The position numbers and the translations under genes were made by a program. This document shows positions 1-64,000 of a stretch of 64,000 nt of DNA, piece after piece. The stretch lies in the NCBI RefSeq assembly GCF_000016125.1, contig NC_009135.1, positions 930,001 through 994,000 of the forward strand. The letters run 5' to 3'. Position 1 is the stretch's first letter, and each line of letters begins with the position of its first letter. This DNA comes from Methanococcus maripaludis C5 (GTDB lineage Archaea; AGJL01; Methanococci; Methanococcales; Methanococcaceae). The notes beneath the pieces are model-generated. The model saw nothing but the letters and a program-made list of their open reading frames with translations, had not been told where the DNA came from and made no database searches.

Positions 1-366
1 TCATTCATGCCATACGCACCAACAATTCTTGATGAATACTCTGAAATTTATTTGAAAAACAAAAAATACAGTCCATATATGACTATGCTTTTTGATTGTT
101 TTAAATCTAAAAAACAGGACATTGAAGGAACCATTCATGTTGATGGGACTACAAGAGCCCAAACATTGAAAAAAGAATTTAATGAAACTTATTATAATAT
201 TATAAATTTTGTAAACGATACAACAAAAATTCCTGCAGTTTTAAACACCAGCTTCAATTTACACGGTGAACCTATTGTTTGTAATGAAATGGATGCCATA
301 AATTCGTTTAAAAAAGTTGGGGATGCACTTTTACTTGGAAATTATTTAATTGAGAAAATTAATTAG
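1..366 (+). CDS. Carbamoyltransferase, C-terminal part (cut by window edge)
   Basis: The reading frame is open from base 1 and ends at 366, so only the last ~121 residues are visible; the ATG at 7 is internal. The segment has the features of the C-terminal domain of the NodU/CmcH carbamoyltransferase family, notably the stretch around residue 80 reading NTSFNLHGEPIV, which is typical of that family. Such enzymes move a carbamoyl group from carbamoyl phosphate to a sugar or antibiotic hydroxyl. The substrate here cannot be told. The next gene begins 10 bases after the stop, so the two may share a transcript. Confidence 0.8.
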   Translation, partial: SFMPYAPTILDEYSEIYLKNKKYSPYMTMLFDCFKSKKQDIEGTIHVDGTTRAQTLKKEFNETYYNIINFVNDTTKIPAVLNTSFNLHGEPIVCNEMDAINSFKKVGDALLLGNYLIEKIN

Positions 367-376
367 GAGAATATTT

Positions 377-1390
377 ATGATTACAATTGATGGAAGTTAT
401 CTCGAAGGTGGAGGACAGATTGTAAGAACCGCAATTTCTCTTTCTGCAATAACTAAAAAACCAGTTAAAATCATTAATATTCGAAAAAATAGAAAAAATC
501 CTGGCCTTTCAAACCAGCATATTGCCTGCGTTGAGGCAGTTTCAAAAATCTGTAATGCAAACGTTGAGGGTCTTTTAAAAGGCTCTGAAACATTGATTTT
601 TTATCCTGAAGATATTACTGCTAAAAATTTTGAGATAGATATTAAAACTGCTGGAAGCATTTCGCTTGTTATTCAATCAATACTCCCCATGTGTCTTGCA
701 ATTAATAAAAATATCGAAATTACACTAATTGGTGGAACGAATGTTGAATTTTCACCACCAATTGATTATATTAAGAAGATAACATTGAAATTTTTAGAAA
801 ATATTGGGATTAATTCTGAAATAAACATTATTGAACGCGGATTCTTCCCAGAAGGTGGCGGAATTGTTAAAATATCATTAAAACCTTCAAAAATTGTTCC
901 ATTGGAATTAATCGAAAATAAAAATATCGAAATTAAAGGAGTTGTTTTTAACCAGGACCTCGATGAAAATATTTCAAAAAGAATAAGAAAATCTGCAAGC
1001 GATATATTACTAAATAAAGGATTTTGTCCTGAAATCAAGCTTGAAAACAGAGAAGGAAAAAGTACGGGTGTTGGAATATTTTTATTCAACAAATATATTG
1101 GTTCAGATTGTCTTGGAAAAAAGGGGCTTTTATCAGAAACTGTTGGAAAAATTGCATCTGAAGACTTACTTGAAGAGTTAGGTACAAAAATGGCGATAGA
1201 TTCACATTTAGCTGACCAAATAATTCCATTTATGCCATTTTCAGATATTAAAATAGGTGTTTCGAAAATTACAAACCATACTCTAACAAATATTTACGTG
1301 GTTGAAAAATTCTTTGACGTTAAGTTTAATATCGAAGAATACTCGAAAGATAATGCAAAAGGATACGTGATATCGACTAAAGGTGTTTAA
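377..1390 (+). CDS. rtcA: RNA 3'-terminal phosphate cyclase
   Basis: 337 aa, usual length for RtcA. The N-terminus carries the family signature EGGGQIVRTA and the C-terminal third has SHLADQ, whose His277 matches the histidine that is adenylylated in the family. The enzyme converts RNA 3'-phosphate ends to 2',3'-cyclic phosphates with ATP. The ATG at 377 is preceded by AGGAGA at 365-370; an upstream in-frame ATG at 350 lies inside the previous gene and has no ribosome site. Archease follows 3 bases after the stop, so the two are probably co-translated. RtcB, the ligase that archease activates, is not in this window. Confidence 0.93.
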   Translation: MITIDGSYLEGGGQIVRTAISLSAITKKPVKIINIRKNRKNPGLSNQHIACVEAVSKICNANVEGLLKGSETLIFYPEDITAKNFEIDIKTAGSISLVIQSILPMCLAINKNIEITLIGGTNVEFSPPIDYIKKITLKFLENIGINSEINIIERGFFPEGGGIVKISLKPSKIVPLELIENKNIEIKGVVFNQDLDENISKRIRKSASDILLNKGFCPEIKLENREGKSTGVGIFLFNKYIGSDCLGKKGLLSETVGKIASEDLLEELGTKMAIDSHLADQIIPFMPFSDIKIGVSKITNHTLTNIYVVEKFFDVKFNIEEYSKDNAKGYVISTKGV

Positions 1391-1393
1391 ATT

Positions 1394-1810
1394 ATGTATA
1401 ACTATTTTGAAACTACTGCAGATATTGGAATAATCGCATTTGGAAAAAATCTGGAAGAATCTTTTGAAAATTCGGCAAGAGCCTTATCAAATATTATGGT
1501 TGACATTGATTCAATTGAAAAAGTAGAAAAGCATTCATTTAACATTATTTCCGAAGACCTTTTTGGGCTTTTATACGACTTCTTAACAGAACTTTTGATA
1601 CTCCATGATTCTGAGCTGTTAATATTTTCAGAGTTTGACGTAAAAATTGAAAAAAATGAGTGTTATGAATTAAGCTGTACTGCTATTGGAGACATATATT
1701 CAAAAGACAAATACGAACCAAAAGAAGAAGTAAAGGCGATTACGTACCATAAAATGGAAATAATAAATAATGAAAACTGCTGGAAAACACAGTTTATTGT
1801 AGACTTATAA
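1394..1810 (+). CDS. Archease
   Basis: 138 aa acidic protein with the archease N-terminal pattern (TTADIGIIAFG, Asp10 being the conserved calcium/metal ligand region) and the usual length. In archaea and animals archease speeds guanylylation and turnover of the tRNA-splicing ligase RtcB; it has also been linked to tRNA m5C methylation in some archaea. GGTG at the end of rtcA serves as its ribosome site (GGTGTTTAAATTATG). The pairing with rtcA suggests a small RNA-end processing operon. Confidence 0.9.
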   Translation: MYNYFETTADIGIIAFGKNLEESFENSARALSNIMVDIDSIEKVEKHSFNIISEDLFGLLYDFLTELLILHDSELLIFSEFDVKIEKNECYELSCTAIGDIYSKDKYEPKEEVKAITYHKMEIINNENCWKTQFIVDL

Positions 1811-1811
1811 T

Positions 1812-2012
1812 TTAACATTTCATAGATAGATCATATGCAATATCTGCCCATGAATCCATAGTATACCTTGCATTTCTTCGTCCTGATTTTTTAATTGCCA
1901 TTTTTCTTAAAGTAAATATGGTTTCATCCAGTTCTTCTTTTGACATTAACGGAGCTTTCAATAGCATTTCAACTGCCATCTTATCCATTTTATTATCATT
2001 TTCAAAATCCAT
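1812..2012 (-). CDS. Small conserved-looking hypothetical protein
   Basis: 66 aa, not recognised. Start chosen at the ATG at 2012 because GGATGA lies 6 bases upstream; an ATG at 2021 overlaps that site. The protein has an acidic N-terminus (MDFENDNK) and a C-terminal basic patch (KKSGRRNARYTMDSW), and no membrane segment or cysteine pair. It is convergent with archease, separated by one base. Codon use looks like that of neighbouring genes, which is the main reason to call it real. Confidence 0.6.
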   Translation of the reverse strand: MDFENDNKMDKMAVEMLLKAPLMSKEELDETIFTLRKMAIKKSGRRNARYTMDSWADIAYDLSMKC

Positions 2013-2225
2013 AAAAATCATCCTTAAAGTCGTCCATAATAATTAATTATATGTTTGTAATATTAATTTTAATAATTTATGCTTTCAATAATACTAATTT
2101 TAAATATATTATTATGATATATATAAATTTCCCTAAAAAATAGTATCAATGAATCGTTACATTCGGTTAGATATATATGTATAGATGACGATATAGGAAT
2201 TGTTTTTAACAGCAAGGGTGAAGCT
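2013..2225. other. AT-rich divergent intergenic region
   Basis: 213 bases between the small minus-strand gene and malate dehydrogenase. It contains several TATA-like runs (for example around 2115-2127 and 2170-2180) that can serve as promoters for either side. No RNA gene, repeat or conserved box was recognised. Confidence 0.4.
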
Positions 2226-3170
2226 ATGGAAGTATCAATTATCGGGGCATCCGGCAAAATCGGGAGTGTTTTATCATTGCTTTTAGCAAAGGAAAGCTAC
2301 ATAAAAAATATTAATTTAATTGCCAGAAATAGTTCCATAAACAAGTTAAAAGGGCTTAAAATGGACCTTTATGATGCCATGGCGGCAGCAGGTCAGGATA
2401 CCAAGATTCAGATCTGTAGTGATGATGATTTATCCTGTACCGGAACCTCGGATATTACCATAATTACCGCAGGTATGGCGAGAACCGGAGATATGTCTAG
2501 AATTGATTTAATGCGTGAAAATGCAAAGATTATAAAAAATTATGCAAAAAAAATCGCAAATGCAGGAGATACTAAAATATTCATGGTTTCAAATCCTGTT
2601 GACATGATGACTTACAAAGCATTTATTGAAAGCGGGTATGAAAAAAATCAGGTTTTCGGCCTTGGAACGCACCTTGATTCCATGCGATTTAAAGTTGCGG
2701 TTGCAAAATACTTTGAAGTTCATATTGATGATGTTAGAACGAGAATTATCGGAGAACATGGCGACAGTATGGTTCCACTACTCAGTGCAACTGCAGCAGG
2801 CGGAATTCCAATTAAAAGATTACCAAAATACGAAAATTTTCCGTATGACGAAATCCTTGAAAAAATTAAAGGTTATGGAAAAGAAATCATTGATTTAAAA
2901 AATGGTTCAGAATACGGGCCAGCGTCTGCAATTGTAAATATCGTAAGGTGTATTGCACATGACGAAAAACGGCTTTTAACTCTTTCTGCTTACATTGAAG
3001 ATGAAATTGAAGGTATTGATGGAGGTTCCTGTATTGGAGTTCCAGTAAAAGTGGGTAAACACGGAATTGAAGAAGTAATCCCCATAAAAATAGATGATAA
3101 TGAAATCGAAGGATTTAAAAAATCTTTTGAACTTGTAAAAGGATATTGTAAACAGATTGAATCTATTTAA
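2226..3170 (+). CDS. mdh: Malate/L-2-hydroxycarboxylate dehydrogenase, LDH-MDH family
   Basis: 314 aa. Dinucleotide-binding glycine motif GASGKIG at residues 7-13, a substrate arginine loop (ARTGDMSR), the DSMRF segment, and the catalytic histidine in GEHGDSM place it in the LDH/MDH superfamily, closest to the archaeal NADP-dependent MDH group. Expected reaction is oxaloacetate to malate for the reductive, incomplete TCA pathway of methanococci. Start supported by AAGGGTGAAGCT before the ATG. It is followed after 16 bases by the cation exporter gene. Confidence 0.9.
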   Translation: MEVSIIGASGKIGSVLSLLLAKESYIKNINLIARNSSINKLKGLKMDLYDAMAAAGQDTKIQICSDDDLSCTGTSDITIITAGMARTGDMSRIDLMRENAKIIKNYAKKIANAGDTKIFMVSNPVDMMTYKAFIESGYEKNQVFGLGTHLDSMRFKVAVAKYFEVHIDDVRTRIIGEHGDSMVPLLSATAAGGIPIKRLPKYENFPYDEILEKIKGYGKEIIDLKNGSEYGPASAIVNIVRCIAHDEKRLLTLSAYIEDEIEGIDGGSCIGVPVKVGKHGIEEVIPIKIDDNEIEGFKKSFELVKGYCKQIESI

Positions 3171-3186
3171 GGAATGAGACGATACT

Positions 3187-4062
3187 GTGGAAGTTTCTGA
3201 AAGATTAACTATTGGAAATAAGATTTCCAAAATTACGATTGTTGCAAATATCGGATTATCTATCTTAAAAATACTTGCCGGAGTATTTGGAAGAAGTAAT
3301 GCTTTGATTGCAGACGGAATGCATTCATTTTCCGATATATTGAGCACTTTTGTAGTGATTCTAGGATTAAAACTTTCAGAAAAACCTGCAGATGAATCCC
3401 ACCCTTACGGTCACGAACGAATAGAACCTGCTCTGACGAAAATTTTAGCAGTAATCTTATTTGGAACTGCTTTAATGATTTTTTACTGCGGATTAACCAC
3501 AATTCTTCGAGGAAATTATCAAATTCCTGAAGATATAACCATAATTGCTGCAATAATTTCTATTTTTACAAAAGAATGGATGTATAGATACACTAAAAGG
3601 GGTGCTGAACAAATTGAAAGTTCAGCATTGCTTGCTGATGCCTGCCATCATAGATCTGATGCATTTTCATCAATTGGAACACTTATTGGTGTCGTTGGTG
3701 CACGGCTTGGATATCCAATACTTGATCCTCTTGCATCGATATTAATTTCATTATTCATTGCAAAAATGGCGTTTGAGATATACTACGAAGCATTGAATCA
3801 ACTTCTTGATAGGGCCGCAGATTCCGAAACTATTGAAGAAATTAAAAAAATAATTCTTTCTGTTGACGGCGTTTTGAGAATTGATGAATTAAAAACGAGA
3901 ATTCATTCAAACAAAATCTACGTTGATGTTGAAATTTCAGTTAATAAAGATTTATCATTAATTGACGCACATACCATTTCAGAAAATGTCCATTCACAAA
4001 TTGAACGTAAAATAAAAAAAGTAAAACACTGTATGGTTCACGTGAACCCGTATTTAAAATAA
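3187..4062 (+). CDS. Cation diffusion facilitator family transporter
   Basis: 291 aa with several hydrophobic helices and the CDF metal-site signatures: ADGMHSFSD near residue 40 and HHRSD near residue 150, each supplying Asp/His ligands, followed by a soluble C-terminal domain. Family members export Zn, Fe, Mn, Co or Cd in exchange for protons; the metal cannot be assigned. The likely start is GTG at 3187; there is no in-frame ATG nearby and the upstream ribosome site is weak. It follows mdh by 16 bases and is probably co-transcribed. Confidence 0.88.
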   Translation: MEVSERLTIGNKISKITIVANIGLSILKILAGVFGRSNALIADGMHSFSDILSTFVVILGLKLSEKPADESHPYGHERIEPALTKILAVILFGTALMIFYCGLTTILRGNYQIPEDITIIAAIISIFTKEWMYRYTKRGAEQIESSALLADACHHRSDAFSSIGTLIGVVGARLGYPILDPLASILISLFIAKMAFEIYYEALNQLLDRAADSETIEEIKKIILSVDGVLRIDELKTRIHSNKIYVDVEISVNKDLSLIDAHTISENVHSQIERKIKKVKHCMVHVNPYLK

Positions 4063-4063
4063 T

Positions 4064-5077
4064 TTAACTTAAACTTCCGACAATTTTTTCGAACATTAAC
4101 TCGGTTGGATCTTCTAAAGTTATTCCGTTGTTTCTTTTTCCAATATTGTCCATCACGTGAGTTACAATTTCATCTAATTCTCTTGTATGAATCATTCTTT
4201 CTTTATCAATTAAGTAGTTATCAACACCCAAAAGCTTTTCTGGATAGCATGAAATCGTTGGAACTCCCAAAACTGCTGCTTCACGGTTCATTGTTCCGCC
4301 AGCGCCAATCATTGCATCTGAATAATATAATAAGGATATTGCATCGATTGTTTTTGGAACAATTACACCCATTGATACGTATTTTTCCCGTTGCTCTTCA
4401 TCCCTTGGAAATGCAACGATATTACAGTCCATTTGACTTTTTAATTTCTCGATTATCATGGGAATAATGTCTTTTTTACCATTGCAGTACGAAGAATTAG
4501 GTCTTGGCCTCATTATTGTTAATGGCAGTGATTCATCGATATTTAATTTTTCCTTTATCGATTCATCAATTGAAAATGAGGAATTCAACCTCGAATTAAC
4601 ATTAGAAACTTCGCATGTTCCCTCAAAAGAGTCAATATATTTTCCAAATGAACTTCCGTTTAAAACTGACTTTGTACCTTCCGGACAGATTACGTCGTTT
4701 ACGAGCGGAACTGTTAACCTGTTCTGTGCACTTGCATGTTCATTGTCTAAAACAAATATTGAATGGATATTCATTCCAAATGATACTCTTGGAAGCTCTA
4801 CTGAGTGTTTTGCAATTGCAATTTTTGGGTCCAACTTCTTTGCAATTTTTGTAAGTTCAATTACCCTTTTTGAAGAATTTATAAGCTTTTCTTCTAGCGA
4901 ATCCGCATGGTTTCCAACAGAAATATAATCATAACCATAAATATCGATTAAATCTTCTAAACTTTGAAATTTTCTTGCAGTTAGGTAGTATTCAATTCCT
5001 TCGCGATTGAACTTATCTATTAACTGCGAGAAATAATGAATATGCGGGGAATTTGTTAAATCGATCCATACGTCCAT
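4064..5077 (-). CDS. DUF354 family protein (GT-B glycosyltransferase-like)
   Basis: 337 aa. Begins MDVWIDLTNSPHIHYF, a hallmark of DUF354 proteins, and has a C-terminal segment with GAGGTMNREAAVLGVPTIS resembling the nucleotide-sugar-binding half of GT-B glycosyltransferases such as UDP-GlcNAc 2-epimerase. Function in archaea is unknown; a role in surface polysaccharide or glycan metabolism is the usual guess. GGTGATTTTATG marks the start. It is convergent with the CDF gene with one base between stops. Confidence 0.82.
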   Translation of the reverse strand: MDVWIDLTNSPHIHYFSQLIDKFNREGIEYYLTARKFQSLEDLIDIYGYDYISVGNHADSLEEKLINSSKRVIELTKIAKKLDPKIAIAKHSVELPRVSFGMNIHSIFVLDNEHASAQNRLTVPLVNDVICPEGTKSVLNGSSFGKYIDSFEGTCEVSNVNSRLNSSFSIDESIKEKLNIDESLPLTIMRPRPNSSYCNGKKDIIPMIIEKLKSQMDCNIVAFPRDEEQREKYVSMGVIVPKTIDAISLLYYSDAMIGAGGTMNREAAVLGVPTISCYPEKLLGVDNYLIDKERMIHTRELDEIVTHVMDNIGKRNNGITLEDPTELMFEKIVGSLS

Positions 5078-5215
5078 AAAATCACCAATATATTTACTGG
5101 ATCACTAAAATAATTATTTAGTAATAATGTTAAATCAAAAAGTTCTTAATAAAGTAGCACTGTTTTATATATAACTATTGGTATTTGAAATTTATTATCT
5201 TTTGTATGGGATATT

Positions 5216-6193
5216 ATGATTGTTGTAGGGATTGATCACGGCACATCGGGAATTACCGCATGTGTGATGGAAAACAAAACTGTAAAATCTATTTTTAAGA
5301 TGAAAAGAACCGAAATTAACGAAAATTCTTTTTTAAAAGAACTTGAAAAACATGTTAATTTAAATGACATCGACTTGATGGGCGTATGCTACTCGATGGG
5401 AGATGGAATAGATAATATAACCGATATAAAAAAAGTTGATAATAGGGGAGTAATCAACCTTGAAGGAATTGGAAAAAAGGTTGGTGGCGGAACTAGGGTG
5501 TATGATGAAATAAAATCATCAAATATTCCTGCAGTTGTTATTCCTGGACTACATAAAGATGTAAAAAGTATGGATGAAAGATTCAACGCTCTTTTTTCAC
5601 ATATCGCATCTCCAGAAAAAATATCAATCTGCTACAATGCTTACAAAACATTTGGCTTTGAGAATTTCATCCTTTCAGACATTTCTTCAAACACAGTTAC
5701 ACTTTTGATAAAAAATGGAAAAATATTTGGCGGATTTGATGCATGCGTTGGTGCTGTTGGAATATTACATGGGCCCCTCGATCTAGAATTAATTAGAAAT
5801 ATCGATGCAAAAAAAATCACTGCAAATGAAGCTTTTTCAAAAGCAGGAGTCGTTAAAGTTACAGAATCCTACAAAGGAGTCGAAGATACAAAATTTGAAA
5901 TTATGAGTAACTACAAAAATAATGAAAAATGCAAACTTGCAGTTGATTCACTTGTTTTAAGTGTTTCAATGGAAATAAATTCTTTGATGTTTTTAACTCC
6001 CGATAAAAATGTAATTCTTGCAGGATCCATTGGAATCTGGGAAAATCCAAACGTTTCTGAAATGATAAAAGAAAATATCGACGGAAACGTTCTTGTTTTA
6101 AATGAAGAAAGTGGTGCAATCGGTAGTGCAATGATTGCAGAAGATATTTTGAATGGTAAAAAAGATATTCTTGGAATACCTGTTGATTTTTAA
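5216..6193 (+). CDS. Methanogenesis marker protein 12 (UPF0285)
   Basis: 325 aa, ASKHA-type fold suggested by the N-terminal phosphate loop (GIDHGTSGITA) and a later GAVGILHGP segment. It matches the protein family found almost only in methanogens and named methanogenesis marker 12; biochemical role unknown, presumed ATP-dependent. ATG preceded by GGGATATT. It stands alone, upstream of the L7Ae ribosomal operon, which has its own promoter. Confidence 0.87.
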   Translation: MIVVGIDHGTSGITACVMENKTVKSIFKMKRTEINENSFLKELEKHVNLNDIDLMGVCYSMGDGIDNITDIKKVDNRGVINLEGIGKKVGGGTRVYDEIKSSNIPAVVIPGLHKDVKSMDERFNALFSHIASPEKISICYNAYKTFGFENFILSDISSNTVTLLIKNGKIFGGFDACVGAVGILHGPLDLELIRNIDAKKITANEAFSKAGVVKVTESYKGVEDTKFEIMSNYKNNEKCKLAVDSLVLSVSMEINSLMFLTPDKNVILAGSIGIWENPNVSEMIKENIDGNVLVLNEESGAIGSAMIAEDILNGKKDILGIPVDF

Positions 6194-6217
6194 ATTTTTA
6201 GACTTTACACCATAACT

Positions 6218-6330
6218 ATTATATACCACTTTTCGATATAGGGTAGTTGCCGCTCTTTTAACACCATGATGATATGAGTGGGCGCCATCCGGATAAAAAA
6301 ATTTTTTTAAGTGATGAAGGAGGTCATAAT
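6218..6330 (+). promoter_or_regulatory. Promoter and structured leader of the L7Ae operon, with kink-turn-like element
   Basis: A TATA box (TTATATAC, 6219-6226) predicts transcription start near 6246-6250, giving a leader of about 80 nt. The RNA can form a kink-turn-like hairpin: CAC 6262-6264 with GUG 6278-6280, a three-base bulge CAU 6265-6267, tandem G-A pairs 6268-6269 with 6276-6277, a U-U pair 6270/6275 and a GAUA loop. It includes the box C-like heptamer ATGATGA at 6266-6272. An alternative hairpin pairs 6249-6255 with 6276-6283. A perfect AAGGAGGT ribosome site follows at 6317-6324. L7Ae binds kink-turns, so autoregulation is plausible but unproven. Confidence 0.55.
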
Positions 6331-6684
6331 ATGGCTGTATATGTTAAATTTGAAATATCACAAGAACTCGAAGAAAAAACTGCAGAAGTAGTTGCTAACG
6401 CTGAAAAAATCAAAAAAGGCGCTAACGAAGTTACAAAAGCAGTTGAAAAAGGAATTGCAAAATTAGTTGTAATCGCACAAGATGTACAACCTGAAGAAAT
6501 CGTTGCACACATTCCAGTAATCTGCGACGAAAAAGGAATTGCATACTCATACAGTTCAACAAAAGAAGCTTTAGGAAAAGCTGCTGGTTTAGAAGTACCT
6601 ACATCAGCTATTGCAGTTGTTGCTGAAGGAAACGCTGACGAATTAAAAGATTTAGTTGAAAAATTAAATGGATTAAAAGCATAA
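6331..6684 (+). CDS. rpl7ae: Ribosomal protein L7Ae
   Basis: 117 aa, standard archaeal L7Ae length, with the central [16 protein letters not shown]-binding helix. L7Ae is a kink-turn-binding protein shared by the 50S ribosome, box C/D and H/ACA sRNPs and archaeal RNase P. The start at 6331 follows AAGGAGGT by 6 bases; the in-frame ATG at 6274 belongs to the leader. First gene of an L7Ae-S28e-L24e operon. The window also encodes Nop5 and fibrillarin, its partners in the C/D RNP. Confidence 0.97.
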
Positions 6685-6723
6685 TTTTAGCAGCTAACTA
6701 TTAAATAAAATCAGGTGATTTAA

Positions 6724-6954
6724 ATGGCTGATGATATGGTATACCAGGAAGCAGTAGCTGCTGAAGTTATCCAAATTAACGGAAGAACAGGAGTTACTGG
6801 TGAAATTTTCCAAGTAAGATGCAAAATCTTAGGTGGAAAAGACACAGGAAGGATCTTAACAAGAAACGTAAAAGGGCCTGTTAAATTAGGCGACCTTATC
6901 ATGTTAAGAGAAACCGAAAGAGAAGCAAAACAACTCGGTAAAAGAAGAAAATAA
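6724..6954 (+). CDS. rps28e: Ribosomal protein S28e
   Basis: 76 aa small-subunit protein with the family's [18 protein letters not shown]-fold segment and C-terminal [21 protein letters not shown] precedes the ATG. Second gene of the L7Ae operon, 39 bases after L7Ae and 19 before L24e. Confidence 0.96.
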
Positions 6955-6973
6955 TTCCCGCTAGGTGATTACA

Positions 6974-7162
6974 ATGGAATGGAAAACATGTAGCTTTTGT
7001 GAAGGCACAATTGAACCTGGATGCGGAAAAAAATACGTTAAAAAAGACGGTTCAGTTATGCACTTCTGTTCATCAAAGTGTGAAAAGAACTTCAAACTCG
7101 GAAGAGTTGGAAGGAAATTAAAATGGACTAACACTTTCAAAAGAATTAACAGAGGACAATAA
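6974..7162 (+). CDS. rpl24e: Ribosomal protein L24e
   Basis: 62 aa zinc-ribbon protein of the large subunit, ligands in CSFC near the N-terminus and CSSKC around residue 35. Start is the ATG at 6974 with AGGTGA at 6963-6968; the in-frame GTG at 6965 lies inside that ribosome site. In some methanogens this operon continues with ndk and infB; here it ends and a T-rich stretch follows. Confidence 0.95.
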   Translation: MEWKTCSFCEGTIEPGCGKKYVKKDGSVMHFCSSKCEKNFKLGRVGRKLKWTNTFKRINRGQ

Positions 7163-7254
7163 ATCCTCCAAATCTTTTTAATATCTGTTTTAAATTAAAA
7201 TTAGCTTTTTTAAAAATGTTTTAAAAATTTAAAAAAAAGAAATGAATTCTTTGA

Positions 7255-9492
7255 TTATTCAACTGTTATTTTATAGACTTTTGTGCTTGAGGAACCATCA
7301 ATTCCGTCCCATGAACGGTAGTAATCAAATTTTATTTCGACTTCTCCTGATTCGGTTGCATTAAAAGTCCACTCGTGAACTCCACCTGCACCAACAATAC
7401 CGTCTTCTACGTCATCTTGAATATATTCATCGAACAATAATTCTATTTTATTTTTATCACTTATTGAATAATTCCAAGTATATCCTGTTGTCGGGTTTTC
7501 ATCAAGTTTTATAGTCATATTTTCCCCGATAACCATATTTTCTTCAGTAGTTTCCACCTCAACGTCTGAAGTATCTTCAACTAATTCAATGTAAGGTTCA
7601 TAATAAGGATATTCATATTTTGGTAAATTAATTGTTTTTACGGTTTCCCAGGTATTTTCATCGATTACGTGTATTTCATAGTTTGAAAATGTGTAGAGGT
7701 AATCTCCAATATATAATGACCTTAAAACACCGTAGTCTTTGAAAACATCATCTTTGACCATTGTAATTCCGCTTTCTTTAACTTCTAAAGCATATGCGTG
7801 GCTTCCAGCTGGAAGTACAAGTATTTCTTTTTCAGAATCCCACAAAAATGCGTGATGTTCGTAGAGTGCAGTTGACCAGTATTCGTTTAATGAATATTTT
7901 GAAAGTTCTTTTGGGTTTTCAAAGTCAGATATGTCAAATAATGAAATTTTTACCATATTTGAGTCATCTTTTCCAATTCCAATTAAGTTATTATCTCCAA
8001 TTGGATGCAAATAAGTAGAATATCCTGGAATTTTTAATTCACCGAGAACTTCTGGATTTATCGGATCCCCTAAATCAATTACAAGTAAAGGATCGGTTTC
8101 TTTATAGGTTACAACGTATGCTTTGTCGCCAATAAACCTTGCAGAATATATTCTTTCCCCCTCTTCAAGGCCTGTTACTTTTCCAATGATTTCCATGTTT
8201 TCGTCGAATACATAGATGTTATTTGTTTGTATGTCATTGTATCTCCAGTCGTTTCCAATTGTTGTTGCAATTCTTAAGTTTCCAGTATATTCGTCCATCG
8301 AAAAGCTGTTTAAAATGGTTCCTGGAACTTTTCCGCTTGTTAATTCAAAATCATCGAGACTTATTTTTGCAATACCGGTTCCTTCAAGTTCTTCCCAGTG
8401 ATCTTTCAAATAAATTTCATAATCATTTTCAATTTCATTTTCCAAATTATTCATTTCTTCTGAAGATAGTGTTTTTAGGTAATCTTCAAGAATTTCAGTC
8501 ATTTCAACATATTTTGCACTGTCCCCAAAATCAGTATTTGAAAATACCCGATCAAGTTTGTCAGCTACTTCTTTCGGGAAATATTTATCACTATTTTCAC
8601 TTACAAACTTCATTATCAGTTTATCTTCATTATAATCGAGTTCATAAGCAAAATACATGTTTTCTTCTGAAACATAGACCGTGTTACTGTATGAACCTAC
8701 CAATGCAACCGTGTTTTCAATATCTCCGCTTTCAACATCCATTGACGAAATAATGTATGTCGATTCAAAGCTCGGGTACATGATATCAGGAATTACTGGA
8801 ATGTATATACTTTCATATCCAATTTTAACACCATTCCATATTATTGGCCCATTTATTCCATATTCCTGAACTATTAAGTATAATTCACCATCAATTAATC
8901 TCGAATCAACGTATGATCCGTTTAAATCCTTTGCCCATATTAATTCAGGCGATTTTGGATCTGAAATGTTGTAATTTTTAATTCCTTCATAGGTAATTAC
9001 AATTAAATTATTTCCGTCAAGATAGAGATTTCCACCTTCAGAGATATTTCCAATTATTTGGGCAGTTTCGGCAGGTACTGCATCAATTGCATAGGTAACC
9101 TGTCCCCAATAACTACTCCAAGTTGGACCTTGTGTTGTATAAAATATAAGTTCACCATTTGTTTTTACAATATCAGCTTCATCTACGCCAACTACCTGAA
9201 CATTTGTCTCCGAATATCGCTCTTCAGAATATCCCTGTGCTACTGAATCAGTATCGTAAGCAATCTCAGACGTTACAGCATAATCTTTTACTGCAATATT
9301 ACTACTACCATAATAATACCCAGAATCTGATAGTTGTTTTACAAAATTATTAAAATTTTCTTCAGAATTTGCAGGAACTACATTAAAATCCCCCGTATAA
9401 CTTATTCCAGAATTATCTTTCGGATTATAGGTTAAAAAAACTGCAGAGGTTACTAAAAGTAGCCCCAAAATAATAATTATATTGCGATTCAT
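7255..9492 (-). CDS. Exported beta-propeller protein with C-terminal chagasin-like domain
   Basis: 745 aa. A short N-terminal hydrophobic helix (IIIILGLLLVTSAVFL) acts as signal or anchor. Residues ~80-630 resemble the secreted beta-propeller family distantly related to WD-40 repeats (VQVVGVDEADIVKTNG is its signature). The last ~85 residues carry the three motifs of chagasin-type (I42) cysteine-protease inhibitors: NPTTGYTW from residue 666, GAGG near 701 and YRSW ending at 728. ATG at 9492 follows GGTGATTTTT. It is the last of a run of minus-strand envelope genes. Chagasin assignment is by motif only. Confidence 0.8.
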   Translation of the reverse strand: MNRNIIIILGLLLVTSAVFLTYNPKDNSGISYTGDFNVVPANSEENFNNFVKQLSDSGYYYGSSNIAVKDYAVTSEIAYDTDSVAQGYSEERYSETNVQVVGVDEADIVKTNGELIFYTTQGPTWSSYWGQVTYAIDAVPAETAQIIGNISEGGNLYLDGNNLIVITYEGIKNYNISDPKSPELIWAKDLNGSYVDSRLIDGELYLIVQEYGINGPIIWNGVKIGYESIYIPVIPDIMYPSFESTYIISSMDVESGDIENTVALVGSYSNTVYVSEENMYFAYELDYNEDKLIMKFVSENSDKYFPKEVADKLDRVFSNTDFGDSAKYVEMTEILEDYLKTLSSEEMNNLENEIENDYEIYLKDHWEELEGTGIAKISLDDFELTSGKVPGTILNSFSMDEYTGNLRIATTIGNDWRYNDIQTNNIYVFDENMEIIGKVTGLEEGERIYSARFIGDKAYVVTYKETDPLLVIDLGDPINPEVLGELKIPGYSTYLHPIGDNNLIGIGKDDSNMVKISLFDISDFENPKELSKYSLNEYWSTALYEHHAFLWDSEKEILVLPAGSHAYALEVKESGITMVKDDVFKDYGVLRSLYIGDYLYTFSNYEIHVIDENTWETVKTINLPKYEYPYYEPYIELVEDTSDVEVETTEENMVIGENMTIKLDENPTTGYTWNYSISDKNKIELLFDEYIQDDVEDGIVGAGGVHEWTFNATESGEVEIKFDYYRSWDGIDGSSSTKVYKITVE

Positions 9493-9602
9493 AAAAATCA
9501 CCGTTTATTTTCATAATAAATACTGTGTGGTAAACCTTAAAAATAGTTTTTAAATCGTTCGGTGAGTTCCGAACATTTTTTAATTGAAAATAAAAAAAAT
9601 AA

Positions 9603-10148
9603 TTAGTTGGATTTGTATGTTATTTTCGAAATTATGTGATATGCAATAAGTAAACTTAATAAAATCAATCCTACACCAATTAAAACATTTAAATCAGAAT
9701 TAACGGCATTTACTGATTCAGAAATTCCGGAAGCTGCCATATCAAATTCTGAAACTTTTAAAGCCTCATTTGTGGCCAAAACCGCTGAATCCATTAACTG
9801 CATTTCGTTTCCAAATCTAATAAACAATATACTGTACAAACCGCTTAAAAATACAATTACAGACATTGGGAACAATATTATCATTTTTTCAAGATCATTT
9901 CTAATTAAATAATGTCCTTTTTCCGTCAATCCATAATATACCCATTTTCTTCCATTTTCATTCTTTTTTACAAGTTCTCCATCAACCAGTATTGATAAAT
10001 GTTCATGTACTGTTGATTTGGATAATTTCAATCTCTTCGAAAGCTCAGTTACCGTGTAGTTTTTATTTCCGAGTGCTTTTAAAATAGATATTCTTGAATG
10101 CGAGGATAGTGCTTTTAAAAATTTTTTGTTAACTTCAAGTCCAGTCAT
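9603..10148 (-). CDS. Membrane-anchored winged-helix regulator (ArsR-like)
   Basis: 181 aa. Residues 1-80 form a winged-helix DNA-binding domain (SRISILKALGNKNYTVTELS then KLSKSTVHEHLSILVDGE). Two hydrophobic segments follow, roughly residues 92-112 and 153-173, with a non-conserved extracellular loop between. Such one-component regulators sense envelope signals directly. ATG at 10148 chosen; a TTG two codons upstream is the alternative, ribosome site weak. It sits between an exported domain protein and the propeller gene, so it may control either. Confidence 0.78.
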   Translation of the reverse strand: MTGLEVNKKFLKALSSHSRISILKALGNKNYTVTELSKRLKLSKSTVHEHLSILVDGELVKKNENGRKWVYYGLTEKGHYLIRNDLEKMIILFPMSVIVFLSGLYSILFIRFGNEMQLMDSAVLATNEALKVSEFDMAASGISESVNAVNSDLNVLIGVGLILLSLLIAYHIISKITYKSN

Positions 10149-10185
10149 GCTCAACCACTTAAAAATTTAAGAAAAAAATATTTTA

Positions 10186-11418
10186 TTATTCTTCTTCAGA
10201 ATCTTTTCTCTTTTTCCATCTTCTATATAAAATGTACGCAACAACTGCTACAACGACAATTATTCCAATAAATGAGTAATTGGTTCCTTCCTGTTTTACC
10301 TGGCTGTTAGCGGGATCGAGTTCGAATTCCTGTTTAATGGTAAATTCTTCGTGGTATTCGTTAAAGTATGTCAAAGTTGCAGTGATATTTGTTTTTGAAT
10401 CCCCAAATATTTCCAATTCATATATTCCTGAATCAGAATCATCTTCTTCTAAATCGCCGATATATCGAATGTAATTATCGTTTAATTCAACTGCACCATC
10501 AATTTCAAGTACGCAGTGCTTCAATTTCGAAGTTCCCCTGTTTGCAAGCGCAATTGTTACTTCTTGACCTCCAGAAATCGGTTGTACACCATCAAGATAT
10601 AAAAACGGCTGGTTGTCAAAAATTGTACTTTTTACTTTTAGATTTATCGGAATTGATGAAGTATATTCTGCTCCGTCTTCCCCAACCCATTCAATATTTG
10701 CATTTATGGAATAAATTCCATCTTCGGTTGTTGGAATTGCGTATGCATCAACGGTTATTAATTTTTGAGTTTGTGGACTTAATGATTCCAGATAGAATGT
10801 TGTTGGTCCAACAATGTTTAGATCGCTTGTTCCAGCCAAATTTAAAGTCAGATACTTTGCAGTTCCAGTTCCTTGATTTTTGATATAAATTTCAAGTTCT
10901 TCGGATTCTGAAGGGTTTATTGGAGTGGTATCGTCTAAATTAATTTCAAATTTAGCAATTCCGTATATTGGGACGTAATATATTTTTGTTACTGATTTCT
11001 GCTTTTCATTTGCATCGTCATTGGGATCATATTCAGTTGCAGTTACTGTAACATCAATTCTGTACTCGTCAGAAGGTGCATTCTCGCTTACATGTATTTT
11101 AAAGTATGCGGTATCACTTTCACCCTCGTTAAGATGTGAAATTTTAGCAATACCTGTTTCAGGGTTCACCTGTTTTATTTCAAATGGATAATGCGGACTT
11201 ATTTCGACTTTGATGTCTTTTAACTGTTTATCGTAGTTGTCGTTAACTATCTTTATCCAAATGTTTACATCATCCCCCGGATGTATCACGTTTGGATTTG
11301 TTTCTCCAAACTCAGAATTATCTACCTCATACTGCGGATCGTCCACAGATAGCGCATAAGAACTCGTTATTAATACAAATGCAAGTAATAATAGTCCAGA
11401 CTTACTCAAAAGTCCCAT
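10186..11418 (-). CDS. Exported protein with CARDB/NEW3-like repeats and C-terminal anchor
   Basis: 410 aa. N-terminal signal peptide (LLLLAFVLITSSYA), then three or more immunoglobulin-like beta domains with the pattern of COG1361 S-layer-type proteins (for example DVNIWIKIVNDNY and LEIYIKNQGTGTAKYL), then a single membrane helix (IIVVVAVVAYILY) and a basic KKRK tail on the cytoplasmic side. Probable cell-surface accessory protein of the adjacent MacB-like exporter; family members commonly neighbour ABC transporters. Start preceded by AGAGTGATATA. Confidence 0.8.
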   Translation of the reverse strand: MGLLSKSGLLLLAFVLITSSYALSVDDPQYEVDNSEFGETNPNVIHPGDDVNIWIKIVNDNYDKQLKDIKVEISPHYPFEIKQVNPETGIAKISHLNEGESDTAYFKIHVSENAPSDEYRIDVTVTATEYDPNDDANEKQKSVTKIYYVPIYGIAKFEINLDDTTPINPSESEELEIYIKNQGTGTAKYLTLNLAGTSDLNIVGPTTFYLESLSPQTQKLITVDAYAIPTTEDGIYSINANIEWVGEDGAEYTSSIPINLKVKSTIFDNQPFLYLDGVQPISGGQEVTIALANRGTSKLKHCVLEIDGAVELNDNYIRYIGDLEEDDSDSGIYELEIFGDSKTNITATLTYFNEYHEEFTIKQEFELDPANSQVKQEGTNYSFIGIIVVVAVVAYILYRRWKKRKDSEEE

Positions 11419-11529
11419 TATATCACTCTTTTTATGTTTTAGGTTGGATAATATTTAACAAAATTATTCCTACATCAAATTAATTAAAATTAACGCTACA
11501 TTTTTCCACCAACCAGTTTAGTTTTATGA

Positions 11530-11991
11530 TTATTCCCGATATTTTTTCAAAATTATTGGAATTTCTTCCTCAATTATTCCATAAACCCGATCTAACTGAA
11601 TTATCCGATTTGAAAGTTTTGAATCTTCCTCATCCAGTAAATTTTTACCATCATTTAAGATTACACGTATTTTAGATACTGCTTGAAGTTCGTTTGTTAA
11701 AATTGACTCTAAACAGTTGTCTTTAACTTGATAATATCTTTCTCTCTCACCTGGAAAGCTAATCTGCCCTATAAGTTTGGTTTTCAATAATAATTTGATC
11801 ATATTGCTTACCGAACTCTTTGAGACATTTAATCTTTCAATGAGATGTTTTGCAGTTGTGTAAGGTGGATCGCATATCAAAAGATAGGCAAAAATCCTGC
11901 CTGCGATTCGTGGAAATGCAGTTGTGGATTCAAAAAACTGGCCAAACTGTTCAATGAATGCATCTTCCTCATCCAGATAACGTTTTACCAT
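11530..11991 (-). CDS. GbsR/MarR-type transcriptional regulator
   Basis: 153 aa. Winged helix with GRIFAYLLICDPPYTTAKHLIERLNVSKSSVSNMIKLLLK is the GbsR-type arrangement; a C-terminal helical part likely dimerises. AGGTGCTAAAAAAATG marks the start, 11 bases after the ABC ATPase gene stop, so it is in the exporter operon and probably controls it. Ligand unknown. Confidence 0.82.
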   Translation of the reverse strand: MVKRYLDEEDAFIEQFGQFFESTTAFPRIAGRIFAYLLICDPPYTTAKHLIERLNVSKSSVSNMIKLLLKTKLIGQISFPGERERYYQVKDNCLESILTNELQAVSKIRVILNDGKNLLDEEDSKLSNRIIQLDRVYGIIEEEIPIILKKYRE

Positions 11992-12002
11992 TTTTTTAGC
12001 AC

Positions 12003-12728
12003 CTATTCCTCTTTTTTAATAACTTCAGTTTCTAAAACTTCGCCATCCTTAACTCGATCAATTTCAAGGATTTCCCCATCTTTCATTCGGATGACTTTTG
12101 TAGCATATTTTATCATGTAATTGTCATGTGTAACCATAATAACAGTCATTCCTTCGGAATGTAAATTTTCAAGTATCTCCATTACCTGTTTACCGCTTTT
12201 ACTGTCAAGATTTCCAGTAGGTTCATCTGCAAACAGTACTTTTGGATTATTTGAAAGAGATCTTGCAATTGCGACTCTTTGCTGCTGACCACCTGAGAGT
12301 TGAGAGGGTTTATAATTTTCCCGCTCACTGAGCCCGACGATACTCAATAGTTCTTTGGCTCGCTTTCTCCTTAAATGTTCATCTTTCCCATCCAGAGTCA
12401 TCGGAAGTTCAACATTTCCTAAAGCCGTCAATGTACCAATTAAGTGAAATTGCTGGAATATAAATCCACTAATTTTTCGCCTGAATACTGCACGTTCGTT
12501 TTCGTTCATTTTTGTGGTTTTTTTACCTTTTATGTAAACATCACCCTTTGAGGGAACATCTAAAAGACCCAAAATATTCATTAAAGTGGATTTTCCACAA
12601 CCACTCGGGCCCATGATCATTACAAATTCTCCTTCTTCAATTTTTAAATTAATACCCTTCAATACATTTGATTTAGCTTCGCCAATACCATACGTCTTGA
12701 TTACATTCTTTGTTTCAATTAAAGCCAT
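12003..12728 (-). CDS. ABC transporter ATP-binding protein, MacB/LolD type
   Basis: 241 aa. Walker A GPSGCGKST near residue 40, Q-loop FQQFHLIGTL, signature LSGGQQQRVAIARSL, Walker B VLFADEPTGNLD and H-switch VTHD are all intact. The LDVPSKG insertion and TGNLD are typical of MacB/LolD exporters that act on lipoproteins, peptides or surface components. One base separates it from the permease gene; GAGGGGAATAATATG sets the start. Confidence 0.93.
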   Translation of the reverse strand: MALIETKNVIKTYGIGEAKSNVLKGINLKIEEGEFVMIMGPSGCGKSTLMNILGLLDVPSKGDVYIKGKKTTKMNENERAVFRRKISGFIFQQFHLIGTLTALGNVELPMTLDGKDEHLRRKRAKELLSIVGLSERENYKPSQLSGGQQQRVAIARSLSNNPKVLFADEPTGNLDSKSGKQVMEILENLHSEGMTVIMVTHDNYMIKYATKVIRMKDGEILEIDRVKDGEVLETEVIKKEE

Positions 12729-12729
12729 A

Positions 12730-13923
12730 TTATTCCCCTCTCAAAGTATCAACAGGGTTTAATTTTGCACCGCTTCTTGCAGGGAAGTAGCCACTTAAAA
12801 TTCCGACCACAAATGAAAATATTAAAACTCCTATAATCAATTCCCATGAAATCCATGCCCTGATTAATCCATAACCTGAAATTTCTGCAATGTATTCAAT
12901 ACCCTTTGCAATTAATATTCCAAGAATTGTCCCGATAATTCCGCCGAAAAGCCCTAAAAATCCAGCTTCGACAACGAATATTGAAAGTATCGTGTTATTT
13001 TCGGCACCAAGTGCTTTTAAAATTCCAATATCTTTTCTTCTTTCCAAAATACTCATGTGCATCGTGTTTGAAATCCCAACAGCACCCACGAGTAATGAAA
13101 TCCCTGCAACACCAACCAAGAATATTGTTAAAACACTAAAAATACTATTAATTGACTCGGCAAGCTGTTCTGAAGTTAAAACTGAAAAGTTTTCGTCCCC
13201 CCTTGAATCTTCGAGTTCCTTTTCGATTTCTTCTGCAACTTTGGCAACATTTTCACCATCCCTTATCTTAACCATGAATACATTGTACTCATCCGTTACA
13301 TCGAAAACTTCTGAAGCTGCTTCGTATGGAATTACAATAGAATTATCATCATCAGGGTTTCCAAGAGGTTCTAAAACGCCCACTACCTTATATTTTTTGT
13401 CGTTAATTTCAATTTTATCCCCAAGATCTATTTCCCTATCGAATGTATCGTGTGATAGGCTGTTTCCGATCACACATGTGTATGTATCACTGTCTTTCAT
13501 CCATCTACCTTTTTCAAGCTCATATCCATAAGCTTCAGTGAAAAATATCTGGTATATTGATGCTTTTGTTGCAAAAACGCTTGAGTAGTATTCCTGATCA
13601 TTGTATGTTACAAGGGCCCCCCCAAACCAGCCGTACAATAAAACATCAACACCCCTTACATTTTCTACAGCCCTTAAATCCCTATCGTTAAAATTTTTGG
13701 ACATTGCAATGCTTGTAATCTGCTGTGAAGGGTATATTGTAATAACGCTGGCTCCTGCTTTGGATATTTCTTCAGTAATATAATTTTGAACACCATACCC
13801 TAAAGAAATAAGACTTACAATTGCCAAAATACCTATAACAATACCAATTATCGTTAAAAGACTCTGCGTCTTTTTTTGAGTTATGTTTCTTCCCGCAAAA
13901 GAAACTATATCCTTTAGTTTCAT
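12730..13923 (-). CDS. ABC transporter permease, MacB/FtsX family
   Basis: 397 aa with one N-terminal helix, a large periplasmic-type domain (MacB_PCD, about residues 40-240) and three C-terminal helices forming an FtsX domain (SILERRKDIGILKALGA is the coupling-helix signature). Works with the adjacent ATPase as a mechanotransmission-type exporter; substrate unknown. First gene of the minus-strand envelope operon. An inverted repeat lies ~40-70 bases upstream of its start. Confidence 0.92.
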   Translation of the reverse strand: MKLKDIVSFAGRNITQKKTQSLLTIIGIVIGILAIVSLISLGYGVQNYITEEISKAGASVITIYPSQQITSIAMSKNFNDRDLRAVENVRGVDVLLYGWFGGALVTYNDQEYYSSVFATKASIYQIFFTEAYGYELEKGRWMKDSDTYTCVIGNSLSHDTFDREIDLGDKIEINDKKYKVVGVLEPLGNPDDDNSIVIPYEAASEVFDVTDEYNVFMVKIRDGENVAKVAEEIEKELEDSRGDENFSVLTSEQLAESINSIFSVLTIFLVGVAGISLLVGAVGISNTMHMSILERRKDIGILKALGAENNTILSIFVVEAGFLGLFGGIIGTILGILIAKGIEYIAEISGYGLIRAWISWELIIGVLIFSFVVGILSGYFPARSGAKLNPVDTLRGE

Positions 13924-13962
13924 TGATTTTCACCGGAGATCCGTTGAAATTTGATAAAAAAT

Positions 13963-13991
13963 AGTTTACTTAGTTTAGTTCTTAATAAACT
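13963..13991. promoter_or_regulatory. Operator-like repeat upstream of the exporter operon
   Basis: AGTTTA occurs at 13963-13968 and 13972-13977 and its complement TAAACT at 13986-13991, giving a tandem plus inverted arrangement (AGTTTA-N8-TAAACT) in the promoter region of the permease gene. The operon encodes its own GbsR-type regulator, so an autoregulatory site is a reasonable guess. No footprint data are implied. Confidence 0.35.
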
Positions 13992-14060
13992 TGGGAATAT
14001 TGTAATTTATATTCTTTTTGAATTAAATTTAAAAAATATCTTAAAAAGTTAAAAAAAGGT

Positions 14061-14645
14061 TTAATATTCTTCGCATTGCTTTTCAAAGTAAGCTGTCGGG
14101 TGTCCGCATGAAGGGCATTCAACTGGCGCATTTTTGTCTTTTACTAAGTATCCGCACTTTCTACAGGTCCAGTATATCTCTTCATCTTTTTTGAACATTG
14201 AATCTTTTTCAATTTGCTCAATTAATTTTTTGTACCTTTGTTCGTGGTGTTTTTCAGCTTCAGCAATCGCAAGAAGTCTATCTGAAATTTCTGTTAATCC
14301 TTCTTCTTTTGCTATTTTTGCAAATTCTGGATACATTTCTGTATGTTCGTAATTTTCCCCAGATGCAGCTTCCTTTAAATTTTCTATTGTTGTTCCATAT
14401 GCGGTTGGAACGGCTGCTCCATCGATTATGATTTCAGCAGGGTTGCCATTGTCTTTTTTAAGCGAATCGATTAATCTAAATAACCATTTCGCATGCTCTC
14501 GCTCTTGTTCTGCAGTCATTGTAAATATTTCAGCTATTTTTTCATAGCCTTCTTTTTGAGCTATCTTTGCGTAGATTGTATATCTATTTCTAGCCTGACT
14601 TTCCCCAATAAATGATTTTGAAAGATTTTCGATTGTTTTTTGCAA
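14061..14645 (-). CDS. rbr: Rubrerythrin
   Basis: 194 aa. N-terminal ferritin-like di-iron domain with [16 protein letters not shown] and EREHAKW, second pair EYEHTEMYP and EKHHEQRY, then a C-terminal rubredoxin-like iron site (CRKCGYLVK and CPSCGHP). Reduces hydrogen peroxide in anaerobes. Start placed at the TTG at 14645 because GAGGTG sits 6 bases upstream; the in-frame GTG at 14654 lies inside that ribosome site. Monocistronic by context. Confidence 0.93.
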
Positions 14646-14750
14646 AGCATCCACCTCGTTTACCTTGCATTAATTTATAAACTTCATTTTATATATTTTT
14701 TATAGATTTAAATCATTGAAAAAGAATTAGGGGTTATTTAAAAATCGAAA

Positions 14751-15908
14751 TTAAAAAAGTGTGAGTATTCCTTTAATTATACCTGTATTTGCTATTTCAA
14801 TGCTTGAAGCCATTGCAATATCTTTAAATCTTTCTTTTAAGCAGGGTTCTGTAGATACTGCTTCTTTTAACAGTTCCATGCATTCAGTTAAGTCTGTCGA
14901 ATCCACGTTTTTTGAAAGTATGTATACGGCAGATATTGCTGCAACAGACCTGTTTTCGTCCCTAAGCTCTTCTGAAAGTTTTAATAATACTTTTTCCAGA
15001 TTATCCATGTTGTAGCTATTTTTTGAGAGTTTTCTACTTACGGCATCCCCGTCAATTACTTCTGAAGGGCGTATCACAACTTTAGTATCCTTTTCAAATT
15101 TTTCAATTCTTCTTTTGGAAGTAACTATATCCGAATCAATTACCTCAATTTTTGAAACTTTTGGTAATTCTTCCTGTTTAATAACTTCTTTTTCATTGTT
15201 TTCAGGAACGCTTTTAACTTTACTCATTAATTTTTTGAGCCTTATATCAATTCCACTCACAAAGTGCGAAAATATGTTTTGGTTAAATTTATTAATCGTT
15301 TTTTCAGTTTTTCCAGAAATTTTGTAGGCGGATTTTACAAATTCTGAAATTTTAATCTTTCCTGAATTAATTTCATTTAAAAATTTGTAAATTATTGAAA
15401 TTTTTTCGTCATCATCCAGAGGGAGTGTATGTGCGTGCAATTTCGAATTTAAGAAATTATCATACCATTTTTCAAAATCCCTTTCAATTAAATTGAATTT
15501 AAATATCACAAAGTCTAAAACTTCATTATCTTTACAGTAATTTAAAAATGCAGCCAGTGATTTTGTATAAGTATCGTAAGAAGCGTTTGTTACTTCTTCA
15601 GCGTATATTTTAAATGTTTTATACGCTTTTTCAATTTCTTCCCTTGTAAATTTAGGATTTTCGAAAGTATCCATTCCTTTTTCAGATAATTTTATTGAAT
15701 ACCCATTTAATTCAGGATTATTTCCCATATCAATAAATCCTTTTTGCTTCAATATATCGATATTTCGATACAAATCTGCCCGTTCTAGAGATAATTCTTC
15801 CTTAAATATTTCACAAGACAGAAATGCATCGTTATCCCTGCTGTTTATTTTGTAGATATGCTTTAAAATGTTTTGTTGAATTTCTTCATCATTAATACTT
15901 CCGGCCAT
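14751..15908 (-). CDS. Winged-helix protein with helical C-terminal region, function unknown
   Basis: 385 aa. Residues ~10-80 look like a winged helix (SCEIFKEELSLERADLYRNIDILKQKGFIDMG). A long helical middle follows, then a charged linker (~residues 235-300) and a C-terminal helical repeat-like region (ELRDENRSVAAISAVYILSKN) that may be a HEAT-type fold. I do not recognise the family. Start at 15908 is fixed by AAGGTGCAGCTCATG; an ATG 16 codons upstream has no ribosome site. Possibly a regulator. Confidence 0.7.
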   Translation of the reverse strand: MAGSINDEEIQQNILKHIYKINSRDNDAFLSCEIFKEELSLERADLYRNIDILKQKGFIDMGNNPELNGYSIKLSEKGMDTFENPKFTREEIEKAYKTFKIYAEEVTNASYDTYTKSLAAFLNYCKDNEVLDFVIFKFNLIERDFEKWYDNFLNSKLHAHTLPLDDDEKISIIYKFLNEINSGKIKISEFVKSAYKISGKTEKTINKFNQNIFSHFVSGIDIRLKKLMSKVKSVPENNEKEVIKQEELPKVSKIEVIDSDIVTSKRRIEKFEKDTKVVIRPSEVIDGDAVSRKLSKNSYNMDNLEKVLLKLSEELRDENRSVAAISAVYILSKNVDSTDLTECMELLKEAVSTEPCLKERFKDIAMASSIEIANTGIIKGILTLF

Positions 15909-16073
15909 GAGCTGCACCTTCGAATTAAGATTAACATTAAAATAAAAATCAGACAATTTTCTATGAGATGTAGTGCTAGAAAATATTTAACCGTTATGAT
16001 TTAGTTTTTTTGGAAATTTAATGTTAAAAAAGTCTAAATTATAAATTATTTCAAAAAAAAGTTTAACTATTAA

Positions 16074-16478
16074 TTACTTTAAATTTATTTTGTAGCCATG
16101 AGGGCACTTTTCTGGACGATCTATAAATTCATATAACTTTTCAATTGTTTTGTCCGACACTGCATGCTCTATTTTACATGCTTCTTCTTGTGCAAACTCG
16201 AGATCAAGCCCTAAAATTTCAGTTAAAAAACACTCAATAATCCTGTGCTTTCGAATTGTTTCTTTCGCAATTTTTTCGCCAGATTCTTTGAGATTTATTC
16301 CGACATATGGCTGATAATCTATCAATCCGTCACCGTGCAACTTTTTAGCCATGCTAGTTACTGCGGCAGGCTGAACATTCATTAATTTTGCAAGTTCTGT
16401 TGTTTTTATTGGCCTTTTGTTTTCTCGAATAAATAAAAAGATATTTTCAAGATAGTCTTCAATATTTTGTGATACCAT
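16074..16478 (-). CDS. DtxR/MntR-family metal-dependent repressor
   Basis: 134 aa. Winged helix (IKTTELAKLMNVQPAAVTSMAKKL then DGLIDYQPYVGINL) plus the helical dimerisation domain with metal-ligand candidates (HRIIECFL, EEACKIEHAVSD, CPHG). The C-terminal SH3 domain of some relatives is absent; interestingly FeoA, encoded divergently, is an SH3-like domain. Divergent placement from the feo genes, with operator-like palindromes between, points to an iron repressor. GGCGATAACATG marks the start. Confidence 0.9.
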   Translation of the reverse strand: MVSQNIEDYLENIFLFIRENKRPIKTTELAKLMNVQPAAVTSMAKKLHGDGLIDYQPYVGINLKESGEKIAKETIRKHRIIECFLTEILGLDLEFAQEEACKIEHAVSDKTIEKLYEFIDRPEKCPHGYKINLK

Positions 16479-16525
16479 GTTATCGCCAAATGAAAAAATA
16501 TATATAGTTTCAAAAATATTATAGA

Positions 16526-16551
16526 ATTTAAGTTAAGTTAAATTATTTAAT
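16526..16551. promoter_or_regulatory. Probable iron-repressor operator before feoA
   Basis: Overlapping inverted repeats: ATTTAAG 16526-16532, TTAA, GTTAAAT 16537-16543, T, ATTTAAT 16545-16551. The core TTAAATTATTTAA (16538-16550) is a perfect palindrome, and the same architecture recurs at 16847-16872. Lies between the divergent DtxR-type gene and feoA. Inferred target of that repressor. Confidence 0.6.
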
Positions 16552-16590
16552 CTATCTTAATTAATTTGTATATATAATTTTGGTGGTCAT

Positions 16591-16797
16591 ATGGAAAATC
16601 TTTTGCACAAAGACCCAGGTTCATACTTGGTGGTTAAGGTTGAAGGACATTGTAGAAGATTTTATGAACTTGGAATTCTTCCGGGTTGTAAAATAACATT
16701 AATATCCCGAGCTGACAGAGGCCCCGTGCTTATTAGGGTTGGAAACTCGAAAGTAGCCATTGGACGAAACATGGCAGAATCGATTTTTGTAGAATAA
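16591..16797 (+). CDS. feoA: Ferrous iron transport protein A
   Basis: 68 aa SH3-like FeoA domain (GHCRRFYELGILPGCKITLI, then VLIRVGNSKVAIGRNMAESIFV). Accessory protein for the FeoB ferrous iron channel. Start follows TGGTGGTCAT. A 60-residue Cys-rich gene with its own palindromic promoter region separates it from feoB. Confidence 0.93.
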   Translation: MENLLHKDPGSYLVVKVEGHCRRFYELGILPGCKITLISRADRGPVLIRVGNSKVAIGRNMAESIFVE

Positions 16798-16846
16798 TTT
16801 AAAAAAATTTATTTAGAAAAAATCATAAACTAATTTACAAAAAAAT

Positions 16847-16875
16847 ATTTAAGTTAGCTTAAATTATTTAAGCTA
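16847..16875. promoter_or_regulatory. Probable second iron-repressor operator, before the Cys-rich gene and feoB
   Basis: ATTTAAG 16847-16853, TTAG, CTTAAAT 16858-16864, T, ATTTAAG 16866-16872. The segment 16855-16875 is a perfect 10-bp inverted repeat around a central T. It shares its layout with the site before feoA and abuts the ribosome site (GGTGA 16876-16880) of the next gene, so binding could block transcription in this region. Confidence 0.6.
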
Positions 16876-16883
16876 GGTGAAAT

Positions 16884-17066
16884 GTGAACAGCATTGTGTG
16901 GTTTAATATGGAAAATTTAAAAAAAGAGAAAAAGGAAAGTCTTCTTGAAAACATTCTCGTTAAAATTTCAAAAAATATAGTGAAAGCTAGCTGTTCATGT
17001 TGTAGCGAGAAGAAAAACTGCAAAGGAAAGTGTATACTGAATAAAACTGGTGAAGATGATGGATGA
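16884..17066 (+). CDS. Small cysteine-rich protein of the feo cluster
   Basis: 60 aa, basic and helical at the N-terminus, with five cysteines (37, 39, 40, 46, 50; pattern CSCC...CKGKC). Likely binds iron or an iron-sulfur cluster; position between feoA and feoB suggests a FeoC-like accessory, but sequence similarity to FeoC is not evident. Start taken as GTG at 16884 after GGTGA; ATG at 16908 is the alternative. Its end overlaps the feoB start region by 8 bases, so translation is probably coupled. Confidence 0.7.
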   Translation: MNSIVWFNMENLKKEKKESLLENILVKISKNIVKASCSCCSEKKNCKGKCILNKTGEDDG

Positions 17067-19002
17067 AAAGAATATTGTTGCACTACTTGGTCAGCCAAAT
17101 GTTGGAAAAACTACCCTTTTCAACCACTTGACAGGAATGAAACAGAGAATTGGAAACTGGCCCGGCGTTACTGTTGAAAAAAAGGAAGGATTCTTCAAAA
17201 AAAATAATGAAAACTATGTTGTAGTCGATTTACCGGGAATATATTCCTTAATGTCTGATTCAATAGACCAAAAAATTGCAAGGGACTACATAGTCGAAAA
17301 TAGCAAAATTACAGTAATAGATGTGATAGACACCCCAAACATAAACAGGAATCTTTATTTGACGATACAGCTTTTAGAACTTGGAATAAGTCCAATCTTA
17401 TGTTTAAATTTAATAGATGAAGCAGAAAAATTTGGAATTTATGTAAATGACCAAAAATTAAGTGAAAAATTAGGCGTTCCAGTAATAAGAACTTCTGGAA
17501 GACATAAAATCGGAATTGATAATTTAAAAAATGCTCTTTATGAATTTAAGCCAACAGAACCAGTAAAAATTACATATTCTTCACTTTTAGAAGAAACTAT
17601 CGAAAAAATAATCGATAAATTGGAAAATAGCCAATATAAACTCGATGAAATCTATGCACGGCTTCCAAAAAGATGGATTGCGATATCCCTTCTAGAAAAA
17701 GACCCTGATGTCGTAAATAAATTTTCAAAATATCCCGAATTTATAAAATTTGTAAAAGACCTGAAAATTGAAATTGAAAACGAAATAAAACACGATGTGG
17801 AAAGTTACGTTGTAGAACAGAGATACAAAAAATGCGATGAAATTTTAGCAGGGGTCATGGTAAATAGCGAATTATATGAAGATATCGACACGATTGTAAT
17901 TCACCCAGTCTACGGGAGTTTGATATTTGGTGTAGTACTCTACACGATGTATAATTTTGTGTTTGGGTTAGGGGACATTTTTTCAGGATTTATCGGATCT
18001 TTCTTTGAGATACTTGGAAATTACCTAATGAATATTCTTCCGGAATCATTTTCTGGAGTGATTATCGATGGATTACTTGCTGGAGTCGGTGGAGTACTCG
18101 AATTCTTCCCAATTGTATTTTTAATAATGTTTTCACTTTCAACTCTTGAAGATACGGGTTACTTATCGAGAGTTACTGCATTAACACACTCAGTCATGTC
18201 CACAATGGGATTAAGTGGAAAATCGTTTATTCCAATGATTACAGGTTTTGGATGCAGTGTTCCAGCATTAATGGGTACAAGGTTCATTTCAAGCCATAAA
18301 GAAAGATTAATTACGCTTTTAGTAACACCACTTGTTCCATGCTCTGCAAGATTTGTAATAATTGGATTTTTCGCATCATTTTTCTTTATAGAACATGCTG
18401 CACTCTTTACATTAAGTATTCTTGCAATTACATTTGCAATGCTCTTCATAGTGTCATATGTGTTAAGTAAATTCATAAAAGGAGAAGCTGAAGAATACAT
18501 ATTTGAATTACCGCCTTACAGGATTCCAGATTGGGACAATATCATTAAAATGACATGGGCAAAAAGCAAAGAATTTCTAAAAAAAGCAGGAACTGTTATT
18601 GCTGCAGGTTCCATTTTATTCTATGGCTTTGTAAATTACCCTTCTCCTGATGCAAATTATGCTGCAGTTGTTGGAAAAATAATTGAACACGTAACACAAT
18701 ATATGGGACTCGACTGGAGAGCTGCAATATCACTTATATTTGGAATATTTGCAAAAGAACTGGTTGTTTCAAGCTTTAGCATTTTGTATCCTGAAAATAT
18801 CTCAACAGCATTCAGCCCATTAAAAGCTTTCGTATTAACGCTTGTTTCAGTACTCTATATACCGTGCCTTGCAACACTTGCAACACTTTACCTTGAAACA
18901 AGAAGTTTGAAATGGACTGCCTTTGGAATAGGCTATAATTTAGTACTCGCAACACTTGTTGGAATAATAACATACAATATCGGAACAATGCTTGGATTTT
19001 AA
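17059..19002 (+). CDS. feoB: Ferrous iron transport protein B
   Basis: 647 aa. N-terminal G domain with G1 GQPNVGKT, G3 DLPGIYS and G4-like NLIDEAEK; helical spacer to ~residue 270; then the membrane part with two gate motifs (GFGCSVPALMGTRF and, near the end, YIPCLATLATL). Imports Fe2+. Start at ATG 17059, 5 bases after GGTGA; ATG 17056 and GTG 17050 are in frame. Under likely control of the DtxR-type protein. Confidence 0.95.
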   Translation: MDEKNIVALLGQPNVGKTTLFNHLTGMKQRIGNWPGVTVEKKEGFFKKNNENYVVVDLPGIYSLMSDSIDQKIARDYIVENSKITVIDVIDTPNINRNLYLTIQLLELGISPILCLNLIDEAEKFGIYVNDQKLSEKLGVPVIRTSGRHKIGIDNLKNALYEFKPTEPVKITYSSLLEETIEKIIDKLENSQYKLDEIYARLPKRWIAISLLEKDPDVVNKFSKYPEFIKFVKDLKIEIENEIKHDVESYVVEQRYKKCDEILAGVMVNSELYEDIDTIVIHPVYGSLIFGVVLYTMYNFVFGLGDIFSGFIGSFFEILGNYLMNILPESFSGVIIDGLLAGVGGVLEFFPIVFLIMFSLSTLEDTGYLSRVTALTHSVMSTMGLSGKSFIPMITGFGCSVPALMGTRFISSHKERLITLLVTPLVPCSARFVIIGFFASFFFIEHAALFTLSILAITFAMLFIVSYVLSKFIKGEAEEYIFELPPYRIPDWDNIIKMTWAKSKEFLKKAGTVIAAGSILFYGFVNYPSPDANYAAVVGKIIEHVTQYMGLDWRAAISLIFGIFAKELVVSSFSILYPENISTAFSPLKAFVLTLVSVLYIPCLATLATLYLETRSLKWTAFGIGYNLVLATLVGIITYNIGTMLGF

Positions 19003-19180
19003 TTTATTTCACTTTTTTAATTTATTATCATTTAAAAATTCCATATAAAACATATTATACAAACCTGATTGAAATAAGATTTCTGATCATATAATTATTT
19101 ATTTAAATATATTAATATATTCATAAAAATTAAAATTTTTAACTTATAAAATAAATTAAAATTGTATGGAAAAAGAAAAA

Positions 19181-19579
19181 TTAGTGGGATTCTATTTTAA
19201 TGGCCACTTTTAATGTACTTTCAACAGGTTTACCGCTGACTTTTTCGTCAACTGATACCAAGTCATTTAATTTTTCTTTTATTGATTCTGAAATCAATTT
19301 TACTAATTCTAAAGGTGCTATTGCTGAATAAAGGTAAGGCTTTTTACCAAGGCCATCCCTATCCATTTTTTTCCTTATTACATATTCTTCATTGTACATT
19401 TCAAATATTGATTCCCTTATTGTTGAAGGGTAAATTCCCGTACCTTTCGCTATTTCATCCACAGTGCTTTCAGGGTATATTCTTAAGAATATGTATATTT
19501 TAGCCCGAACTTCACTCGACAACAGTGAAGATACGTTGGCTATCAATGTTTTTTCGACACTCTCGATAGTTTTGCTCAT
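19181..19579 (-). CDS. Helix-turn-helix regulator, TrmB-like
   Basis: 132 aa. Winged-helix segment SSEVRAKIYIFLRIYPESTVDEIAKGTGIYPSTIRESIFEM, followed by a wing with GLGKKPYLYSAIAP and a C-terminal helix. Family not certain; regulator of unknown regulon. CGGTGTCACTATG marks the start. Confidence 0.75.
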   Translation of the reverse strand: MSKTIESVEKTLIANVSSLLSSEVRAKIYIFLRIYPESTVDEIAKGTGIYPSTIRESIFEMYNEEYVIRKKMDRDGLGKKPYLYSAIAPLELVKLISESIKEKLNDLVSVDEKVSGKPVESTLKVAIKIESH

Positions 19580-19745
19580 AGTGACACCGTATTTATTTCG
19601 TTGGATTATGTTATTTGGATTTGGATTAATAGTTATATAAAAACAGTGGCCTCGTAAGTATATTATAGTTTAAAATATATAAAGGGGTATTCGATTTTCC
19701 ATTATTATCCCCTAATAAAAAAGTTATTTGGTGTTAATAGAGTAT

Positions 19746-19952
19746 TTATTTTTCAAGCATGACGGAGGTCGATTTTACGAGTGCAGTTACAGTATCTCCA
19801 ACTTTTAAGCCGAGTTCCCTTTCTGCGTCAAGAGTAATTACTGAAACTATTGTATTTCCACCCCCAATGTCCACTTTGACTTTCGCAACTACCTGCCCCT
19901 CTACAATTTCAAGTATTTTTCCCTTAAACTGATTTCTAATACTCATTTTCAT
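19746..19952 (-). CDS. Molybdopterin-binding (TOBE/Mop) protein
   Basis: 68 aa single TOBE domain (RNQFKGKILEIVEGQVVAKVKVDI, TLDAERELGLKVGDTVTALVKSTSVML), the classic Mop length. Such proteins oligomerise and bind molybdate or tungstate; methanococci need both for formylmethanofuran and formate dehydrogenases. ATG at 19952 after GGGGGATATTA; an ATG two codons inside is possible. Confidence 0.88.
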   Translation of the reverse strand: MKMSIRNQFKGKILEIVEGQVVAKVKVDIGGGNTIVSVITLDAERELGLKVGDTVTALVKSTSVMLEK

Positions 19953-20275
19953 TAATATCCCCCTTTTAAGATTATCTATTCATAATATAATTTTTAATAT
20001 AATTCCATATAAACTTTCCACTATCGAGATAAACTTTTTATATTTGGTTATGATAGTAATGATGTTATGGTACAGCCATAATTTGGACAATTTTCCAAAT
20101 TTTTGTTTTCCCTGCGATTTTTTTAAAATTAAACCTGCAGTGGTTGCTGTTTTTTTGAATTAGTTCTTTAAAATAGCGCAAAAAATGGCTAATATAAAAA
20201 ATACCCTAAAATGTACCTAAACTTTATATACTTTTAAATAAAATAGATTTTGGAAAACCATTTGGAGGTTATACT
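19953..20275. other. 323-base intergenic region with tandem hairpins
   Basis: Between the Mop-type gene and L34e. A TATA-like run (20035-20045) precedes two adjacent hairpins: TTATGG 20065-20070 with CCATAA 20076-20081, and ATTTGG 20081-20086 with CCAAAT 20095-20100, the second followed by a T-run. A further CAG/CTG stem near 20138-20149 is followed by TTTTTTT. This could be a short untranslated RNA or a metal-responsive operator. The L34e promoter TATA is at 20222-20231. No ORF seen. Confidence 0.4.
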
Positions 20276-20545
20276 ATGCCTGCCCCAAGATATAAGTCAG
20301 GTTCATCTAAAAAAGTGTACAGAAAAGCACCTGGAAACAGTTCAATCGTGCACTATAGAAGAAAAAAACAATCAAAAGCTGTATGTGGTGCTTGCGGTGC
20401 TTTATTAAATGGAGTACCTAGAGGAAGAGCAGTAGAAATCACAAAATTAGCTAAAACAGAAAAAAGACCAGAAAGAGCATTCGGTGGCAACTTGTGCCCA
20501 AAATGTGTTAAAAAAATGATGGTCGCAAAAGCTAGAAACTTCTAA
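20276..20545 (+). CDS. rpl34e: Ribosomal protein L34e
   Basis: 89 aa with the archaeal L34e N-terminus (MPAPRYKSGSSKK), a CGACG motif and a second pair CPKC forming a zinc site. Strong ribosome site TTGGAGGTTATACT. First gene of L34e-cmk; the cmk start follows 9 bases after the stop. Confidence 0.96.
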   Translation: MPAPRYKSGSSKKVYRKAPGNSSIVHYRRKKQSKAVCGACGALLNGVPRGRAVEITKLAKTEKRPERAFGGNLCPKCVKKMMVAKARNF

Positions 20546-20554
20546 GGTGCTAAT

Positions 20555-21091
20555 ATGATTATTACCATTGGAGGATTGCCGGGTACAGGGACTACAACGA
20601 CTTCTAAGTTACTTTCAGAAAAGTACGGGTTAAAACATGTCTGTGCAGGATTTATCTTCAGAGACATGGCAAAAGAAATGAATATGACCCTCCAAGAATT
20701 CAGCAGTTATGCAGAAACAAATACTGAAGTTGACAACGAAATTGACAGAAGACAGGTTGAGGCGGCTCAATCAGGGGATTTAATCCTTGAAGGTAGACTT
20801 GCTGGATGGATCCTCAAAAAAAGTGACATAAAACCGGATTTAAGCATTTGGCTTAAAGCAGACCCGATGGTAAGATGCGTTAGGATTAGCGAACGTGAAA
20901 ACGAGAACGTTGATCTGGCACTTGAAAAAATGATTTCAAGAGAAGCTAGCGAAAAGAAAAGATACAAAGAAATATATAATATCGAAATTGATGATTTATC
21001 AATATACGATTTAGTTATCGAGTCCTCGAAATGGGACGCCAATGGGGTATTTAATATCATCGAAAAAGCCATTGACAACTTGAAAGCTTAG
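20555..21091 (+). CDS. cmk: Cytidylate kinase, archaeal type
   Basis: 178 aa. P-loop [15 protein letters not shown] at residues ~6-20, then [12 protein letters not shown] and EGRLAGW. Phosphorylates CMP/dCMP. In archaea the L34e-Cmk-L14e order is common, tying it to ribosomal operon expression. AAGGTGCTAATATG marks the start. Confidence 0.93.
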
Positions 21092-21123
21092 ATGGTAGTA
21101 AATCTCTCTGTTTGAAGTATGAC

Positions 21124-21145
21124 ATGTGACTGGCGACATTCACAT
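21124..21145 (+). promoter_or_regulatory. Hairpin in the L14e leader
   Basis: ATGTGA 21124-21129 pairs with TCACAT 21140-21145; an alternative pairs ATGT 21124-21127 with ACAT 21136-21139. It lies in the 82-base gap between cmk and L14e, upstream of the GAGGTAATAATT ribosome site. Could be a processing or translational control element of this ribosomal operon, or incidental. Confidence 0.3.
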
Positions 21146-21173
21146 TAACAAAAAATAAGATGAGGTAATAATT

Positions 21174-21407
21174 ATGGCAGCAATTGAAGTAGGAAGAGTT
21201 TGCATCAAAACATTAGGAAGAGAAGCAGGTAACACCTGTGTTATCGTTGAAGTATTAGACAAAAACTTTGTAGTTATCGACGGTAGCGTTAAAAGAAGAA
21301 GATGCAACTTAAAACACTTTGAACCAACTGACAAAAAAGTTGACTTAGAAAAAGCAGCTTCAACCGAAGAAGTTAAGTTAGCTTTAGATGCAGCAGGCTT
21401 ATTATAA
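21174..21407 (+). CDS. rpl14e: Ribosomal protein L14e
   Basis: 77 aa KOW/SH3-type ribosomal protein (EVGRVCIKTLGREAGNTCVIVEV, then KRRRCNLKHFEP). Third gene of L34e-Cmk-L14e. In many archaea cbf5 follows; here a convergent minus-strand gene does. Confidence 0.96.
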   Translation: MAAIEVGRVCIKTLGREAGNTCVIVEVLDKNFVVIDGSVKRRRCNLKHFEPTDKKVDLEKAASTEEVKLALDAAGLL

Positions 21408-21523
21408 CTCCAAATCAGTGCTAAAATCGCACTTTAATTTCTTTTTTAGAATATTTACAAAAATTTAAAACTGTTTTAAAATTAAAATAAATTTAAAAAA
21501 ATAGAATTTATTTTCAAAAAAAA

Positions 21524-21925
21524 TTAATCATCTGTTTCAATTAATTTTCCAGCATCTTCTCCAGGTTTTACGCTGTAAATACTTGTAATTGTGATAACAA
21601 TTGCGCCTTTTGGAGTTAATCCCGGAATTTTTGCTTTGTTTAATTCTTTTGCTTTTTCGTAGTATTCTCCTTCTGTTACAATTTCAGCTTTTCCTTTGTA
21701 CTGGAATGGGTGTGCCCTACAGTCTGCAAGGCTTATTGCAACAATTGGATTTTCTTTAAGGTTGTTGAGCGTTTTGTTCATGAAATTATCTGAAATTACG
21801 AGTTTATCCCCAACAAACTGGTTTGCACCCATCGGAGCTACGTTTGGAACCCCATCTTTTGAAGATGTTGCTAAAAATAAAAGACCTGTTATATCAGTTT
21901 TCATTTCTTCAGTTAATTTAACCAT
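21524..21925 (-). CDS. Pyridoxamine 5'-phosphate oxidase-family flavin-binding protein
   Basis: 133 aa split-barrel protein: LLFLATSSKDGVPNVAPMG and VISDNFMNKTLNNLKENPIVAISL are typical of the FMN-binding PNPOx-like group. Substrate unknown; pyridoxal phosphate synthesis is unlikely given the short length. AAGGGGATATAAATG sets the start. Confidence 0.85.
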   Translation of the reverse strand: MVKLTEEMKTDITGLLFLATSSKDGVPNVAPMGANQFVGDKLVISDNFMNKTLNNLKENPIVAISLADCRAHPFQYKGKAEIVTEGEYYEKAKELNKAKIPGLTPKGAIVITITSIYSVKPGEDAGKLIETDD

Positions 21926-21988
21926 TTATATCCCCTTTTCTGTTTTTATTTTCAGTTTATTTTTGGATTTGTGATTATTTAAACTTAA

Positions 21989-22657
21989 TTATCCCTGTTT
22001 TGGTGTTGGAAGGTACGGGGTTATGAAATCGATGAAACTTTCGATATTTCTCGTCTGCACATAAATTTTGCCAGTTCCACTGAAGTTGTAAACTAAACCT
22101 TCACCACCAAGAAGTGTTGATTTTAAACCGCCAACTTTTCCAAGATTATAGTTTAAATCTCCAGTAAATGCAACTAAATTTCCATTATCAACGGTTATTG
22201 ATTCGTTATTTAATTCTAATTCTTCAATTGCACCATATGATGATAAAAATACATCCCCTGAACCTTCAATTTTCATTAAAAATAGGCCTTTTCCACCGAA
22301 AAATGTTTTACCGCCACCAAATTTCGTATCAATTGCTAAATCTGGTGAAGATGCCAAATATGCACCACTACTTACATATAACGTTCCATTAAGTTCGTGA
22401 TGGATTATATCTCCAGAATATCCTGGTGCAAGTGCAACTCGTCCCGAACCGCTTAATTTATTCATAAATAGGCTTTCTCCAACGACTGCTCTTTTTAAAA
22501 CACCCAAAACTCCCCCTTTAGCAGATGTTTCGATATTTACGCCAGCATCTTTATAAACCATTGAACCGGTCTCAGTCATTATTTCCTGACCATTCAAATT
22601 GATTTTTAAAAGGGAGTATGAAGGTCTGCTCGTTATTTCAAAATCGTAGTCTGCCAT
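21989..22657 (-). CDS. AIM24 / TIGR00266 family protein
   Basis: 222 aa built of repeated beta strands rich in glycine (SGSGRVALAPGYSGDIIHHEL, GGGKTFFGGKGLFLMKIEGSGDVFLSSYG), the pattern of the AIM24 double-psi/beta-roll family found in all domains. Molecular role unknown. ATG 22657 is preceded by GGTGAAAATC; an upstream in-frame GTG is part of that site. Confidence 0.87.
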   Translation of the reverse strand: MADYDFEITSRPSYSLLKINLNGQEIMTETGSMVYKDAGVNIETSAKGGVLGVLKRAVVGESLFMNKLSGSGRVALAPGYSGDIIHHELNGTLYVSSGAYLASSPDLAIDTKFGGGKTFFGGKGLFLMKIEGSGDVFLSSYGAIEELELNNESITVDNGNLVAFTGDLNYNLGKVGGLKSTLLGGEGLVYNFSGTGKIYVQTRNIESFIDFITPYLPTPKQG

Positions 22658-22721
22658 GATTTTCACCAGTCTAGTTCCTTATATTAATATAAAGACCGTA
22701 TTTTATATATCTTCGCTTTAA

Positions 22722-23630
22722 TTATTTTTTAAATCTTAATTTATAGAGTTTTTTAGATAAATCCAATAATAAATCCTTATTTTGAAGGTTCGATACCCAA
22801 ATTTCAGGAATATTTGATATACCATAATAAGCTCCTGCAATTGCACCATACATGCTACCCATGCTGTCCGTATCTCCACCTGCATTTACACAAGAAATCA
22901 TTCCGTCTTTAAAGTTATCAGTTCTTAAAAACGTTGCAATTGCAGAAGGAACGCATTCAATTGCAGGAAGGCCGGTCTTAAATAAATCATACGCTTCATT
23001 GGCTGAATTTAAATCGTTTATAAGGAGTATCTTTTCTGAAAAGTCATAAGAAACGTCTTCAACAAATTTTGCGCATCTTTTAACAGATTTTTCAGATTTT
23101 ACGTTGTTTATGGATTCTGCAACAAAAAATGCAATTGAAAGAGCGCCTGCAATTGCTTCATCGTTATTGTGAGTTAATTTTGTAGCATTGATTGTTATTT
23201 CTTTTAATTTTTCGTATTCTCCAAAATAAAAAAGTCCGAGTGGCCCAACCCGCATTGAAGAACCACATGTTCTTGAATCACAACCTGTTGTGTCCCCATC
23301 AATTAATTTTTCAATTGCTTTTGTACTCGTTGGCCCCATTCCAACTGGCTCGTCGTTATACCATTTTATTAATTCTTTGATAAAAATATCGTTATTAAAG
23401 CCTTTTACATCAAATGAATTCAGTATTGCAATTGTTTGATCTGTATCGTCAGTATATTGGCCTGCTTTTAAAATTCCATTAAATTTATTCAGCGGATCTA
23501 CAAAGTTATCAATTATTCCGTATTTTTCTGCAATTTCTTCTTTTGTAAACCATTCCGTTGGCATGCCGAGTGCATCCCCTATAGAAAGCCCCAAAATGCT
23601 TCCTTCAAACTTTTCAAGCATTTTGTCCAT
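22722..23630 (-). CDS. ADP-ribosylglycohydrolase family protein
   Basis: 302 aa. Metal-binding motifs of the DraG/ARH fold: GDALGMPTEWF near the N-terminus, YTDDTDQTIAIL, and NAGGDTDSMGSMYGAIAGAYYG near residue 255. Removes ADP-ribose from proteins or small molecules. DraG relatives reverse nitrogenase ADP-ribosylation in some bacteria, but no such system is visible here. GAGGGATATTATG start. Divergent from the next gene with 46 bases between starts. Confidence 0.9.
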   Translation of the reverse strand: MDKMLEKFEGSILGLSIGDALGMPTEWFTKEEIAEKYGIIDNFVDPLNKFNGILKAGQYTDDTDQTIAILNSFDVKGFNNDIFIKELIKWYNDEPVGMGPTSTKAIEKLIDGDTTGCDSRTCGSSMRVGPLGLFYFGEYEKLKEITINATKLTHNNDEAIAGALSIAFFVAESINNVKSEKSVKRCAKFVEDVSYDFSEKILLINDLNSANEAYDLFKTGLPAIECVPSAIATFLRTDNFKDGMISCVNAGGDTDSMGSMYGAIAGAYYGISNIPEIWVSNLQNKDLLLDLSKKLYKLRFKK

Positions 23631-23676
23631 AATATCCCTCAAAACATTTATACTTCAAAATAACAATATTTAAATC

Positions 23677-24486
23677 ATGGTAAAAATAGGTTGCTCATCG
23701 CTGTTTTTCTGGGAATACGATATCGAAGAGATTGTCGATATATTTTTAGAACTCGGCTTAAAAAACATGGAATTTTTCCCGGAAAATCCAGAATTTTGGA
23801 AAAAAAGAAATGATTTAGATTATATTAATAGCGTTAAGTCTGAACTCTCAAAACTTGAAATAACAATTCATTCCCCCTATATCGAGTTAAACTCGTCATC
23901 CACCAATGAAAATATAAGGTACGTTACACTGATGGAAACGTTTTGGGCAATTGATCTTTCAAAAAAATTTAATGCAAAACTTATTACAATTCATGCTGGA
24001 AAAAGACCGACCCATAGAGTTCCGACAGATGAAGAATACGATAATTTTGATGATTATTTAAAAAAATCGATAGAATATGCATTAAAAAAAGAAATAACCC
24101 TTTGTCTTGAAAATTCTCCTGAAAAAATAAATAATATCTGCTACAACGTTGAATCGATGAAAAAAACACTTTATAAATTTGAAGATTTGTACATAACACT
24201 CGATATTGCACATGCTCGTGAAAATTCACTAGATTTTATCAAAAATTTCCATGAAAAAATTAAAAATATGCATATTTCAGGAGTAAATTCAAAAGATCAC
24301 TATCCGTTAAGTGAATCCAGAATAAACTTCGATAAAACACTAAATTTACTTGTAAATGAATATGGCTATAAAGAAGCACTAAATTTCGAACTAAACGATT
24401 TAATCTACAAAAAATCCCTTTCAAAAAAAGAAAAAATGGACATTTTAACCAATGAAATTCATTATCTCGAAAAAATAATAAAATAA
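23677..24486 (+). CDS. Sugar phosphate isomerase/epimerase (xylose isomerase-like TIM barrel)
   Basis: 269 aa AP endonuclease 2-like TIM barrel: HSPYIELNSSS, TIHAGKRPTHR, CLENSPEKINN and TLDIAHARE supply the usual His/Glu metal ligands. Substrate unknown. No ribosome site precedes the ATG, and the TATA-like sequence lies ~25 bases upstream, so the mRNA may be leaderless. Confidence 0.82.
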   Translation: MVKIGCSSLFFWEYDIEEIVDIFLELGLKNMEFFPENPEFWKKRNDLDYINSVKSELSKLEITIHSPYIELNSSSTNENIRYVTLMETFWAIDLSKKFNAKLITIHAGKRPTHRVPTDEEYDNFDDYLKKSIEYALKKEITLCLENSPEKINNICYNVESMKKTLYKFEDLYITLDIAHARENSLDFIKNFHEKIKNMHISGVNSKDHYPLSESRINFDKTLNLLVNEYGYKEALNFELNDLIYKKSLSKKEKMDILTNEIHYLEKIIK

Positions 24487-24502
24487 TTAAACCAAAAATA
24501 AA

Positions 24503-26098
24503 TTAATGGCCTATCATTTCGTCTTTTTCTTCTTCTGACAATATTTTTACGATTTCGTCAGGTTTTCCTGATTTAATTATTTTTCCACCCCTTACAAGAG
24601 CAGCTCTATCGCATACATTTAATACAAAGTCCATATCGTGAGATACGATTACGTATGTTTGATCGAGTTCGCTTCTTGATTTTTGGATGGATTCTGCAAC
24701 TTGGTTTCTGGTTATTGGATCCATAGTTCCAGTAGGCTCATCCAAAAGGATTAAGTGCGGTTCACGGATTAACACTTGCGCAAGTGCAACCCTGTGCTTT
24801 TCACCAACACTGAGCTCTGAAGGGTATTTATCAAGCATTTTTTCAGCTTCTTCTTCAGTAAATCCAACAGAAACTAATGTGTGTTCTGCTTTCATTTTTG
24901 CAAATTCACCAGGCATTTCAAGCCCAATTGATTCTGTCAAGTTGTAAAGAATCGTTCTGTGAGGATAAAGACTGTATTCCTGGAATAACATTCCAATGTA
25001 TCTTTTTGCACGCCCTCTAAATAATGGACCAACTTTGGTCATGTCAACCCATTCGTCAGCAAGTCTGAACTCGTATTTTCCTTTTGAAGGAGGAATTACT
25101 GCTGCAATTATTTTTGAAAGTGTGGTTTTACCTGCCCCACTTACCCCTACAAGTCCAAAAATTTCTTTTTCATTTATCGAAAGGTCTATTCCATCAACAG
25201 CCTTTACAATACCTCTGTCGACTGAAACATATCGTTTTTCAACATTTTCGATAGTGATAAGTTCATCTTTTACCTCAACTTTTTCAAATTCTTTCATTGA
25301 AGTGACGGTTTTCATAAATTCTTCTACAACAGATTTACTGTCTCCAGAAAGTTTCATTTCCCCTTTTTCAAGCCATATAGCTTTTTGACAGAGCTCTTCG
25401 ATTACTTCCGGCCAGTGTGATGTAATAACCATTGCAATATTGTGTTTTATAACAGCTTCAGTAAGTGCGGTGTGAACGAATTTTGCAGTTCTTGGATCAA
25501 GTGTTCCAGTTGGTTCATCTGCAAGGAATATAACTGGGTTTTTTGCAATCTGTCTTGCAAGAACTACCCTTTGTTTTTCCCCACCACTTAAATCTCTAGA
25601 AATGTGTGCAATCCTGTGTTCGAGCTTTACCATTTTAATGAGATTTAATGCCCATTCTGTAGCAGTTTTTCCGTCATGTCCTGCAGTAGTTAACGCTTCC
25701 ATGATATTTTCTGCAACAGTTTTTTCTCCGTAAAGCGCAAAGGTTCTCTGGAGCATTATCGCGATTTTTTTCTTTAAGGAGTATGTAGCATCATTTTGGT
25801 TCCAAAAATCTATTGATTTTGCGACATATTCTTTTCCGCAGTCACAAGTTTTTCCAACATGGGATGGAACTTCGACGTTCTCACAGTGCGGGCAGTATGC
25901 AACGTGATATATAACCTGTCCAGAAGTAGGATCATACCCTTCCATACCCCTTAACATATGTAAAAGTACGGATTTTCCAGAACCACTCCTACCTAGAACT
26001 CCTATAACTTCCCCTTCTTTTAATTCAAAACTTACGTTTTTTAGTACTTCCACATCCCCATAACTCTTTGAAACATTTTTCACTTCCAACAATAACAT
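24503..26098 (-). CDS. atwA: Methyl-coenzyme M reductase activation component A2
   Basis: 531 aa with two complete ABC ATPase domains (Walker A GRSGSGKSV and GVSGAGKTT; signatures LSGGEKQRVVLARQ and LSVGEKHRVALAQV; two DEPTGT Walker B ends). A four-Cys insertion in the first domain (CPHCENVEV...CDCG, about residues 72-90) is characteristic of A2. It powers the ATP-dependent reductive activation of coenzyme F430 in methyl-CoM reductase. ATG 26098 after GGTGATATCA. The DUF134 and PII-like genes lie upstream in the same direction. Confidence 0.93.
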   Translation of the reverse strand: MLLLEVKNVSKSYGDVEVLKNVSFELKEGEVIGVLGRSGSGKSVLLHMLRGMEGYDPTSGQVIYHVAYCPHCENVEVPSHVGKTCDCGKEYVAKSIDFWNQNDATYSLKKKIAIMLQRTFALYGEKTVAENIMEALTTAGHDGKTATEWALNLIKMVKLEHRIAHISRDLSGGEKQRVVLARQIAKNPVIFLADEPTGTLDPRTAKFVHTALTEAVIKHNIAMVITSHWPEVIEELCQKAIWLEKGEMKLSGDSKSVVEEFMKTVTSMKEFEKVEVKDELITIENVEKRYVSVDRGIVKAVDGIDLSINEKEIFGLVGVSGAGKTTLSKIIAAVIPPSKGKYEFRLADEWVDMTKVGPLFRGRAKRYIGMLFQEYSLYPHRTILYNLTESIGLEMPGEFAKMKAEHTLVSVGFTEEEAEKMLDKYPSELSVGEKHRVALAQVLIREPHLILLDEPTGTMDPITRNQVAESIQKSRSELDQTYVIVSHDMDFVLNVCDRAALVRGGKIIKSGKPDEIVKILSEEEKDEMIGH

Positions 26099-26120
26099 TG
26101 ATATCACCTAAGCGATGCAA

Positions 26121-26513
26121 TCACTCACTATCCTTTTTTAATGTTAAACAGTTTGATACCCCGTATCTACAATTTCTACCCCTTTGACATTCGTCTTCAT
26201 AATTACACTCCCTTATTTTGTAGTATCCACCACCAATGTCAATCATTTTACCATTTATAAGGGCATCCGCAACTTTTTTTCTTGCAGATTTTAAAATATT
26301 CCAAAATACTCGCCTTGATATACCCATTGCATCAGCAGCTTCTTCATGAGGCTGATTTAAATAATCGACAAGTCGGAGGGATTCCAGTTCTTCGAATGAT
26401 AGTACTTCGGATTCAAGTTCTATCCCTGGCGTTCCCGCAGGCTTGAATAATTTAAATTGGGGTTCTTCAGAAATTAACCGAGGTATTTTTGGCCTTCCTT
26501 TTCTAAATTTCAT
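26121..26513 (-). CDS. UPF0251 (DUF134) putative DNA-binding protein
   Basis: 130 aa. Sigma-70 region 4-like helix-turn-helix (LESLRLVDYLNQPHEEAADAMGISRRVFWNILKSARKK) and a Cys-rich C-terminus (C-N-Y-E-D-E-C...C...C) that may hold a metal cluster. Starts GRPKIPRLI, as family members do. Role unknown; co-oriented with a PII homologue upstream and A2 downstream. Confidence 0.87.
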   Translation of the reverse strand: MKFRKGRPKIPRLISEEPQFKLFKPAGTPGIELESEVLSFEELESLRLVDYLNQPHEEAADAMGISRRVFWNILKSARKKVADALINGKMIDIGGGYYKIRECNYEDECQRGRNCRYGVSNCLTLKKDSE

Positions 26514-26523
26514 TTACAATCAC

Positions 26524-26853
26524 TTATTCGGGTGAATTAACTACTATTCCCAAAACAGGAAGTTCGACTAAGGTATATTTGTCATTTTCAAGTCTTTCTT
26601 TAATCTGTTCTTTTATTTTACCTAGACATTCAATATTTACTATAGAATTTATAACAACAGTATCTTGTGATAACTCATTAACTATCTTTACAGCCATTTC
26701 AGGTTCTTCTGAGATTAAAAAACCCCTCCAATCTTCAGGAGACATTCCCTGATATTCCTTTAAATAAAATCCAGAAATTCCACCCTCTGAAAGTGCATTT
26801 ATTGCTTTTCCAAGGTTTTGGCTTTCCACAAACAGTTTTAAGAGTATTCTCAT
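26524..26853 (-). CDS. PII-homologous protein, MJ1244 type
   Basis: 109 aa. Alpha/beta fold with KALINAL-like helix replaced by KAINALSEGGISGFYLKEYQGM and a C-terminal LPVLGIVVNSPE; resembles the methanogen family annotated as homologous to nitrogen regulatory protein PII. Not a classical GlnB: the uridylylated T-loop tyrosine motif is not seen. GGGGGGAATCGTATG start. Ten bases before the DUF134 gene. Confidence 0.75.
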   Translation of the reverse strand: MRILLKLFVESQNLGKAINALSEGGISGFYLKEYQGMSPEDWRGFLISEEPEMAVKIVNELSQDTVVINSIVNIECLGKIKEQIKERLENDKYTLVELPVLGIVVNSPE

Positions 26854-26958
26854 ACGATTCCCCCCTTATAAAATGACTACTTACACATATGTGTGAAACA
26901 TTCTATATATAGTTTTTTTATAAAGCACAGGTTTAAATTAATATAATTAGAAAAAGGT

Positions 26959-27609
26959 TTATTGATAGGACTTATTTATTATTTCAAGACCATTCTGAAC
27001 TATTCTAAACCTTAGATTCTCACCCTCTTTTGCGTGCCTATGTTTTTCTAATGTGAGTTTTCTAATAGATTCAGTTTTTTCAAGTTTTATTATTGATTTA
27101 CTCCAGTACTCTAAAAGCCTTCCCCCCGCAGGTTCAATACCGTTTATGGAATCTTTTACTTGATTAGTGATTAATATTCCAGAATTTTTCATTCTAGCAA
27201 CTTTTAGCAGGTTTGAGATCTGCTTTCCGAGCATCCTATTTAATTTAGTATTTTCATTGATGTTGTCACAGAGTTCCAACCTATAAAGCGAAACAATACC
27301 ATCAATAACTATAAGACCGATATTTTCAAGAAAAAATATCTTTTCTAAAGCTTCAGACTGCTCCTCAAATGACGAAGGCTCGTAGATTATTATACTTTTA
27401 AGTAATTCATCACTATCCTGTTCTGAAAGCTGTTTTATTCTTTCAATGGATAAACTGCCCTCTGTATCGATGTAAACCACATTTTTGCCATTTTCAATTG
27501 CTTTTAACATTGAAAGTATGCATATGTTTGTTTTTCCGACACCAGGAGGCCCATAGATTTGAGTTATCGTCTTTTTCTCGATATTTCCATTTAAAAGTTC
27601 TTCAAGCAT
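26959..27609 (-). CDS. radB: DNA repair and recombination protein RadB
   Basis: 216 aa RecA-fold paralogue lacking the N-terminal HhH domain of RadA. Walker A GPPGVGKTN near residue 22, Walker B IGLIVIDGIVSLYR, and C-terminal motif RFRIVQNGLEI. Euryarchaeal recombination mediator working with RadA. Starts MLEELL after ATGTGATTTT. Confidence 0.92.
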   Translation of the reverse strand: MLEELLNGNIEKKTITQIYGPPGVGKTNICILSMLKAIENGKNVVYIDTEGSLSIERIKQLSEQDSDELLKSIIIYEPSSFEEQSEALEKIFFLENIGLIVIDGIVSLYRLELCDNINENTKLNRMLGKQISNLLKVARMKNSGILITNQVKDSINGIEPAGGRLLEYWSKSIIKLEKTESIRKLTLEKHRHAKEGENLRFRIVQNGLEIINKSYQ

Positions 27610-27636
27610 AAAATCACATTAGAATATATAATACAT

Positions 27637-28911
27637 TTAATTTATAGTTTCAAGATTAAAATCATATAGTACGATAGGTTTACTTAGATGTCTTCTTGCA
27701 GAAGGTGGGACTTCATAAAATCCCTCTTTTATATCCCTTTTTAATTCATTCAATTCTATTTCATCATAATTAACCCGTTTGCCACAAACTTTACATTTAT
27801 AGCCACTTTTTAAACCCTTGGCTTTCAGGGTTCCACCACAAACACAAAATTTGTTCTTTTCATATATTTTTCGAAGTGTAACTACTTTTAATTTCTCGAC
27901 ATTTATTTCAAAAGGTTCTTCTCGAACAGTTCCATACACTCCGACAAGGTCGCCACAAATTAATTTTCTTACAATATTTCTAAATTCTTTGGTTGGTTCA
28001 TAGGCAATGCAGTCTATTTCTCCAGTGGAATCTTTTATTTTAAATAATACGTGTCCACCAGCTATTTCTTTTGGATTTTCGATGATTTTACCATAAGAAA
28101 TAACTCCAGTATCTGGATAAATGTCTTTTATTTTTGAAAATCTTAAATGAGCGTCAGTTCCCTGATTTGTGATAAAAATCTGACATTTATCAAGTTCATC
28201 TGATTTTACGATATTTTTCACTTTTTCTAAAATTTCTCTTGAAATTCCCCTTATTCCGTAAAGAACCGGACATGGCGTGTGTGGGGTAATTATAGATTTT
28301 TTTCCGTCTATATTATTAAATGTAAAAGGAAATGTTTCAGAATCCATCTTTAGTATGGAATCAACATCAATTTCTCGCTCAGTTCCCCACTTTTCACTTT
28401 TTCGGTAGGATAGAAGTTCGTATGTAAAAGGCGGTTTTGAAGCAATTGCACCAAGAGCCCCGATTATCCCGTGTCCTTTTTTGTATTTTATGTATTCTGC
28501 ACCTATTTCATTCAATACTTTTTCAGAATCTTCTACCTTTAAAATATCGTATAAAACTGAATTATAATAATTTAAAAGTGTTTTTTCATGTTTTTGATAG
28601 TTTTCTTCGCTTAAAAAGACAATTCCTGGATTAGTATTCTCACAATCAAAATCGCTGAACTTTTCAACCATTTCAATTACTAATTTTCTAATAGATTCAA
28701 TTTCTGATTCATCTAACTTTTTTTCATCCTCAATAATCCTTAAACAAACACCGCCATTTCCCCGGGTTTTATATTTAACCATTGGATTCATTCTAATTAA
28801 CTTTGGAGTATCCATTTTATAGTTTTTTTGAAGCTCTTCCTGGAGAATAGTTCCAACGTAAGTCGTGCAGTAGTTTTCCCTGCTGTCTGTGTCATCAATT
28901 CCGATATACAT
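27637..28911 (-). CDS. tiaS: tRNA(Ile2) 2-agmatinylcytidine synthetase
   Basis: 424 aa. N-terminus YIGIDDTDSREN, the TiaS catalytic region (TCKD-type), an OB-fold around residues 285-355 and a C-terminal zinc ribbon (CVCGG...CKVCGK). Attaches agmatine to C34 of tRNA-Ile(CAU) so it reads AUA, essential in archaea. Start 28911 follows AAGTGGTAATT; the upstream in-frame GTG is within the site. 27 bases upstream of radB in the same direction. Confidence 0.93.
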   Translation of the reverse strand: MYIGIDDTDSRENYCTTYVGTILQEELQKNYKMDTPKLIRMNPMVKYKTRGNGGVCLRIIEDEKKLDESEIESIRKLVIEMVEKFSDFDCENTNPGIVFLSEENYQKHEKTLLNYYNSVLYDILKVEDSEKVLNEIGAEYIKYKKGHGIIGALGAIASKPPFTYELLSYRKSEKWGTEREIDVDSILKMDSETFPFTFNNIDGKKSIITPHTPCPVLYGIRGISREILEKVKNIVKSDELDKCQIFITNQGTDAHLRFSKIKDIYPDTGVISYGKIIENPKEIAGGHVLFKIKDSTGEIDCIAYEPTKEFRNIVRKLICGDLVGVYGTVREEPFEINVEKLKVVTLRKIYEKNKFCVCGGTLKAKGLKSGYKCKVCGKRVNYDEIELNELKRDIKEGFYEVPPSARRHLSKPIVLYDFNLETIN

Positions 28912-29028
28912 AATTACCACTTAAAATTCGGTAAAATTTAAATTTAAAAATTTTTCATCCTTAAAAACATATTTATGTAAACATCGCTATCAACTTATAT
29001 AAAACTAATTTTTAAATGGAGATTTACC

Positions 29029-30321
29029 ATGCAACCCCGGTTTATTCAAAATGCGAGAAAAAAAGAAAGTGAAGAGATAATTAACCAGTTTAGGAAAGAA
29101 AAACAGTTTAAATTTAGAAATAATAAAATAAGGCAGAAATTAAGCGAAATGCCAATAAATATTAACAAATTCATTTTAGATATGGAAAGATTTGACGGAA
29201 CACTTAAAAAATACCCTGAAGATTTCATTGTTGAAGAGATAACTCCCGAAGGAACGGTTCTTGAAGTTGGAAAAGAAATCGGTTTTGAAGATGTTGAAAA
29301 GTGGCACGGCTCATTTATCCATTTTACAGTTGAAAAAACGAACTGGAACACGATGGATGCATTAAAACAGATCGTAAGAACAACAAAAACAAAAAGGAAA
29401 AATTTTGGATTTGCAGGAACTAAAGATAAATTTGCAGTAACTACTCAAAGATTTGGGTGTTTTGGACTTAAAAAAGAACAGCTTGAAAATATTAACATTA
29501 AAGATATTGTCATTCGAGATGTTCAAAAATCAAATAAAAAACTCAGAATGGGTGATCTCTGGGGAAACAAGTTTACGATAAAAATTAGGGGCTTGGATCT
29601 TTCAAAAAAAGAAATTAAAAGAATTTCCGATTTAAAATTAGATTACGTGTTAAATTACTACGGAATACAGAGATTTGGACTCATCAGACCAATTACGCAT
29701 ATTGTTGGAAAATTTATCTATGAACGGGACTTTGAAAGTGCATTTTACACCTACTGCGGAACTCCAATAAGTGAAACTGGCGATTCCCTTGAAGCACGAC
29801 AGCTCGTTGACGTGGGCGAATTTAAAAAAGCTTTAAAATTATTTAATAGAAACCACGACTACGAAAAAAGATTAATTCAGCAGTACTTAAAATATAAAGA
29901 CTTTAAAATGGCTTTTACCGCATTACCGCCGCAATTAAACAGCATGTTTGTAAATGCTTATCAGGCATATCTATTCAACGAAATGATAAACAAAAGATTT
30001 GAATACGGGTTTGATGCAAAAGAAGGAGATATATTGGAAGACAATACTCCAACGGGGACTTTGATTGGGTACAATACTGAATTTAGCGGTGGAATTCAGG
30101 GTGAAATTGAAAAAGAAATTGTTGAAAGGGAAAACCTAGATTTGAAAAAATTCAAAATCGAAGACTTTGGAAATTTCTATGGAACGAGAAGAAAAATGAT
30201 AACTCCAATTTATGACTTTAAAAGCAGCTTTGAAAATGATATTTTTGAATTAAGCTTTAAACTTGAGCGCGGAAATTACGCTACAATCGTTACAAGAGAA
30301 TTTACTGGAAATTTGAGTTAA
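29029..30321 (+). CDS. truD: tRNA pseudouridine synthase D
   Basis: 430 aa. Conserved KYPEDFIVEEI, catalytic region GFAGTKDKFAVTTQRF, and NYYGIQRFG, all TruD hallmarks, with the TRUD insertion domain in the middle. Makes pseudouridine 13 (and others in archaea) in tRNA. GGAGATTTACC before the ATG. Directly followed by a candidate H/ACA guide RNA, itself a pseudouridylation factor. Confidence 0.93.
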   Translation: MQPRFIQNARKKESEEIINQFRKEKQFKFRNNKIRQKLSEMPININKFILDMERFDGTLKKYPEDFIVEEITPEGTVLEVGKEIGFEDVEKWHGSFIHFTVEKTNWNTMDALKQIVRTTKTKRKNFGFAGTKDKFAVTTQRFGCFGLKKEQLENINIKDIVIRDVQKSNKKLRMGDLWGNKFTIKIRGLDLSKKEIKRISDLKLDYVLNYYGIQRFGLIRPITHIVGKFIYERDFESAFYTYCGTPISETGDSLEARQLVDVGEFKKALKLFNRNHDYEKRLIQQYLKYKDFKMAFTALPPQLNSMFVNAYQAYLFNEMINKRFEYGFDAKEGDILEDNTPTGTLIGYNTEFSGGIQGEIEKEIVERENLDLKKFKIEDFGNFYGTRRKMITPIYDFKSSFENDIFELSFKLERGNYATIVTREFTGNLS

Positions 30322-30352
30322 ATCAAGTATATATAATAAAAAATATAACATT

Positions 30353-30478
30353 ACTTGGCAGTTGATTTCGTGATACTGTCACTAGCAGTTCTACCTACAA
30401 GGCGGCCATCTTGAGTATCTGTTGAGAGTCAATGAAAACATGGTTTTCCAAAGGTAGATACATTAATCCTGCTTTTTT
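30353..30478 (+). ncRNA. Candidate H/ACA guide sRNA
   Basis: In the 213-base gap after truD. A TATA box (about 30328-30337) predicts a start near 30353. TCTACCT 30390-30396 pairs perfectly with AGGTAGA 30452-30458, followed after one base by ACA 30460-30462. An upper stem begins CCAT 30406-30409 with ATGG 30440-30443, leaving a pocket of 9 and 8 bases; 16 nt separate the upper stem from ACA, within the usual 14-16. A smaller stem tops it (30420-30425 with 30429-30434), and GA at 30413 and 30434 could form a kink-turn. AGCAG 30384-30388 may pair with CTGCT 30469-30473 before a T-run. A competing GAAAAC/GTTTTC stem exists. Confidence 0.5.
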
Positions 30479-30534
30479 AAAAAAATTTAAAAGAGATTTA
30501 TGCGTTTTTAAAGATTATTTTAAATTTATTTGTA

Positions 30535-31110
30535 TTATTCGTTGATTTTTTTTAAAATCCATGCCATATTTTGGCCAAGTAGTTCCATAGTATGCAGTCC
30601 TTCGGTATCTTTTTGAACGTCCCCAATATCAAGACCCATTCCCAAATTCCAGTAGTCTGATCCAACACTTATCATCTGATTTATTGAAAAAAAGTGATTT
30701 ATTGTATCAAAAACATGAATTCCGCCAGCCCTTCTTACAGAAACTACCGCTGCTCCAACTTTTCTTTTTAAAATATCGTTGTTTGCCTTTGCTACAAAGC
30801 CTGCCCTATCAATTAATGCTTTCATTTCAGCAGTAACGTCTGTAAAATAAGTTGGAGACCCCAAAATTATTCCATCAGCTTCAACCATCTTTTCTATGCA
30901 GTTATTTATAATATCGCACTCGATTATGCATTTATTATTCAGTGTTTCAAAACATTTGTAGCACGCTGTGCATCCCCTGAGTTTTCCGCCAGCAATATGC
31001 ATGTGTTCTGTAGAAATTCCTTCTTTTTTTAATTCTTTTAAGACTTTATCGATTAAAATAGACGTATTTCCGTCCCTTCTCGGACTTCCATTAAATGCAA
31101 CTACTTTCAA
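30535..31110 (-). CDS. Iron-sulfur flavoprotein
   Basis: 191 aa flavodoxin-fold protein. FMN phosphate loop NGSPRRDGNTSIL near the N-terminus, and a compact cysteine motif C47-X2-C50-X2-C53-X7-C61 matching archaeal iron-sulfur flavoproteins, which hold a 4Fe-4S cluster next to FMN and handle O2/peroxide or electron transfer. Start assigned to TTG 31110 because GAGGGTG lies 5 bases upstream; ATG 31134 has no ribosome site and would put that site inside the gene. Confidence 0.85.
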   Translation of the reverse strand: MKVVAFNGSPRRDGNTSILIDKVLKELKKEGISTEHMHIAGGKLRGCTACYKCFETLNNKCIIECDIINNCIEKMVEADGIILGSPTYFTDVTAEMKALIDRAGFVAKANNDILKRKVGAAVVSVRRAGGIHVFDTINHFFSINQMISVGSDYWNLGMGLDIGDVQKDTEGLHTMELLGQNMAWILKKINE

Positions 31111-31204
31111 TATCCCACCCTCAAAATAATCCATGTTTGATTTTATGAATTTGAGAAATGATATATTTTTGCATGAATTTAATAAAAAAAGGATAAAAAA
31201 AGAT

Positions 31205-32005
31205 TTATTGTTTTTCTACAGCTTTTAGGTCATTTTCAAGATTATCTGAAAAGTCCATACTGTAAAATTCTCCAGAAGTTGGAAGAACCATGTAAAATTC
31301 TGGCGTAGTATCAAATGAAGCTTCGACAGAATCAATTTCAAAATCAAGAATGTGTCCTCCCGCAGTTCTATCATCAGTTATGAAATGTAAGTGGTACAAA
31401 GGAACATTTAAACCAGACATGAATTCAGGAACCCAAAACCCGACAACAGTTCCAGAAACATTTTCAAATTCAAATACTGACTGATTTTTTACAACATCCA
31501 CCAGTTTTTCATAGGGTTTTTCTTGGGATGGAACACTTCTTGTTTTCATTTTTGAGAATTTACCGGTTAATTTTACGGCATAAACCATATTTTTAGAAGG
31601 GAATTTCGATTCAAAGTATGATTCAAACTCTGAAATATTCATATCATTTAAAAAATACGTTTCATCATTTTCAAACGAAGTAACAGTTGCAAAAGGAGTT
31701 GTTACATTTTCAACAGCATATGCTACACCGTCTGCTTTAACCTGATAGCATATTCCATCCAGAACAACCATTTCCCCATCGAGTTTATCAAAAGTACCTA
31801 TTCCAAAATCCCCGTGAGATACAAGTTCATTTACTGGAATAAATCCATCATAAATGCGTTCCATCAACGCATTTATCGTAGATACCTGATATAAAACATC
31901 TGAAACCTGTTCTGACTTGATTTCTGAATCAGAGCTGTCATCTGCAGAAATACAGCCAGAAAATAACACCATCATGATTACTAAACATTTTACAAATATA
32001 TTCAT
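31205..32005 (-). CDS. budA: Acetolactate decarboxylase-like lipoprotein
   Basis: 266 aa. The body matches alpha-acetolactate decarboxylase: GDFGIGTFDKLDGEMVVLDG, and the zinc ligands in PLYHLHFITDDRTAGGH. The family turns acetolactate into acetoin. Unusually, the N-terminus is a signal peptide ending in a lipobox-like LFSGC (Cys18), suggesting export and lipid anchoring. ATG 32005 after GGTGGATAAT. Gene symbol is by family; the physiological role in a methanogen is unclear. Confidence 0.85.
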   Translation of the reverse strand: MNIFVKCLVIMMVLFSGCISADDSSDSEIKSEQVSDVLYQVSTINALMERIYDGFIPVNELVSHGDFGIGTFDKLDGEMVVLDGICYQVKADGVAYAVENVTTPFATVTSFENDETYFLNDMNISEFESYFESKFPSKNMVYAVKLTGKFSKMKTRSVPSQEKPYEKLVDVVKNQSVFEFENVSGTVVGFWVPEFMSGLNVPLYHLHFITDDRTAGGHILDFEIDSVEASFDTTPEFYMVLPTSGEFYSMDFSDNLENDLKAVEKQ

Positions 32006-32084
32006 ATTATCCACCCGTTTTAAACGAAAATACTTATAATTAAAATGTTATAAATAATGAATGATTTGATTTTAGGTGTAATTT

Positions 32085-32231
32085 ATGAAATGGCTTGAAG
32101 AATTGATTGATTTATTGGAATGCCCAAAGTGTAAGGGTGAGTTAGAGCTTTTGGGCAATAAATTACACTGTAAAAAATGTAATAAAAATTATTTAATTAA
32201 AGATAAAATCCCAGTACTCCTTGACGAATAG
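32085..32231 (+). CDS. Trm112-like zinc-binding small protein
   Basis: 48 aa, short and easily missed. Sequence begins MKWLEELIDLLECPKCKGEL and has a second CKKC pair, giving CX2C (13, 16) and CX2C (29, 32), followed by LIKDKIPVLLDE, the typical end of Trm112/UPF0434 proteins. Trm112 activates several class I methyltransferases of tRNA, rRNA and release factor. AGGTGTAATTT precedes the ATG. The thpR ribosome site overlaps its stop, so they form an operon. Confidence 0.85.
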   Translation: MKWLEELIDLLECPKCKGELELLGNKLHCKKCNKNYLIKDKIPVLLDE

Positions 32232-32239
32232 GTGATTTT

Positions 32240-32764
32240 ATGAGATGTTTTCTTGCTATTGAATTAAATTCCGATTTAAAAGAAAATTTGGAAAACTTAA
32301 AAAAACAGTTTGACTTAAAAGGCATAAAAACAGTTGAAAAAGATAATTTACATATAACCGTGAAATTTTTAGGAGATGTTGACGATAAAAAACTTGAAGA
32401 AATACTTAACTCGGATTTAAAAATTAAAAAAGTTATTTCTGAGATAAAAGGGGTTGGAACATTTCCAAATGAAGAATATATCCGTGTAATATGGATTGGA
32501 ACAACAAAACTTGAAGAAACTTTAAAAAATATTGATGAAAAGCTCTTTAAATTGGGTTTTAAAAAAGAAAAAAGTTATGATCCACATATCACACTTGGAA
32601 GAGTTAAATTTATCGAAAATAATTCAAAAGAAACATTAAAAAAGGTAATTGAAAAAAATAAACACGTGGATTTTGGAAAAATAGAAATAAATTCAGTTTC
32701 ACTCATGAAAAGTACGTTAACTAAAGAAGGACCAGTTTATGAAACCATTAAAAAGTGGGAATAA
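32240..32764 (+). CDS. thpR: RNA 2',3'-cyclic phosphodiesterase
   Basis: 174 aa 2H phosphoesterase with both HxT motifs: NLHITVKFLG near residue 38 and DPHITLGRVKF near 115. Opens 2',3'-cyclic phosphates at RNA ends, complementing RtcA/archease elsewhere in the window. TAGGTGATTTTATG start, 8 bases after the Trm112-like gene. Confidence 0.93.
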   Translation: MRCFLAIELNSDLKENLENLKKQFDLKGIKTVEKDNLHITVKFLGDVDDKKLEEILNSDLKIKKVISEIKGVGTFPNEEYIRVIWIGTTKLEETLKNIDEKLFKLGFKKEKSYDPHITLGRVKFIENNSKETLKKVIEKNKHVDFGKIEINSVSLMKSTLTKEGPVYETIKKWE

Positions 32765-32766
32765 AT

Positions 32767-33309
32767 TTAAAGATAGTCTGAAGCGTATAATATCCCGTCA
32801 TGTCCAGTTATAATATTCTTTTTTAAAGATACAATTTTTTGAATTGATTTTTTCGAAAGTTCGAGATCAATTGCAATTGGAAGATCTAAATTTTCAAGCA
32901 CGTTTTTCTTACGGTGGATTGCAGCAGGTGCAACCACGTAATCTTCATAAATCACGGAAATACTGTCGAAAGTGTGTCCGGGAGTCCATATTAGATCTAG
33001 TTCAGGGTCTTTAAGGTCATTTATGGATCCATCAGAATATTTGACGATTTTGGCATTTCTAAAAAGGTCGTTATTTCCATTGTGGTTGTTGTGGTTGTGC
33101 GAACTTATAATATAATCAATATCCTTTAATTTAACGTCTAATTTGTTTAAATTTGAAATTATAATCTTTTTTTTATCCCTTGAAGATGTATCCACGATTA
33201 TTTTATTTTTTGATGTTTCGATATACGTACATGAAGAACTCGGGCCCACGAACATGCCATTTTCCTCATCGAGATACGTAATTGATCCATTATATAATAA
33301 TTTTAACAA
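32767..33309 (-). CDS. Metallo-beta-lactamase fold protein with altered metal motif
   Basis: 180 aa. MBL fold: strand-rich N-terminus, motif HNHNNHNG from His71, GHTFDSISV and a final TGHDG. The usual HxHxDH carries Asn75 where the metal-binding, catalytic Asp is expected. The protein may bind a single metal, use another residue or be inactive. Closest in outline to small MBL hydrolases such as MBLAC1-like proteins. Start region GTGATTACTTG is weak. Convergent with thpR with 2 bases between. Confidence 0.75.
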   Translation of the reverse strand: MLKLLYNGSITYLDEENGMFVGPSSSCTYIETSKNKIIVDTSSRDKKKIIISNLNKLDVKLKDIDYIISSHNHNNHNGNNDLFRNAKIVKYSDGSINDLKDPELDLIWTPGHTFDSISVIYEDYVVAPAAIHRKKNVLENLDLPIAIDLELSKKSIQKIVSLKKNIITGHDGILYASDYL

Positions 33310-33360
33310 GTAATCACTTCCATAATAACTAAAAGTAATTTAGATTTTAAGTTAATAAAG

Positions 33361-35310
33361 TTATTTTTTTATTCCTCCCCGAAGGGTTGCCGCAACACCG
33401 TAATCAAATTCCATCAATTCTTGACCATTTAATATTGTTGTACCGTATGCCAACAAGTCATCGTCAGAATTTACAATTAATACTTCTTCAAATGGCCTTA
33501 ATTCATGATCACAGTCTTTAACAAATTTGGAATAAACAGATTTTCCAGCTCTTGCAAATTCTTCAACACTGCTGTCAATTACGATCCTATAGTTAGGAAA
33601 CTCGAGTTTTTCATGTAAAAGTTCAGCACCATATTTTGCAGGAATTAAAAAGTTGTCATTTGCCCGTAATGTAAACAAAACTTCCTTTTCAAGTAAAAGA
33701 TTTCTAATTCTACCGGTATTTTTACTTCTTCTTGATTTTACTTTTCCCATTAATTCATCGTCGAGTATTTTTGCCCCGTACTGGTATTCGAGCATTTTTC
33801 CGATTCTGAATATATCGGGATTGATTTTGTCGCAATCTTTTTTCTTGCCGTAGTGGTTTATGTAATAATTATATGTACTTATATCGAGTATTTTTTCAGT
33901 GTGTTTTTCTCTAAATTCGCTTACAAATTCATTGTTGTATTTCTTTTCAAAATCATACAGATCAGGTACTTCATTTTGAGCTAAAGGATACATTGTATCG
34001 ATATTTAAAGGAACTAACCCAAATACACTGTCTTTTATAAGTACATCAACGTCGCACGGAACATTGCTTAAATTTTCGTGGTATGGCTTTGAAGTGTTTT
34101 CTGACACGCTTGTTACATAGATTTTATCGTACTGAATTCTCTCAAGCCTTTGTTTGTGCCTGTAAATTTCAGGCCTATCCATACTTTCATATCCTGTGTA
34201 GAAAAATCCGGACTTTTTGGAAACAGGGTCGTGTTTTTCAATGAAATCCATGTATTTTGAAATAACTCTCAAACCGTTCAAAAGTTTAGGGTGACTTCTG
34301 CATCTTTCTTCAACGAGTTCCCAGAGGTTTCCTTCTTTTATTGCATTTTTGATTCTATCAATTTCTTCAAAAGTAACGTAGAGATTGTGTTCTGCAAGTA
34401 ATCTCGTTTTTTCCTTTTCTTCCAGGTTAAAAAGTTGTTTTGGAGTATATTCACTACATACTTTACAGGTGCAAGGGAAACTTTTTAAATCTTTCATGTC
34501 TTCAAGGTGAAGGGTTCCTTCTGCTGTTAAATATCTTCCATTTTTAGCATAAAGAGCATATGCGGCACTGTCAAATAAATCACATCCAAGTGCAACTGAC
34601 AGTGCAAATAACATCGGGTGTCCGCATCCAAAAAGGTGAACAGGCTTGTTTGTTGGAAGATGCATTTTTGAATTTAAAATAACTTCTGCAACCTCTCTGT
34701 ACCTATAATCTTCCATTAAAGGAACTACTGCGCCAATCGGGTAGATATCAAAGTCCATTTTACCCATAACTTCAGCACTTTTCTGCCTTAAATCCAAGTA
34801 CTTTGAACCCTGAATAGTTCCATTAAGTGCGAGTTTGTAGCCCATTTCTTTTCTTCTTTTAATCGAGTCTTTTGCTCTTTTAAAGGTTTCCAATAAATCG
34901 CTTTCAGCTTTTTCTCTTGAAACATCCGGACCAGTTGGGATATCAAGTATTGTTCCAACATCTACTCCGATTTTTTCCTGAAAATCGATTATTTCCATTG
35001 GGCCGACATTTACATCGCCATAAACACTCAACTGAAATGAGCCGCTGTCGGTTACAACGACATTTTTAAAGTCGATTAATTCGTGAATTCCTTTTGTTTC
35101 CGCAATTTCTCTGAGTTCTGGTGTTGTATATGTTATGTAAGAGTTTGTAATTACAACGTCAGCCAGTTTATTTATTAAATCCATTGAAACCGTCTGTTTT
35201 TTAGGATTTGGGTGAATTACAGGCATAATTGTTGGAGTTTCAATTTTTTTTCCGTTTATCGTGATTACACCAAGCCTTCCCATTGCATCACGAGCTTTTA
35301 TTTCAAACAT
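33361..35310 (-). CDS. tgtA: Archaeosine tRNA-guanine transglycosylase
   Basis: 649 aa. N-terminal TGT barrel with catalytic region VVTDSGSFQLSVYG, a zinc site CTCKVC...H, middle C1/C2 domains and a C-terminal PUA domain (EVLIVNSDDDLLAYGTTILNG). Exchanges guanine 15 of archaeal tRNA for preQ0, the first step of archaeosine. Full length for TgtA. ATGGTGGAAACATG start. Confidence 0.95.
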   Translation of the reverse strand: MFEIKARDAMGRLGVITINGKKIETPTIMPVIHPNPKKQTVSMDLINKLADVVITNSYITYTTPELREIAETKGIHELIDFKNVVVTDSGSFQLSVYGDVNVGPMEIIDFQEKIGVDVGTILDIPTGPDVSREKAESDLLETFKRAKDSIKRRKEMGYKLALNGTIQGSKYLDLRQKSAEVMGKMDFDIYPIGAVVPLMEDYRYREVAEVILNSKMHLPTNKPVHLFGCGHPMLFALSVALGCDLFDSAAYALYAKNGRYLTAEGTLHLEDMKDLKSFPCTCKVCSEYTPKQLFNLEEKEKTRLLAEHNLYVTFEEIDRIKNAIKEGNLWELVEERCRSHPKLLNGLRVISKYMDFIEKHDPVSKKSGFFYTGYESMDRPEIYRHKQRLERIQYDKIYVTSVSENTSKPYHENLSNVPCDVDVLIKDSVFGLVPLNIDTMYPLAQNEVPDLYDFEKKYNNEFVSEFREKHTEKILDISTYNYYINHYGKKKDCDKINPDIFRIGKMLEYQYGAKILDDELMGKVKSRRSKNTGRIRNLLLEKEVLFTLRANDNFLIPAKYGAELLHEKLEFPNYRIVIDSSVEEFARAGKSVYSKFVKDCDHELRPFEEVLIVNSDDDLLAYGTTILNGQELMEFDYGVAATLRGGIKK

Positions 35311-35457
35311 GTTTCCACCATAAATTAAACTTCATAATCTGTAAAAATCGATAATTTTCAATAATAATCCCAAATGTTAAAATAGCAATTAACTATTAGA
35401 TATATTACTTCATATAAAAAGAGATTCTTATTTAAAATATTTTTGGTTGGCGAGAAA

Positions 35458-35808
35458 ATGTATGAACAGGCTATTGTTATTCGAAATGATTTAAAAATGG
35501 GGAAGGGGAAAATGGCGGCTCAAGCCTGTCACGCATCAATTCAAGCTTTTTTACACGCTCAAAAAATAAGTTCATCAGCAGTCAGCGGCTGGATGAATGA
35601 AGGGCAGAAGAAAGTTGTTTTAAAAGTAAATTCTGAAAAGGAACTTTTAGAAATATTTAAAAACGTCAATATCGAAGGACTTCCATGCAGTTTGATAAGA
35701 GATGCTGGAAGAACCCAGATTGAACCAGGAAGTCTTACGGCTGTTGGAATTGGCCCTGAAAAAGAAGAAAAAATTTCAAAAGTTACGAAGGATTTAAAAT
35801 TACTTTAA
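35458..35808 (+). CDS. pth2: Peptidyl-tRNA hydrolase, Pth2 type
   Basis: 116 aa. [27 protein letters not shown] is the Pth2 signature, and [20 protein letters not shown] the C-terminal one. Frees tRNA from stalled peptidyl-tRNA. ATG 35458 chosen; upstream ribosome site is poor and an in-frame TTG at 35443 exists but would add residues not seen in the family. Confidence 0.95.
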
Positions 35809-35946
35809 ATTTGAAATTTACAAGAGTTTTATAAAAATTTAAGCACTATTAATAAATATTTGAAAACAGAATAAATAACATACAAAATTTAAGTTTACTT
35901 GATTCATTTTATTCCTTAAGATTTGGATCCTAATCTGGTGATAATT

Positions 35947-37182
35947 GTGGCTGTTAAAATAGCAGAACTTACCTGCGGAGCAGAGTACAGTGGTGTTCAG
36001 GCTGAAATTGAAAAAGCTGCGAAAGAAGTCGGTGGAGAAATTGTATATCCTGAAGTTGATTTAGAATATATTGACAAAGTTAACGATTATTTAGGATTTG
36101 AAGTTGCATCTGCTAACTTAAAATTAATGTTTGCACGAGCAATGTCAATTATTGAAGGAAACACTGATGCAGAAGCAGTTTTTATTTCAACCTGCTTTAG
36201 ATGCGCTGAAGGGGCCCTTGTAAGAAACGAAGTTAGGAGATTAATACAACAAAACACAGATTTACCTGTTGTTATGTATTCATTTACCGAAAGAACGAAA
36301 GCTTCAGAATTACTTACGAGAATGGAAGCTTTGGTTACAATTGTTGATAAAAAAGCACTTCTTGCAAGGAAAAAGCAGGATGGTATAAGTTTAGGACTTG
36401 ACAGTGGTTCAACTACAACAAAAGCAGTTATCATGAAAGATAACGAAGTTATTGGAACTGGCTGGGTTTATACTAAAGATGTTATCGAATCTGCACAAGA
36501 AGCGCTTGATGCAGCTTTGAAAGAATCCGGACTTAAAATGGAAAATATTGAAACAATTGGAACCACAGGTTATGGTAGACATACCCTTGGTGACCATTTT
36601 AAAGCTGATTTAGTACAAGAAGAATTAACAGTTAACTCAAAAGGAGCTGCATTTTTAGCAGGTGCTCAGAAAGGAGAAGCTACGGTAATTGATATTGGTG
36701 GAATGGATAACAAAGCAATTTCACTGAATAATGCGATTCCCGATGGCTTTACAATGGGTGGAATCTGTGCTGGTGCAAGCGGTAGGTTCTTTGAAATTAC
36801 TGCAAAAAGGCTAGATGTTTCAATTCAGGAACTTGGTGACATTGCAGCAACTGGAGACTGGCGAAATGTTATGATGAACAGCTACTGTATCGTATTTGGA
36901 ATTCAGGATTTAGTAACGGGTCTTGCAGGTGGTGCTACTCCAAATGACGTTGCCGCGGCAGCTGCTCACTCTGTTGCAGAACAGATTTACGAACAGCAAC
37001 TTCAAGAAGTTGATGTAAGGGATCCTTTAATTTTGGTTGGTGGAAGCAGTCTTTTGAAAGGAATGGTTCTTGCACTTGAAGAGATACTTGGTAAAAAAAT
37101 AATAGTTCCAAAATATTCTCAATTTATTGGTGCAGTTGGTGCTGCATTGATCTCTTCGGGATATAGGAATCTCAAAAAATAA
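35947..37182 (+). CDS. Methanogenesis marker protein 15
   Basis: 411 aa. C-terminal ASKHA ATPase of the BcrAD/BadFG type ([39 protein letters not shown]), as in activators of 2-hydroxyacyl-CoA dehydratases, preceded by ~150 residues special to methanogens. Likely drives a low-potential reduction, perhaps in methyl-CoM reductase maturation, unproven. Start is GTG 35947 with GGTGA 5 bases upstream. Downstream, 35 bases on, is nrpR. Confidence 0.9.
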
Positions 37183-37217
37183 CTTTTTTAAGTTTTTAGG
37201 TTAATAGGTGTGGCGTT

Positions 37218-38828
37218 ATGGACAGTAATATCGATGTTGAAATATTATCCATTCTATCAGAAGCATCTGCTCCAGTTGGTGCAAAAATAATCGCGGATGC
37301 ATTAAAAGATAGAGGATATGATATTGGGGAACGGGCAGTTAGGTATCACTTAAAAGAACTTGATGAAAACAGCCTTACAAAAAAATTAGGATATTCCGGA
37401 AGAGAAATCACTGAAAAAGGAATTGAAGAACTTGAAAAAGCAAATATTTCATTTAGAATCGGCTCAGTATATTCACAAGTGATTGAAAAACTTTATTTAT
37501 CGGATTTTCCTTCAAAAGTTCTGATAAATACTGCCAAATTCGAAGGAGATTATAAAACAATCAAAGAACTTGTTTTAAAATCTTTTGAAGCAGGTTATTC
37601 AGTAGGGGATTACCTAAATATCAGAAAAAAAGGATATTCAGTATTTGTTGAAACCCTCTGTAGTATTACGTTTGATAATTTTTTATTGAAAAACGGAATA
37701 ATTCCAACCCCTGAATACGGTGGAATCGTTAAATTTGAAGACTACGAACCAGTAAATTTTGAAGGAGTAATTGAATTTAAAAGTACCTCGATCGATCCAT
37801 TGGTTGCATTTATTATGCAGGGTAAAACGGATGTAATTGGCGTAATTGAAAATGGAGAAGGGCTTGTTCCTGCAAATTTCAGAGTTATTCCAAAATCAAG
37901 TGAAAAACAGTTTGAAAATATCCTTAAAAAAGATATGTTAAATTCTGTTTTAGCATATGGAACTGAAAACGTACTTGGAATGAATTTAAACCCTGAACAG
38001 ATTGGTGTAGTGTTAGTTGGTGGATTAACACCACTTTGTATCCCTCACGAATCAGGGTACGCCGCAGATATCAGTGCTGCCACACAGCTTAAAGATATTT
38101 CATCAATGGAAAAAAAAACGAAAGGATTCCTTGAAGCAAAGAAAAAGAAAGGAAAATTTAAAGTAACTCCAGTTTTATCCAAAATGCTTTCAAAAATGCA
38201 GGGTGTAAACTACGATATTGAAGATAAAAAAGGCAATGTTGTTGTAAACACTGCAAAAGTTCCTATTGAATACAAAGAAGAAGCAATAAATGCATTGAAA
38301 GACAGTTATGAAAATAAACTCGCAATTTCAGATCGCTTAAAAGTAGAATGCGATGAAGAATTCTTAAATGCATACACAATCTGTTCATTAACCGTTGATG
38401 GAGTATTTTTGAAAAACAAAATTCCTGTAATTCCCTACTATGGTGGAATTTTAGAAGTGAAAGCAGATGAAAAACGGTTTATTGAAGCAATTGACTACGA
38501 AGGAACGTCTCTTGACCCTCACGAAGTATTTTTCAATAAAGCTGATGGTAAAAACTACATTTTAGCAGGTATTCGAAAAGTTCCAATGTCTGCGTCTGAA
38601 AAATTAATAGAACTTAACGAAAAACTTGGCTGGAATTCGATAATCGAAGTAGGAAGGCCAAATAACGACATTTGCGGTGTTCGTGTTGAAAAATGTATGT
38701 TTGGAATTACCACGATTGGTGGAACAAACCCATTTGCAAATATGCGCAAAAACAACATCCCTGTGGAAATGAAGACCCTTCACAAATCAATTGACTATTC
38801 AGAACTAACAAATTACGACGATATTTAA
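37218..38828 (+). CDS. nrpR: Nitrogen regulatory repressor NrpR
   Basis: 536 aa: a winged helix (residues ~1-75) and two NrpR domains (about 80-310 and 315-536), each with a PEYGGI / PYYGGI segment. NrpR represses nif, glnA and other nitrogen genes in methanococci and is released by 2-oxoglutarate. Full two-domain architecture as in Methanococcus. AGGTGTGGCGTTATG start. I saw no GGAA-N6-TTCC operator next to genes here, but the scan was by eye. Confidence 0.95.
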   Translation: MDSNIDVEILSILSEASAPVGAKIIADALKDRGYDIGERAVRYHLKELDENSLTKKLGYSGREITEKGIEELEKANISFRIGSVYSQVIEKLYLSDFPSKVLINTAKFEGDYKTIKELVLKSFEAGYSVGDYLNIRKKGYSVFVETLCSITFDNFLLKNGIIPTPEYGGIVKFEDYEPVNFEGVIEFKSTSIDPLVAFIMQGKTDVIGVIENGEGLVPANFRVIPKSSEKQFENILKKDMLNSVLAYGTENVLGMNLNPEQIGVVLVGGLTPLCIPHESGYAADISAATQLKDISSMEKKTKGFLEAKKKKGKFKVTPVLSKMLSKMQGVNYDIEDKKGNVVVNTAKVPIEYKEEAINALKDSYENKLAISDRLKVECDEEFLNAYTICSLTVDGVFLKNKIPVIPYYGGILEVKADEKRFIEAIDYEGTSLDPHEVFFNKADGKNYILAGIRKVPMSASEKLIELNEKLGWNSIIEVGRPNNDICGVRVEKCMFGITTIGGTNPFANMRKNNIPVEMKTLHKSIDYSELTNYDDI

Positions 38829-38852
38829 ATTTATTAATATAAGGAGATATTT

Positions 38853-39629
38853 ATGGGAAAAAAGGACAAAAGATGGGTTCTTCAAAGGAAAAACGACCAT
38901 TATTACAATTTGGCAAAAAAAAGAAATTATAGATCAAGAGCAACGTACAAATTATTCCAGTTGAATGAAAAATTCAATTTAATAAAGGAAAGAAACGTTG
39001 TTGTAGATTTGGGCTGTGCTCCAGGAGGATGGCTTCAGGCTGCACGAGATATTGTTGGAGATAAAGGTTTTATCGTTGGAATTGACTTACAGACTGTAAA
39101 GCCACTCCCATATGAAAATGTCATTGCAATAAAAGGCGATATGACAAAAGAAGAGATATTAAAACAGGCACGAGATTTATTGCCCGAAAAACCAGATGTT
39201 ATAATCTGTGATGCTTCCCCAAACATCAGCGGAGTTTGGGATGTTGACCATGCAAGATCCCTTGAACTTACAACAATGGCGCTCATGACTGCAACTAAAA
39301 TGTTGAAAAAAGGTGGAAACTTTGTTGTAAAAGTATTTCAAGGCGATTTGTTCGAAAAATACGTTCAACTCGTTTCAGAATACTTTGATAAAGCATTCAC
39401 AACAAAACCGAGAGCTTCTAGAGATGAAAGTGCCGAAGTATATGTGATTGGAAAAAGATTCAACGGAAGAAAATTTGATATGAATTCAAAATCGCCAATT
39501 GTAAAATTGCTTGATACAAATCCAAAGGAAAATGAGATTACAAGTCCGAGTTTAAGAAAAGATATATCTAAAGAAGATAGTGGACTCATGATTAAAAGAA
39601 TAAAGGAAATGAGATCCAAAAAAGAATAA
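38853..39629 (+). CDS. rlmE: 23S rRNA 2'-O-ribose methyltransferase, FtsJ/RrmJ family
   Basis: 258 aa. SAM-binding [13 protein letters not shown] and catalytic K-D-K-E residues in [27 protein letters not shown] and SAEVYVIG. Predicted to methylate U2552-equivalent in the 23S A-loop. The 60-residue C-terminal tail is charged and disordered-looking. AAGGAGATATTT before the ATG. Follows nrpR by 24 bases. Confidence 0.92.
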
Positions 39630-39681
39630 TTTATGCATTAATAATTTTACTACTTTTTTAAAATTTAAAAAAATTATAAAT

Positions 39682-40236
39682 TTATTTCCAGAGTCTAAGT
39701 TCACTTCTTTTGACATCTTGTCTGTGTCTTTCTAAAAATTTGTACATTTTTGAGTGCGACGTTCCTCTTAAAAGCATCTCGATTGCATCTTTTGCAATTT
39801 TTGCAGTTTCGATTTCTCCGATAATTGAAACGGTTTTTCCATAAACTGAAATGTGCGTTGAAGTTAATTCTTCAATGTATCTTCTTGATTTTCCACTGCT
39901 TCCGATAATTCTTCCTTTTAATCTTTGAAGAGCTTTATCAGAATTTCCATATTCTGAAATATCGATTACTTCAAAAGCATATTCATCTGAAACCAGTTTT
40001 AAAGCTTTTTCGGGATTAAATCCCCTTCCAATAGCTTTTACAATATCTCTTGCTTTCCATAGGGCTAATGGGTCTTCCTGGCCTTCTGTTGAATAAATAT
40101 TAACTTCCCCTTCGGAATCGATTTCCAATTCAACCCCAAGCTCACTTTCAAGTGTTTTTCTAACTTCTCCGTGAGTTCCAATAAGGATACCTGTTCTCTC
40201 TTTTGGAATCTTCACTACTTCCACATTCTCATACAT
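39682..40236 (-). CDS. KH-domain protein, archaeal Pno1/Dim2-like
   Basis: 184 aa with two KH domains: IPKERTGILIGTHGEVRKTLESELG and LKGRIIGSSGKSRRYIEELT, both with GxxG loops. Homologues of eukaryotic Pno1/Dim2 (Krr1) act in small-subunit rRNA maturation. Placed downstream of rio1 and eif1A, a conserved archaeal ribosome-assembly/initiation group. GGTGAGATTTTATG start. Confidence 0.9.
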   Translation of the reverse strand: MYENVEVVKIPKERTGILIGTHGEVRKTLESELGVELEIDSEGEVNIYSTEGQEDPLALWKARDIVKAIGRGFNPEKALKLVSDEYAFEVIDISEYGNSDKALQRLKGRIIGSSGKSRRYIEELTSTHISVYGKTVSIIGEIETAKIAKDAIEMLLRGTSHSKMYKFLERHRQDVKRSELRLWK

Positions 40237-40316
40237 AAAATCTCACCAATTAGGCATTTAAATTTCGTTAAACATTATATAATTAATACTTAAAAAAAGA
40301 TTTTGTAAAAATTTTT

Positions 40317-41138
40317 TTAATATGTTTTTGCCATTTCTTCATCGATTAATGCGAGTTCTTCTCCAGAAACGAATTTGTAGAACTCTTTGTAATCAGTTGC
40401 AATTCCTCTTCTTTTAAAGAAACTGCAAACGTTTTTAACATCCCTAATAAGAAGTGTTTTTGAAAGAGGATGTTCTTTAACAACCCCTTGTGAAAAATCA
40501 ATGTATACTGGCTCTTCTTCATGTACTAAAATATTATATTCGGATAAATCCCCGTGAACTAATTGGGCATCTTGATATAATACCTTCATGTCTTCTCGTA
40601 TCATTTCATAGAATTCAGAATAATCGACTTCCACATCTTTTAATCTTGGAGCTGGAACTCCATCTTCATGAACCATATCCATTAAAAGTATATTTTCCCT
40701 TTTTAATATTGGTTCTGGCGTGTTTATATAATCTCCCGCTCTTAAAAGGTTCCTAAATTCTTTTTCAACCCATGCAGTTATTACCTGTCGAGTACTGCTT
40801 CTCCTAAGGTGGAATCGAGGATCACCTTGAATATATTTCCACATTGTTTTAAAATCACATGTAGAAACACGGTAAACCTTTAATGCGTAGAGTTCGTCCT
40901 CTTTATTTGCAGAAAACACTACTGCTTCCTTTCCAGAATTAACAACTCCAGAAATTTCATCAATGTGTTTTGCCACAAGTAAATTATAAATATTTAAGAG
41001 AGTACGTTGGTCAAAAACTTCGTTTTCAGTTTTTAATTCTTCCAAAAACTTCTTTTTTCTTTCAACGATCTTTTTTTGAAACTCCCTATCCAGTTGTTTT
41101 TCTTTTTTATCTAAATCCATTTTAGGGACATCTTTCAT
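40317..41138 (-). CDS. rio1: Rio1 serine protein kinase
   Basis: 273 aa. ATP site SGKEAVVFSANKEDELYALKVYR, catalytic loop LVHGDLSEYNILV and metal loop YIDFSQGV (Asp in IDFSQ), the RIO1 signature. In eukaryotes Rio1 acts in 40S maturation; the archaeal gene pairs with KH and eIF1A genes as here. Start at ATG 41138 after GGGATATTG. Confidence 0.93.
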   Translation of the reverse strand: MKDVPKMDLDKKEKQLDREFQKKIVERKKKFLEELKTENEVFDQRTLLNIYNLLVAKHIDEISGVVNSGKEAVVFSANKEDELYALKVYRVSTCDFKTMWKYIQGDPRFHLRRSSTRQVITAWVEKEFRNLLRAGDYINTPEPILKRENILLMDMVHEDGVPAPRLKDVEVDYSEFYEMIREDMKVLYQDAQLVHGDLSEYNILVHEEEPVYIDFSQGVVKEHPLSKTLLIRDVKNVCSFFKRRGIATDYKEFYKFVSGEELALIDEEMAKTY

Positions 41139-41147
41139 CAATATCCC

Positions 41148-41459
41148 TTATCTCATGAATTCTAAGTATCCTTTTCTGTTTAACCAGTCAACTTGTCCTT
41201 TTGTGTATCTCCAGATTACGTCGCATTTCTCATCGGACTGTACTTCCCAAGGAGTGACAATTACAACATCGTCTTCCCTTACCCAGATTTTTCTCTTTAA
41301 TTTTCCAGGAATTCTACCCATTCTGAGTTTTCCGTCCATGCATCTTACCCTAACCCTACTTGCACCAAGCATTTGCTCGATTACTCCAAGAACTTCGTTT
41401 TCATTTTCTCTCGGAGTCCTTACTCTTGTTGGTTGTTGGGGTGCTTGTTGTCCTCGCAT
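41148..41459 (-). CDS. eif1A: Translation initiation factor 1A
   Basis: 103 aa OB-fold protein: [45 protein letters not shown]. Promotes initiation-complex assembly. Start 41459 follows GGTGAGAACT. Rio1 starts 9 bases after its stop. Confidence 0.95.
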
Positions 41460-41618
41460 AGTTCTCACCTTTTTTTCGATAATTTTAAAAAATTAGTTAA
41501 TCGATAGTTTTAAGAAATCAAAAGAAAAACGTAAAACGAAGATTATTCGTTTATTTTAAATCTTTTTATAGTAATGAAGTAGTAATCATTTATATACTTA
41601 ATTATGTATGGTGAGAGT

Positions 41619-42257
41619 TTGGTAAAATTAATGCTTGCACTTGATGTAATGGATGAAAAAAAGGCAGTTTTGATTGCTAAAGAAACTTCAGAGTACGTTG
41701 ACTCTATAAAAATAGGATACCCGTTAGTTTTAGCTACTGGATTAAATATAATCGACAAAATAAAAGAAGCTACCAGCAAAGAAGTAATCTGTGATTTCAA
41801 AGTTGCGGACATTCCTTCAACAAATGAAAAAATCGCTGAATTAACGCTAAATCACGCTGACGGGATAATTTGTCAGGGTTTTGTGGGTTCAGACAGTGTT
41901 TCTGCAATTTTAAAGGTTGGAAAAGCAAAAAATAAAAAAGTAATAATGGTAACAGAAATGTCTCACCCCGGAGCTACAGAATACTTGCAAAACGTAGCTG
42001 AAGATATGGCAAAAATGGCTGATAAATTAAAAGTTAATGGAATAGTTGCACCATCAACACGGCCTGAAAGATTAAAAGAAATCAAATCTATTGTAAAAGA
42101 CGCTTTTGTAATATCCCCCGGAGTTGGAGCCCAGGGTGGAAATTTAAGCGATGTTTTAAATGTTTTAAGTGAAAACGACTATGTAATTATTGGTAGAGCA
42201 ATCTACGAAAATGAAAATCCAAAAGAAATGGCAAGACAGTACAAAATGCAAATGTGA
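41619..42257 (+). CDS. pyrF: Orotidine 5'-phosphate decarboxylase
   Basis: 212 aa TIM barrel: LALDVMDEKKAV, CDFKVADIPSTN (the K-D-x-x-D catalytic array is DFKVADIP), and RPERL, with a C-terminal GRAIYENENP phosphate site. Last step of UMP synthesis. TTG at 41619 chosen because GGTGA is 4 bases upstream; upstream ATG 41604 has none. Confidence 0.92.
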   Translation: MVKLMLALDVMDEKKAVLIAKETSEYVDSIKIGYPLVLATGLNIIDKIKEATSKEVICDFKVADIPSTNEKIAELTLNHADGIICQGFVGSDSVSAILKVGKAKNKKVIMVTEMSHPGATEYLQNVAEDMAKMADKLKVNGIVAPSTRPERLKEIKSIVKDAFVISPGVGAQGGNLSDVLNVLSENDYVIIGRAIYENENPKEMARQYKMQM

Positions 42258-42380
42258 TTGTTAAACCAAATTTTAATTACAATAATTGCCAGCATAAGGT
42301 ATTTATAATTTTAAAGCATATAGATTAATAAAATAAAATAATTAATTTAACTACCGATTAGATACTTTTAGGCGATAATT

Positions 42381-43049
42381 ATGTTTTTAAACTCTAAAAG
42401 GGGACAGTTGTCAATTGAAATACTTATAATAGCTCTTGGGTTGTTACTCAGTGGAACAATTCTTGCATCCCATATGACAAAAAATACTGGAAGCCATAGT
42501 GAAATATCTGGGCTCAAAAAAAATATTTTTGCAGGCCCAATGATGTCATATATCGCAACTAGTGCCGTTAACGGCAGTTTCGAATCTTTAGAAAATGAAG
42601 ATGATGAACCCGTAGATACAATTACAAACATTACGGGGGACCTTAATATTAATCCAGGTCATGGATTAGGTTATGGAATATATGAATTCTACGCTGAATA
42701 TTTTACAGATGTATATTATATAGACAAATTACATGGTAACCCATATGTTACAAAAGGATCTGGCGATATTGCATATCTCCCATATGCAGGTAGTGCAACA
42801 GAAATAAAGTTAAAAGCCAAAAATGGTACAAGTTTGAGCATTAATGGTGAAGAAATCCCAAACAATTATAAGTTATACACAATAACGTCCAAAAACTCTG
42901 GAGAATCATTCAGTTACAGCATTGATGGCCATAGTACGGGTACCTTGTATTTATCAATCGATGAAAGTGATTATAATAAAATACAGATCCGAATCGAACA
43001 TAACGGGCATGGCCCTCATCCAGACTTAGTATATCCTGAAGAAGAATAA
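42381..43049 (+). CDS. Type IV pilin-like protein, class III signal peptide
   Basis: 222 aa. N-terminus KRGQLSIEILIIALGLLLSG is a class III signal peptide (DUF361); the prepilin peptidase EppA would cut before Gln. The mature part is ~210 residues, larger than usual archaeal pilins (~60-80), with a Ser/Thr/Gly-rich domain and several NxS/T sequons. It may be a minor pilin or surface protein. GGCGATAATTATG start. A second similar gene follows after 99 bases. Confidence 0.85.
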   Translation: MFLNSKRGQLSIEILIIALGLLLSGTILASHMTKNTGSHSEISGLKKNIFAGPMMSYIATSAVNGSFESLENEDDEPVDTITNITGDLNINPGHGLGYGIYEFYAEYFTDVYYIDKLHGNPYVTKGSGDIAYLPYAGSATEIKLKAKNGTSLSINGEEIPNNYKLYTITSKNSGESFSYSIDGHSTGTLYLSIDESDYNKIQIRIEHNGHGPHPDLVYPEEE

Positions 43050-43148
43050 TCAATAATAACATTAATTTCTTTTTTTAATTAAGTATTTATTCTGAAAAAT
43101 TCTATTTTTTTATATATTATTTATTTTGTCAATTAGGGGGTAGTATAT

Positions 43149-43826
43149 ATGGCAAAATTTTCAAAAGGACAGATCTCAATAGAATTAATACTTTTAGTAA
43201 TAGCCGTACTTCTCGCAGGTATTTTGGTATCGTTTCACATGACGAAGTTTACGTTTGAAGGGGATATTTTATCAGATGTTCGAGAAGGTGCATTTCAATT
43301 ATTTGAATCTAGTACGGATACCCAAATAATAGTAATAAATTATTCATTGAATCTTTCTGACGTGAAAATAAGCCCATCAACAAATTTAAATAACGCATGG
43401 CTTCAAATAAATGATACTGGAAACGATACATACCTCTGGTACTATGGTGATGGTACATTCAAAGGACTGGCAAATACGAGTGATCCTGATGAAGGCATTA
43501 CCGAAGACAATCTAGTTGGCCTACCCCATGCAGGATATGCAACAAATATAATATTCAGATCAGATATCCCAACTGATATGAATTGGGAAGGCATACCATT
43601 TACGTTTACTAGCATCAAAAAATTTGAAATAATTGCAAATAACCCAGAAATACCAATAAAATACAACATATCTCATGAGGGAGCTCCAGAAACGTCAAAT
43701 CAGGCATTTTTAGATATTGAAGCAGATGATGTAACCATAATTGTTACAAAAGCCAATTCCGATACTTATAAATTGGTTGCAAATACAACTAGTGGAACAA
43801 TAGAACTGTTAGAATATAAACCCTAA
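43149..43826 (+). CDS. Second type IV pilin-like protein, class III signal peptide
   Basis: 225 aa, with KGQISIELILLVIAVLLAGI (cleavage before Gln expected). The two proteins share signal and size and a short common segment (YLPYAGSATEIKL vs GLPHAGYATNIIF), so they look like diverged paralogues. At least six NxS/T sequons (for example NYS, NLS, NDT) suggest heavy N-glycosylation, as in methanococcal pilins and flagellins. AGGGGGTAGTATAT before the ATG. Confidence 0.85.
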   Translation: MAKFSKGQISIELILLVIAVLLAGILVSFHMTKFTFEGDILSDVREGAFQLFESSTDTQIIVINYSLNLSDVKISPSTNLNNAWLQINDTGNDTYLWYYGDGTFKGLANTSDPDEGITEDNLVGLPHAGYATNIIFRSDIPTDMNWEGIPFTFTSIKKFEIIANNPEIPIKYNISHEGAPETSNQAFLDIEADDVTIIVTKANSDTYKLVANTTSGTIELLEYKP

Positions 43827-43861
43827 CTTTATTACATATTATTTTAAAAAATCGTGAAAAA

Positions 43862-44608
43862 ATGAACATATGGATTCGTGGCGGAACTGGTGACGCAAAC
43901 AAAATTTCAAAAGAAATTAAGAATTATTTTAAAGACTCTTTTTTAATCTTAACCACCACAACCGACTTTGGTGGAAAAATTGCAGAAAATTATGCTGATC
44001 TGGTTATTTCAGAAAAAATGAATTATGATAATTTAAAAAGAACACTTATTGATAAAAAAATAGATATTTTTATTGATGCTACCCACCCTTTTGCAACACA
44101 TGCAAGTGAAACCGGAATAAAAATCTCAAAAGAACTGAATATTCCTTATATCCGGTATGAACGACCAATTGAAGAAATTAAAGATGCTTTTTATGTTAAA
44201 AATTTTGAAGAAGCTGCTAAATTAGCTTTAAAAATTTCTAAAAAAAATATATTTTATATGTCGGGAATTAAAAATTTAAAAACTGTTTCTGAGATTATTC
44301 CAATTGATAAGTTAATTATAAGGATACTTCCAACTTCAGTCTCAGAAGCTATCAAAATAATTCCTTCGAAAAATATTGTTGCAATGCAGGGCGTATTTTC
44401 AGAAAATTTAAATAAAGATTTAATAATTGATTATGATTGTGATGTAATTATTACAAAAGACAGTGGCAAAAGCGGAGGGCTCCACGAAAAAGTTTCTGGT
44501 GCATTATTATCGGGTGCGAAAACAATAATCATAAAGCGACCGGAAATGAATTATCCGCTAAAATTTGAAAAAATAGGTGAATTATTAAAATATTTAAAAA
44601 ATATCTAA
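43862..44608 (+). CDS. cobK: Precorrin-6A reductase
   Basis: 248 aa of the CobK/CbiJ family: MNIWIRGGTGDANKIS, DATHPFATHASETG and the NVVAMQGVFSENLN and TKDSGKSGG motifs. Reduces (cobalt-)precorrin-6A in B12/corrinoid synthesis, needed for methanogenic methyltransferases. CGTGAAAAAATG start. Confidence 0.9.
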   Translation: MNIWIRGGTGDANKISKEIKNYFKDSFLILTTTTDFGGKIAENYADLVISEKMNYDNLKRTLIDKKIDIFIDATHPFATHASETGIKISKELNIPYIRYERPIEEIKDAFYVKNFEEAAKLALKISKKNIFYMSGIKNLKTVSEIIPIDKLIIRILPTSVSEAIKIIPSKNIVAMQGVFSENLNKDLIIDYDCDVIITKDSGKSGGLHEKVSGALLSGAKTIIIKRPEMNYPLKFEKIGELLKYLKNI

Positions 44609-44613
44609 ACTAG

Positions 44614-45900
44614 TTATTTCAAATGTTCAATGTCTTCATCAGCAGGAATATAGTCCAATAGATATCCGCCAGGTCTTAAACCATACAATAATGCCCTATT
44701 CATATGGTTTAAAATTACATTTAACACTTCATCGTGCTGCAGTCTTACAGGCCCCATGTAACAATTTTTTTCCGAAAATTCCATAATATGATCTTTTCTA
44801 ACGTTTTTACCACTTACAATTATAGAATAATCTTCACCAGAATTCACGAGATCGCCTATTGCAGGATATAACCTGTTCGAACTAATTAAAATAAGAGTAT
44901 CGTCTAAATCATGTATTTTTTCAAGACTTTTGTCTAACTTTTCAATATACCTTGATTTTTCAAAAGGATCTCTGATTTGATACTGGGATATATCGGGAGC
45001 AGGTATGTGGATTAAATCATAATGTTCCAAATATTTAGTTAATGAAGTTACTGACTCTTCAAAATCTTTTGTAAGAATATAATCTACCTTTATAAACTTT
45101 GAAAACCCTTTTGCAGTCCCGCATGATGAAATAGATAGTGTCTTTAAACCATATTTTTCCGAAAATGAAGGCACCTCGGTGTTTTTACCAGGAAATCTGG
45201 TTATAAGAAAGTTTACAGGATATTTTCCTTTTCTTTTTCTTTTGATGTTTATTTCATGATTTTCCAAAATTTTGTGGCATCGCAGTAAATATTCATTTAA
45301 AACATCAGCAGTATTTTTAGCACGTTTACATTCTCCAGAGGAACTGCAAAGTTCATAAACTGGTAATACCTTGTTTACATGCCTTCCAGGATAATATGGA
45401 TCAGAATCCGAAATTTTATCAGAAATCCATCCGTTTTTATCAGTCATAACTAAAACACAGCCACAATCAGCACAGTTTTTTAAGCTAAATTCATAACCTC
45501 CAAAATCGGTAGGGATGCTCTTCAATAACTGGTTTAATTCTTTATCCATTACATCACATGTTGTCCTATCTACAACCCTGTAACCGTAATTATCCTCAAC
45601 TGTTGTAACGAACGTGCATTCAAAATATACTGAATTATCATTAAGTTCTATATCTTCCCCGAGTGCTTTTAAAACACTAACTCCAGGAAATTCTTCCAAT
45701 GAATATCCTGCCATTACAAATAAGTCCGTTACGGATTGCATCGGCACTCCCCTTTTGTAAGGGGCCAATAATCCACAAGAACCATTTTGAATCAATTTAT
45801 CAAAATTTGGGGTTTTTGCATATTCTAGTGGGGTTTTATTATCTAAAATTTCATAGGGATCGTCCATAAATCCATCAAAGTAGAAAATAACTGTTTTCAT
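44614..45900 (-). CDS. Phosphoglycerate mutase-like protein (ApgM family) with lost metal ligands
   Basis: 428 aa. Overall layout is that of the archaeal cofactor-independent phosphoglycerate mutase (alkaline phosphatase superfamily): DG motif with Asp9 and a Ser56 region (GVPMQSVTDL) aligned to the phosphoserine site. Later metal motifs are altered: D303...Tyr307 where D...H is expected, SSNR (340-343) where ADHS is expected, and GDL where GDH is expected. Probably not a standard mutase; may be a diverged or catalytically dead paralogue. Confidence 0.7.
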   Translation of the reverse strand: MKTVIFYFDGFMDDPYEILDNKTPLEYAKTPNFDKLIQNGSCGLLAPYKRGVPMQSVTDLFVMAGYSLEEFPGVSVLKALGEDIELNDNSVYFECTFVTTVEDNYGYRVVDRTTCDVMDKELNQLLKSIPTDFGGYEFSLKNCADCGCVLVMTDKNGWISDKISDSDPYYPGRHVNKVLPVYELCSSSGECKRAKNTADVLNEYLLRCHKILENHEINIKRKRKGKYPVNFLITRFPGKNTEVPSFSEKYGLKTLSISSCGTAKGFSKFIKVDYILTKDFEESVTSLTKYLEHYDLIHIPAPDISQYQIRDPFEKSRYIEKLDKSLEKIHDLDDTLILISSNRLYPAIGDLVNSGEDYSIIVSGKNVRKDHIMEFSEKNCYMGPVRLQHDEVLNVILNHMNRALLYGLRPGGYLLDYIPADEDIEHLK

Positions 45901-46057
45901 ACACCACCGCCCTGTGAAATAAATGTTTTAAGACATTTGCAATTATATAATGACGCCTATATAAAGTTAAAAATACAAACTAATTTCGATTAATATATAT
46001 TGTATAAAAAAGAAATGTTTAAGTTTATTCAAAAATTAAACGATAAAAAAATAATAT

Positions 46058-46750
46058 TTAGTTTCCTTTCCAAATTCCAACCATCATCATGTGATCTTTT
46101 TCGAAAGGTTCTATGTTTACTTCATCAACAATTTCAAATCCGCCTTCAATCAGTATTTTTTTCTGCTCAGCAAATATTTCTCTTGGATTTTTTGTAACGT
46201 CGACACTTCTTGCTTTTATAGATATCATAGCATACCCATTTTCTTTTAAAAACCATTTTGCATTTTTTACAAGGATTTCTGCCTGATTTGGCTGTGCAAC
46301 ATCTTCAAAAATAACGTCAACTTTTTCAACGATGTTTGAATAGTCTTGAGGTCTATTTGCGTCCCCTAAAACAGGAATTAAATTTTTCCTTTCGTTGCAT
46401 GAATCAATAAATTCTCTCATGATTCTTGGCGCAAACTCGAGAGCATAAACGAGTGAATTTTCTGCGATATCTGCAACGTGTGATGGCGTAGTTCCGGCAG
46501 ACGCTCCAAGGTAGAGAACTTTTGTTCCTTTTTTGATCGGCATCTTTTTTAAGCCGTTTATAATTGCGGCCCCGAGTTTACTCTTATTTGGATTCCATAC
46601 TCGATATTCAATATTATCAGAATATACTAATTTTTCACCGTAAACTCTTTTTCCAGGAATTAATGATTTTGTAGCGATCCTTTTAAGTCCGTCTCCAAAA
46701 TCTACTGAATATACGTTGTTAAAAATTTCTTTTACCTTAATTTTTTCCAT
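46058..46750 (-). CDS. flpA: Fibrillarin, box C/D methyltransferase
   Basis: 230 aa. SAM-binding VLYLGASAGTTPSHVADI and conserved VYALEFAPR, VDVIFEDVAQPNQAEIL. Catalytic subunit that 2'-O-methylates RNA in the C/D sRNP. GGTGAGTTAAATG start, 17 bases after the nop5 stop, forming a nop5-flpA operon. Confidence 0.95.
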   Translation of the reverse strand: MEKIKVKEIFNNVYSVDFGDGLKRIATKSLIPGKRVYGEKLVYSDNIEYRVWNPNKSKLGAAIINGLKKMPIKKGTKVLYLGASAGTTPSHVADIAENSLVYALEFAPRIMREFIDSCNERKNLIPVLGDANRPQDYSNIVEKVDVIFEDVAQPNQAEILVKNAKWFLKENGYAMISIKARSVDVTKNPREIFAEQKKILIEGGFEIVDEVNIEPFEKDHMMMVGIWKGN

Positions 46751-46767
46751 TTAACTCACCATAGGGA

Positions 46768-48210
46768 TTAATTCTGTGAAGAAGTTTTTCCGATTACTTT
46801 TCTTTCAGCTTTAACTTTTTTTGTTGAATCTCTTCTTTTTTCGCCAGATCTTTCCTTTGGAGGCTGATTTCCACTACCTTTTGGTTTTCCGCCAAATGGT
46901 TTCTTATCGCCTTTTCTGTTGTCCCTTCTGTCGTCTTTTCCAGCAGGTTTTTTACCAAACGGCTTTCCACCTTTTTTAGAGTCGCCTTGTTTACCTTGTG
47001 GTTTACCACGTGGTTTTCTGTCACCCTGTGATCCCCTATCCCTATCTTGACCGCATTTATTACCAAAACTTCTCGTATCAGGTCTTGGTCTTCTTTTTCT
47101 CATTGGTTCAGGGAATTTTTCTTTTATTTCAGCTACTTTTTTGTTCATGTCTTCAATTAACATGTCTGAAATATCATTTCCAAAAGCATCTGCCCTTATC
47201 GCAATAGAGATTTTACATGAAATTGCCCTTGCAATCTTTCCGTGCAACCACCATGGGCTTCCTTGAATGAGGGGGTGCTGGAATATTACACCGTGTTTTG
47301 GAGGTAATGCCCTTTCCCTTAAGTGTGCAAATAATGCTTTTTCTGCACCTATAACTTGTATCGTTGATGCAGGGAGTCTTAAAAGTCTTTCAATTCCACC
47401 TGCAAGACTTATCAATCTTGCACCAAGTGACGCACCTGCAACTTTTGTTAAGTTTGGAGCAACCTCGTTCATTGAAGTCTCCAAATATTCTTGCAATCTT
47501 TCTCGGTATTCATACATACTTTTTATTTCATTTGCAAGGTTTTTCATGATATCCAAATCAAATTCAGATACATCTGCACCCATTGAGTCTTTTGCAGCAA
47601 GTGAGATAGTTCTTGCCACATTTGAAGGCATTGTTTTTTTGAGTTTTGTTCTCGTGTACTCTTCTCTATCCCCGTATTCGGAAACTAAACCCACATAAAT
47701 ATCGTGTTTCTTAACAATATTGTCCATTTCAGGGAAGTAAAGTGAATACCATTCCCTAAGCCTTTCTGAAAATAGATTTAGAGTTTCATCAAGGTTATCA
47801 AGAGCATTTACTGTTTGAACTATCAATTTATCTTTCTGTTCTGATGACTTTTTCATCATTGATTTTGTGAAAGATGTTGCCCAAGCGTTCATTTTTGAAA
47901 CAAAATCAGCTTCATCTGTATAGACTTCGTATTTTTGACCTAATTTGTATAAATTATCTCGAATAAGTTCTCCGGCAGGATTTTTGGAACTTGAATATTC
48001 AAAACTAATGCTTTCTTCCCCAATTTCCCATTCGTTTTTCAATTCATCGATTATTTCAAAATTTCCCTGTCTCAATTCATACATTATTTTTGGAATATCC
48101 TCGTTTTCAAATATTTTATAATATTTGATGTCGTCTAATGAATATTCACCGTTTTTCGAGTTCGCTTCAAGTGCAAATGCTCCATATGGTGCAAAGGCAA
48201 TGAATAACAT
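46768..48210 (-). CDS. nop5: Nop5/Nop56-related box C/D RNP protein
   Basis: 480 aa. N-terminal domain, coiled coil and Nop domain (GASLGARLISLAGG, QVIGAEKALFAHLRERALPPKHGVIFQHP). Scaffold linking L7Ae-bound sRNA to fibrillarin. The last ~110 residues (371-480) are a low-complexity basic Gly/Lys/Arg/Pro/Asp tail beginning RKRRPRPDTR, longer than most archaeal Nop5 tails and reminiscent of eukaryotic nucleolar proteins. AGGTGATTTTATG start. Confidence 0.94.
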   Translation of the reverse strand: MLFIAFAPYGAFALEANSKNGEYSLDDIKYYKIFENEDIPKIMYELRQGNFEIIDELKNEWEIGEESISFEYSSSKNPAGELIRDNLYKLGQKYEVYTDEADFVSKMNAWATSFTKSMMKKSSEQKDKLIVQTVNALDNLDETLNLFSERLREWYSLYFPEMDNIVKKHDIYVGLVSEYGDREEYTRTKLKKTMPSNVARTISLAAKDSMGADVSEFDLDIMKNLANEIKSMYEYRERLQEYLETSMNEVAPNLTKVAGASLGARLISLAGGIERLLRLPASTIQVIGAEKALFAHLRERALPPKHGVIFQHPLIQGSPWWLHGKIARAISCKISIAIRADAFGNDISDMLIEDMNKKVAEIKEKFPEPMRKRRPRPDTRSFGNKCGQDRDRGSQGDRKPRGKPQGKQGDSKKGGKPFGKKPAGKDDRRDNRKGDKKPFGGKPKGSGNQPPKERSGEKRRDSTKKVKAERKVIGKTSSQN

Positions 48211-48280
48211 AAAATCACCTAAAAATTTATAAATCCATGAAAAATGTACTCTTAACTTCTAATCAATCTGAAACTATTTA

Positions 48281-48345
48281 ATCATTCGGGTATTTAATAC
48301 TACGTAAACCCCGATAAAAAAGATTATAAATAATCGGGATTAAAT
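48281..48345. repeat. TCGGG repeat cluster between nop5 and SepSecS
   Basis: Direct repeats TCGGG-TA-TTTAAT (48286-48298) and TCGGG-A-TTAAAT (48334-48345), plus CCCCGAT at 48309-48315 forming an inverted repeat with ATCGGG 48333-48338. Located in the divergent promoter region; could be a regulatory site for either gene. Confidence 0.35.
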
Positions 48346-48403
48346 AACTTTAAAAGGATTTTATTGAATATAATGGATATTTTAATTTTATCAACGTGAT
48401 ATG

Positions 48404-49714
48404 ATGCTCGATTTCAACATTGAAGGGTTAATTCCAAAAAATATGGAAAAAAGGGGAGAATTAGTACTTAACGAATATTTAAAAGAAATTGAAGATGTGT
48501 TTAACCATCGAAAAATTCCTAAAAACGGAATTGATGATGAAAAAATAAAACTTTTTTTAAAATTTCTCTCGATGATGGACACAGATAAAGACCCAAAATC
48601 TGTAAGAATTGGGGAAAGGGAAGCGAGAATATATTCTAACATTCATGAAGAACTTTCATCAGGATTTTGTCATGGGATTGGAAGAAGTGGCAATCTAGTT
48701 GACCCCCAACCAAAAGCACCTGGTGCGAGTATCATGTATGCTCTCACGAACAAAATACTCGAGAGCTTTTTTAAAACTTTAGGATTAAATGTTCATGCAA
48801 TTGCAACCCCGGTATCGACTGGAATGTCCATATCACTATGTTTGAGTACTGCACGAAAAAAATATGGATCAAATGTTGTAATTTACCCTTATGCATCCCA
48901 TAAAAGCCCTATAAAAGCTGTATCATTTATTGGAATGAATATGAGACTTGTTGAAACCGTTTTAGATGGCGACATAGTATACGTTCCAGTGGAAGATATT
49001 GAAGATGCGGTAAAAAAAGAAATCGAACTTGGAAATAAACCTTGTGTTTTAAGCACACTTACGTTTTTCCCACCAAGAAAAAGCGACGATATATTAGAAA
49101 TTGCAAAAATTTGCGAAATTTATGATATTCCACATATTATTAACGGAGCTTATGCAATTCAAAGTAACTATTACCTTGAAAAATTGAAAAAAGCGTTTGA
49201 ATATCGAGTAAATGCAGTTGTAAGCTCAAGTGACAAAAATTTACTCACACCAATTGGCGGTGGACTGATATACTCAACAGATAAAGAGTTTATAAAAGAG
49301 ATATCACTTTCATACCCTGGAAGAGCGAGTGCAACACCCGTAGTGAACACATTGGTGTCCCTTTTATCAATTGGATCTAAAAATTACATTGAATTGATAA
49401 AAAATCAAAAAGGTAGCAAAAAACTGCTTGATGAACTTTTAATAGAGTTATCTAAAAAAACGGGTGGAAAATTTTTAGATGTTGAAAGTCCGATCGCATC
49501 ATGCATTTGTGTAAATTCAAATCCCGTTGAAATTGCTGCAAAACTTTACAATTTAAGAGTAACCGGCCCACGAGGGATTAAAAAAACAGATAACTTTGGA
49601 AACTGCTACATGGGGACGTATCCATACAACTATATAGTAATGAATGCTGCAATTGGTGTTCGAACTGAAGATATTATAAATTCAGTATCCAAACTTGAAA
49701 ATATTCTTTTATAA
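48404..49714 (+). CDS. spcS: O-phosphoseryl-tRNA:selenocysteinyl-tRNA synthase
   Basis: 436 aa. Phosphate-binding GRSGNLVDPQPKAPGAS near residue 90 and PLP lysine Lys278 in SSDKNLLTPIGGG. Converts Sep-tRNA(Sec) to Sec-tRNA(Sec) with selenophosphate, showing that this organism makes selenoproteins. ATG 48404 chosen over 48401 because it puts the PLP lysine at 278, as I recall for the M. maripaludis enzyme. GTGAT lies just upstream. Confidence 0.94.
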   Translation: MLDFNIEGLIPKNMEKRGELVLNEYLKEIEDVFNHRKIPKNGIDDEKIKLFLKFLSMMDTDKDPKSVRIGEREARIYSNIHEELSSGFCHGIGRSGNLVDPQPKAPGASIMYALTNKILESFFKTLGLNVHAIATPVSTGMSISLCLSTARKKYGSNVVIYPYASHKSPIKAVSFIGMNMRLVETVLDGDIVYVPVEDIEDAVKKEIELGNKPCVLSTLTFFPPRKSDDILEIAKICEIYDIPHIINGAYAIQSNYYLEKLKKAFEYRVNAVVSSSDKNLLTPIGGGLIYSTDKEFIKEISLSYPGRASATPVVNTLVSLLSIGSKNYIELIKNQKGSKKLLDELLIELSKKTGGKFLDVESPIASCICVNSNPVEIAAKLYNLRVTGPRGIKKTDNFGNCYMGTYPYNYIVMNAAIGVRTEDIINSVSKLENILL

Positions 49715-49731
49715 TTTTTTTAGGTGCTTTT

Positions 49732-50298
49732 ATGATAGGCGTTTCTAAAATGTATTCTGAAATCATTGATCTTTCAGGAATTAAAAACTTTGAAATTGTA
49801 AATCCATACAAAACTTCCTGTAACTGCGAATATCTTCTTATTTCAAAAGGATATTTTGATAGAGTCCATAAATTAAACCCAAATTCTAAAATAATCGAAA
49901 TAAATTCTGCTACTTTTTTGGACATGATTGAAAGTCTTGAAAAGTTAAAAAATGAAAATATTGGGGATAATGATTCCATAAATAAATCGATTGAAAAGTT
50001 AAAAAAACTCGATTTTAGAATAAAAAACGATAATTCCGAATTTGTAAAAAATTTTAGATATAATATTGAGTCGAATTCGAAATTTGTAAAAAAAATAATT
50101 GATGATTTGGGATTTGAACATAAAACTGGCCGTACAATTAAAATTATTCCAGATTATAACTTAAATGAAGATTTGGATTTAAATGATATTATTATTTTAA
50201 AAACACACAATTATGGCCTCAAACTTGTTGAAAGAATTGAAAACAGGTATATGTCGATATTAAATTCGTTAAATAATATAAACCTGAAAAAAACATAA
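49732..50298 (+). CDS. Hypothetical protein downstream of SepSecS
   Basis: 188 aa, not recognised. Mixed alpha/beta, with a TSCNCEYL cysteine pair near residue 30 and a charged middle segment. AGGTGCTTTTATG start 17 bases after spcS, so the two are likely co-transcribed. A role near selenocysteine or tRNA metabolism is only guilt by association. No membrane segment or signal. Confidence 0.7.
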   Translation: MIGVSKMYSEIIDLSGIKNFEIVNPYKTSCNCEYLLISKGYFDRVHKLNPNSKIIEINSATFLDMIESLEKLKNENIGDNDSINKSIEKLKKLDFRIKNDNSEFVKNFRYNIESNSKFVKKIIDDLGFEHKTGRTIKIIPDYNLNEDLDLNDIIILKTHNYGLKLVERIENRYMSILNSLNNINLKKT

Positions 50299-50375
50299 AA
50301 AAGTTATATAGTATTTCAACCATATTCTTGTAAGATATAATAACGTAATTAAAATATCAAAAAGGTTGTGAGAAC

Positions 50376-51161
50376 ATGGCTATAACAATTGCAGTAGCTT
50401 CCGGTAAGGGCGGCACTGGAAAAACTACAACCTGTGCGAATTTAGCAGTTGCACTATCTCAATTTGGTAAAGAAGTAACGGTAATCGATGCAGACATTGC
50501 AATGGCCAATCTCGAACTTATCATGGGGATTGAAGGAAAACCCATCACATTAAACGATGTTTTGTCAGGAAATGCAGACATTAAAAGTGCGATATATGAA
50601 GGTCCCGCAGGTGTAAAGGTAGTTCCAGCAGGCGTGTCACTCGATAGCTTTAAAAAAGCAAGGCCCGAAAGACTTCTCGAAATTTTAAGTAAACTCGATG
50701 AAATGAGTGAAGTTTTACTCATCGACTGCCCCGCAGGAATTGGTAAGGAGGCACTTACTGCAATTTCCGCTGCAGAGCATTTGTTAGTCGTGGTAAACCC
50801 CGAAATCTCATCAATATCTGATGCATTGAAAGTTGTATCTATTGCAAACAGGGTAGAAACCAATGTACTCGGTGCAATAATTAACAGGGTTACGGAAGAC
50901 AGTTCTGAATTAAGTTCCAGATCCATTGAAACTATTTTGGAAATTCCAATTGTTGGAATTGTGCCCGAAGATGCAAATGTCAGACGAAGTTCTGCATTTG
51001 GAGTTCCTATTATTTTAAAACATAATGATTCACCAGCTTCACAGGCACTTATGGAACTTGCTGCAAAATTGGCGGGTAAAAAATACATCCCTAAAGAAGT
51101 TAAAAAAGATTCTTTCGTTAAAAAATTCTTTAAAGGAGTATTTGGGGGTAAGAAAAAATGA
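50376..51161 (+). CDS. minD: MinD/ParA-family ATPase
   Basis: 261 aa. Deviant Walker A SGKGGTGKTT at residues ~8-17, DADIAMANLELIMG, DCPAGIGKEAL and a C-terminal basic amphipathic helix (KKDSFVKKFFKGVFGGKKK) that resembles the MinD membrane-targeting sequence. Role in archaea is spatial positioning, as with pili or archaella. GGTTGTGAGAAC start. The next gene overlaps its stop by 4 bases. Confidence 0.9.
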   Translation: MAITIAVASGKGGTGKTTTCANLAVALSQFGKEVTVIDADIAMANLELIMGIEGKPITLNDVLSGNADIKSAIYEGPAGVKVVPAGVSLDSFKKARPERLLEILSKLDEMSEVLLIDCPAGIGKEALTAISAAEHLLVVVNPEISSISDALKVVSIANRVETNVLGAIINRVTEDSSELSSRSIETILEIPIVGIVPEDANVRRSSAFGVPIILKHNDSPASQALMELAAKLAGKKYIPKEVKKDSFVKKFFKGVFGGKKK

Positions 51162-51340
51162 ATTTCGATCCAGGTGTACTTACATTTTTAGTTCTTATAA
51201 GTATTGTTCTAAACATATTTTTGTTCATGAAACTCGTTGTTCTTAAAGGTGAACTTGAAGGTATCAAACAATCCACAAGACTCACAAACGATGAAGTTAA
51301 CAAGTTAAATGAAAGGTTAAAAAACATTAAAATGAGATAA
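51158..51340 (+). CDS. Small membrane protein of the MinD cluster
   Basis: 60 aa. One N-terminal transmembrane helix (VLTFLVLISIVLNIFLFMKLVVL) then a heptad-like charged helix (KGELEGIKQSTRLTNDEVNKLNERLKN), so a membrane-anchored coiled coil. ATG overlaps the minD stop (ATGA), implying coupled translation. Possible membrane partner of the MinD-like ATPase. Confidence 0.75.
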   Translation: MNFDPGVLTFLVLISIVLNIFLFMKLVVLKGELEGIKQSTRLTNDEVNKLNERLKNIKMR

Positions 51341-51351
51341 GGTGAAGACTT

Positions 51352-52002
51352 ATGAAAAAATTTTATTATTTATTTTTTTTAAGTTTGCTACTTATCCCCG
51401 TAATTAATGCTACTGCGGAACTTGCTCCCGACGACGTTAGAGTAAATGACAGCGTTTACCTAGTATTTGACTGGACTGCAACAGATGCCATTGAAAACCT
51501 TAGTTTAATCATTGATGCTGATGATAGCATTATTTTTGAAGAATACGAATATAACGTAAGTAGTGTTAAAGCAGGCGAATCAGTATTTAAAATGTTCAAA
51601 GGAACTGCAACTGAAATAGGAAACTACAAAATTAAGCTTTTAAAAAGATATTTCCAAAATGGAACCTTGTTAGGATCCGTTGAATTCTTCGAACTTTCAG
51701 TAGTTCCTAACGCAGGCGTTAGGATTGTTGAAAAAATAGTTGTTCTTGAAAATATTGAAACTGTAGAAGAAGTAGAAACTACTGTTTCTGAAGAAAATTC
51801 AAATATTTCAGAAGATAAATCAGTTATTTTGGAAAATGAAAGTTCAAATGAACATAAATTTACTGAAGAAGCTCAAAATTCATCAGAACCGGTACCTGAA
51901 GTTAATGAAGGATTAATTGGTCCTGGCGGTATCTATTATATACTAGGCGGACTCATTTTAGGTATATTACTCGGTGCAGTTATTGCATATGCAAAAGAAT
52001 AA
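51352..52002 (+). CDS. Secreted/membrane protein of the MinD cluster
   Basis: 216 aa. Signal peptide (FYYLFFLSLLLIPVINATA), a single extracellular beta-rich domain (residues ~25-120), an acidic Ser/Glu/Asn linker rich in sequons, and a C-terminal membrane helix (GGIYYILGGLILGILLGAVIAYA). Looks like a surface protein. GGTGAAGACTTATG start, 11 bases after the small membrane gene. Confidence 0.75.
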   Translation: MKKFYYLFFLSLLLIPVINATAELAPDDVRVNDSVYLVFDWTATDAIENLSLIIDADDSIIFEEYEYNVSSVKAGESVFKMFKGTATEIGNYKIKLLKRYFQNGTLLGSVEFFELSVVPNAGVRIVEKIVVLENIETVEEVETTVSEENSNISEDKSVILENESSNEHKFTEEAQNSSEPVPEVNEGLIGPGGIYYILGGLILGILLGAVIAYAKE

Positions 52003-52038
52003 AAAAAATAATTATCTTTACTTTTTTAATGTGATACA

Positions 52039-52734
52039 ATGATTGCGGTCATTCCAGCGTATAATGAAGAAAAAAATATTATTTCTGTTTTAAAGGACTT
52101 AAGCGATATAAATATTGACGTAATCGTAGTAGATGATGGAAGTACCGATAAAACAAAGACAATAATCAAAGAATTCTTAGAAAAAAACGAATTTAAAAAC
52201 AAAATATTTCCAATTTTCAAGGAAAAAAATGAAGGAAAATCAAAAGCACTCGAAGAGGGAACAATTTATGCAATAAATTTAAATTACGATGCTATTGCAT
52301 ATCTTGACGGAGATTACCAGCACAAACCCTCTGACATTATACCAATGTATGAAAAAATGAAATCTGAGAATGCAGATGCGGTTTTTGGGATTAGAAAATA
52401 CAAACACATTCCGTTCCACAGGCAGTTTTCAAACTTTCTTGCAAGTGTCATAATGTCGATAACTGTTTCAATATTCTCGGGAAATTTCCATATCTTCAGG
52501 GACATTCAGTGCGGATTCAGGATCATAAAATCTGAATTTTTGAAGGATTCGTATTTTGGTGACGGATACAGCGTTGAACATTTAATTGCACTTCAACTTG
52601 CTAAAAAAAATGCAAAAATAACCGAAGAATACGTAACAATTGAATACCACGACGATGCAATTTCATACATCACTACAAAAAAGATATTGGATGTTGTAAA
52701 AGAAGTTGCAAAATATGTTTTATCTAAAAATTAA
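52039..52734 (+). CDS. Glycosyltransferase family 2
   Basis: 231 aa GT-A: VIPAYNEEKNI, VVDDGSTDKT, YLDGDYQH and FRDIQCGFRIIK are GT2 features as in dolichyl-phosphate sugar transferases. No membrane helix, so it may charge a lipid carrier or a surface glycan. Ends the MinD cluster; start after TGTGATACAATG. Confidence 0.87.
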   Translation: MIAVIPAYNEEKNIISVLKDLSDINIDVIVVDDGSTDKTKTIIKEFLEKNEFKNKIFPIFKEKNEGKSKALEEGTIYAINLNYDAIAYLDGDYQHKPSDIIPMYEKMKSENADAVFGIRKYKHIPFHRQFSNFLASVIMSITVSIFSGNFHIFRDIQCGFRIIKSEFLKDSYFGDGYSVEHLIALQLAKKNAKITEEYVTIEYHDDAISYITTKKILDVVKEVAKYVLSKN

Positions 52735-52737
52735 TTG

Positions 52738-54270
52738 TTATTTTACTATTTTTCCAGTTATGGATCTTCTCCCATAGCCAGTTACTCTTATATCAACAAA
52801 TTTTCCAATTTCAACGTTTTTTTCTGCAATTCCAATTAATATTGGGTAGCTTCCAAACTGCCTTCCAAAATAAAGATCATTTTTCTCTTTAACTTCAACT
52901 AACACGTTTTTTAATATCGTTTCTGTTGGAAGCATTCTTTTTAACATTGGATTATCTATTTCAGTTCTTATTTTTTCTTTGAACTTCAAAAATAGATTTT
53001 TTCGTTTTTTTGCTTTTTCAACATCCTTAACTGTTAAATCGGTTCCAAAAAATGGAACTACTTGTCTTATATTTATCCTTCGAAGCATATTTCCTGAATC
53101 ATATATCTCATTTAAATAATCGTAATTTATCTCAAAGGTGTCATTTGATTCTCCTTTTAATCCGGAAAGTAAATTTATCCCTGGAAGAAGATATGGCATT
53201 CCATTTTCCCCCCTTTTTCCACCAATTTCATTTAAAATACCAACTGCTTTTAAAACATCTTCAGGTTCAGTTAAAAGGCAGTTTTTTGAAATAACTTTTT
53301 CATCGAAACTTTCAACCCCAAAAGCTGCAACGTTTCCAGGAGTACAGTATCTTACAAGTATTTTTGCAATTTCTCGCCCCTCTTTTTCATGTCTTGCAAT
53401 AACTGAAGGGTTTGCGTTGTCGATATGCAAAACATCCGGATTTGAAACTGAAGTTATTCCTTTAAAGAGTTTTTCTATCTCCAAAACATTTGGAACTGGA
53501 ACGTCTGTTGTTTCCACATCTTTTGCAAGGTATGAAAACATGCAGGGCTGTCTTCCAATTCTAAAGTATTTAATCCCATATTCATAGAGATTTCTTACTT
53601 CTTCGATTATATCTCTCGAATTTCTAAATTTTGGAGAACCATAACGTCTTGGTTCCGTACAAAAACTGCATCCACCACTAAAAGCCCTTGCACATCCACG
53701 GTACGTCTCAATTTCTGCAATGATATTTGGATAGTTTGGATGAAGTTTTACAATTTTTGCACCAATTCTCGCAAATTCATCAAGTTCATTGTAAGTTCTA
53801 AGCCTTGTTCCATCCACTTTTTCAGCGTTAAAATTGTTTTTTAAAAGATTGTGCAAAACAGCATCTAAATCACCTTCAGAAATCACGTCAAAGAAATATT
53901 TCAAATTCGATTCATCTTTTATTTTTCCGCCTTCAAGGGATGAACCAAATTTGGTTGCAACGGGGCCACCAAGAATCTTTAAACCTTTAAAATTATACAA
54001 AATCGATACAAATTCCCTCAATGTTGCAGGATTTGCATTTAAGTACTTTCCAGGGGTGTGAAATCCACATATTGCAATTACGGCATCATATCTATTGAAA
54101 TCGTATCCTTTTTTAAGTTCTTCTCTTAATTTATCAATTGTAATGTAATCTACATCGTGTTTAAACTTGTAAAGAACTCCTGCAGCATATCTAGGATACA
54201 TTCCAATGTAAGGGTGAACTCCAAGTCCTGCCGGCTCATCAGTATATCCATCAAGAATTAAAAATTTCAT
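52738..54270 (-). CDS. Radical SAM protein with TRAM-like domain
   Basis: 510 aa. N-terminal B12-binding-like domain, radical SAM core with an unusual cluster motif C193-X7-C201-X2-C204 (family usual is CX3CX2C), and a C-terminal TRAM-like beta barrel (RVTGYGRRSITGKIVK). Related to arCOG radical SAM proteins without known substrate; TRAM suggests an RNA substrate. GGGGTTATCATG start. Confidence 0.82.
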   Translation of the reverse strand: MKFLILDGYTDEPAGLGVHPYIGMYPRYAAGVLYKFKHDVDYITIDKLREELKKGYDFNRYDAVIAICGFHTPGKYLNANPATLREFVSILYNFKGLKILGGPVATKFGSSLEGGKIKDESNLKYFFDVISEGDLDAVLHNLLKNNFNAEKVDGTRLRTYNELDEFARIGAKIVKLHPNYPNIIAEIETYRGCARAFSGGCSFCTEPRRYGSPKFRNSRDIIEEVRNLYEYGIKYFRIGRQPCMFSYLAKDVETTDVPVPNVLEIEKLFKGITSVSNPDVLHIDNANPSVIARHEKEGREIAKILVRYCTPGNVAAFGVESFDEKVISKNCLLTEPEDVLKAVGILNEIGGKRGENGMPYLLPGINLLSGLKGESNDTFEINYDYLNEIYDSGNMLRRINIRQVVPFFGTDLTVKDVEKAKKRKNLFLKFKEKIRTEIDNPMLKRMLPTETILKNVLVEVKEKNDLYFGRQFGSYPILIGIAEKNVEIGKFVDIRVTGYGRRSITGKIVK

Positions 54271-54361
54271 GATAACCCCTAAAAAAATTGAGATTTGGTT
54301 TATAATGCATATGTTTAAATTAGATATATAAAAGATGTTTAAAAAATTCTTTTTTGAGTCT

Positions 54362-54441
54362 TTCAGTCGGTGATGAAAATAACCAGCTCTGAATTAAACT
54401 CAGGTTTAATAATGAAGAACCGTATGAGCTCTGAGACTGAA
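54362..54441 (+). ncRNA. Box C/D guide sRNA (candidate)
   Basis: Terminal stem TTCAGTC 54362-54368 with GACTGAA 54435-54441 (7 bp). Box C GTGATGA 54370-54376, D' CTGA 54389-54392, C' ATGAAGA 54412-54418 (one mismatch), D CTGA 54431-54434. Guides are 12 nt each (54377-54388 and 54419-54430). The D'-C' spacer is a perfect hairpin ATTAAAC-TCAG-GTTTAAT. TATA-like TATATAAA at 54325-54332. The D guide predicts agctCatacggt as target, matching a CAU anticodon loop (C34). Confidence 0.85.
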
Positions 54442-54516
54442 TAACTTTTATTTTTTAATTTTTTAAAAACAGTTATTTTTTATTAACCTTAAAAATTAAA
54501 AATTTAAATATACTGG
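54442..54516. other. T-rich stretch after the C/D sRNA
   Basis: Runs of T (for example 54451-54467) suit termination of the sRNA. The promoter of the next small gene must also lie here; a TATA-like AATTTAAATA is at 54501-54510. Confidence 0.35.
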
Positions 54517-54726
54517 GTGGGAGCTGTTGAAAATGAAACCAAAATATTATATTTGCTGATGATTGGATTTACAATCATGGGGGTTGGATTATCATTTAAA
54601 TATTATATAAGCCTCGATCCAGCTGTCAGGTATGCTATGCACTTATTTTACGTTTTTGCACTTATTACTGCAACTTATTTACTTGCAAAGTCATCAATCC
54701 CTGCAGAACAGTGCGAAGAAGCTTAA
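54517..54726 (+). CDS. Small two-helix membrane protein
   Basis: 69 aa with two hydrophobic segments (ILYLLMIGFTIMGVGLSF and LFYVFALITATYLLA) and a short acidic tail. Start uncertain: GTG at 54517 is used because no in-frame ATG precedes the first helix, but it has no proper ribosome site. Not recognised; convergent with dphB. Confidence 0.55.
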   Translation: MGAVENETKILYLLMIGFTIMGVGLSFKYYISLDPAVRYAMHLFYVFALITATYLLAKSSIPAEQCEEA

Positions 54727-54732
54727 AATTTT

Positions 54733-55500
54733 TTAAATATTTTCAAATAAGTATTTTAAAGCATCTTCTTCCATGAAATGCAATTTTCCTGGAATTATAA
54801 CACAGTGAAGTGGAGTTCCAAAATCATAATTTATTAAATCTTTTATTTTTCCATAATATAATCCAGGTTTAGTACTTCCAGCTCTTGCAACGACTGCTGC
54901 ATGTGTTTCTCCAGAAATTACATTTTCATTTCTTTTTTCTTCGATTTCTAAAAGTGCAGATAATCCTTCGTTTGCAGTCATAAATCTTTCTTTATCCGCC
55001 TGAATGTCTAAAAGGCAGAGTGTGTGGTATCCCAACTTCAAATTGTCTTTTATTACGTCGTAAGGAGTTTCTGGGAAATAATTTGGTTCTGGAAATACTA
55101 TTGACGTTGTTTTTCCAAATTTGTAGAGTTGAAGTCCCGTAATCCCAATTGCAGAATAAATTGATGGAGCATTTATAATTACAACTTCGATTCCTTTTTT
55201 TCGAGCTTCAACTGCGATATCGACGTGTGTTGTTGCAACCATTGGGTCTCCGGCAGTTAAAAACATTATATCTTTATCTTTTGCTTCTTCGATTAATTTA
55301 TTCGTTTCATACTCTACTTTTTCCCTATCCAAAACAGTTATTGGTTTTTGAAGAGTTTCCTCGACTTTTTCCATTGTTGTTCCAGTAAGAATTGCAGTAT
55401 AAAATTCAGCGTAAATTTTGTCAACTTTTTTTGCGAAGTCGAGAGTTTTTAAGGTAACATCTCTTTCGTCGTAAAGTCCAAGACCTGCCATAACAAGCAT
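54733..55500 (-). CDS. dphB: Diphthine synthase
   Basis: 255 aa, SAM methyltransferase of the cobalamin-like fold: MLVMAGLGLYDERDVTL and ITAGDPMVATTHVD. Makes diphthine on translation elongation factor 2. ATG 55500 after GGTGAAACAC; the region upstream to 55569 is untranslated leader. Confidence 0.94.
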   Translation of the reverse strand: MLVMAGLGLYDERDVTLKTLDFAKKVDKIYAEFYTAILTGTTMEKVEETLQKPITVLDREKVEYETNKLIEEAKDKDIMFLTAGDPMVATTHVDIAVEARKKGIEVVIINAPSIYSAIGITGLQLYKFGKTTSIVFPEPNYFPETPYDVIKDNLKLGYHTLCLLDIQADKERFMTANEGLSALLEIEEKRNENVISGETHAAVVARAGSTKPGLYYGKIKDLINYDFGTPLHCVIIPGKLHFMEEDALKYLFENI

Positions 55501-55580
55501 GTGTTTCACCCATTTTGATAAATACAAATATAACTCATAAAACTTAATTATAAAATACTTAAGTGCCAACGGTGTAAATA

Positions 55581-56750
55581 ATGGATAGCTATTTTTTATT
55601 TTTTATTATTCTGACATCAATTTTCATTGTGCCCCAAATACTCAAAAGATTCAACGTTCCAACAATTACTGCAACAATGCTTGCGGGAATAATTATAGGG
55701 CCATTTGGATTAAATTTAATTCAAACCAGTTCTACTCTTGATACTTTTGCGTCATTTGGAGTAATATTTTTAATGTTTTTAGCAGGAATGGAAGTAGATA
55801 ACGAAACACTTAAGGATGAATTTAAAAATTCTTTAGTTTTAAGTTTATTCTCAATGTTAATCCCTGCAATTGGAGGATATTTTATCGGACAGTATTTTGG
55901 ACTTGATTTTATCGGTTCATTATTGTACGCAGTTATATTTTCCTCACACTCCGTTGGAATAGTCTATGCACTTATGGATGAACTTGGACTTATTAAATCT
56001 CGATTTGGAACAACTGTAATCAGCGCATCTGTTGTAATCGACCTTATAAGTTTAATAGTTATTTCAATACTCATCAAAATGGGTGGAAGCGGAATAAATT
56101 CAGATATTATTCCATTTATAGTACTTATTGTAGCATACATCATCGCACTTCTTATAATAATTCCGTTAATTTCAAAATTGATACTAAATGAGCTTCAAAA
56201 GTTTCACGTTCAAAAAATTCACTTTATTCTCCTAATAATATTAATTTCAATTATCGTTGGAGAACATATTGGGATTCACCCGATAATTGGTGCATTTATT
56301 ATCGGAATTGCTGTTTCAGAAGAACTGACAAAAGAAGAACATGACAAAATATTAAATGAAAACCTAAATGCAATTGGCTATGGAATATTTATTCCATTGT
56401 TTTTCTTAAATTTAGGAATGACTACAGATATCAGCGTAATTTTTAACTTTGACAATTTAAGCCTGATATTTGTATCAGTTGTAAGTTTAATAAGCCTTAA
56501 AATTATTTCTGGATACTTTTCACTTAGAATTTTAGATTATAATAAATTAAAAAGCTTTTGTGGAGGTCTTTTAACTGTTCCATCCCTTACTGCATCATTA
56601 GTTGGTGCAACACTTGGAAGGGACTTGGGAATACTTCCCGAAAAATTCTTTGTTGCGGTCGTAGTTATTGCACTTTTAACGTCAACAGTTGCCCCAATTT
56701 ACGTTAAAAATCTGGTTTCTAAAAATTACGACAAACTAAAATTAAATTAG
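55581..56750 (+). CDS. Cation/proton antiporter, CPA2 family
   Basis: 389 aa with ~12 hydrophobic helices and the pattern of KefB/NapA-type antiporters (GIIIGPFGL, GMEVDNETLKDEF, then SHSVGIVYALMDE). No cytoplasmic TrkA-N domain. Probably Na+/H+ exchange for ion homeostasis. Start after CGGTGTAAATAATG; divergent from dphB. Confidence 0.88.
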   Translation: MDSYFLFFIILTSIFIVPQILKRFNVPTITATMLAGIIIGPFGLNLIQTSSTLDTFASFGVIFLMFLAGMEVDNETLKDEFKNSLVLSLFSMLIPAIGGYFIGQYFGLDFIGSLLYAVIFSSHSVGIVYALMDELGLIKSRFGTTVISASVVIDLISLIVISILIKMGGSGINSDIIPFIVLIVAYIIALLIIIPLISKLILNELQKFHVQKIHFILLIILISIIVGEHIGIHPIIGAFIIGIAVSEELTKEEHDKILNENLNAIGYGIFIPLFFLNLGMTTDISVIFNFDNLSLIFVSVVSLISLKIISGYFSLRILDYNKLKSFCGGLLTVPSLTASLVGATLGRDLGILPEKFFVAVVVIALLTSTVAPIYVKNLVSKNYDKLKLN

Positions 56751-56776
56751 AATAAAAATCAAAATTAAGGAAAAAT

Positions 56777-57475
56777 ATGGAAGATAAAGAAATTTTACAA
56801 AAAATTTACGACTATTTATTTGAGTTATACGGCCCACAAGGCTGGTGGCCGCTTTTAGAATTCGATGGATGCAATCCTACAAAAACTGGCTCAGTAAATG
56901 GATATCACCCAAATAATTACGAATATCCAAAAACAAAAAACCAGTGCTTTGAAATCTGTATCGGTGCAATTTTAACTCAAAATACCTCATGGCCATCTGT
57001 TGAAAAATCTTTGAAAAATTTAAGAAATTTAATAGAAATTAAGCCAGAAAATATAATTAATTTAGATATTGAACTTTTAAAAGAAGCGATTAAACCAAGC
57101 GGATACTACAATCAAAAATCGGAACGTTTGAAAGGTTTTTCAAAATATTTTATTGAATTAAAAAATACGCCAACAAGCGAAGAACTGCTAAAATTAAAAG
57201 GAGTTGGCCCAGAAACTGCTGATTCGATGCTTCTGTATGCATTTAAAGTTCCAAGTTTTGTAATTGATGCGTACACCAAAAGAATACTTTTTAATTTAAA
57301 TTTAATTAAAAATAACGAAAAATACGATAAAATTAAAGAATTATTTGAAGAAAATATTCCAAAAAACCTTGAAATGTACCAAGAATATCATGCGCTTTTG
57401 GTTGAACATGCTAAAAACTACTACCGAAAAAAAGAAAATTATTATAAATGTCCACTTCTAAAAATAATAAAATAA
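56777..57475 (+). CDS. HhH-GPD DNA glycosylase, MagIII-like
   Basis: 232 aa. Helix-hairpin-helix LKGVGPETADSMLL followed by catalytic Asp in VIDAYTKR. Glu stands where endonuclease III has the catalytic Lys, and only one Cys lies at the C-terminus, so no 4Fe-4S cluster. This combination fits monofunctional 3-methyladenine glycosylases of the MagIII type. Follows the antiporter after 26 bases; AAGGAAAAATATG start. Confidence 0.87.
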   Translation: MEDKEILQKIYDYLFELYGPQGWWPLLEFDGCNPTKTGSVNGYHPNNYEYPKTKNQCFEICIGAILTQNTSWPSVEKSLKNLRNLIEIKPENIINLDIELLKEAIKPSGYYNQKSERLKGFSKYFIELKNTPTSEELLKLKGVGPETADSMLLYAFKVPSFVIDAYTKRILFNLNLIKNNEKYDKIKELFEENIPKNLEMYQEYHALLVEHAKNYYRKKENYYKCPLLKIIK

Positions 57476-57480
57476 TTTAT

Positions 57481-57918
57481 TTATTCAGAAGATTTTACTA
57501 AAAGCACAGGACAGTGTGACTTTTTCAAAACTCTCTCTGCAACACTTCCAAGTAAAAGTTTATCGAGTCCCGTTTTTCCAGTTGTACCCATAACAATCAA
57601 ATCTGCTTTTTTAGCTTCGGCATATTCGACAATTTCTTTTGAAGGAGTTCCTTCCAAAATTTCAGTCTTTATTTCTACATCTTTTTCTTTTGCGATATCC
57701 ATCAATTTTCTAAGTGCAGTGTGACCTTCTTTTTCTAAAACTTCCTTCATGCTTTCCCAAAGTCCTTCAGTTGGAAGTCCTACGAATGGAACTATGTCAA
57801 TTACATAAACTCCATAAACTCGCCCATTGGTTGCCTTTGCCAATTCTATTGCCTGCTCTGCAGCTTCAATTGATATTTTTGATCCGTCTGTGGGCATAAT
57901 AATTTTTTTATAAACCAT
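57481..57918 (-). CDS. Universal stress protein, UspA family
   Basis: 145 aa. MVYKKIIMPTDGSKISIEAAEQ and MGTTGKTGLDKLLLGSVAERVLKKSHCPVLLV, the ATP-binding UspA signature. Function general stress-related, unspecified. GGGGTGAATTCATG start. Convergent with the glycosylase, 5 bases between. Confidence 0.9.
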   Translation of the reverse strand: MVYKKIIMPTDGSKISIEAAEQAIELAKATNGRVYGVYVIDIVPFVGLPTEGLWESMKEVLEKEGHTALRKLMDIAKEKDVEIKTEILEGTPSKEIVEYAEAKKADLIVMGTTGKTGLDKLLLGSVAERVLKKSHCPVLLVKSSE

Positions 57919-58115
57919 GAATTCACCCCGTTCTAATTAATTTAATATTAATTTTTAAAATATATATTACTATTTATTTAAATCGACTAAAACAGCCGAA
58001 ATAAGATATTTTGAGTAATTTAATATCAATTTAGCATTCAACCAATAAACTAATATAGAAACAATATTTAAATAAGTTAAATAAACCATTTATATATCCT
58101 GTAGATATTATTTAG

Positions 58116-58184
58116 AACGGATGATGATGAAAAGAGGGTTATCTGATTTTTTGGTGATGATATCTTCCATAAGCTGAATCTGTT
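58116..58184 (+). ncRNA. Box C/D guide sRNA (candidate)
   Basis: Terminal stem AACGGAT 58116-58122 with ATCTGTT 58178-58184 (7 bp with one G-U). Box C ATGATGA 58124-58130, D' CTGA 58143-58146, C' GTGATGA 58154-58160, D CTGA 58174-58177. Guides are 12 and 13 nt; spacer 7 nt. A TATA box (TTTATATA 58089-58096) lies ~25 nt before the stem, and a T-run follows at 58185-58190. Predicted targets ataaCcctcttt (D') and cttaUggaagata (D), with the methylated base capitalised; location unknown. It sits in the 402-base gap before valS. Confidence 0.87.
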
Positions 58185-58190
58185 ATTTTT

Positions 58191-58320
58191 TATTATTACT
58201 TGCATTACAAATATAAATTTAAAAAACACAAGTTCATGATGATTATCAATATTATGTTAAAATTTTCAAAAAATTCTTATCGATTTTAAACGTTGATTTA
58301 CCGCAAATTTGAGGGAAATA
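58191..58320. promoter_or_regulatory. valS upstream region
   Basis: AT-rich, with TATA-like sequence around 58208-58222 and the ribosome site GAGGGA at 58310-58315. No riboswitch or T-box-like structure was recognised. The rest of the 57919-58320 gap holds the UspA promoter and the C/D sRNA. Confidence 0.4.
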
Positions 58321-60981
58321 ATGGAAATAAAAGAAGAATATTCAATAGAACTTGAGAAAAAAGTTCAGGAAAAATGGGAAAACGAAAAAACATTCAAATT
58401 CTTAGAAGATGAAAAAAGGCCCCCATATATTATCGATACCCCACCACCATATCCAACAGGCAGAATGCACCTTGGACACGGGCTTAACTGGACTTATATG
58501 GACATCATTGCGAGATTTAAAAGAATGAATGGATACGATGTGCTTTTCCCCCAGGGCTGGGACTGCCACGGGCTTCCAACAGAAGTTAAGGTTGAAGAAT
58601 TAAACAATATCACTAAGTCAGATATTGACAGACATGAATTTAGAAGACTCTGTGTAGAATTAACTGATGAAAACGTAGAAAAAATGAGAGGCCAGGTTAG
58701 ATCCCTTGGAATCTCGATTGACTGGGATAGAGAATACATTACAATGAATCCAGACTACGTTAGAAAATCACAGACTGCATTTTTGAAAATGTACGAAAAA
58801 GGGTTAATTTACAGGGGCAAACACCCCGTAAACTGGTGCCCGAGATGTGAAACTGCTATCGCATTTGCAGAAGTAGAATATCAAGAAAGAACTTCAAAAT
58901 TAAACTACATAAAATTCCCATACGCAGAAAATGCTGAAAAATACCTTGAAATTGCAACATCACGACCTGAATTAATGGCTGCTTGTGTTGGAATCGTTGT
59001 GCACCCTGAAGATGAAAGATACAGCGATGTTATTGGAAAAACCGTTAGAGTTCCATTATTTAATCAGGACGTTACAGTTTACCCTGATTCCGATGTAGAA
59101 CAAGACTTTGGTACTGGAGTTGTAATGGTTTGTACTTTTGGTGACAAAACTGACGTTACATGGGTAAACAGGCACAAATTAGAAGTTAAAAAAGCAATTA
59201 ATGAAAAAGGACAGCTTACAGAAATCTGCGGAAGATATGCCGGTCAAAAATCAGACGATGCAAGAAAAGAGATTATTTCTGATTTAATTTCTGAAGACTA
59301 CATGATAAAACAGGACCCTCTTGAACAGAACGTTGGTTCATGCTGGAGATGTAAAACCCCTATCGAGATCATTGTTGGAGATCAATGGTTTGTAAACGTT
59401 ACAAAGCTATTAAAAGAAGTAGAAAACGCTGCAAACGAAATTTCATGGGTTCCAGAACATATGAAAGCAAGGCTTTTAAAATGGGTCGAAGATATGGGCT
59501 GGGACTGGTGTATTTCGAGACAGAGATTGTTTGCGACCCCAATTCCTGTTTGGTACTGTAAAGAATGTGGAGAAATCATTGTAGCAAAACCTGAAGATTT
59601 GCCAATAGATCCAACAAAAGACAGTCCATACACCTGTAAATGTGGAAACTCAAAGCTTGTTGCAGAAACTGATGTTTTAGATACATGGATGGATTCATCA
59701 ATTACCCCACTCGTTATAGCAGGATGGCTTGAAGACGAAGAGTTCTTCAAAAAACACTACCCTGTTCAATTAAGACCTCAAGGCCACGATATCATCAGAA
59801 CGTGGGCTTTTTACACGATTGTTAGATCACTTGCAATTACTGGAAAAAAACCATGGGATGAAATCGTAATTAACGGAATGGTTTTCGGTGAAGATGGATT
59901 TAAGATGAGTAAAAGCAGGGGAAACGTTGTAGAACCTGGAGAAATTACTAAAACTTACGGTGCAGACGCATTAAGATTATGGGCTTCAAACAGCACCATT
60001 GGAAAAGATGTTCCATTTGCCTGGAAAGAAGTTGAATATGGCGGAAGATTTTTACGAAAAATATGGAATGCATGTAAATTTGCAAAAATGAACGTTTCAG
60101 ATGAAGTAATTTCCGAATTAAAATCATTGAAATCTATTGAAATTGATAACCCTGTTGATTTATGGATTTTAAGTAAATTAAATGATTTAATTTCAAAAGT
60201 TTCAAAAGACCTTGGAAATTACAAAATAAACACAGTTGTGGAAATTCAGAAATTCTTATGGCACGAATTCTGCGATAACTACATCGAAATGGTAAAACAC
60301 AGACTCTACAACAAAGAAGAATCTGAAAGCGCTCAAAAAGAAAAATTAATGGCACAATACACACTTTACAAAGTAATTACAGAATCTGTAAAATTACTTA
60401 CACCATTTACACCACACTTTGCAGAAATCGTTGGGGAAATCTACGAAATCGACGATTTGCATACCGCATGGCCAGTTGCAGATGAAAGCATGATATGTTT
60501 AGAAAACGAATTTATCGGAAAAGTTGCAAAGAATACGGTTGCATCAATCAGGAGATACAAATCAAACAAAGGAATGCCACTTAACGCAGAATTAAACAAA
60601 GTTGAAATGTACGTAAGCGATGAAAAAGATTTCAATGCTCTTTCAAAAGTTTCAGAAGATATCAAAAAATCTTTGAAAATTAAAGAACTTGAACTAAATC
60701 TTGGAAAACCACTCCTTGAGCAAAAAATTTCAGAAGTGACCCCAAACAAGTCCAAAATCGGTCCAGAATTTAAAAAAGATGCTGGAAAAGTAACTGCGCT
60801 TATTAAAGAAGCAGATGCAGAAACGATCGAAAAAATGCTTTCAGAAGGAATCGAAACTGAATTTGGTGCTTTGAACAAAGAACACATCAAAGAAGTAAGA
60901 AGAGCAATATATAACAAAGGAGAAATTGTTGAAACTGCAGATATCGACAGTTTAATCGATACTATTGCAATAATTCAATAA
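58321..60981 (+). CDS. valS: Valyl-tRNA synthetase
   Basis: 886 aa. Class I signatures [16 protein letters not shown] (HIGH-type) and KMSKSRGN; editing domain in between; zinc-type Cys clusters [14 protein letters not shown] and CKECGEI...CKCG. Charges tRNA-Val. ATG 58321 follows GAGGGAAATA. Confidence 0.96.
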
Positions 60982-61040
60982 TTTCAAATATTCTTTTTTA
61001 AAATATTTTTTAGATATTTATTTTTCCAATTTTTAAAAAT

Positions 61041-61349
61041 TTAAATCAAAGTATGGACAATATATGCGCCAATTATTCCCCCAAATACTACGATTATCAC
61101 GTTTAATCGGTAGTACGCCAGTATTAAAGAAACAATTCCCCCAAATACTGCTGAATAAATATTTCCTGTTGAATAAATTATTCCGGGGAATATTAACGAT
61201 GCTAGAGCCGCATAAGGAATGTAGCTAAAAAATGCCCTCCAAAAATGCGGTAGTTTTGAATCCTTAAACAGCACGATTGGGAGCATTCTTGGAATATATG
61301 TTACAATTGCCATGAATATCACTAATAATACCATTTCTTCCCTACTCAT
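61041..61349 (-). CDS. azlD: Branched-chain amino acid transport protein AzlD
   Basis: 102 aa, four hydrophobic helices (VLLVIFMAIVTYIPRMLPIVLF; ALASLIFPGIIY). Small subunit of the AzlCD exporter. Start 61349 after GGTGATGGCG, overlapping the azlC stop. Confidence 0.86.
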   Translation of the reverse strand: MSREEMVLLVIFMAIVTYIPRMLPIVLFKDSKLPHFWRAFFSYIPYAALASLIFPGIIYSTGNIYSAVFGGIVSLILAYYRLNVIIVVFGGIIGAYIVHTLI

Positions 61350-62058
61350 CGCCATCACCATGTATAAACTTAGCTCCGATAAATGACGCCAGAATCGTCG
61401 TAATTATTATTATCCAGCCCGTAGATATAAAGTTAAACAAAGGAAGCCATGTCAGGGCAGAACTAATGAATATTGCAACCAGTACAATGTTTAAAACTTT
61501 GTTTGAACGTCTAATTGCAGGGATTAAAAGTCCAATAAACATTACGTAAAGCGAAATCCCCATACTGCTCTGTATCTCTTTTGGGATGCTTTCTGCTAAA
61601 AAAATTCCAAGAAAAGTTCCCAAGTTCCATGCAAAAAATGCGGTAAAATTTAATCCAAATAAAAATTCAGGACTTAATTTGGGCTCTTCTTTTAATGAAG
61701 CCACTGCAAAAGTTTCATCAGTTACTCCAAAAGAAATTAAACTCAAAAACTTTTTAGATTTTGTGTAGTCGATTCTCTGCGAAAGGGAAGAAGACATTAA
61801 AAAATGCCTTAAATTCAATATAAAAGTGGTTAAAACTATTTCAAAAGACGAAGTCCCAATAGCAATCAAATTAACCCCTACAAACTGGCTTGCACCTGCA
61901 AATATAATTAAAGACATTAAAATTGAAATTTCGTAAGGGATACCCATAGATTTTGCCAAAATCCCAAAAGCTACTCCAATTGGCAGATAACCTATGGATA
62001 TAGGGATTGCATCTTTTATTCCTTCAAAATACAGTTTATTAAATGGCAACTGTTTCAT
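61342..62058 (-). CDS. azlC: Branched-chain amino acid transport protein AzlC
   Basis: 238 aa, many helices; MGIPYEISILMSLIIFAGASQFVGVNLIA and FGVTDETFAVAS are AzlC features. Exports branched-chain amino acids in other organisms. Overlaps azlD by 8 bases, so co-translated. Confidence 0.88.
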   Translation of the reverse strand: MKQLPFNKLYFEGIKDAIPISIGYLPIGVAFGILAKSMGIPYEISILMSLIIFAGASQFVGVNLIAIGTSSFEIVLTTFILNLRHFLMSSSLSQRIDYTKSKKFLSLISFGVTDETFAVASLKEEPKLSPEFLFGLNFTAFFAWNLGTFLGIFLAESIPKEIQSSMGISLYVMFIGLLIPAIRRSNKVLNIVLVAIFISSALTWLPLFNFISTGWIIIITTILASFIGAKFIHGDGDE

Positions 62059-62198
62059 GATTTCTCCAAATTTATATTTAGTTTTTTAAATTATTTAAAA
62101 TTCGGTTTAAAAATTAAGATTCTCCGATTAATATGTAAATTTCACATATAACACTTTTTGTAAAGTATATAATACATAATATAAAAAAAATAGAAAAA

Positions 62199-62981
62199 TT
62201 AAATTTCGAAAACACTTCCAACGTGTCCAAATTTAAATCCTTTAACGTAACTTAATTCTTTTGTAGCATTAAAGCCAGTGCAGTGCATTGGTGAAACTAA
62301 TCTAAAATCTTGGTCATTTAAATAATCTTTAACCTGATTTATGTAATTTTCAGATACGCTGCCCATGTGAAAACCGCCAATAATCCCATTTACATCTTTT
62401 AACGTTTTTGCATGTTCGACACAGTTAATTAATCCGCTGTGAGTGCATCCTGAAAGAATTATGTCTTTTACAATAACAAACATATCATCAAGTATGATAT
62501 CTTCTGTTTTTTGACCATTTTCTATTTTTTCAAAATCTTCTCTTTCGTAATAGTTATTTCTTGGAATTGTTCCAGAAATTATTAAATTTTCTGAAATTTT
62601 AACGGGTTTTTCTACAATTTTTAAATTTTTATAATTTTTTAAGAAATCTTTTATATTTTCATCGATTCCAATGTATCTTTTTCCATGGTATCTATCAACG
62701 AAAGAAGCCTCGTGAATATAGATTGGAACGTCTAAATTTTCCCCGTATTTTTCAATAAAATAATTAAATCCATCTGTGTGATCATAGTGACCGTGGCTAA
62801 AGATTACCGCATCAAAATTATCATCTTCATCCATCAATTTTAAATTATTCTCAAAAACCAGAGCGTTTTGACCGCAATCAAATAAAATTTTAGAATCGTT
62901 GTCTTTTATAATTGCTGAAAATCCAGACTGTGCTAAAAACTTTCCTTTTGCAGTATTGTCCACAAGTATTTTTATTTCCAT
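62199..62981 (-). CDS. MBL-fold metallo-hydrolase
   Basis: 260 aa. Intact motif FSHGHYDHTDG, then SGCTHSG and GGFHMGS. Belongs to the group annotated as 7,8-dihydropterin-6-yl-methyl-4-(beta-D-ribofuranosyl)aminobenzene 5'-phosphate synthase-related, an enzyme of methanopterin synthesis; other functions are possible. AAGGTGGTTTTTCATG start. Divergent from the NrdG-like gene. Confidence 0.82.
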   Translation of the reverse strand: MEIKILVDNTAKGKFLAQSGFSAIIKDNDSKILFDCGQNALVFENNLKLMDEDDNFDAVIFSHGHYDHTDGFNYFIEKYGENLDVPIYIHEASFVDRYHGKRYIGIDENIKDFLKNYKNLKIVEKPVKISENLIISGTIPRNNYYEREDFEKIENGQKTEDIILDDMFVIVKDIILSGCTHSGLINCVEHAKTLKDVNGIIGGFHMGSVSENYINQVKDYLNDQDFRLVSPMHCTGFNATKELSYVKGFKFGHVGSVFEI

Positions 62982-63075
62982 GAAAAACCACCTTAAGAAA
63001 TATTTAAATCATCTATTTTTATATATTATAGAAGTAACTGTTTTATATAAAACACATATGGGCACTGGTGAAATT

Positions 63076-63786
63076 TTGAAAATATCTGGAATCGTAGACC
63101 TCTCAACAATTGATTATCCAAAACATGCATCTGCTATTGTTTTTTTATCAGGATGCAATATGAAATGTGGTTACTGCCAAAATTATGAAACCATTACGAC
63201 AAACATATCAGAAATGACCGCTGAAGAAGTTTTTAACGGCATGGATTTGATGTTTGCTGAATCACTTGTAATAAGTGGTGGAGAGCCAACCCTTCAGCCA
63301 GAAGCAGTTTTAGAACTTGCAAAACTTGCAAAAGAAAAAGGTTTTCCAGTTAAACTTGATACCAACGGAACAAACCCTGATTTGGTGGAAAAACTTGTTT
63401 TAAATAATTTAATAAATTACATTGCAATAGATGTGAAAGCAGGATTTGATAACTACGAAAAAATTACTGGATACAAAAAAGAAATTAAAGAAGATATTTT
63501 AAAAATAATAGATATCTGTAAAAAAGCAGGAGTATTTGTAGAATGCAGAACCACATTTATTCCAGAATTAATGGATGAATCAGATATTGGAGAAATTGCA
63601 AAAACCGTTAAAAACTGTGATTTATACACCATCCAGCAGTTTGACATAGAACATGCATATGATAAAGAAATGGAAAAATTAAAACCAATTAGCGAAGATG
63701 AATTACTTAGTTTAGGAAAACTTGCTAAAAATTATATTGAAAATGTGAAAATCAAAACATTATCAAGTGAAATACCAATCATTTAG
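63076..63786 (+). CDS. Anaerobic ribonucleotide reductase-activating-type radical SAM protein
   Basis: 236 aa. GCNMKCGYCQN gives the CX3CX2C cluster, followed by SGGEPTLQPE and TNGTNP. Resembles NrdG/PflA-type glycyl radical activases. TTG 63076 is proposed as start because GGTGA lies 4 bases upstream; ATG 63058 also possible. Downstream 9 bases is the mptE-like gene. Confidence 0.85.
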   Translation: MKISGIVDLSTIDYPKHASAIVFLSGCNMKCGYCQNYETITTNISEMTAEEVFNGMDLMFAESLVISGGEPTLQPEAVLELAKLAKEKGFPVKLDTNGTNPDLVEKLVLNNLINYIAIDVKAGFDNYEKITGYKKEIKEDILKIIDICKKAGVFVECRTTFIPELMDESDIGEIAKTVKNCDLYTIQQFDIEHAYDKEMEKLKPISEDELLSLGKLAKNYIENVKIKTLSSEIPII

Positions 63787-63795
63787 AGCGATAAT

Positions 63796-64000
63796 ATGGA
63801 TTTAAAGACATGGGGATCTTTTTACGAAAAAATCCTCGATGATTTCGGATACGGAAGTGCTGAAGACTTAAAAAGTGCAGAACTTCTTGAAGAAATTATT
63901 GAAAAATTTAAAAATAATGTGAATTTAAGTGAAATTTCTAAAAAGATCTTCGGAAAAGAGGTTTACGTCTTTGGTGCAGGCCCATCTCTTAAAAAACATG
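63796..64000 (+). CDS. mptE: 6-hydroxymethylpterin pyrophosphokinase MptE-like, N-terminal part (cut by window edge)
   Basis: 68 visible residues, beginning MDLKTWGSFYEKILDDFGYG and reaching EVYVFGAGPSLKKH, the DUF115 signature of MptE of the archaeal pterin pathway. Continues beyond base 64000. Near the dihydropterin-type metallo-hydrolase, but strand and distance do not suggest one operon. Confidence 0.78.
   Translation, partial: MDLKTWGSFYEKILDDFGYGSAEDLKSAELLEEIIEKFKNNVNLSEISKKIFGKEVYVFGAGPSLKKH

Follow-up and report, generated by a model that had tools for sequence, protein, structure and literature searches.

Architecture of the sRNA locus

The window analysed here, a stretch of 64,000 nucleotides from Methanococcus maripaludis C5, carries a complete archaeal C/D box sRNA at positions 54362-54441 of the plus strand, with the boxes C, D', C' and D in this order. 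The original prediction had named exactly these coordinates. Both guides have the canonical archaeal length of 12 nt, and the terminal stem of 7 bp, expected to form the k-turn, is supported by changes on both of its sides between genomes. The features of the locus are listed below in window positions:

52738..54270 (-): radical SAM protein gene (PF04055), the divergent left neighbour, which marks the conserved locus
54324..54333 (+): putative TATA box ATATATAAAA, ~37 nt upstream of the terminal stem; presumed promoter
54362..54441 (+): C/D box sRNA as a whole, with all boxes, two 12-nt guides and the terminal stem
54362..54368 (+): 5' arm of the terminal stem, uucaguc, pairing with 54435-54441
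54370..54376 (+): box C, GUGAUGA; RUGAUGA is kept in 34 orthologues
54377..54388 (+): D' guide AAAUAACCAGCU, predicted to address GGCUGGUUAU in the tRNA-Met D loop, with N+5 at G18
54389..54392 (+): box D', CUGA, read from the sequence
54393..54410 (+): D'-C' hairpin AUUAAAC-UCAG-GUUUAAU with a 7 bp stem and a UCAG loop, read from the sequence
54412..54418 (+): box C', AUGAAGA, read from the sequence
54419..54430 (+): D guide ACCGUAUGAGCU; predicted target GGCUCAUA/CGG (slash, exon/intron junction) in elongator pre-tRNA-Met, N+5 at C34
54431..54434 (+): box D, CUGA, read from the sequence
54435..54441 (+): 3' arm of the terminal stem, gacugaa, with paired changes between genomes
54446..54464 (+): oligo-T stretches, a likely transcription terminator judging from the sequence

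Owing to the TATA-like sequence upstream and the oligo-T stretches downstream, the sRNA looks like an independently transcribed unit. The upstream stretch AAATTAGATATATAAAAGATG is identical in the alignment of the genomes G000-G002, the only three for which this alignment was used, G003 being placed there in the wrong orientation.

The genes for fibrillarin (PF01269) and Nop5 (PF01798, PF21667) adjoin one another in the same window (46058-48210, minus strand), and two C/D sRNA genes are located no more than ~12 kb from the pair. The second of these sRNAs occupies 58118-58183 of the plus strand, with its boxes at 58124-58177. Its D' guide AAAGAGGGTTAT forms 11 Watson-Crick pairs with the 23S rRNA of G000 (ATAACCCTCTT); its order-wide relatives have nearly the same D' guide and a different D guide (ACTTACCCGA).

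The D guide and the elongator pre-tRNA-Met

The 36 tRNA genes found by a tRNA model in the target genome (G000, 1.79 Mb) include that of the elongator tRNA-Met (G000:C1:18404-18518, minus strand, L026), which is 115 nt long, has the anticodon CAU and is interrupted between positions 37 and 38 by an intron of 40 nt (GCUCGGCUCAUA/CGGAAAUUCC, slash at the junction). This pre-tRNA-Met contains GGCUCAUACGG, complementary to the D guide, and the N+5 position, expected in an archaeal C/D sRNA to fall on a plausible site, coincides exactly with C34. The duplex comprises 11 contiguous pairs (10 Watson-Crick and one G-U). Alignment of the guide with all 36 tRNA genes, as had been proposed, gave the intron-containing elongator pre-tRNA-Met as the best partner, the runner-up reaching 8 pairs. 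The original assignment of the D guide to C34 of elongator tRNA-Met is thereby supported, although not to the last letter: its full 12-nt target agctCatacggt occurs in no tRNA, as guide position 1 forms a G-U pair and position 12 a mismatch. The most informative point was absent from that prediction, namely that the target straddles the 5' exon/intron junction and the last three pairs of the duplex lie in the intron.

In the spliced tRNA-Met, the initiator tRNA-Met (L013, L014) and the other CAU tRNA (L006, assigned to tRNA-Ile2 by sequence), the target is reduced to GGCUCAUA, giving 8 pairs. RNAduplex calculated -18.9 kcal/mol for the pre-tRNA-Met vs -10.2 kcal/mol for each of these three. 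Shuffled D guides equalled the observed score against the tRNAs of the genome in ~0.7% of trials, and shuffled D and D' guides both matched one and the same tRNA at the observed scores with a frequency of ~4e-6, these shuffles preserving base composition only.

Genome-wide searches for complements of the guide yielded, apart from the sRNA itself, mostly chance matches, at or below the level of the reversed control. Two candidate targets were rejected: the one-mismatch match L032 is not a tRNA, and the match in L024 (tRNA-Ser) lies on the opposite strand. It might be argued that the D guide has its conserved function on another RNA, an rRNA or an mRNA, the match to tRNA-Met being secondary, given a site of 9 pairs including one G-U in 16S rRNA, the best rRNA site, and a one-mismatch genomic match at G000:C1:1203879. 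This seems very improbable to us, since pre-tRNA-Met offers the best match, with 10-12 pairs, in every genome and the N+5 position falls on the wobble base every time.

Conservation in the Methanococcales

The phylum-level search, which took in Methanococcales genomes, detected the sRNA in 34 of 36 of them. None of the 27 near-complete genomes lacks it, and the two in which it was missing have completeness values of 81% and 54%. The count of 34 was obtained with a pattern free of guide position 1 and of the D box. Such a degree of conservation makes chance untenable as an explanation of the sRNA and its D guide. All 34 orthologues possess the four boxes and a 12-nt D guide, the boxes of G006 and G022, which are outside the spacing limits of the script, having been read by eye. 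Box C' conforms to RUGANGA in 33 of the 34 (RUGAUGA in most relatives) and is AUGUUGA in G030. The D'-C' loop, 18-46 nt long in Methanococcus and G033, measures 3-11 nt in most relatives, and both strands of the D'-C' stem have changed in G003 without loss of the stem. In 26/34 genomes, drawn from both families and from each of the five genera represented, the sRNA adjoins the same radical SAM gene.

Guide positions 2-11 form 10 Watson-Crick pairs with the genome's own pre-tRNA-Met in 34/34 cases, as against 7 with the spliced form; these ten invariant pairs include the three with the intron, and positions 1 and 12 vary. Counted over the whole guide, pairing extends over 10 to 12 positions on the precursor vs 7 to 8 on the spliced tRNA. 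N+5 coincides with C34 in all 34 sRNA-bearing genomes, and GGCUCAUACGG is present in each genome's own pre-tRNA-Met (35/35). Furthermore, the pattern TATGAGCYCTGA, which stops before guide positions 9-11, matched 28 of the 36 genomes, and all 28 sRNAs found with it carry CCG at these positions.

In a pattern scan of the genome collection, matches came from Methanococcales records, one 'archaeon' record and one contig of a Lachnospiraceae MAG. The last (L190, JAEEGT010000165.1, 1828-1849, minus strand) agrees exactly with the C'-D guide-D pattern and is possibly a contaminant or a chance match.

Predicted intron pairing and the splicing fold

Because the CGG of the intron has no counterpart in the spliced, initiator and Ile2 tRNAs, it separates the three CAU tRNAs. 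A D-guide duplex reaching three pairs into the intron points to the unspliced precursor as the substrate, which implies that Cm34 would be placed ahead of splicing. According to the minimum-energy fold of pre-tRNA-Met, CUCA (32-35) is paired with the 3'-terminal UGGG of the intron, and the 5' bulge of the splice motif consists of UAC. C34 is thus predicted to be base-paired in the splicing fold, so that guide binding and this fold should be mutually exclusive. The GG of the intron is also held in the splicing helix (GGA/UCC), so conservation on the tRNA side alone is no proof of guide pairing; the CCG, however, is conserved in the sRNA itself, where the splicing helix does not apply as an alternative.

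The same sRNA could also produce Cm34 with its intron pairs being incidental, the sRNP acting on any CAU tRNA that contains GGCUCAUA. Seven Watson-Crick pairs and one G-U do persist on all three CAU tRNAs and, according to PMC7668247, mass spectrometry detected Cm34 in the initiator tRNA-Met of M. maripaludis. This report is the main tension with our assignment, as the D guide fits the initiator poorly; if Cm34 is truly present there, it would have to come from an sRNP for which 8 pairs suffice or by some other route. Nevertheless, the guide CCG opposite the intron is invariant in 34/34 sRNAs while the adjacent position 12 varies, and 8.7 kcal/mol are lost from the duplex without the intron. 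Moreover, C34 of M. maripaludis tRNA-Ile2 carries agmatidine, as stated in the same paper (PMC7668247), so that methylation would be unexpected in that tRNA. An sRNP indifferent to the intron therefore appears improbable, and an intron-dependent D guide is the reading followed below.

The D' guide

Among the tRNAs, the D' guide has its best site in the elongator tRNA-Met, at GGCUGGUUAU of the D loop, with N+5 at G18 and 10 contiguous pairs (9 Watson-Crick and one G-U), compared with 9 pairs on tRNA-Ile2 and 8 at the best 23S site. Both guides are thus complementary to the same tRNA-Met in G000, as the original prediction had surmised; the proposal is supported by sequence there and does not extend to the order, since the 12-nt D' guide is identical in G000-G003 only, four M. 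maripaludis-like genomes. In the voltae-like group G004-G006, whose AU-rich D'-C' loop has a length of at least ~40 nt, the D' guide reads ATTAAGCTAC (G004, G005) or a one-base variant of it (G006; L091, L092, L093), and ATTAAGCTAC fits GTAGCTTAGT in the tRNA-Lys of G000 with 10 pairs and N+5 at C11. Most Methanocaldococcus genomes have the D' guide GATTGGCTTTG (L144, L145, L147, L150, L155 and others), which fits a 23S site of G000 with a score of 10.5. With the D' guide differing between lineages and the D guide constant, the latter is the fixed part of the molecule and the former has been reassigned.

In M. maripaludis-like species the D' guide is probably a Gm18 guide for tRNA-Met, an assignment less certain than that of the D guide as its support comes from four genomes of a single lineage. 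Only slightly short of an even chance is the alternative, compatible with our explanation of the D guide, that D' is an orphan or a 23S guide and only the D guide matters. It is consistent with the divergence of D' outside G000-G003 towards guides that fit tRNA-Lys or 23S rRNA, with the 23S site of 8 Watson-Crick pairs (AGCUGGUUCCC) and with the D' box of G003, which reads CCGA. D-loop sequences are, in addition, common to tRNAs, which makes a match of 8-9 pairs less telling, and the text of PMC7668247 makes no mention of a Gm18 in M. maripaludis. On the other side, tRNA-Met is the top-scoring tRNA with its 10 pairs, a score equalled by shuffled D' guides in 0.6-1% of trials, and all 12 nt are shared by four genomes despite differences in their D'-C' loops and stems.

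Relation to known guide RNAs

No match was obtained in the window with Rfam at its gathering cut-offs; under relaxed limits, nearly all sense-strand matches over the element were C/D RNAs below their cut-offs. The sR-tMet of Haloferax volcanii (RF02163), reportedly described by Joardar et al. in 2011, is likewise a C/D RNA that guides Cm34 of elongator tRNA-Met while the precursor still has its intron, but the window RNA reaches only 15.5 bits against this family (cut-off 50, E 2.7) and is not a member of it by sequence. The window RNA also falls below the cut-off of RF01133 (sR3), with 28.9 vs 41 bits. When 201 bases were searched, the orthologue in G010 exceeded that cut-off with 53.3 bits, and whole-genome scans with RF01133 placed one of the 36 genomes above it. 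Between the sR3 D guide ACCGUUGGAGC and the window's ACCGUAUGAGC, the anticodon letters are the sole difference. From its guide we infer that RF01133 is the RNA of the tRNA-Trp intron; such an RNA is the intron itself, whereas the window RNA is a free-standing gene. Guides for tRNA-Trp and tRNA-Met may both read an exon/intron junction starting with CGG, and the resemblance to the sR3 guide may stem from similar targets instead of a shared origin. Those second matches to RF01133 that were read were rejected as relatives of the tRNA-Trp intron RNA, representing a different conserved C/D sRNA, and a search with the tRNA-Trp junction pattern returned one non-tRNA site only and did not locate the tRNA-Trp gene.

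The G010 orthologue (AATCGCC-AATGATGACGATTGGCTTTGCTGAGTCTGTGATGAACCGTATGAGCACTGA-GGCGATT) appears to resemble sR8 of Methanocaldococcus jannaschii, the standard in vitro model of C/D RNPs. Its D' guide and D'-C' hairpin are unlike those of the window RNA; if it is sR8, the window RNA would be the counterpart in Methanococcus, orthologous to a well-studied RNA.

In Haloferax, C/D-guided formation of Cm34 on the intron-containing elongator pre-tRNA-Met has been established (PMC5372725, PMC4033218). Pyrococcus has C/D sRNAs for position 34 of tRNA-Met, tRNA-Leu and tRNA-Trp (PMC7994747), which as Nm34 guides address the same class of tRNAs. In tRNA-directed sRNAs one guide acts on the tRNA and the other is without a target (PMC7994747), so that a double-guide RNA acting on one tRNA would be uncommon. 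For tRNA-Gln(UUG) of Sulfolobus acidocaldarius, PMC7668247 gives Um34 and Gm18 as predicted to be C/D-guided, thus positions 34 and 18 of one tRNA as here, in a different tRNA. The human SNORD97/SCARNA97 guide Cm34 of elongator tRNA-Met (PMC6601510); these, however, are eukaryotic, encoded in mRNA introns and unrelated in sequence. Finally, seven C/D sRNAs of M. maripaludis C5 were found by RNA-seq, as stated in PMC4644070, and the window RNA may be among them.

Proposed mechanism and implications

The sRNA would assemble with L7Ae, Nop5 and fibrillarin into a 2'-O-methyltransferase RNP. Pairing with the elongator pre-tRNA-Met on both sides of the 5' exon/intron junction (GGCUCAUA/CGG), its D guide would direct Cm34 before splicing. 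The three intron pairs would complete the conserved ten-pair duplex and, since the exon part of the target is common to the three CAU tRNAs, the intron would work as an identity tag restricting Cm34 to the elongator precursor. The D' guide of M. maripaludis-like species would probably direct Gm18 of tRNA-Met as well. We assign this account as a whole a probability of about 0.88. A more far-reaching version, which we regard as unlikely, would have a single RNA gripping the pre-tRNA at both the D loop (G18) and the junction (C34), opening the splicing fold, methylating both positions and forcing methylation to precede splicing; the intron would then be kept as the sole discriminator of elongator, initiator and Ile2 tRNAs, with C34 of Ile2 left for agmatidine.

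The finding opposes the published view, as given in PMC7668247, that guide-directed 2'-O-methylation is improbable in M. maripaludis. Haloferax already provides the case of a C/D RNA that acts on pre-tRNA-Met with its intron in place; what is new here, and supported by the sequence comparisons, is an order-wide Methanococcales guide with a clear prediction of intron dependence. The implied order of events is methylation, then splicing. M. maripaludis is genetically tractable, and the guide suggests a concrete, testable reason for the retention of an archaeal tRNA intron: without the CGG, it would be unable to distinguish the three CAU tRNAs.
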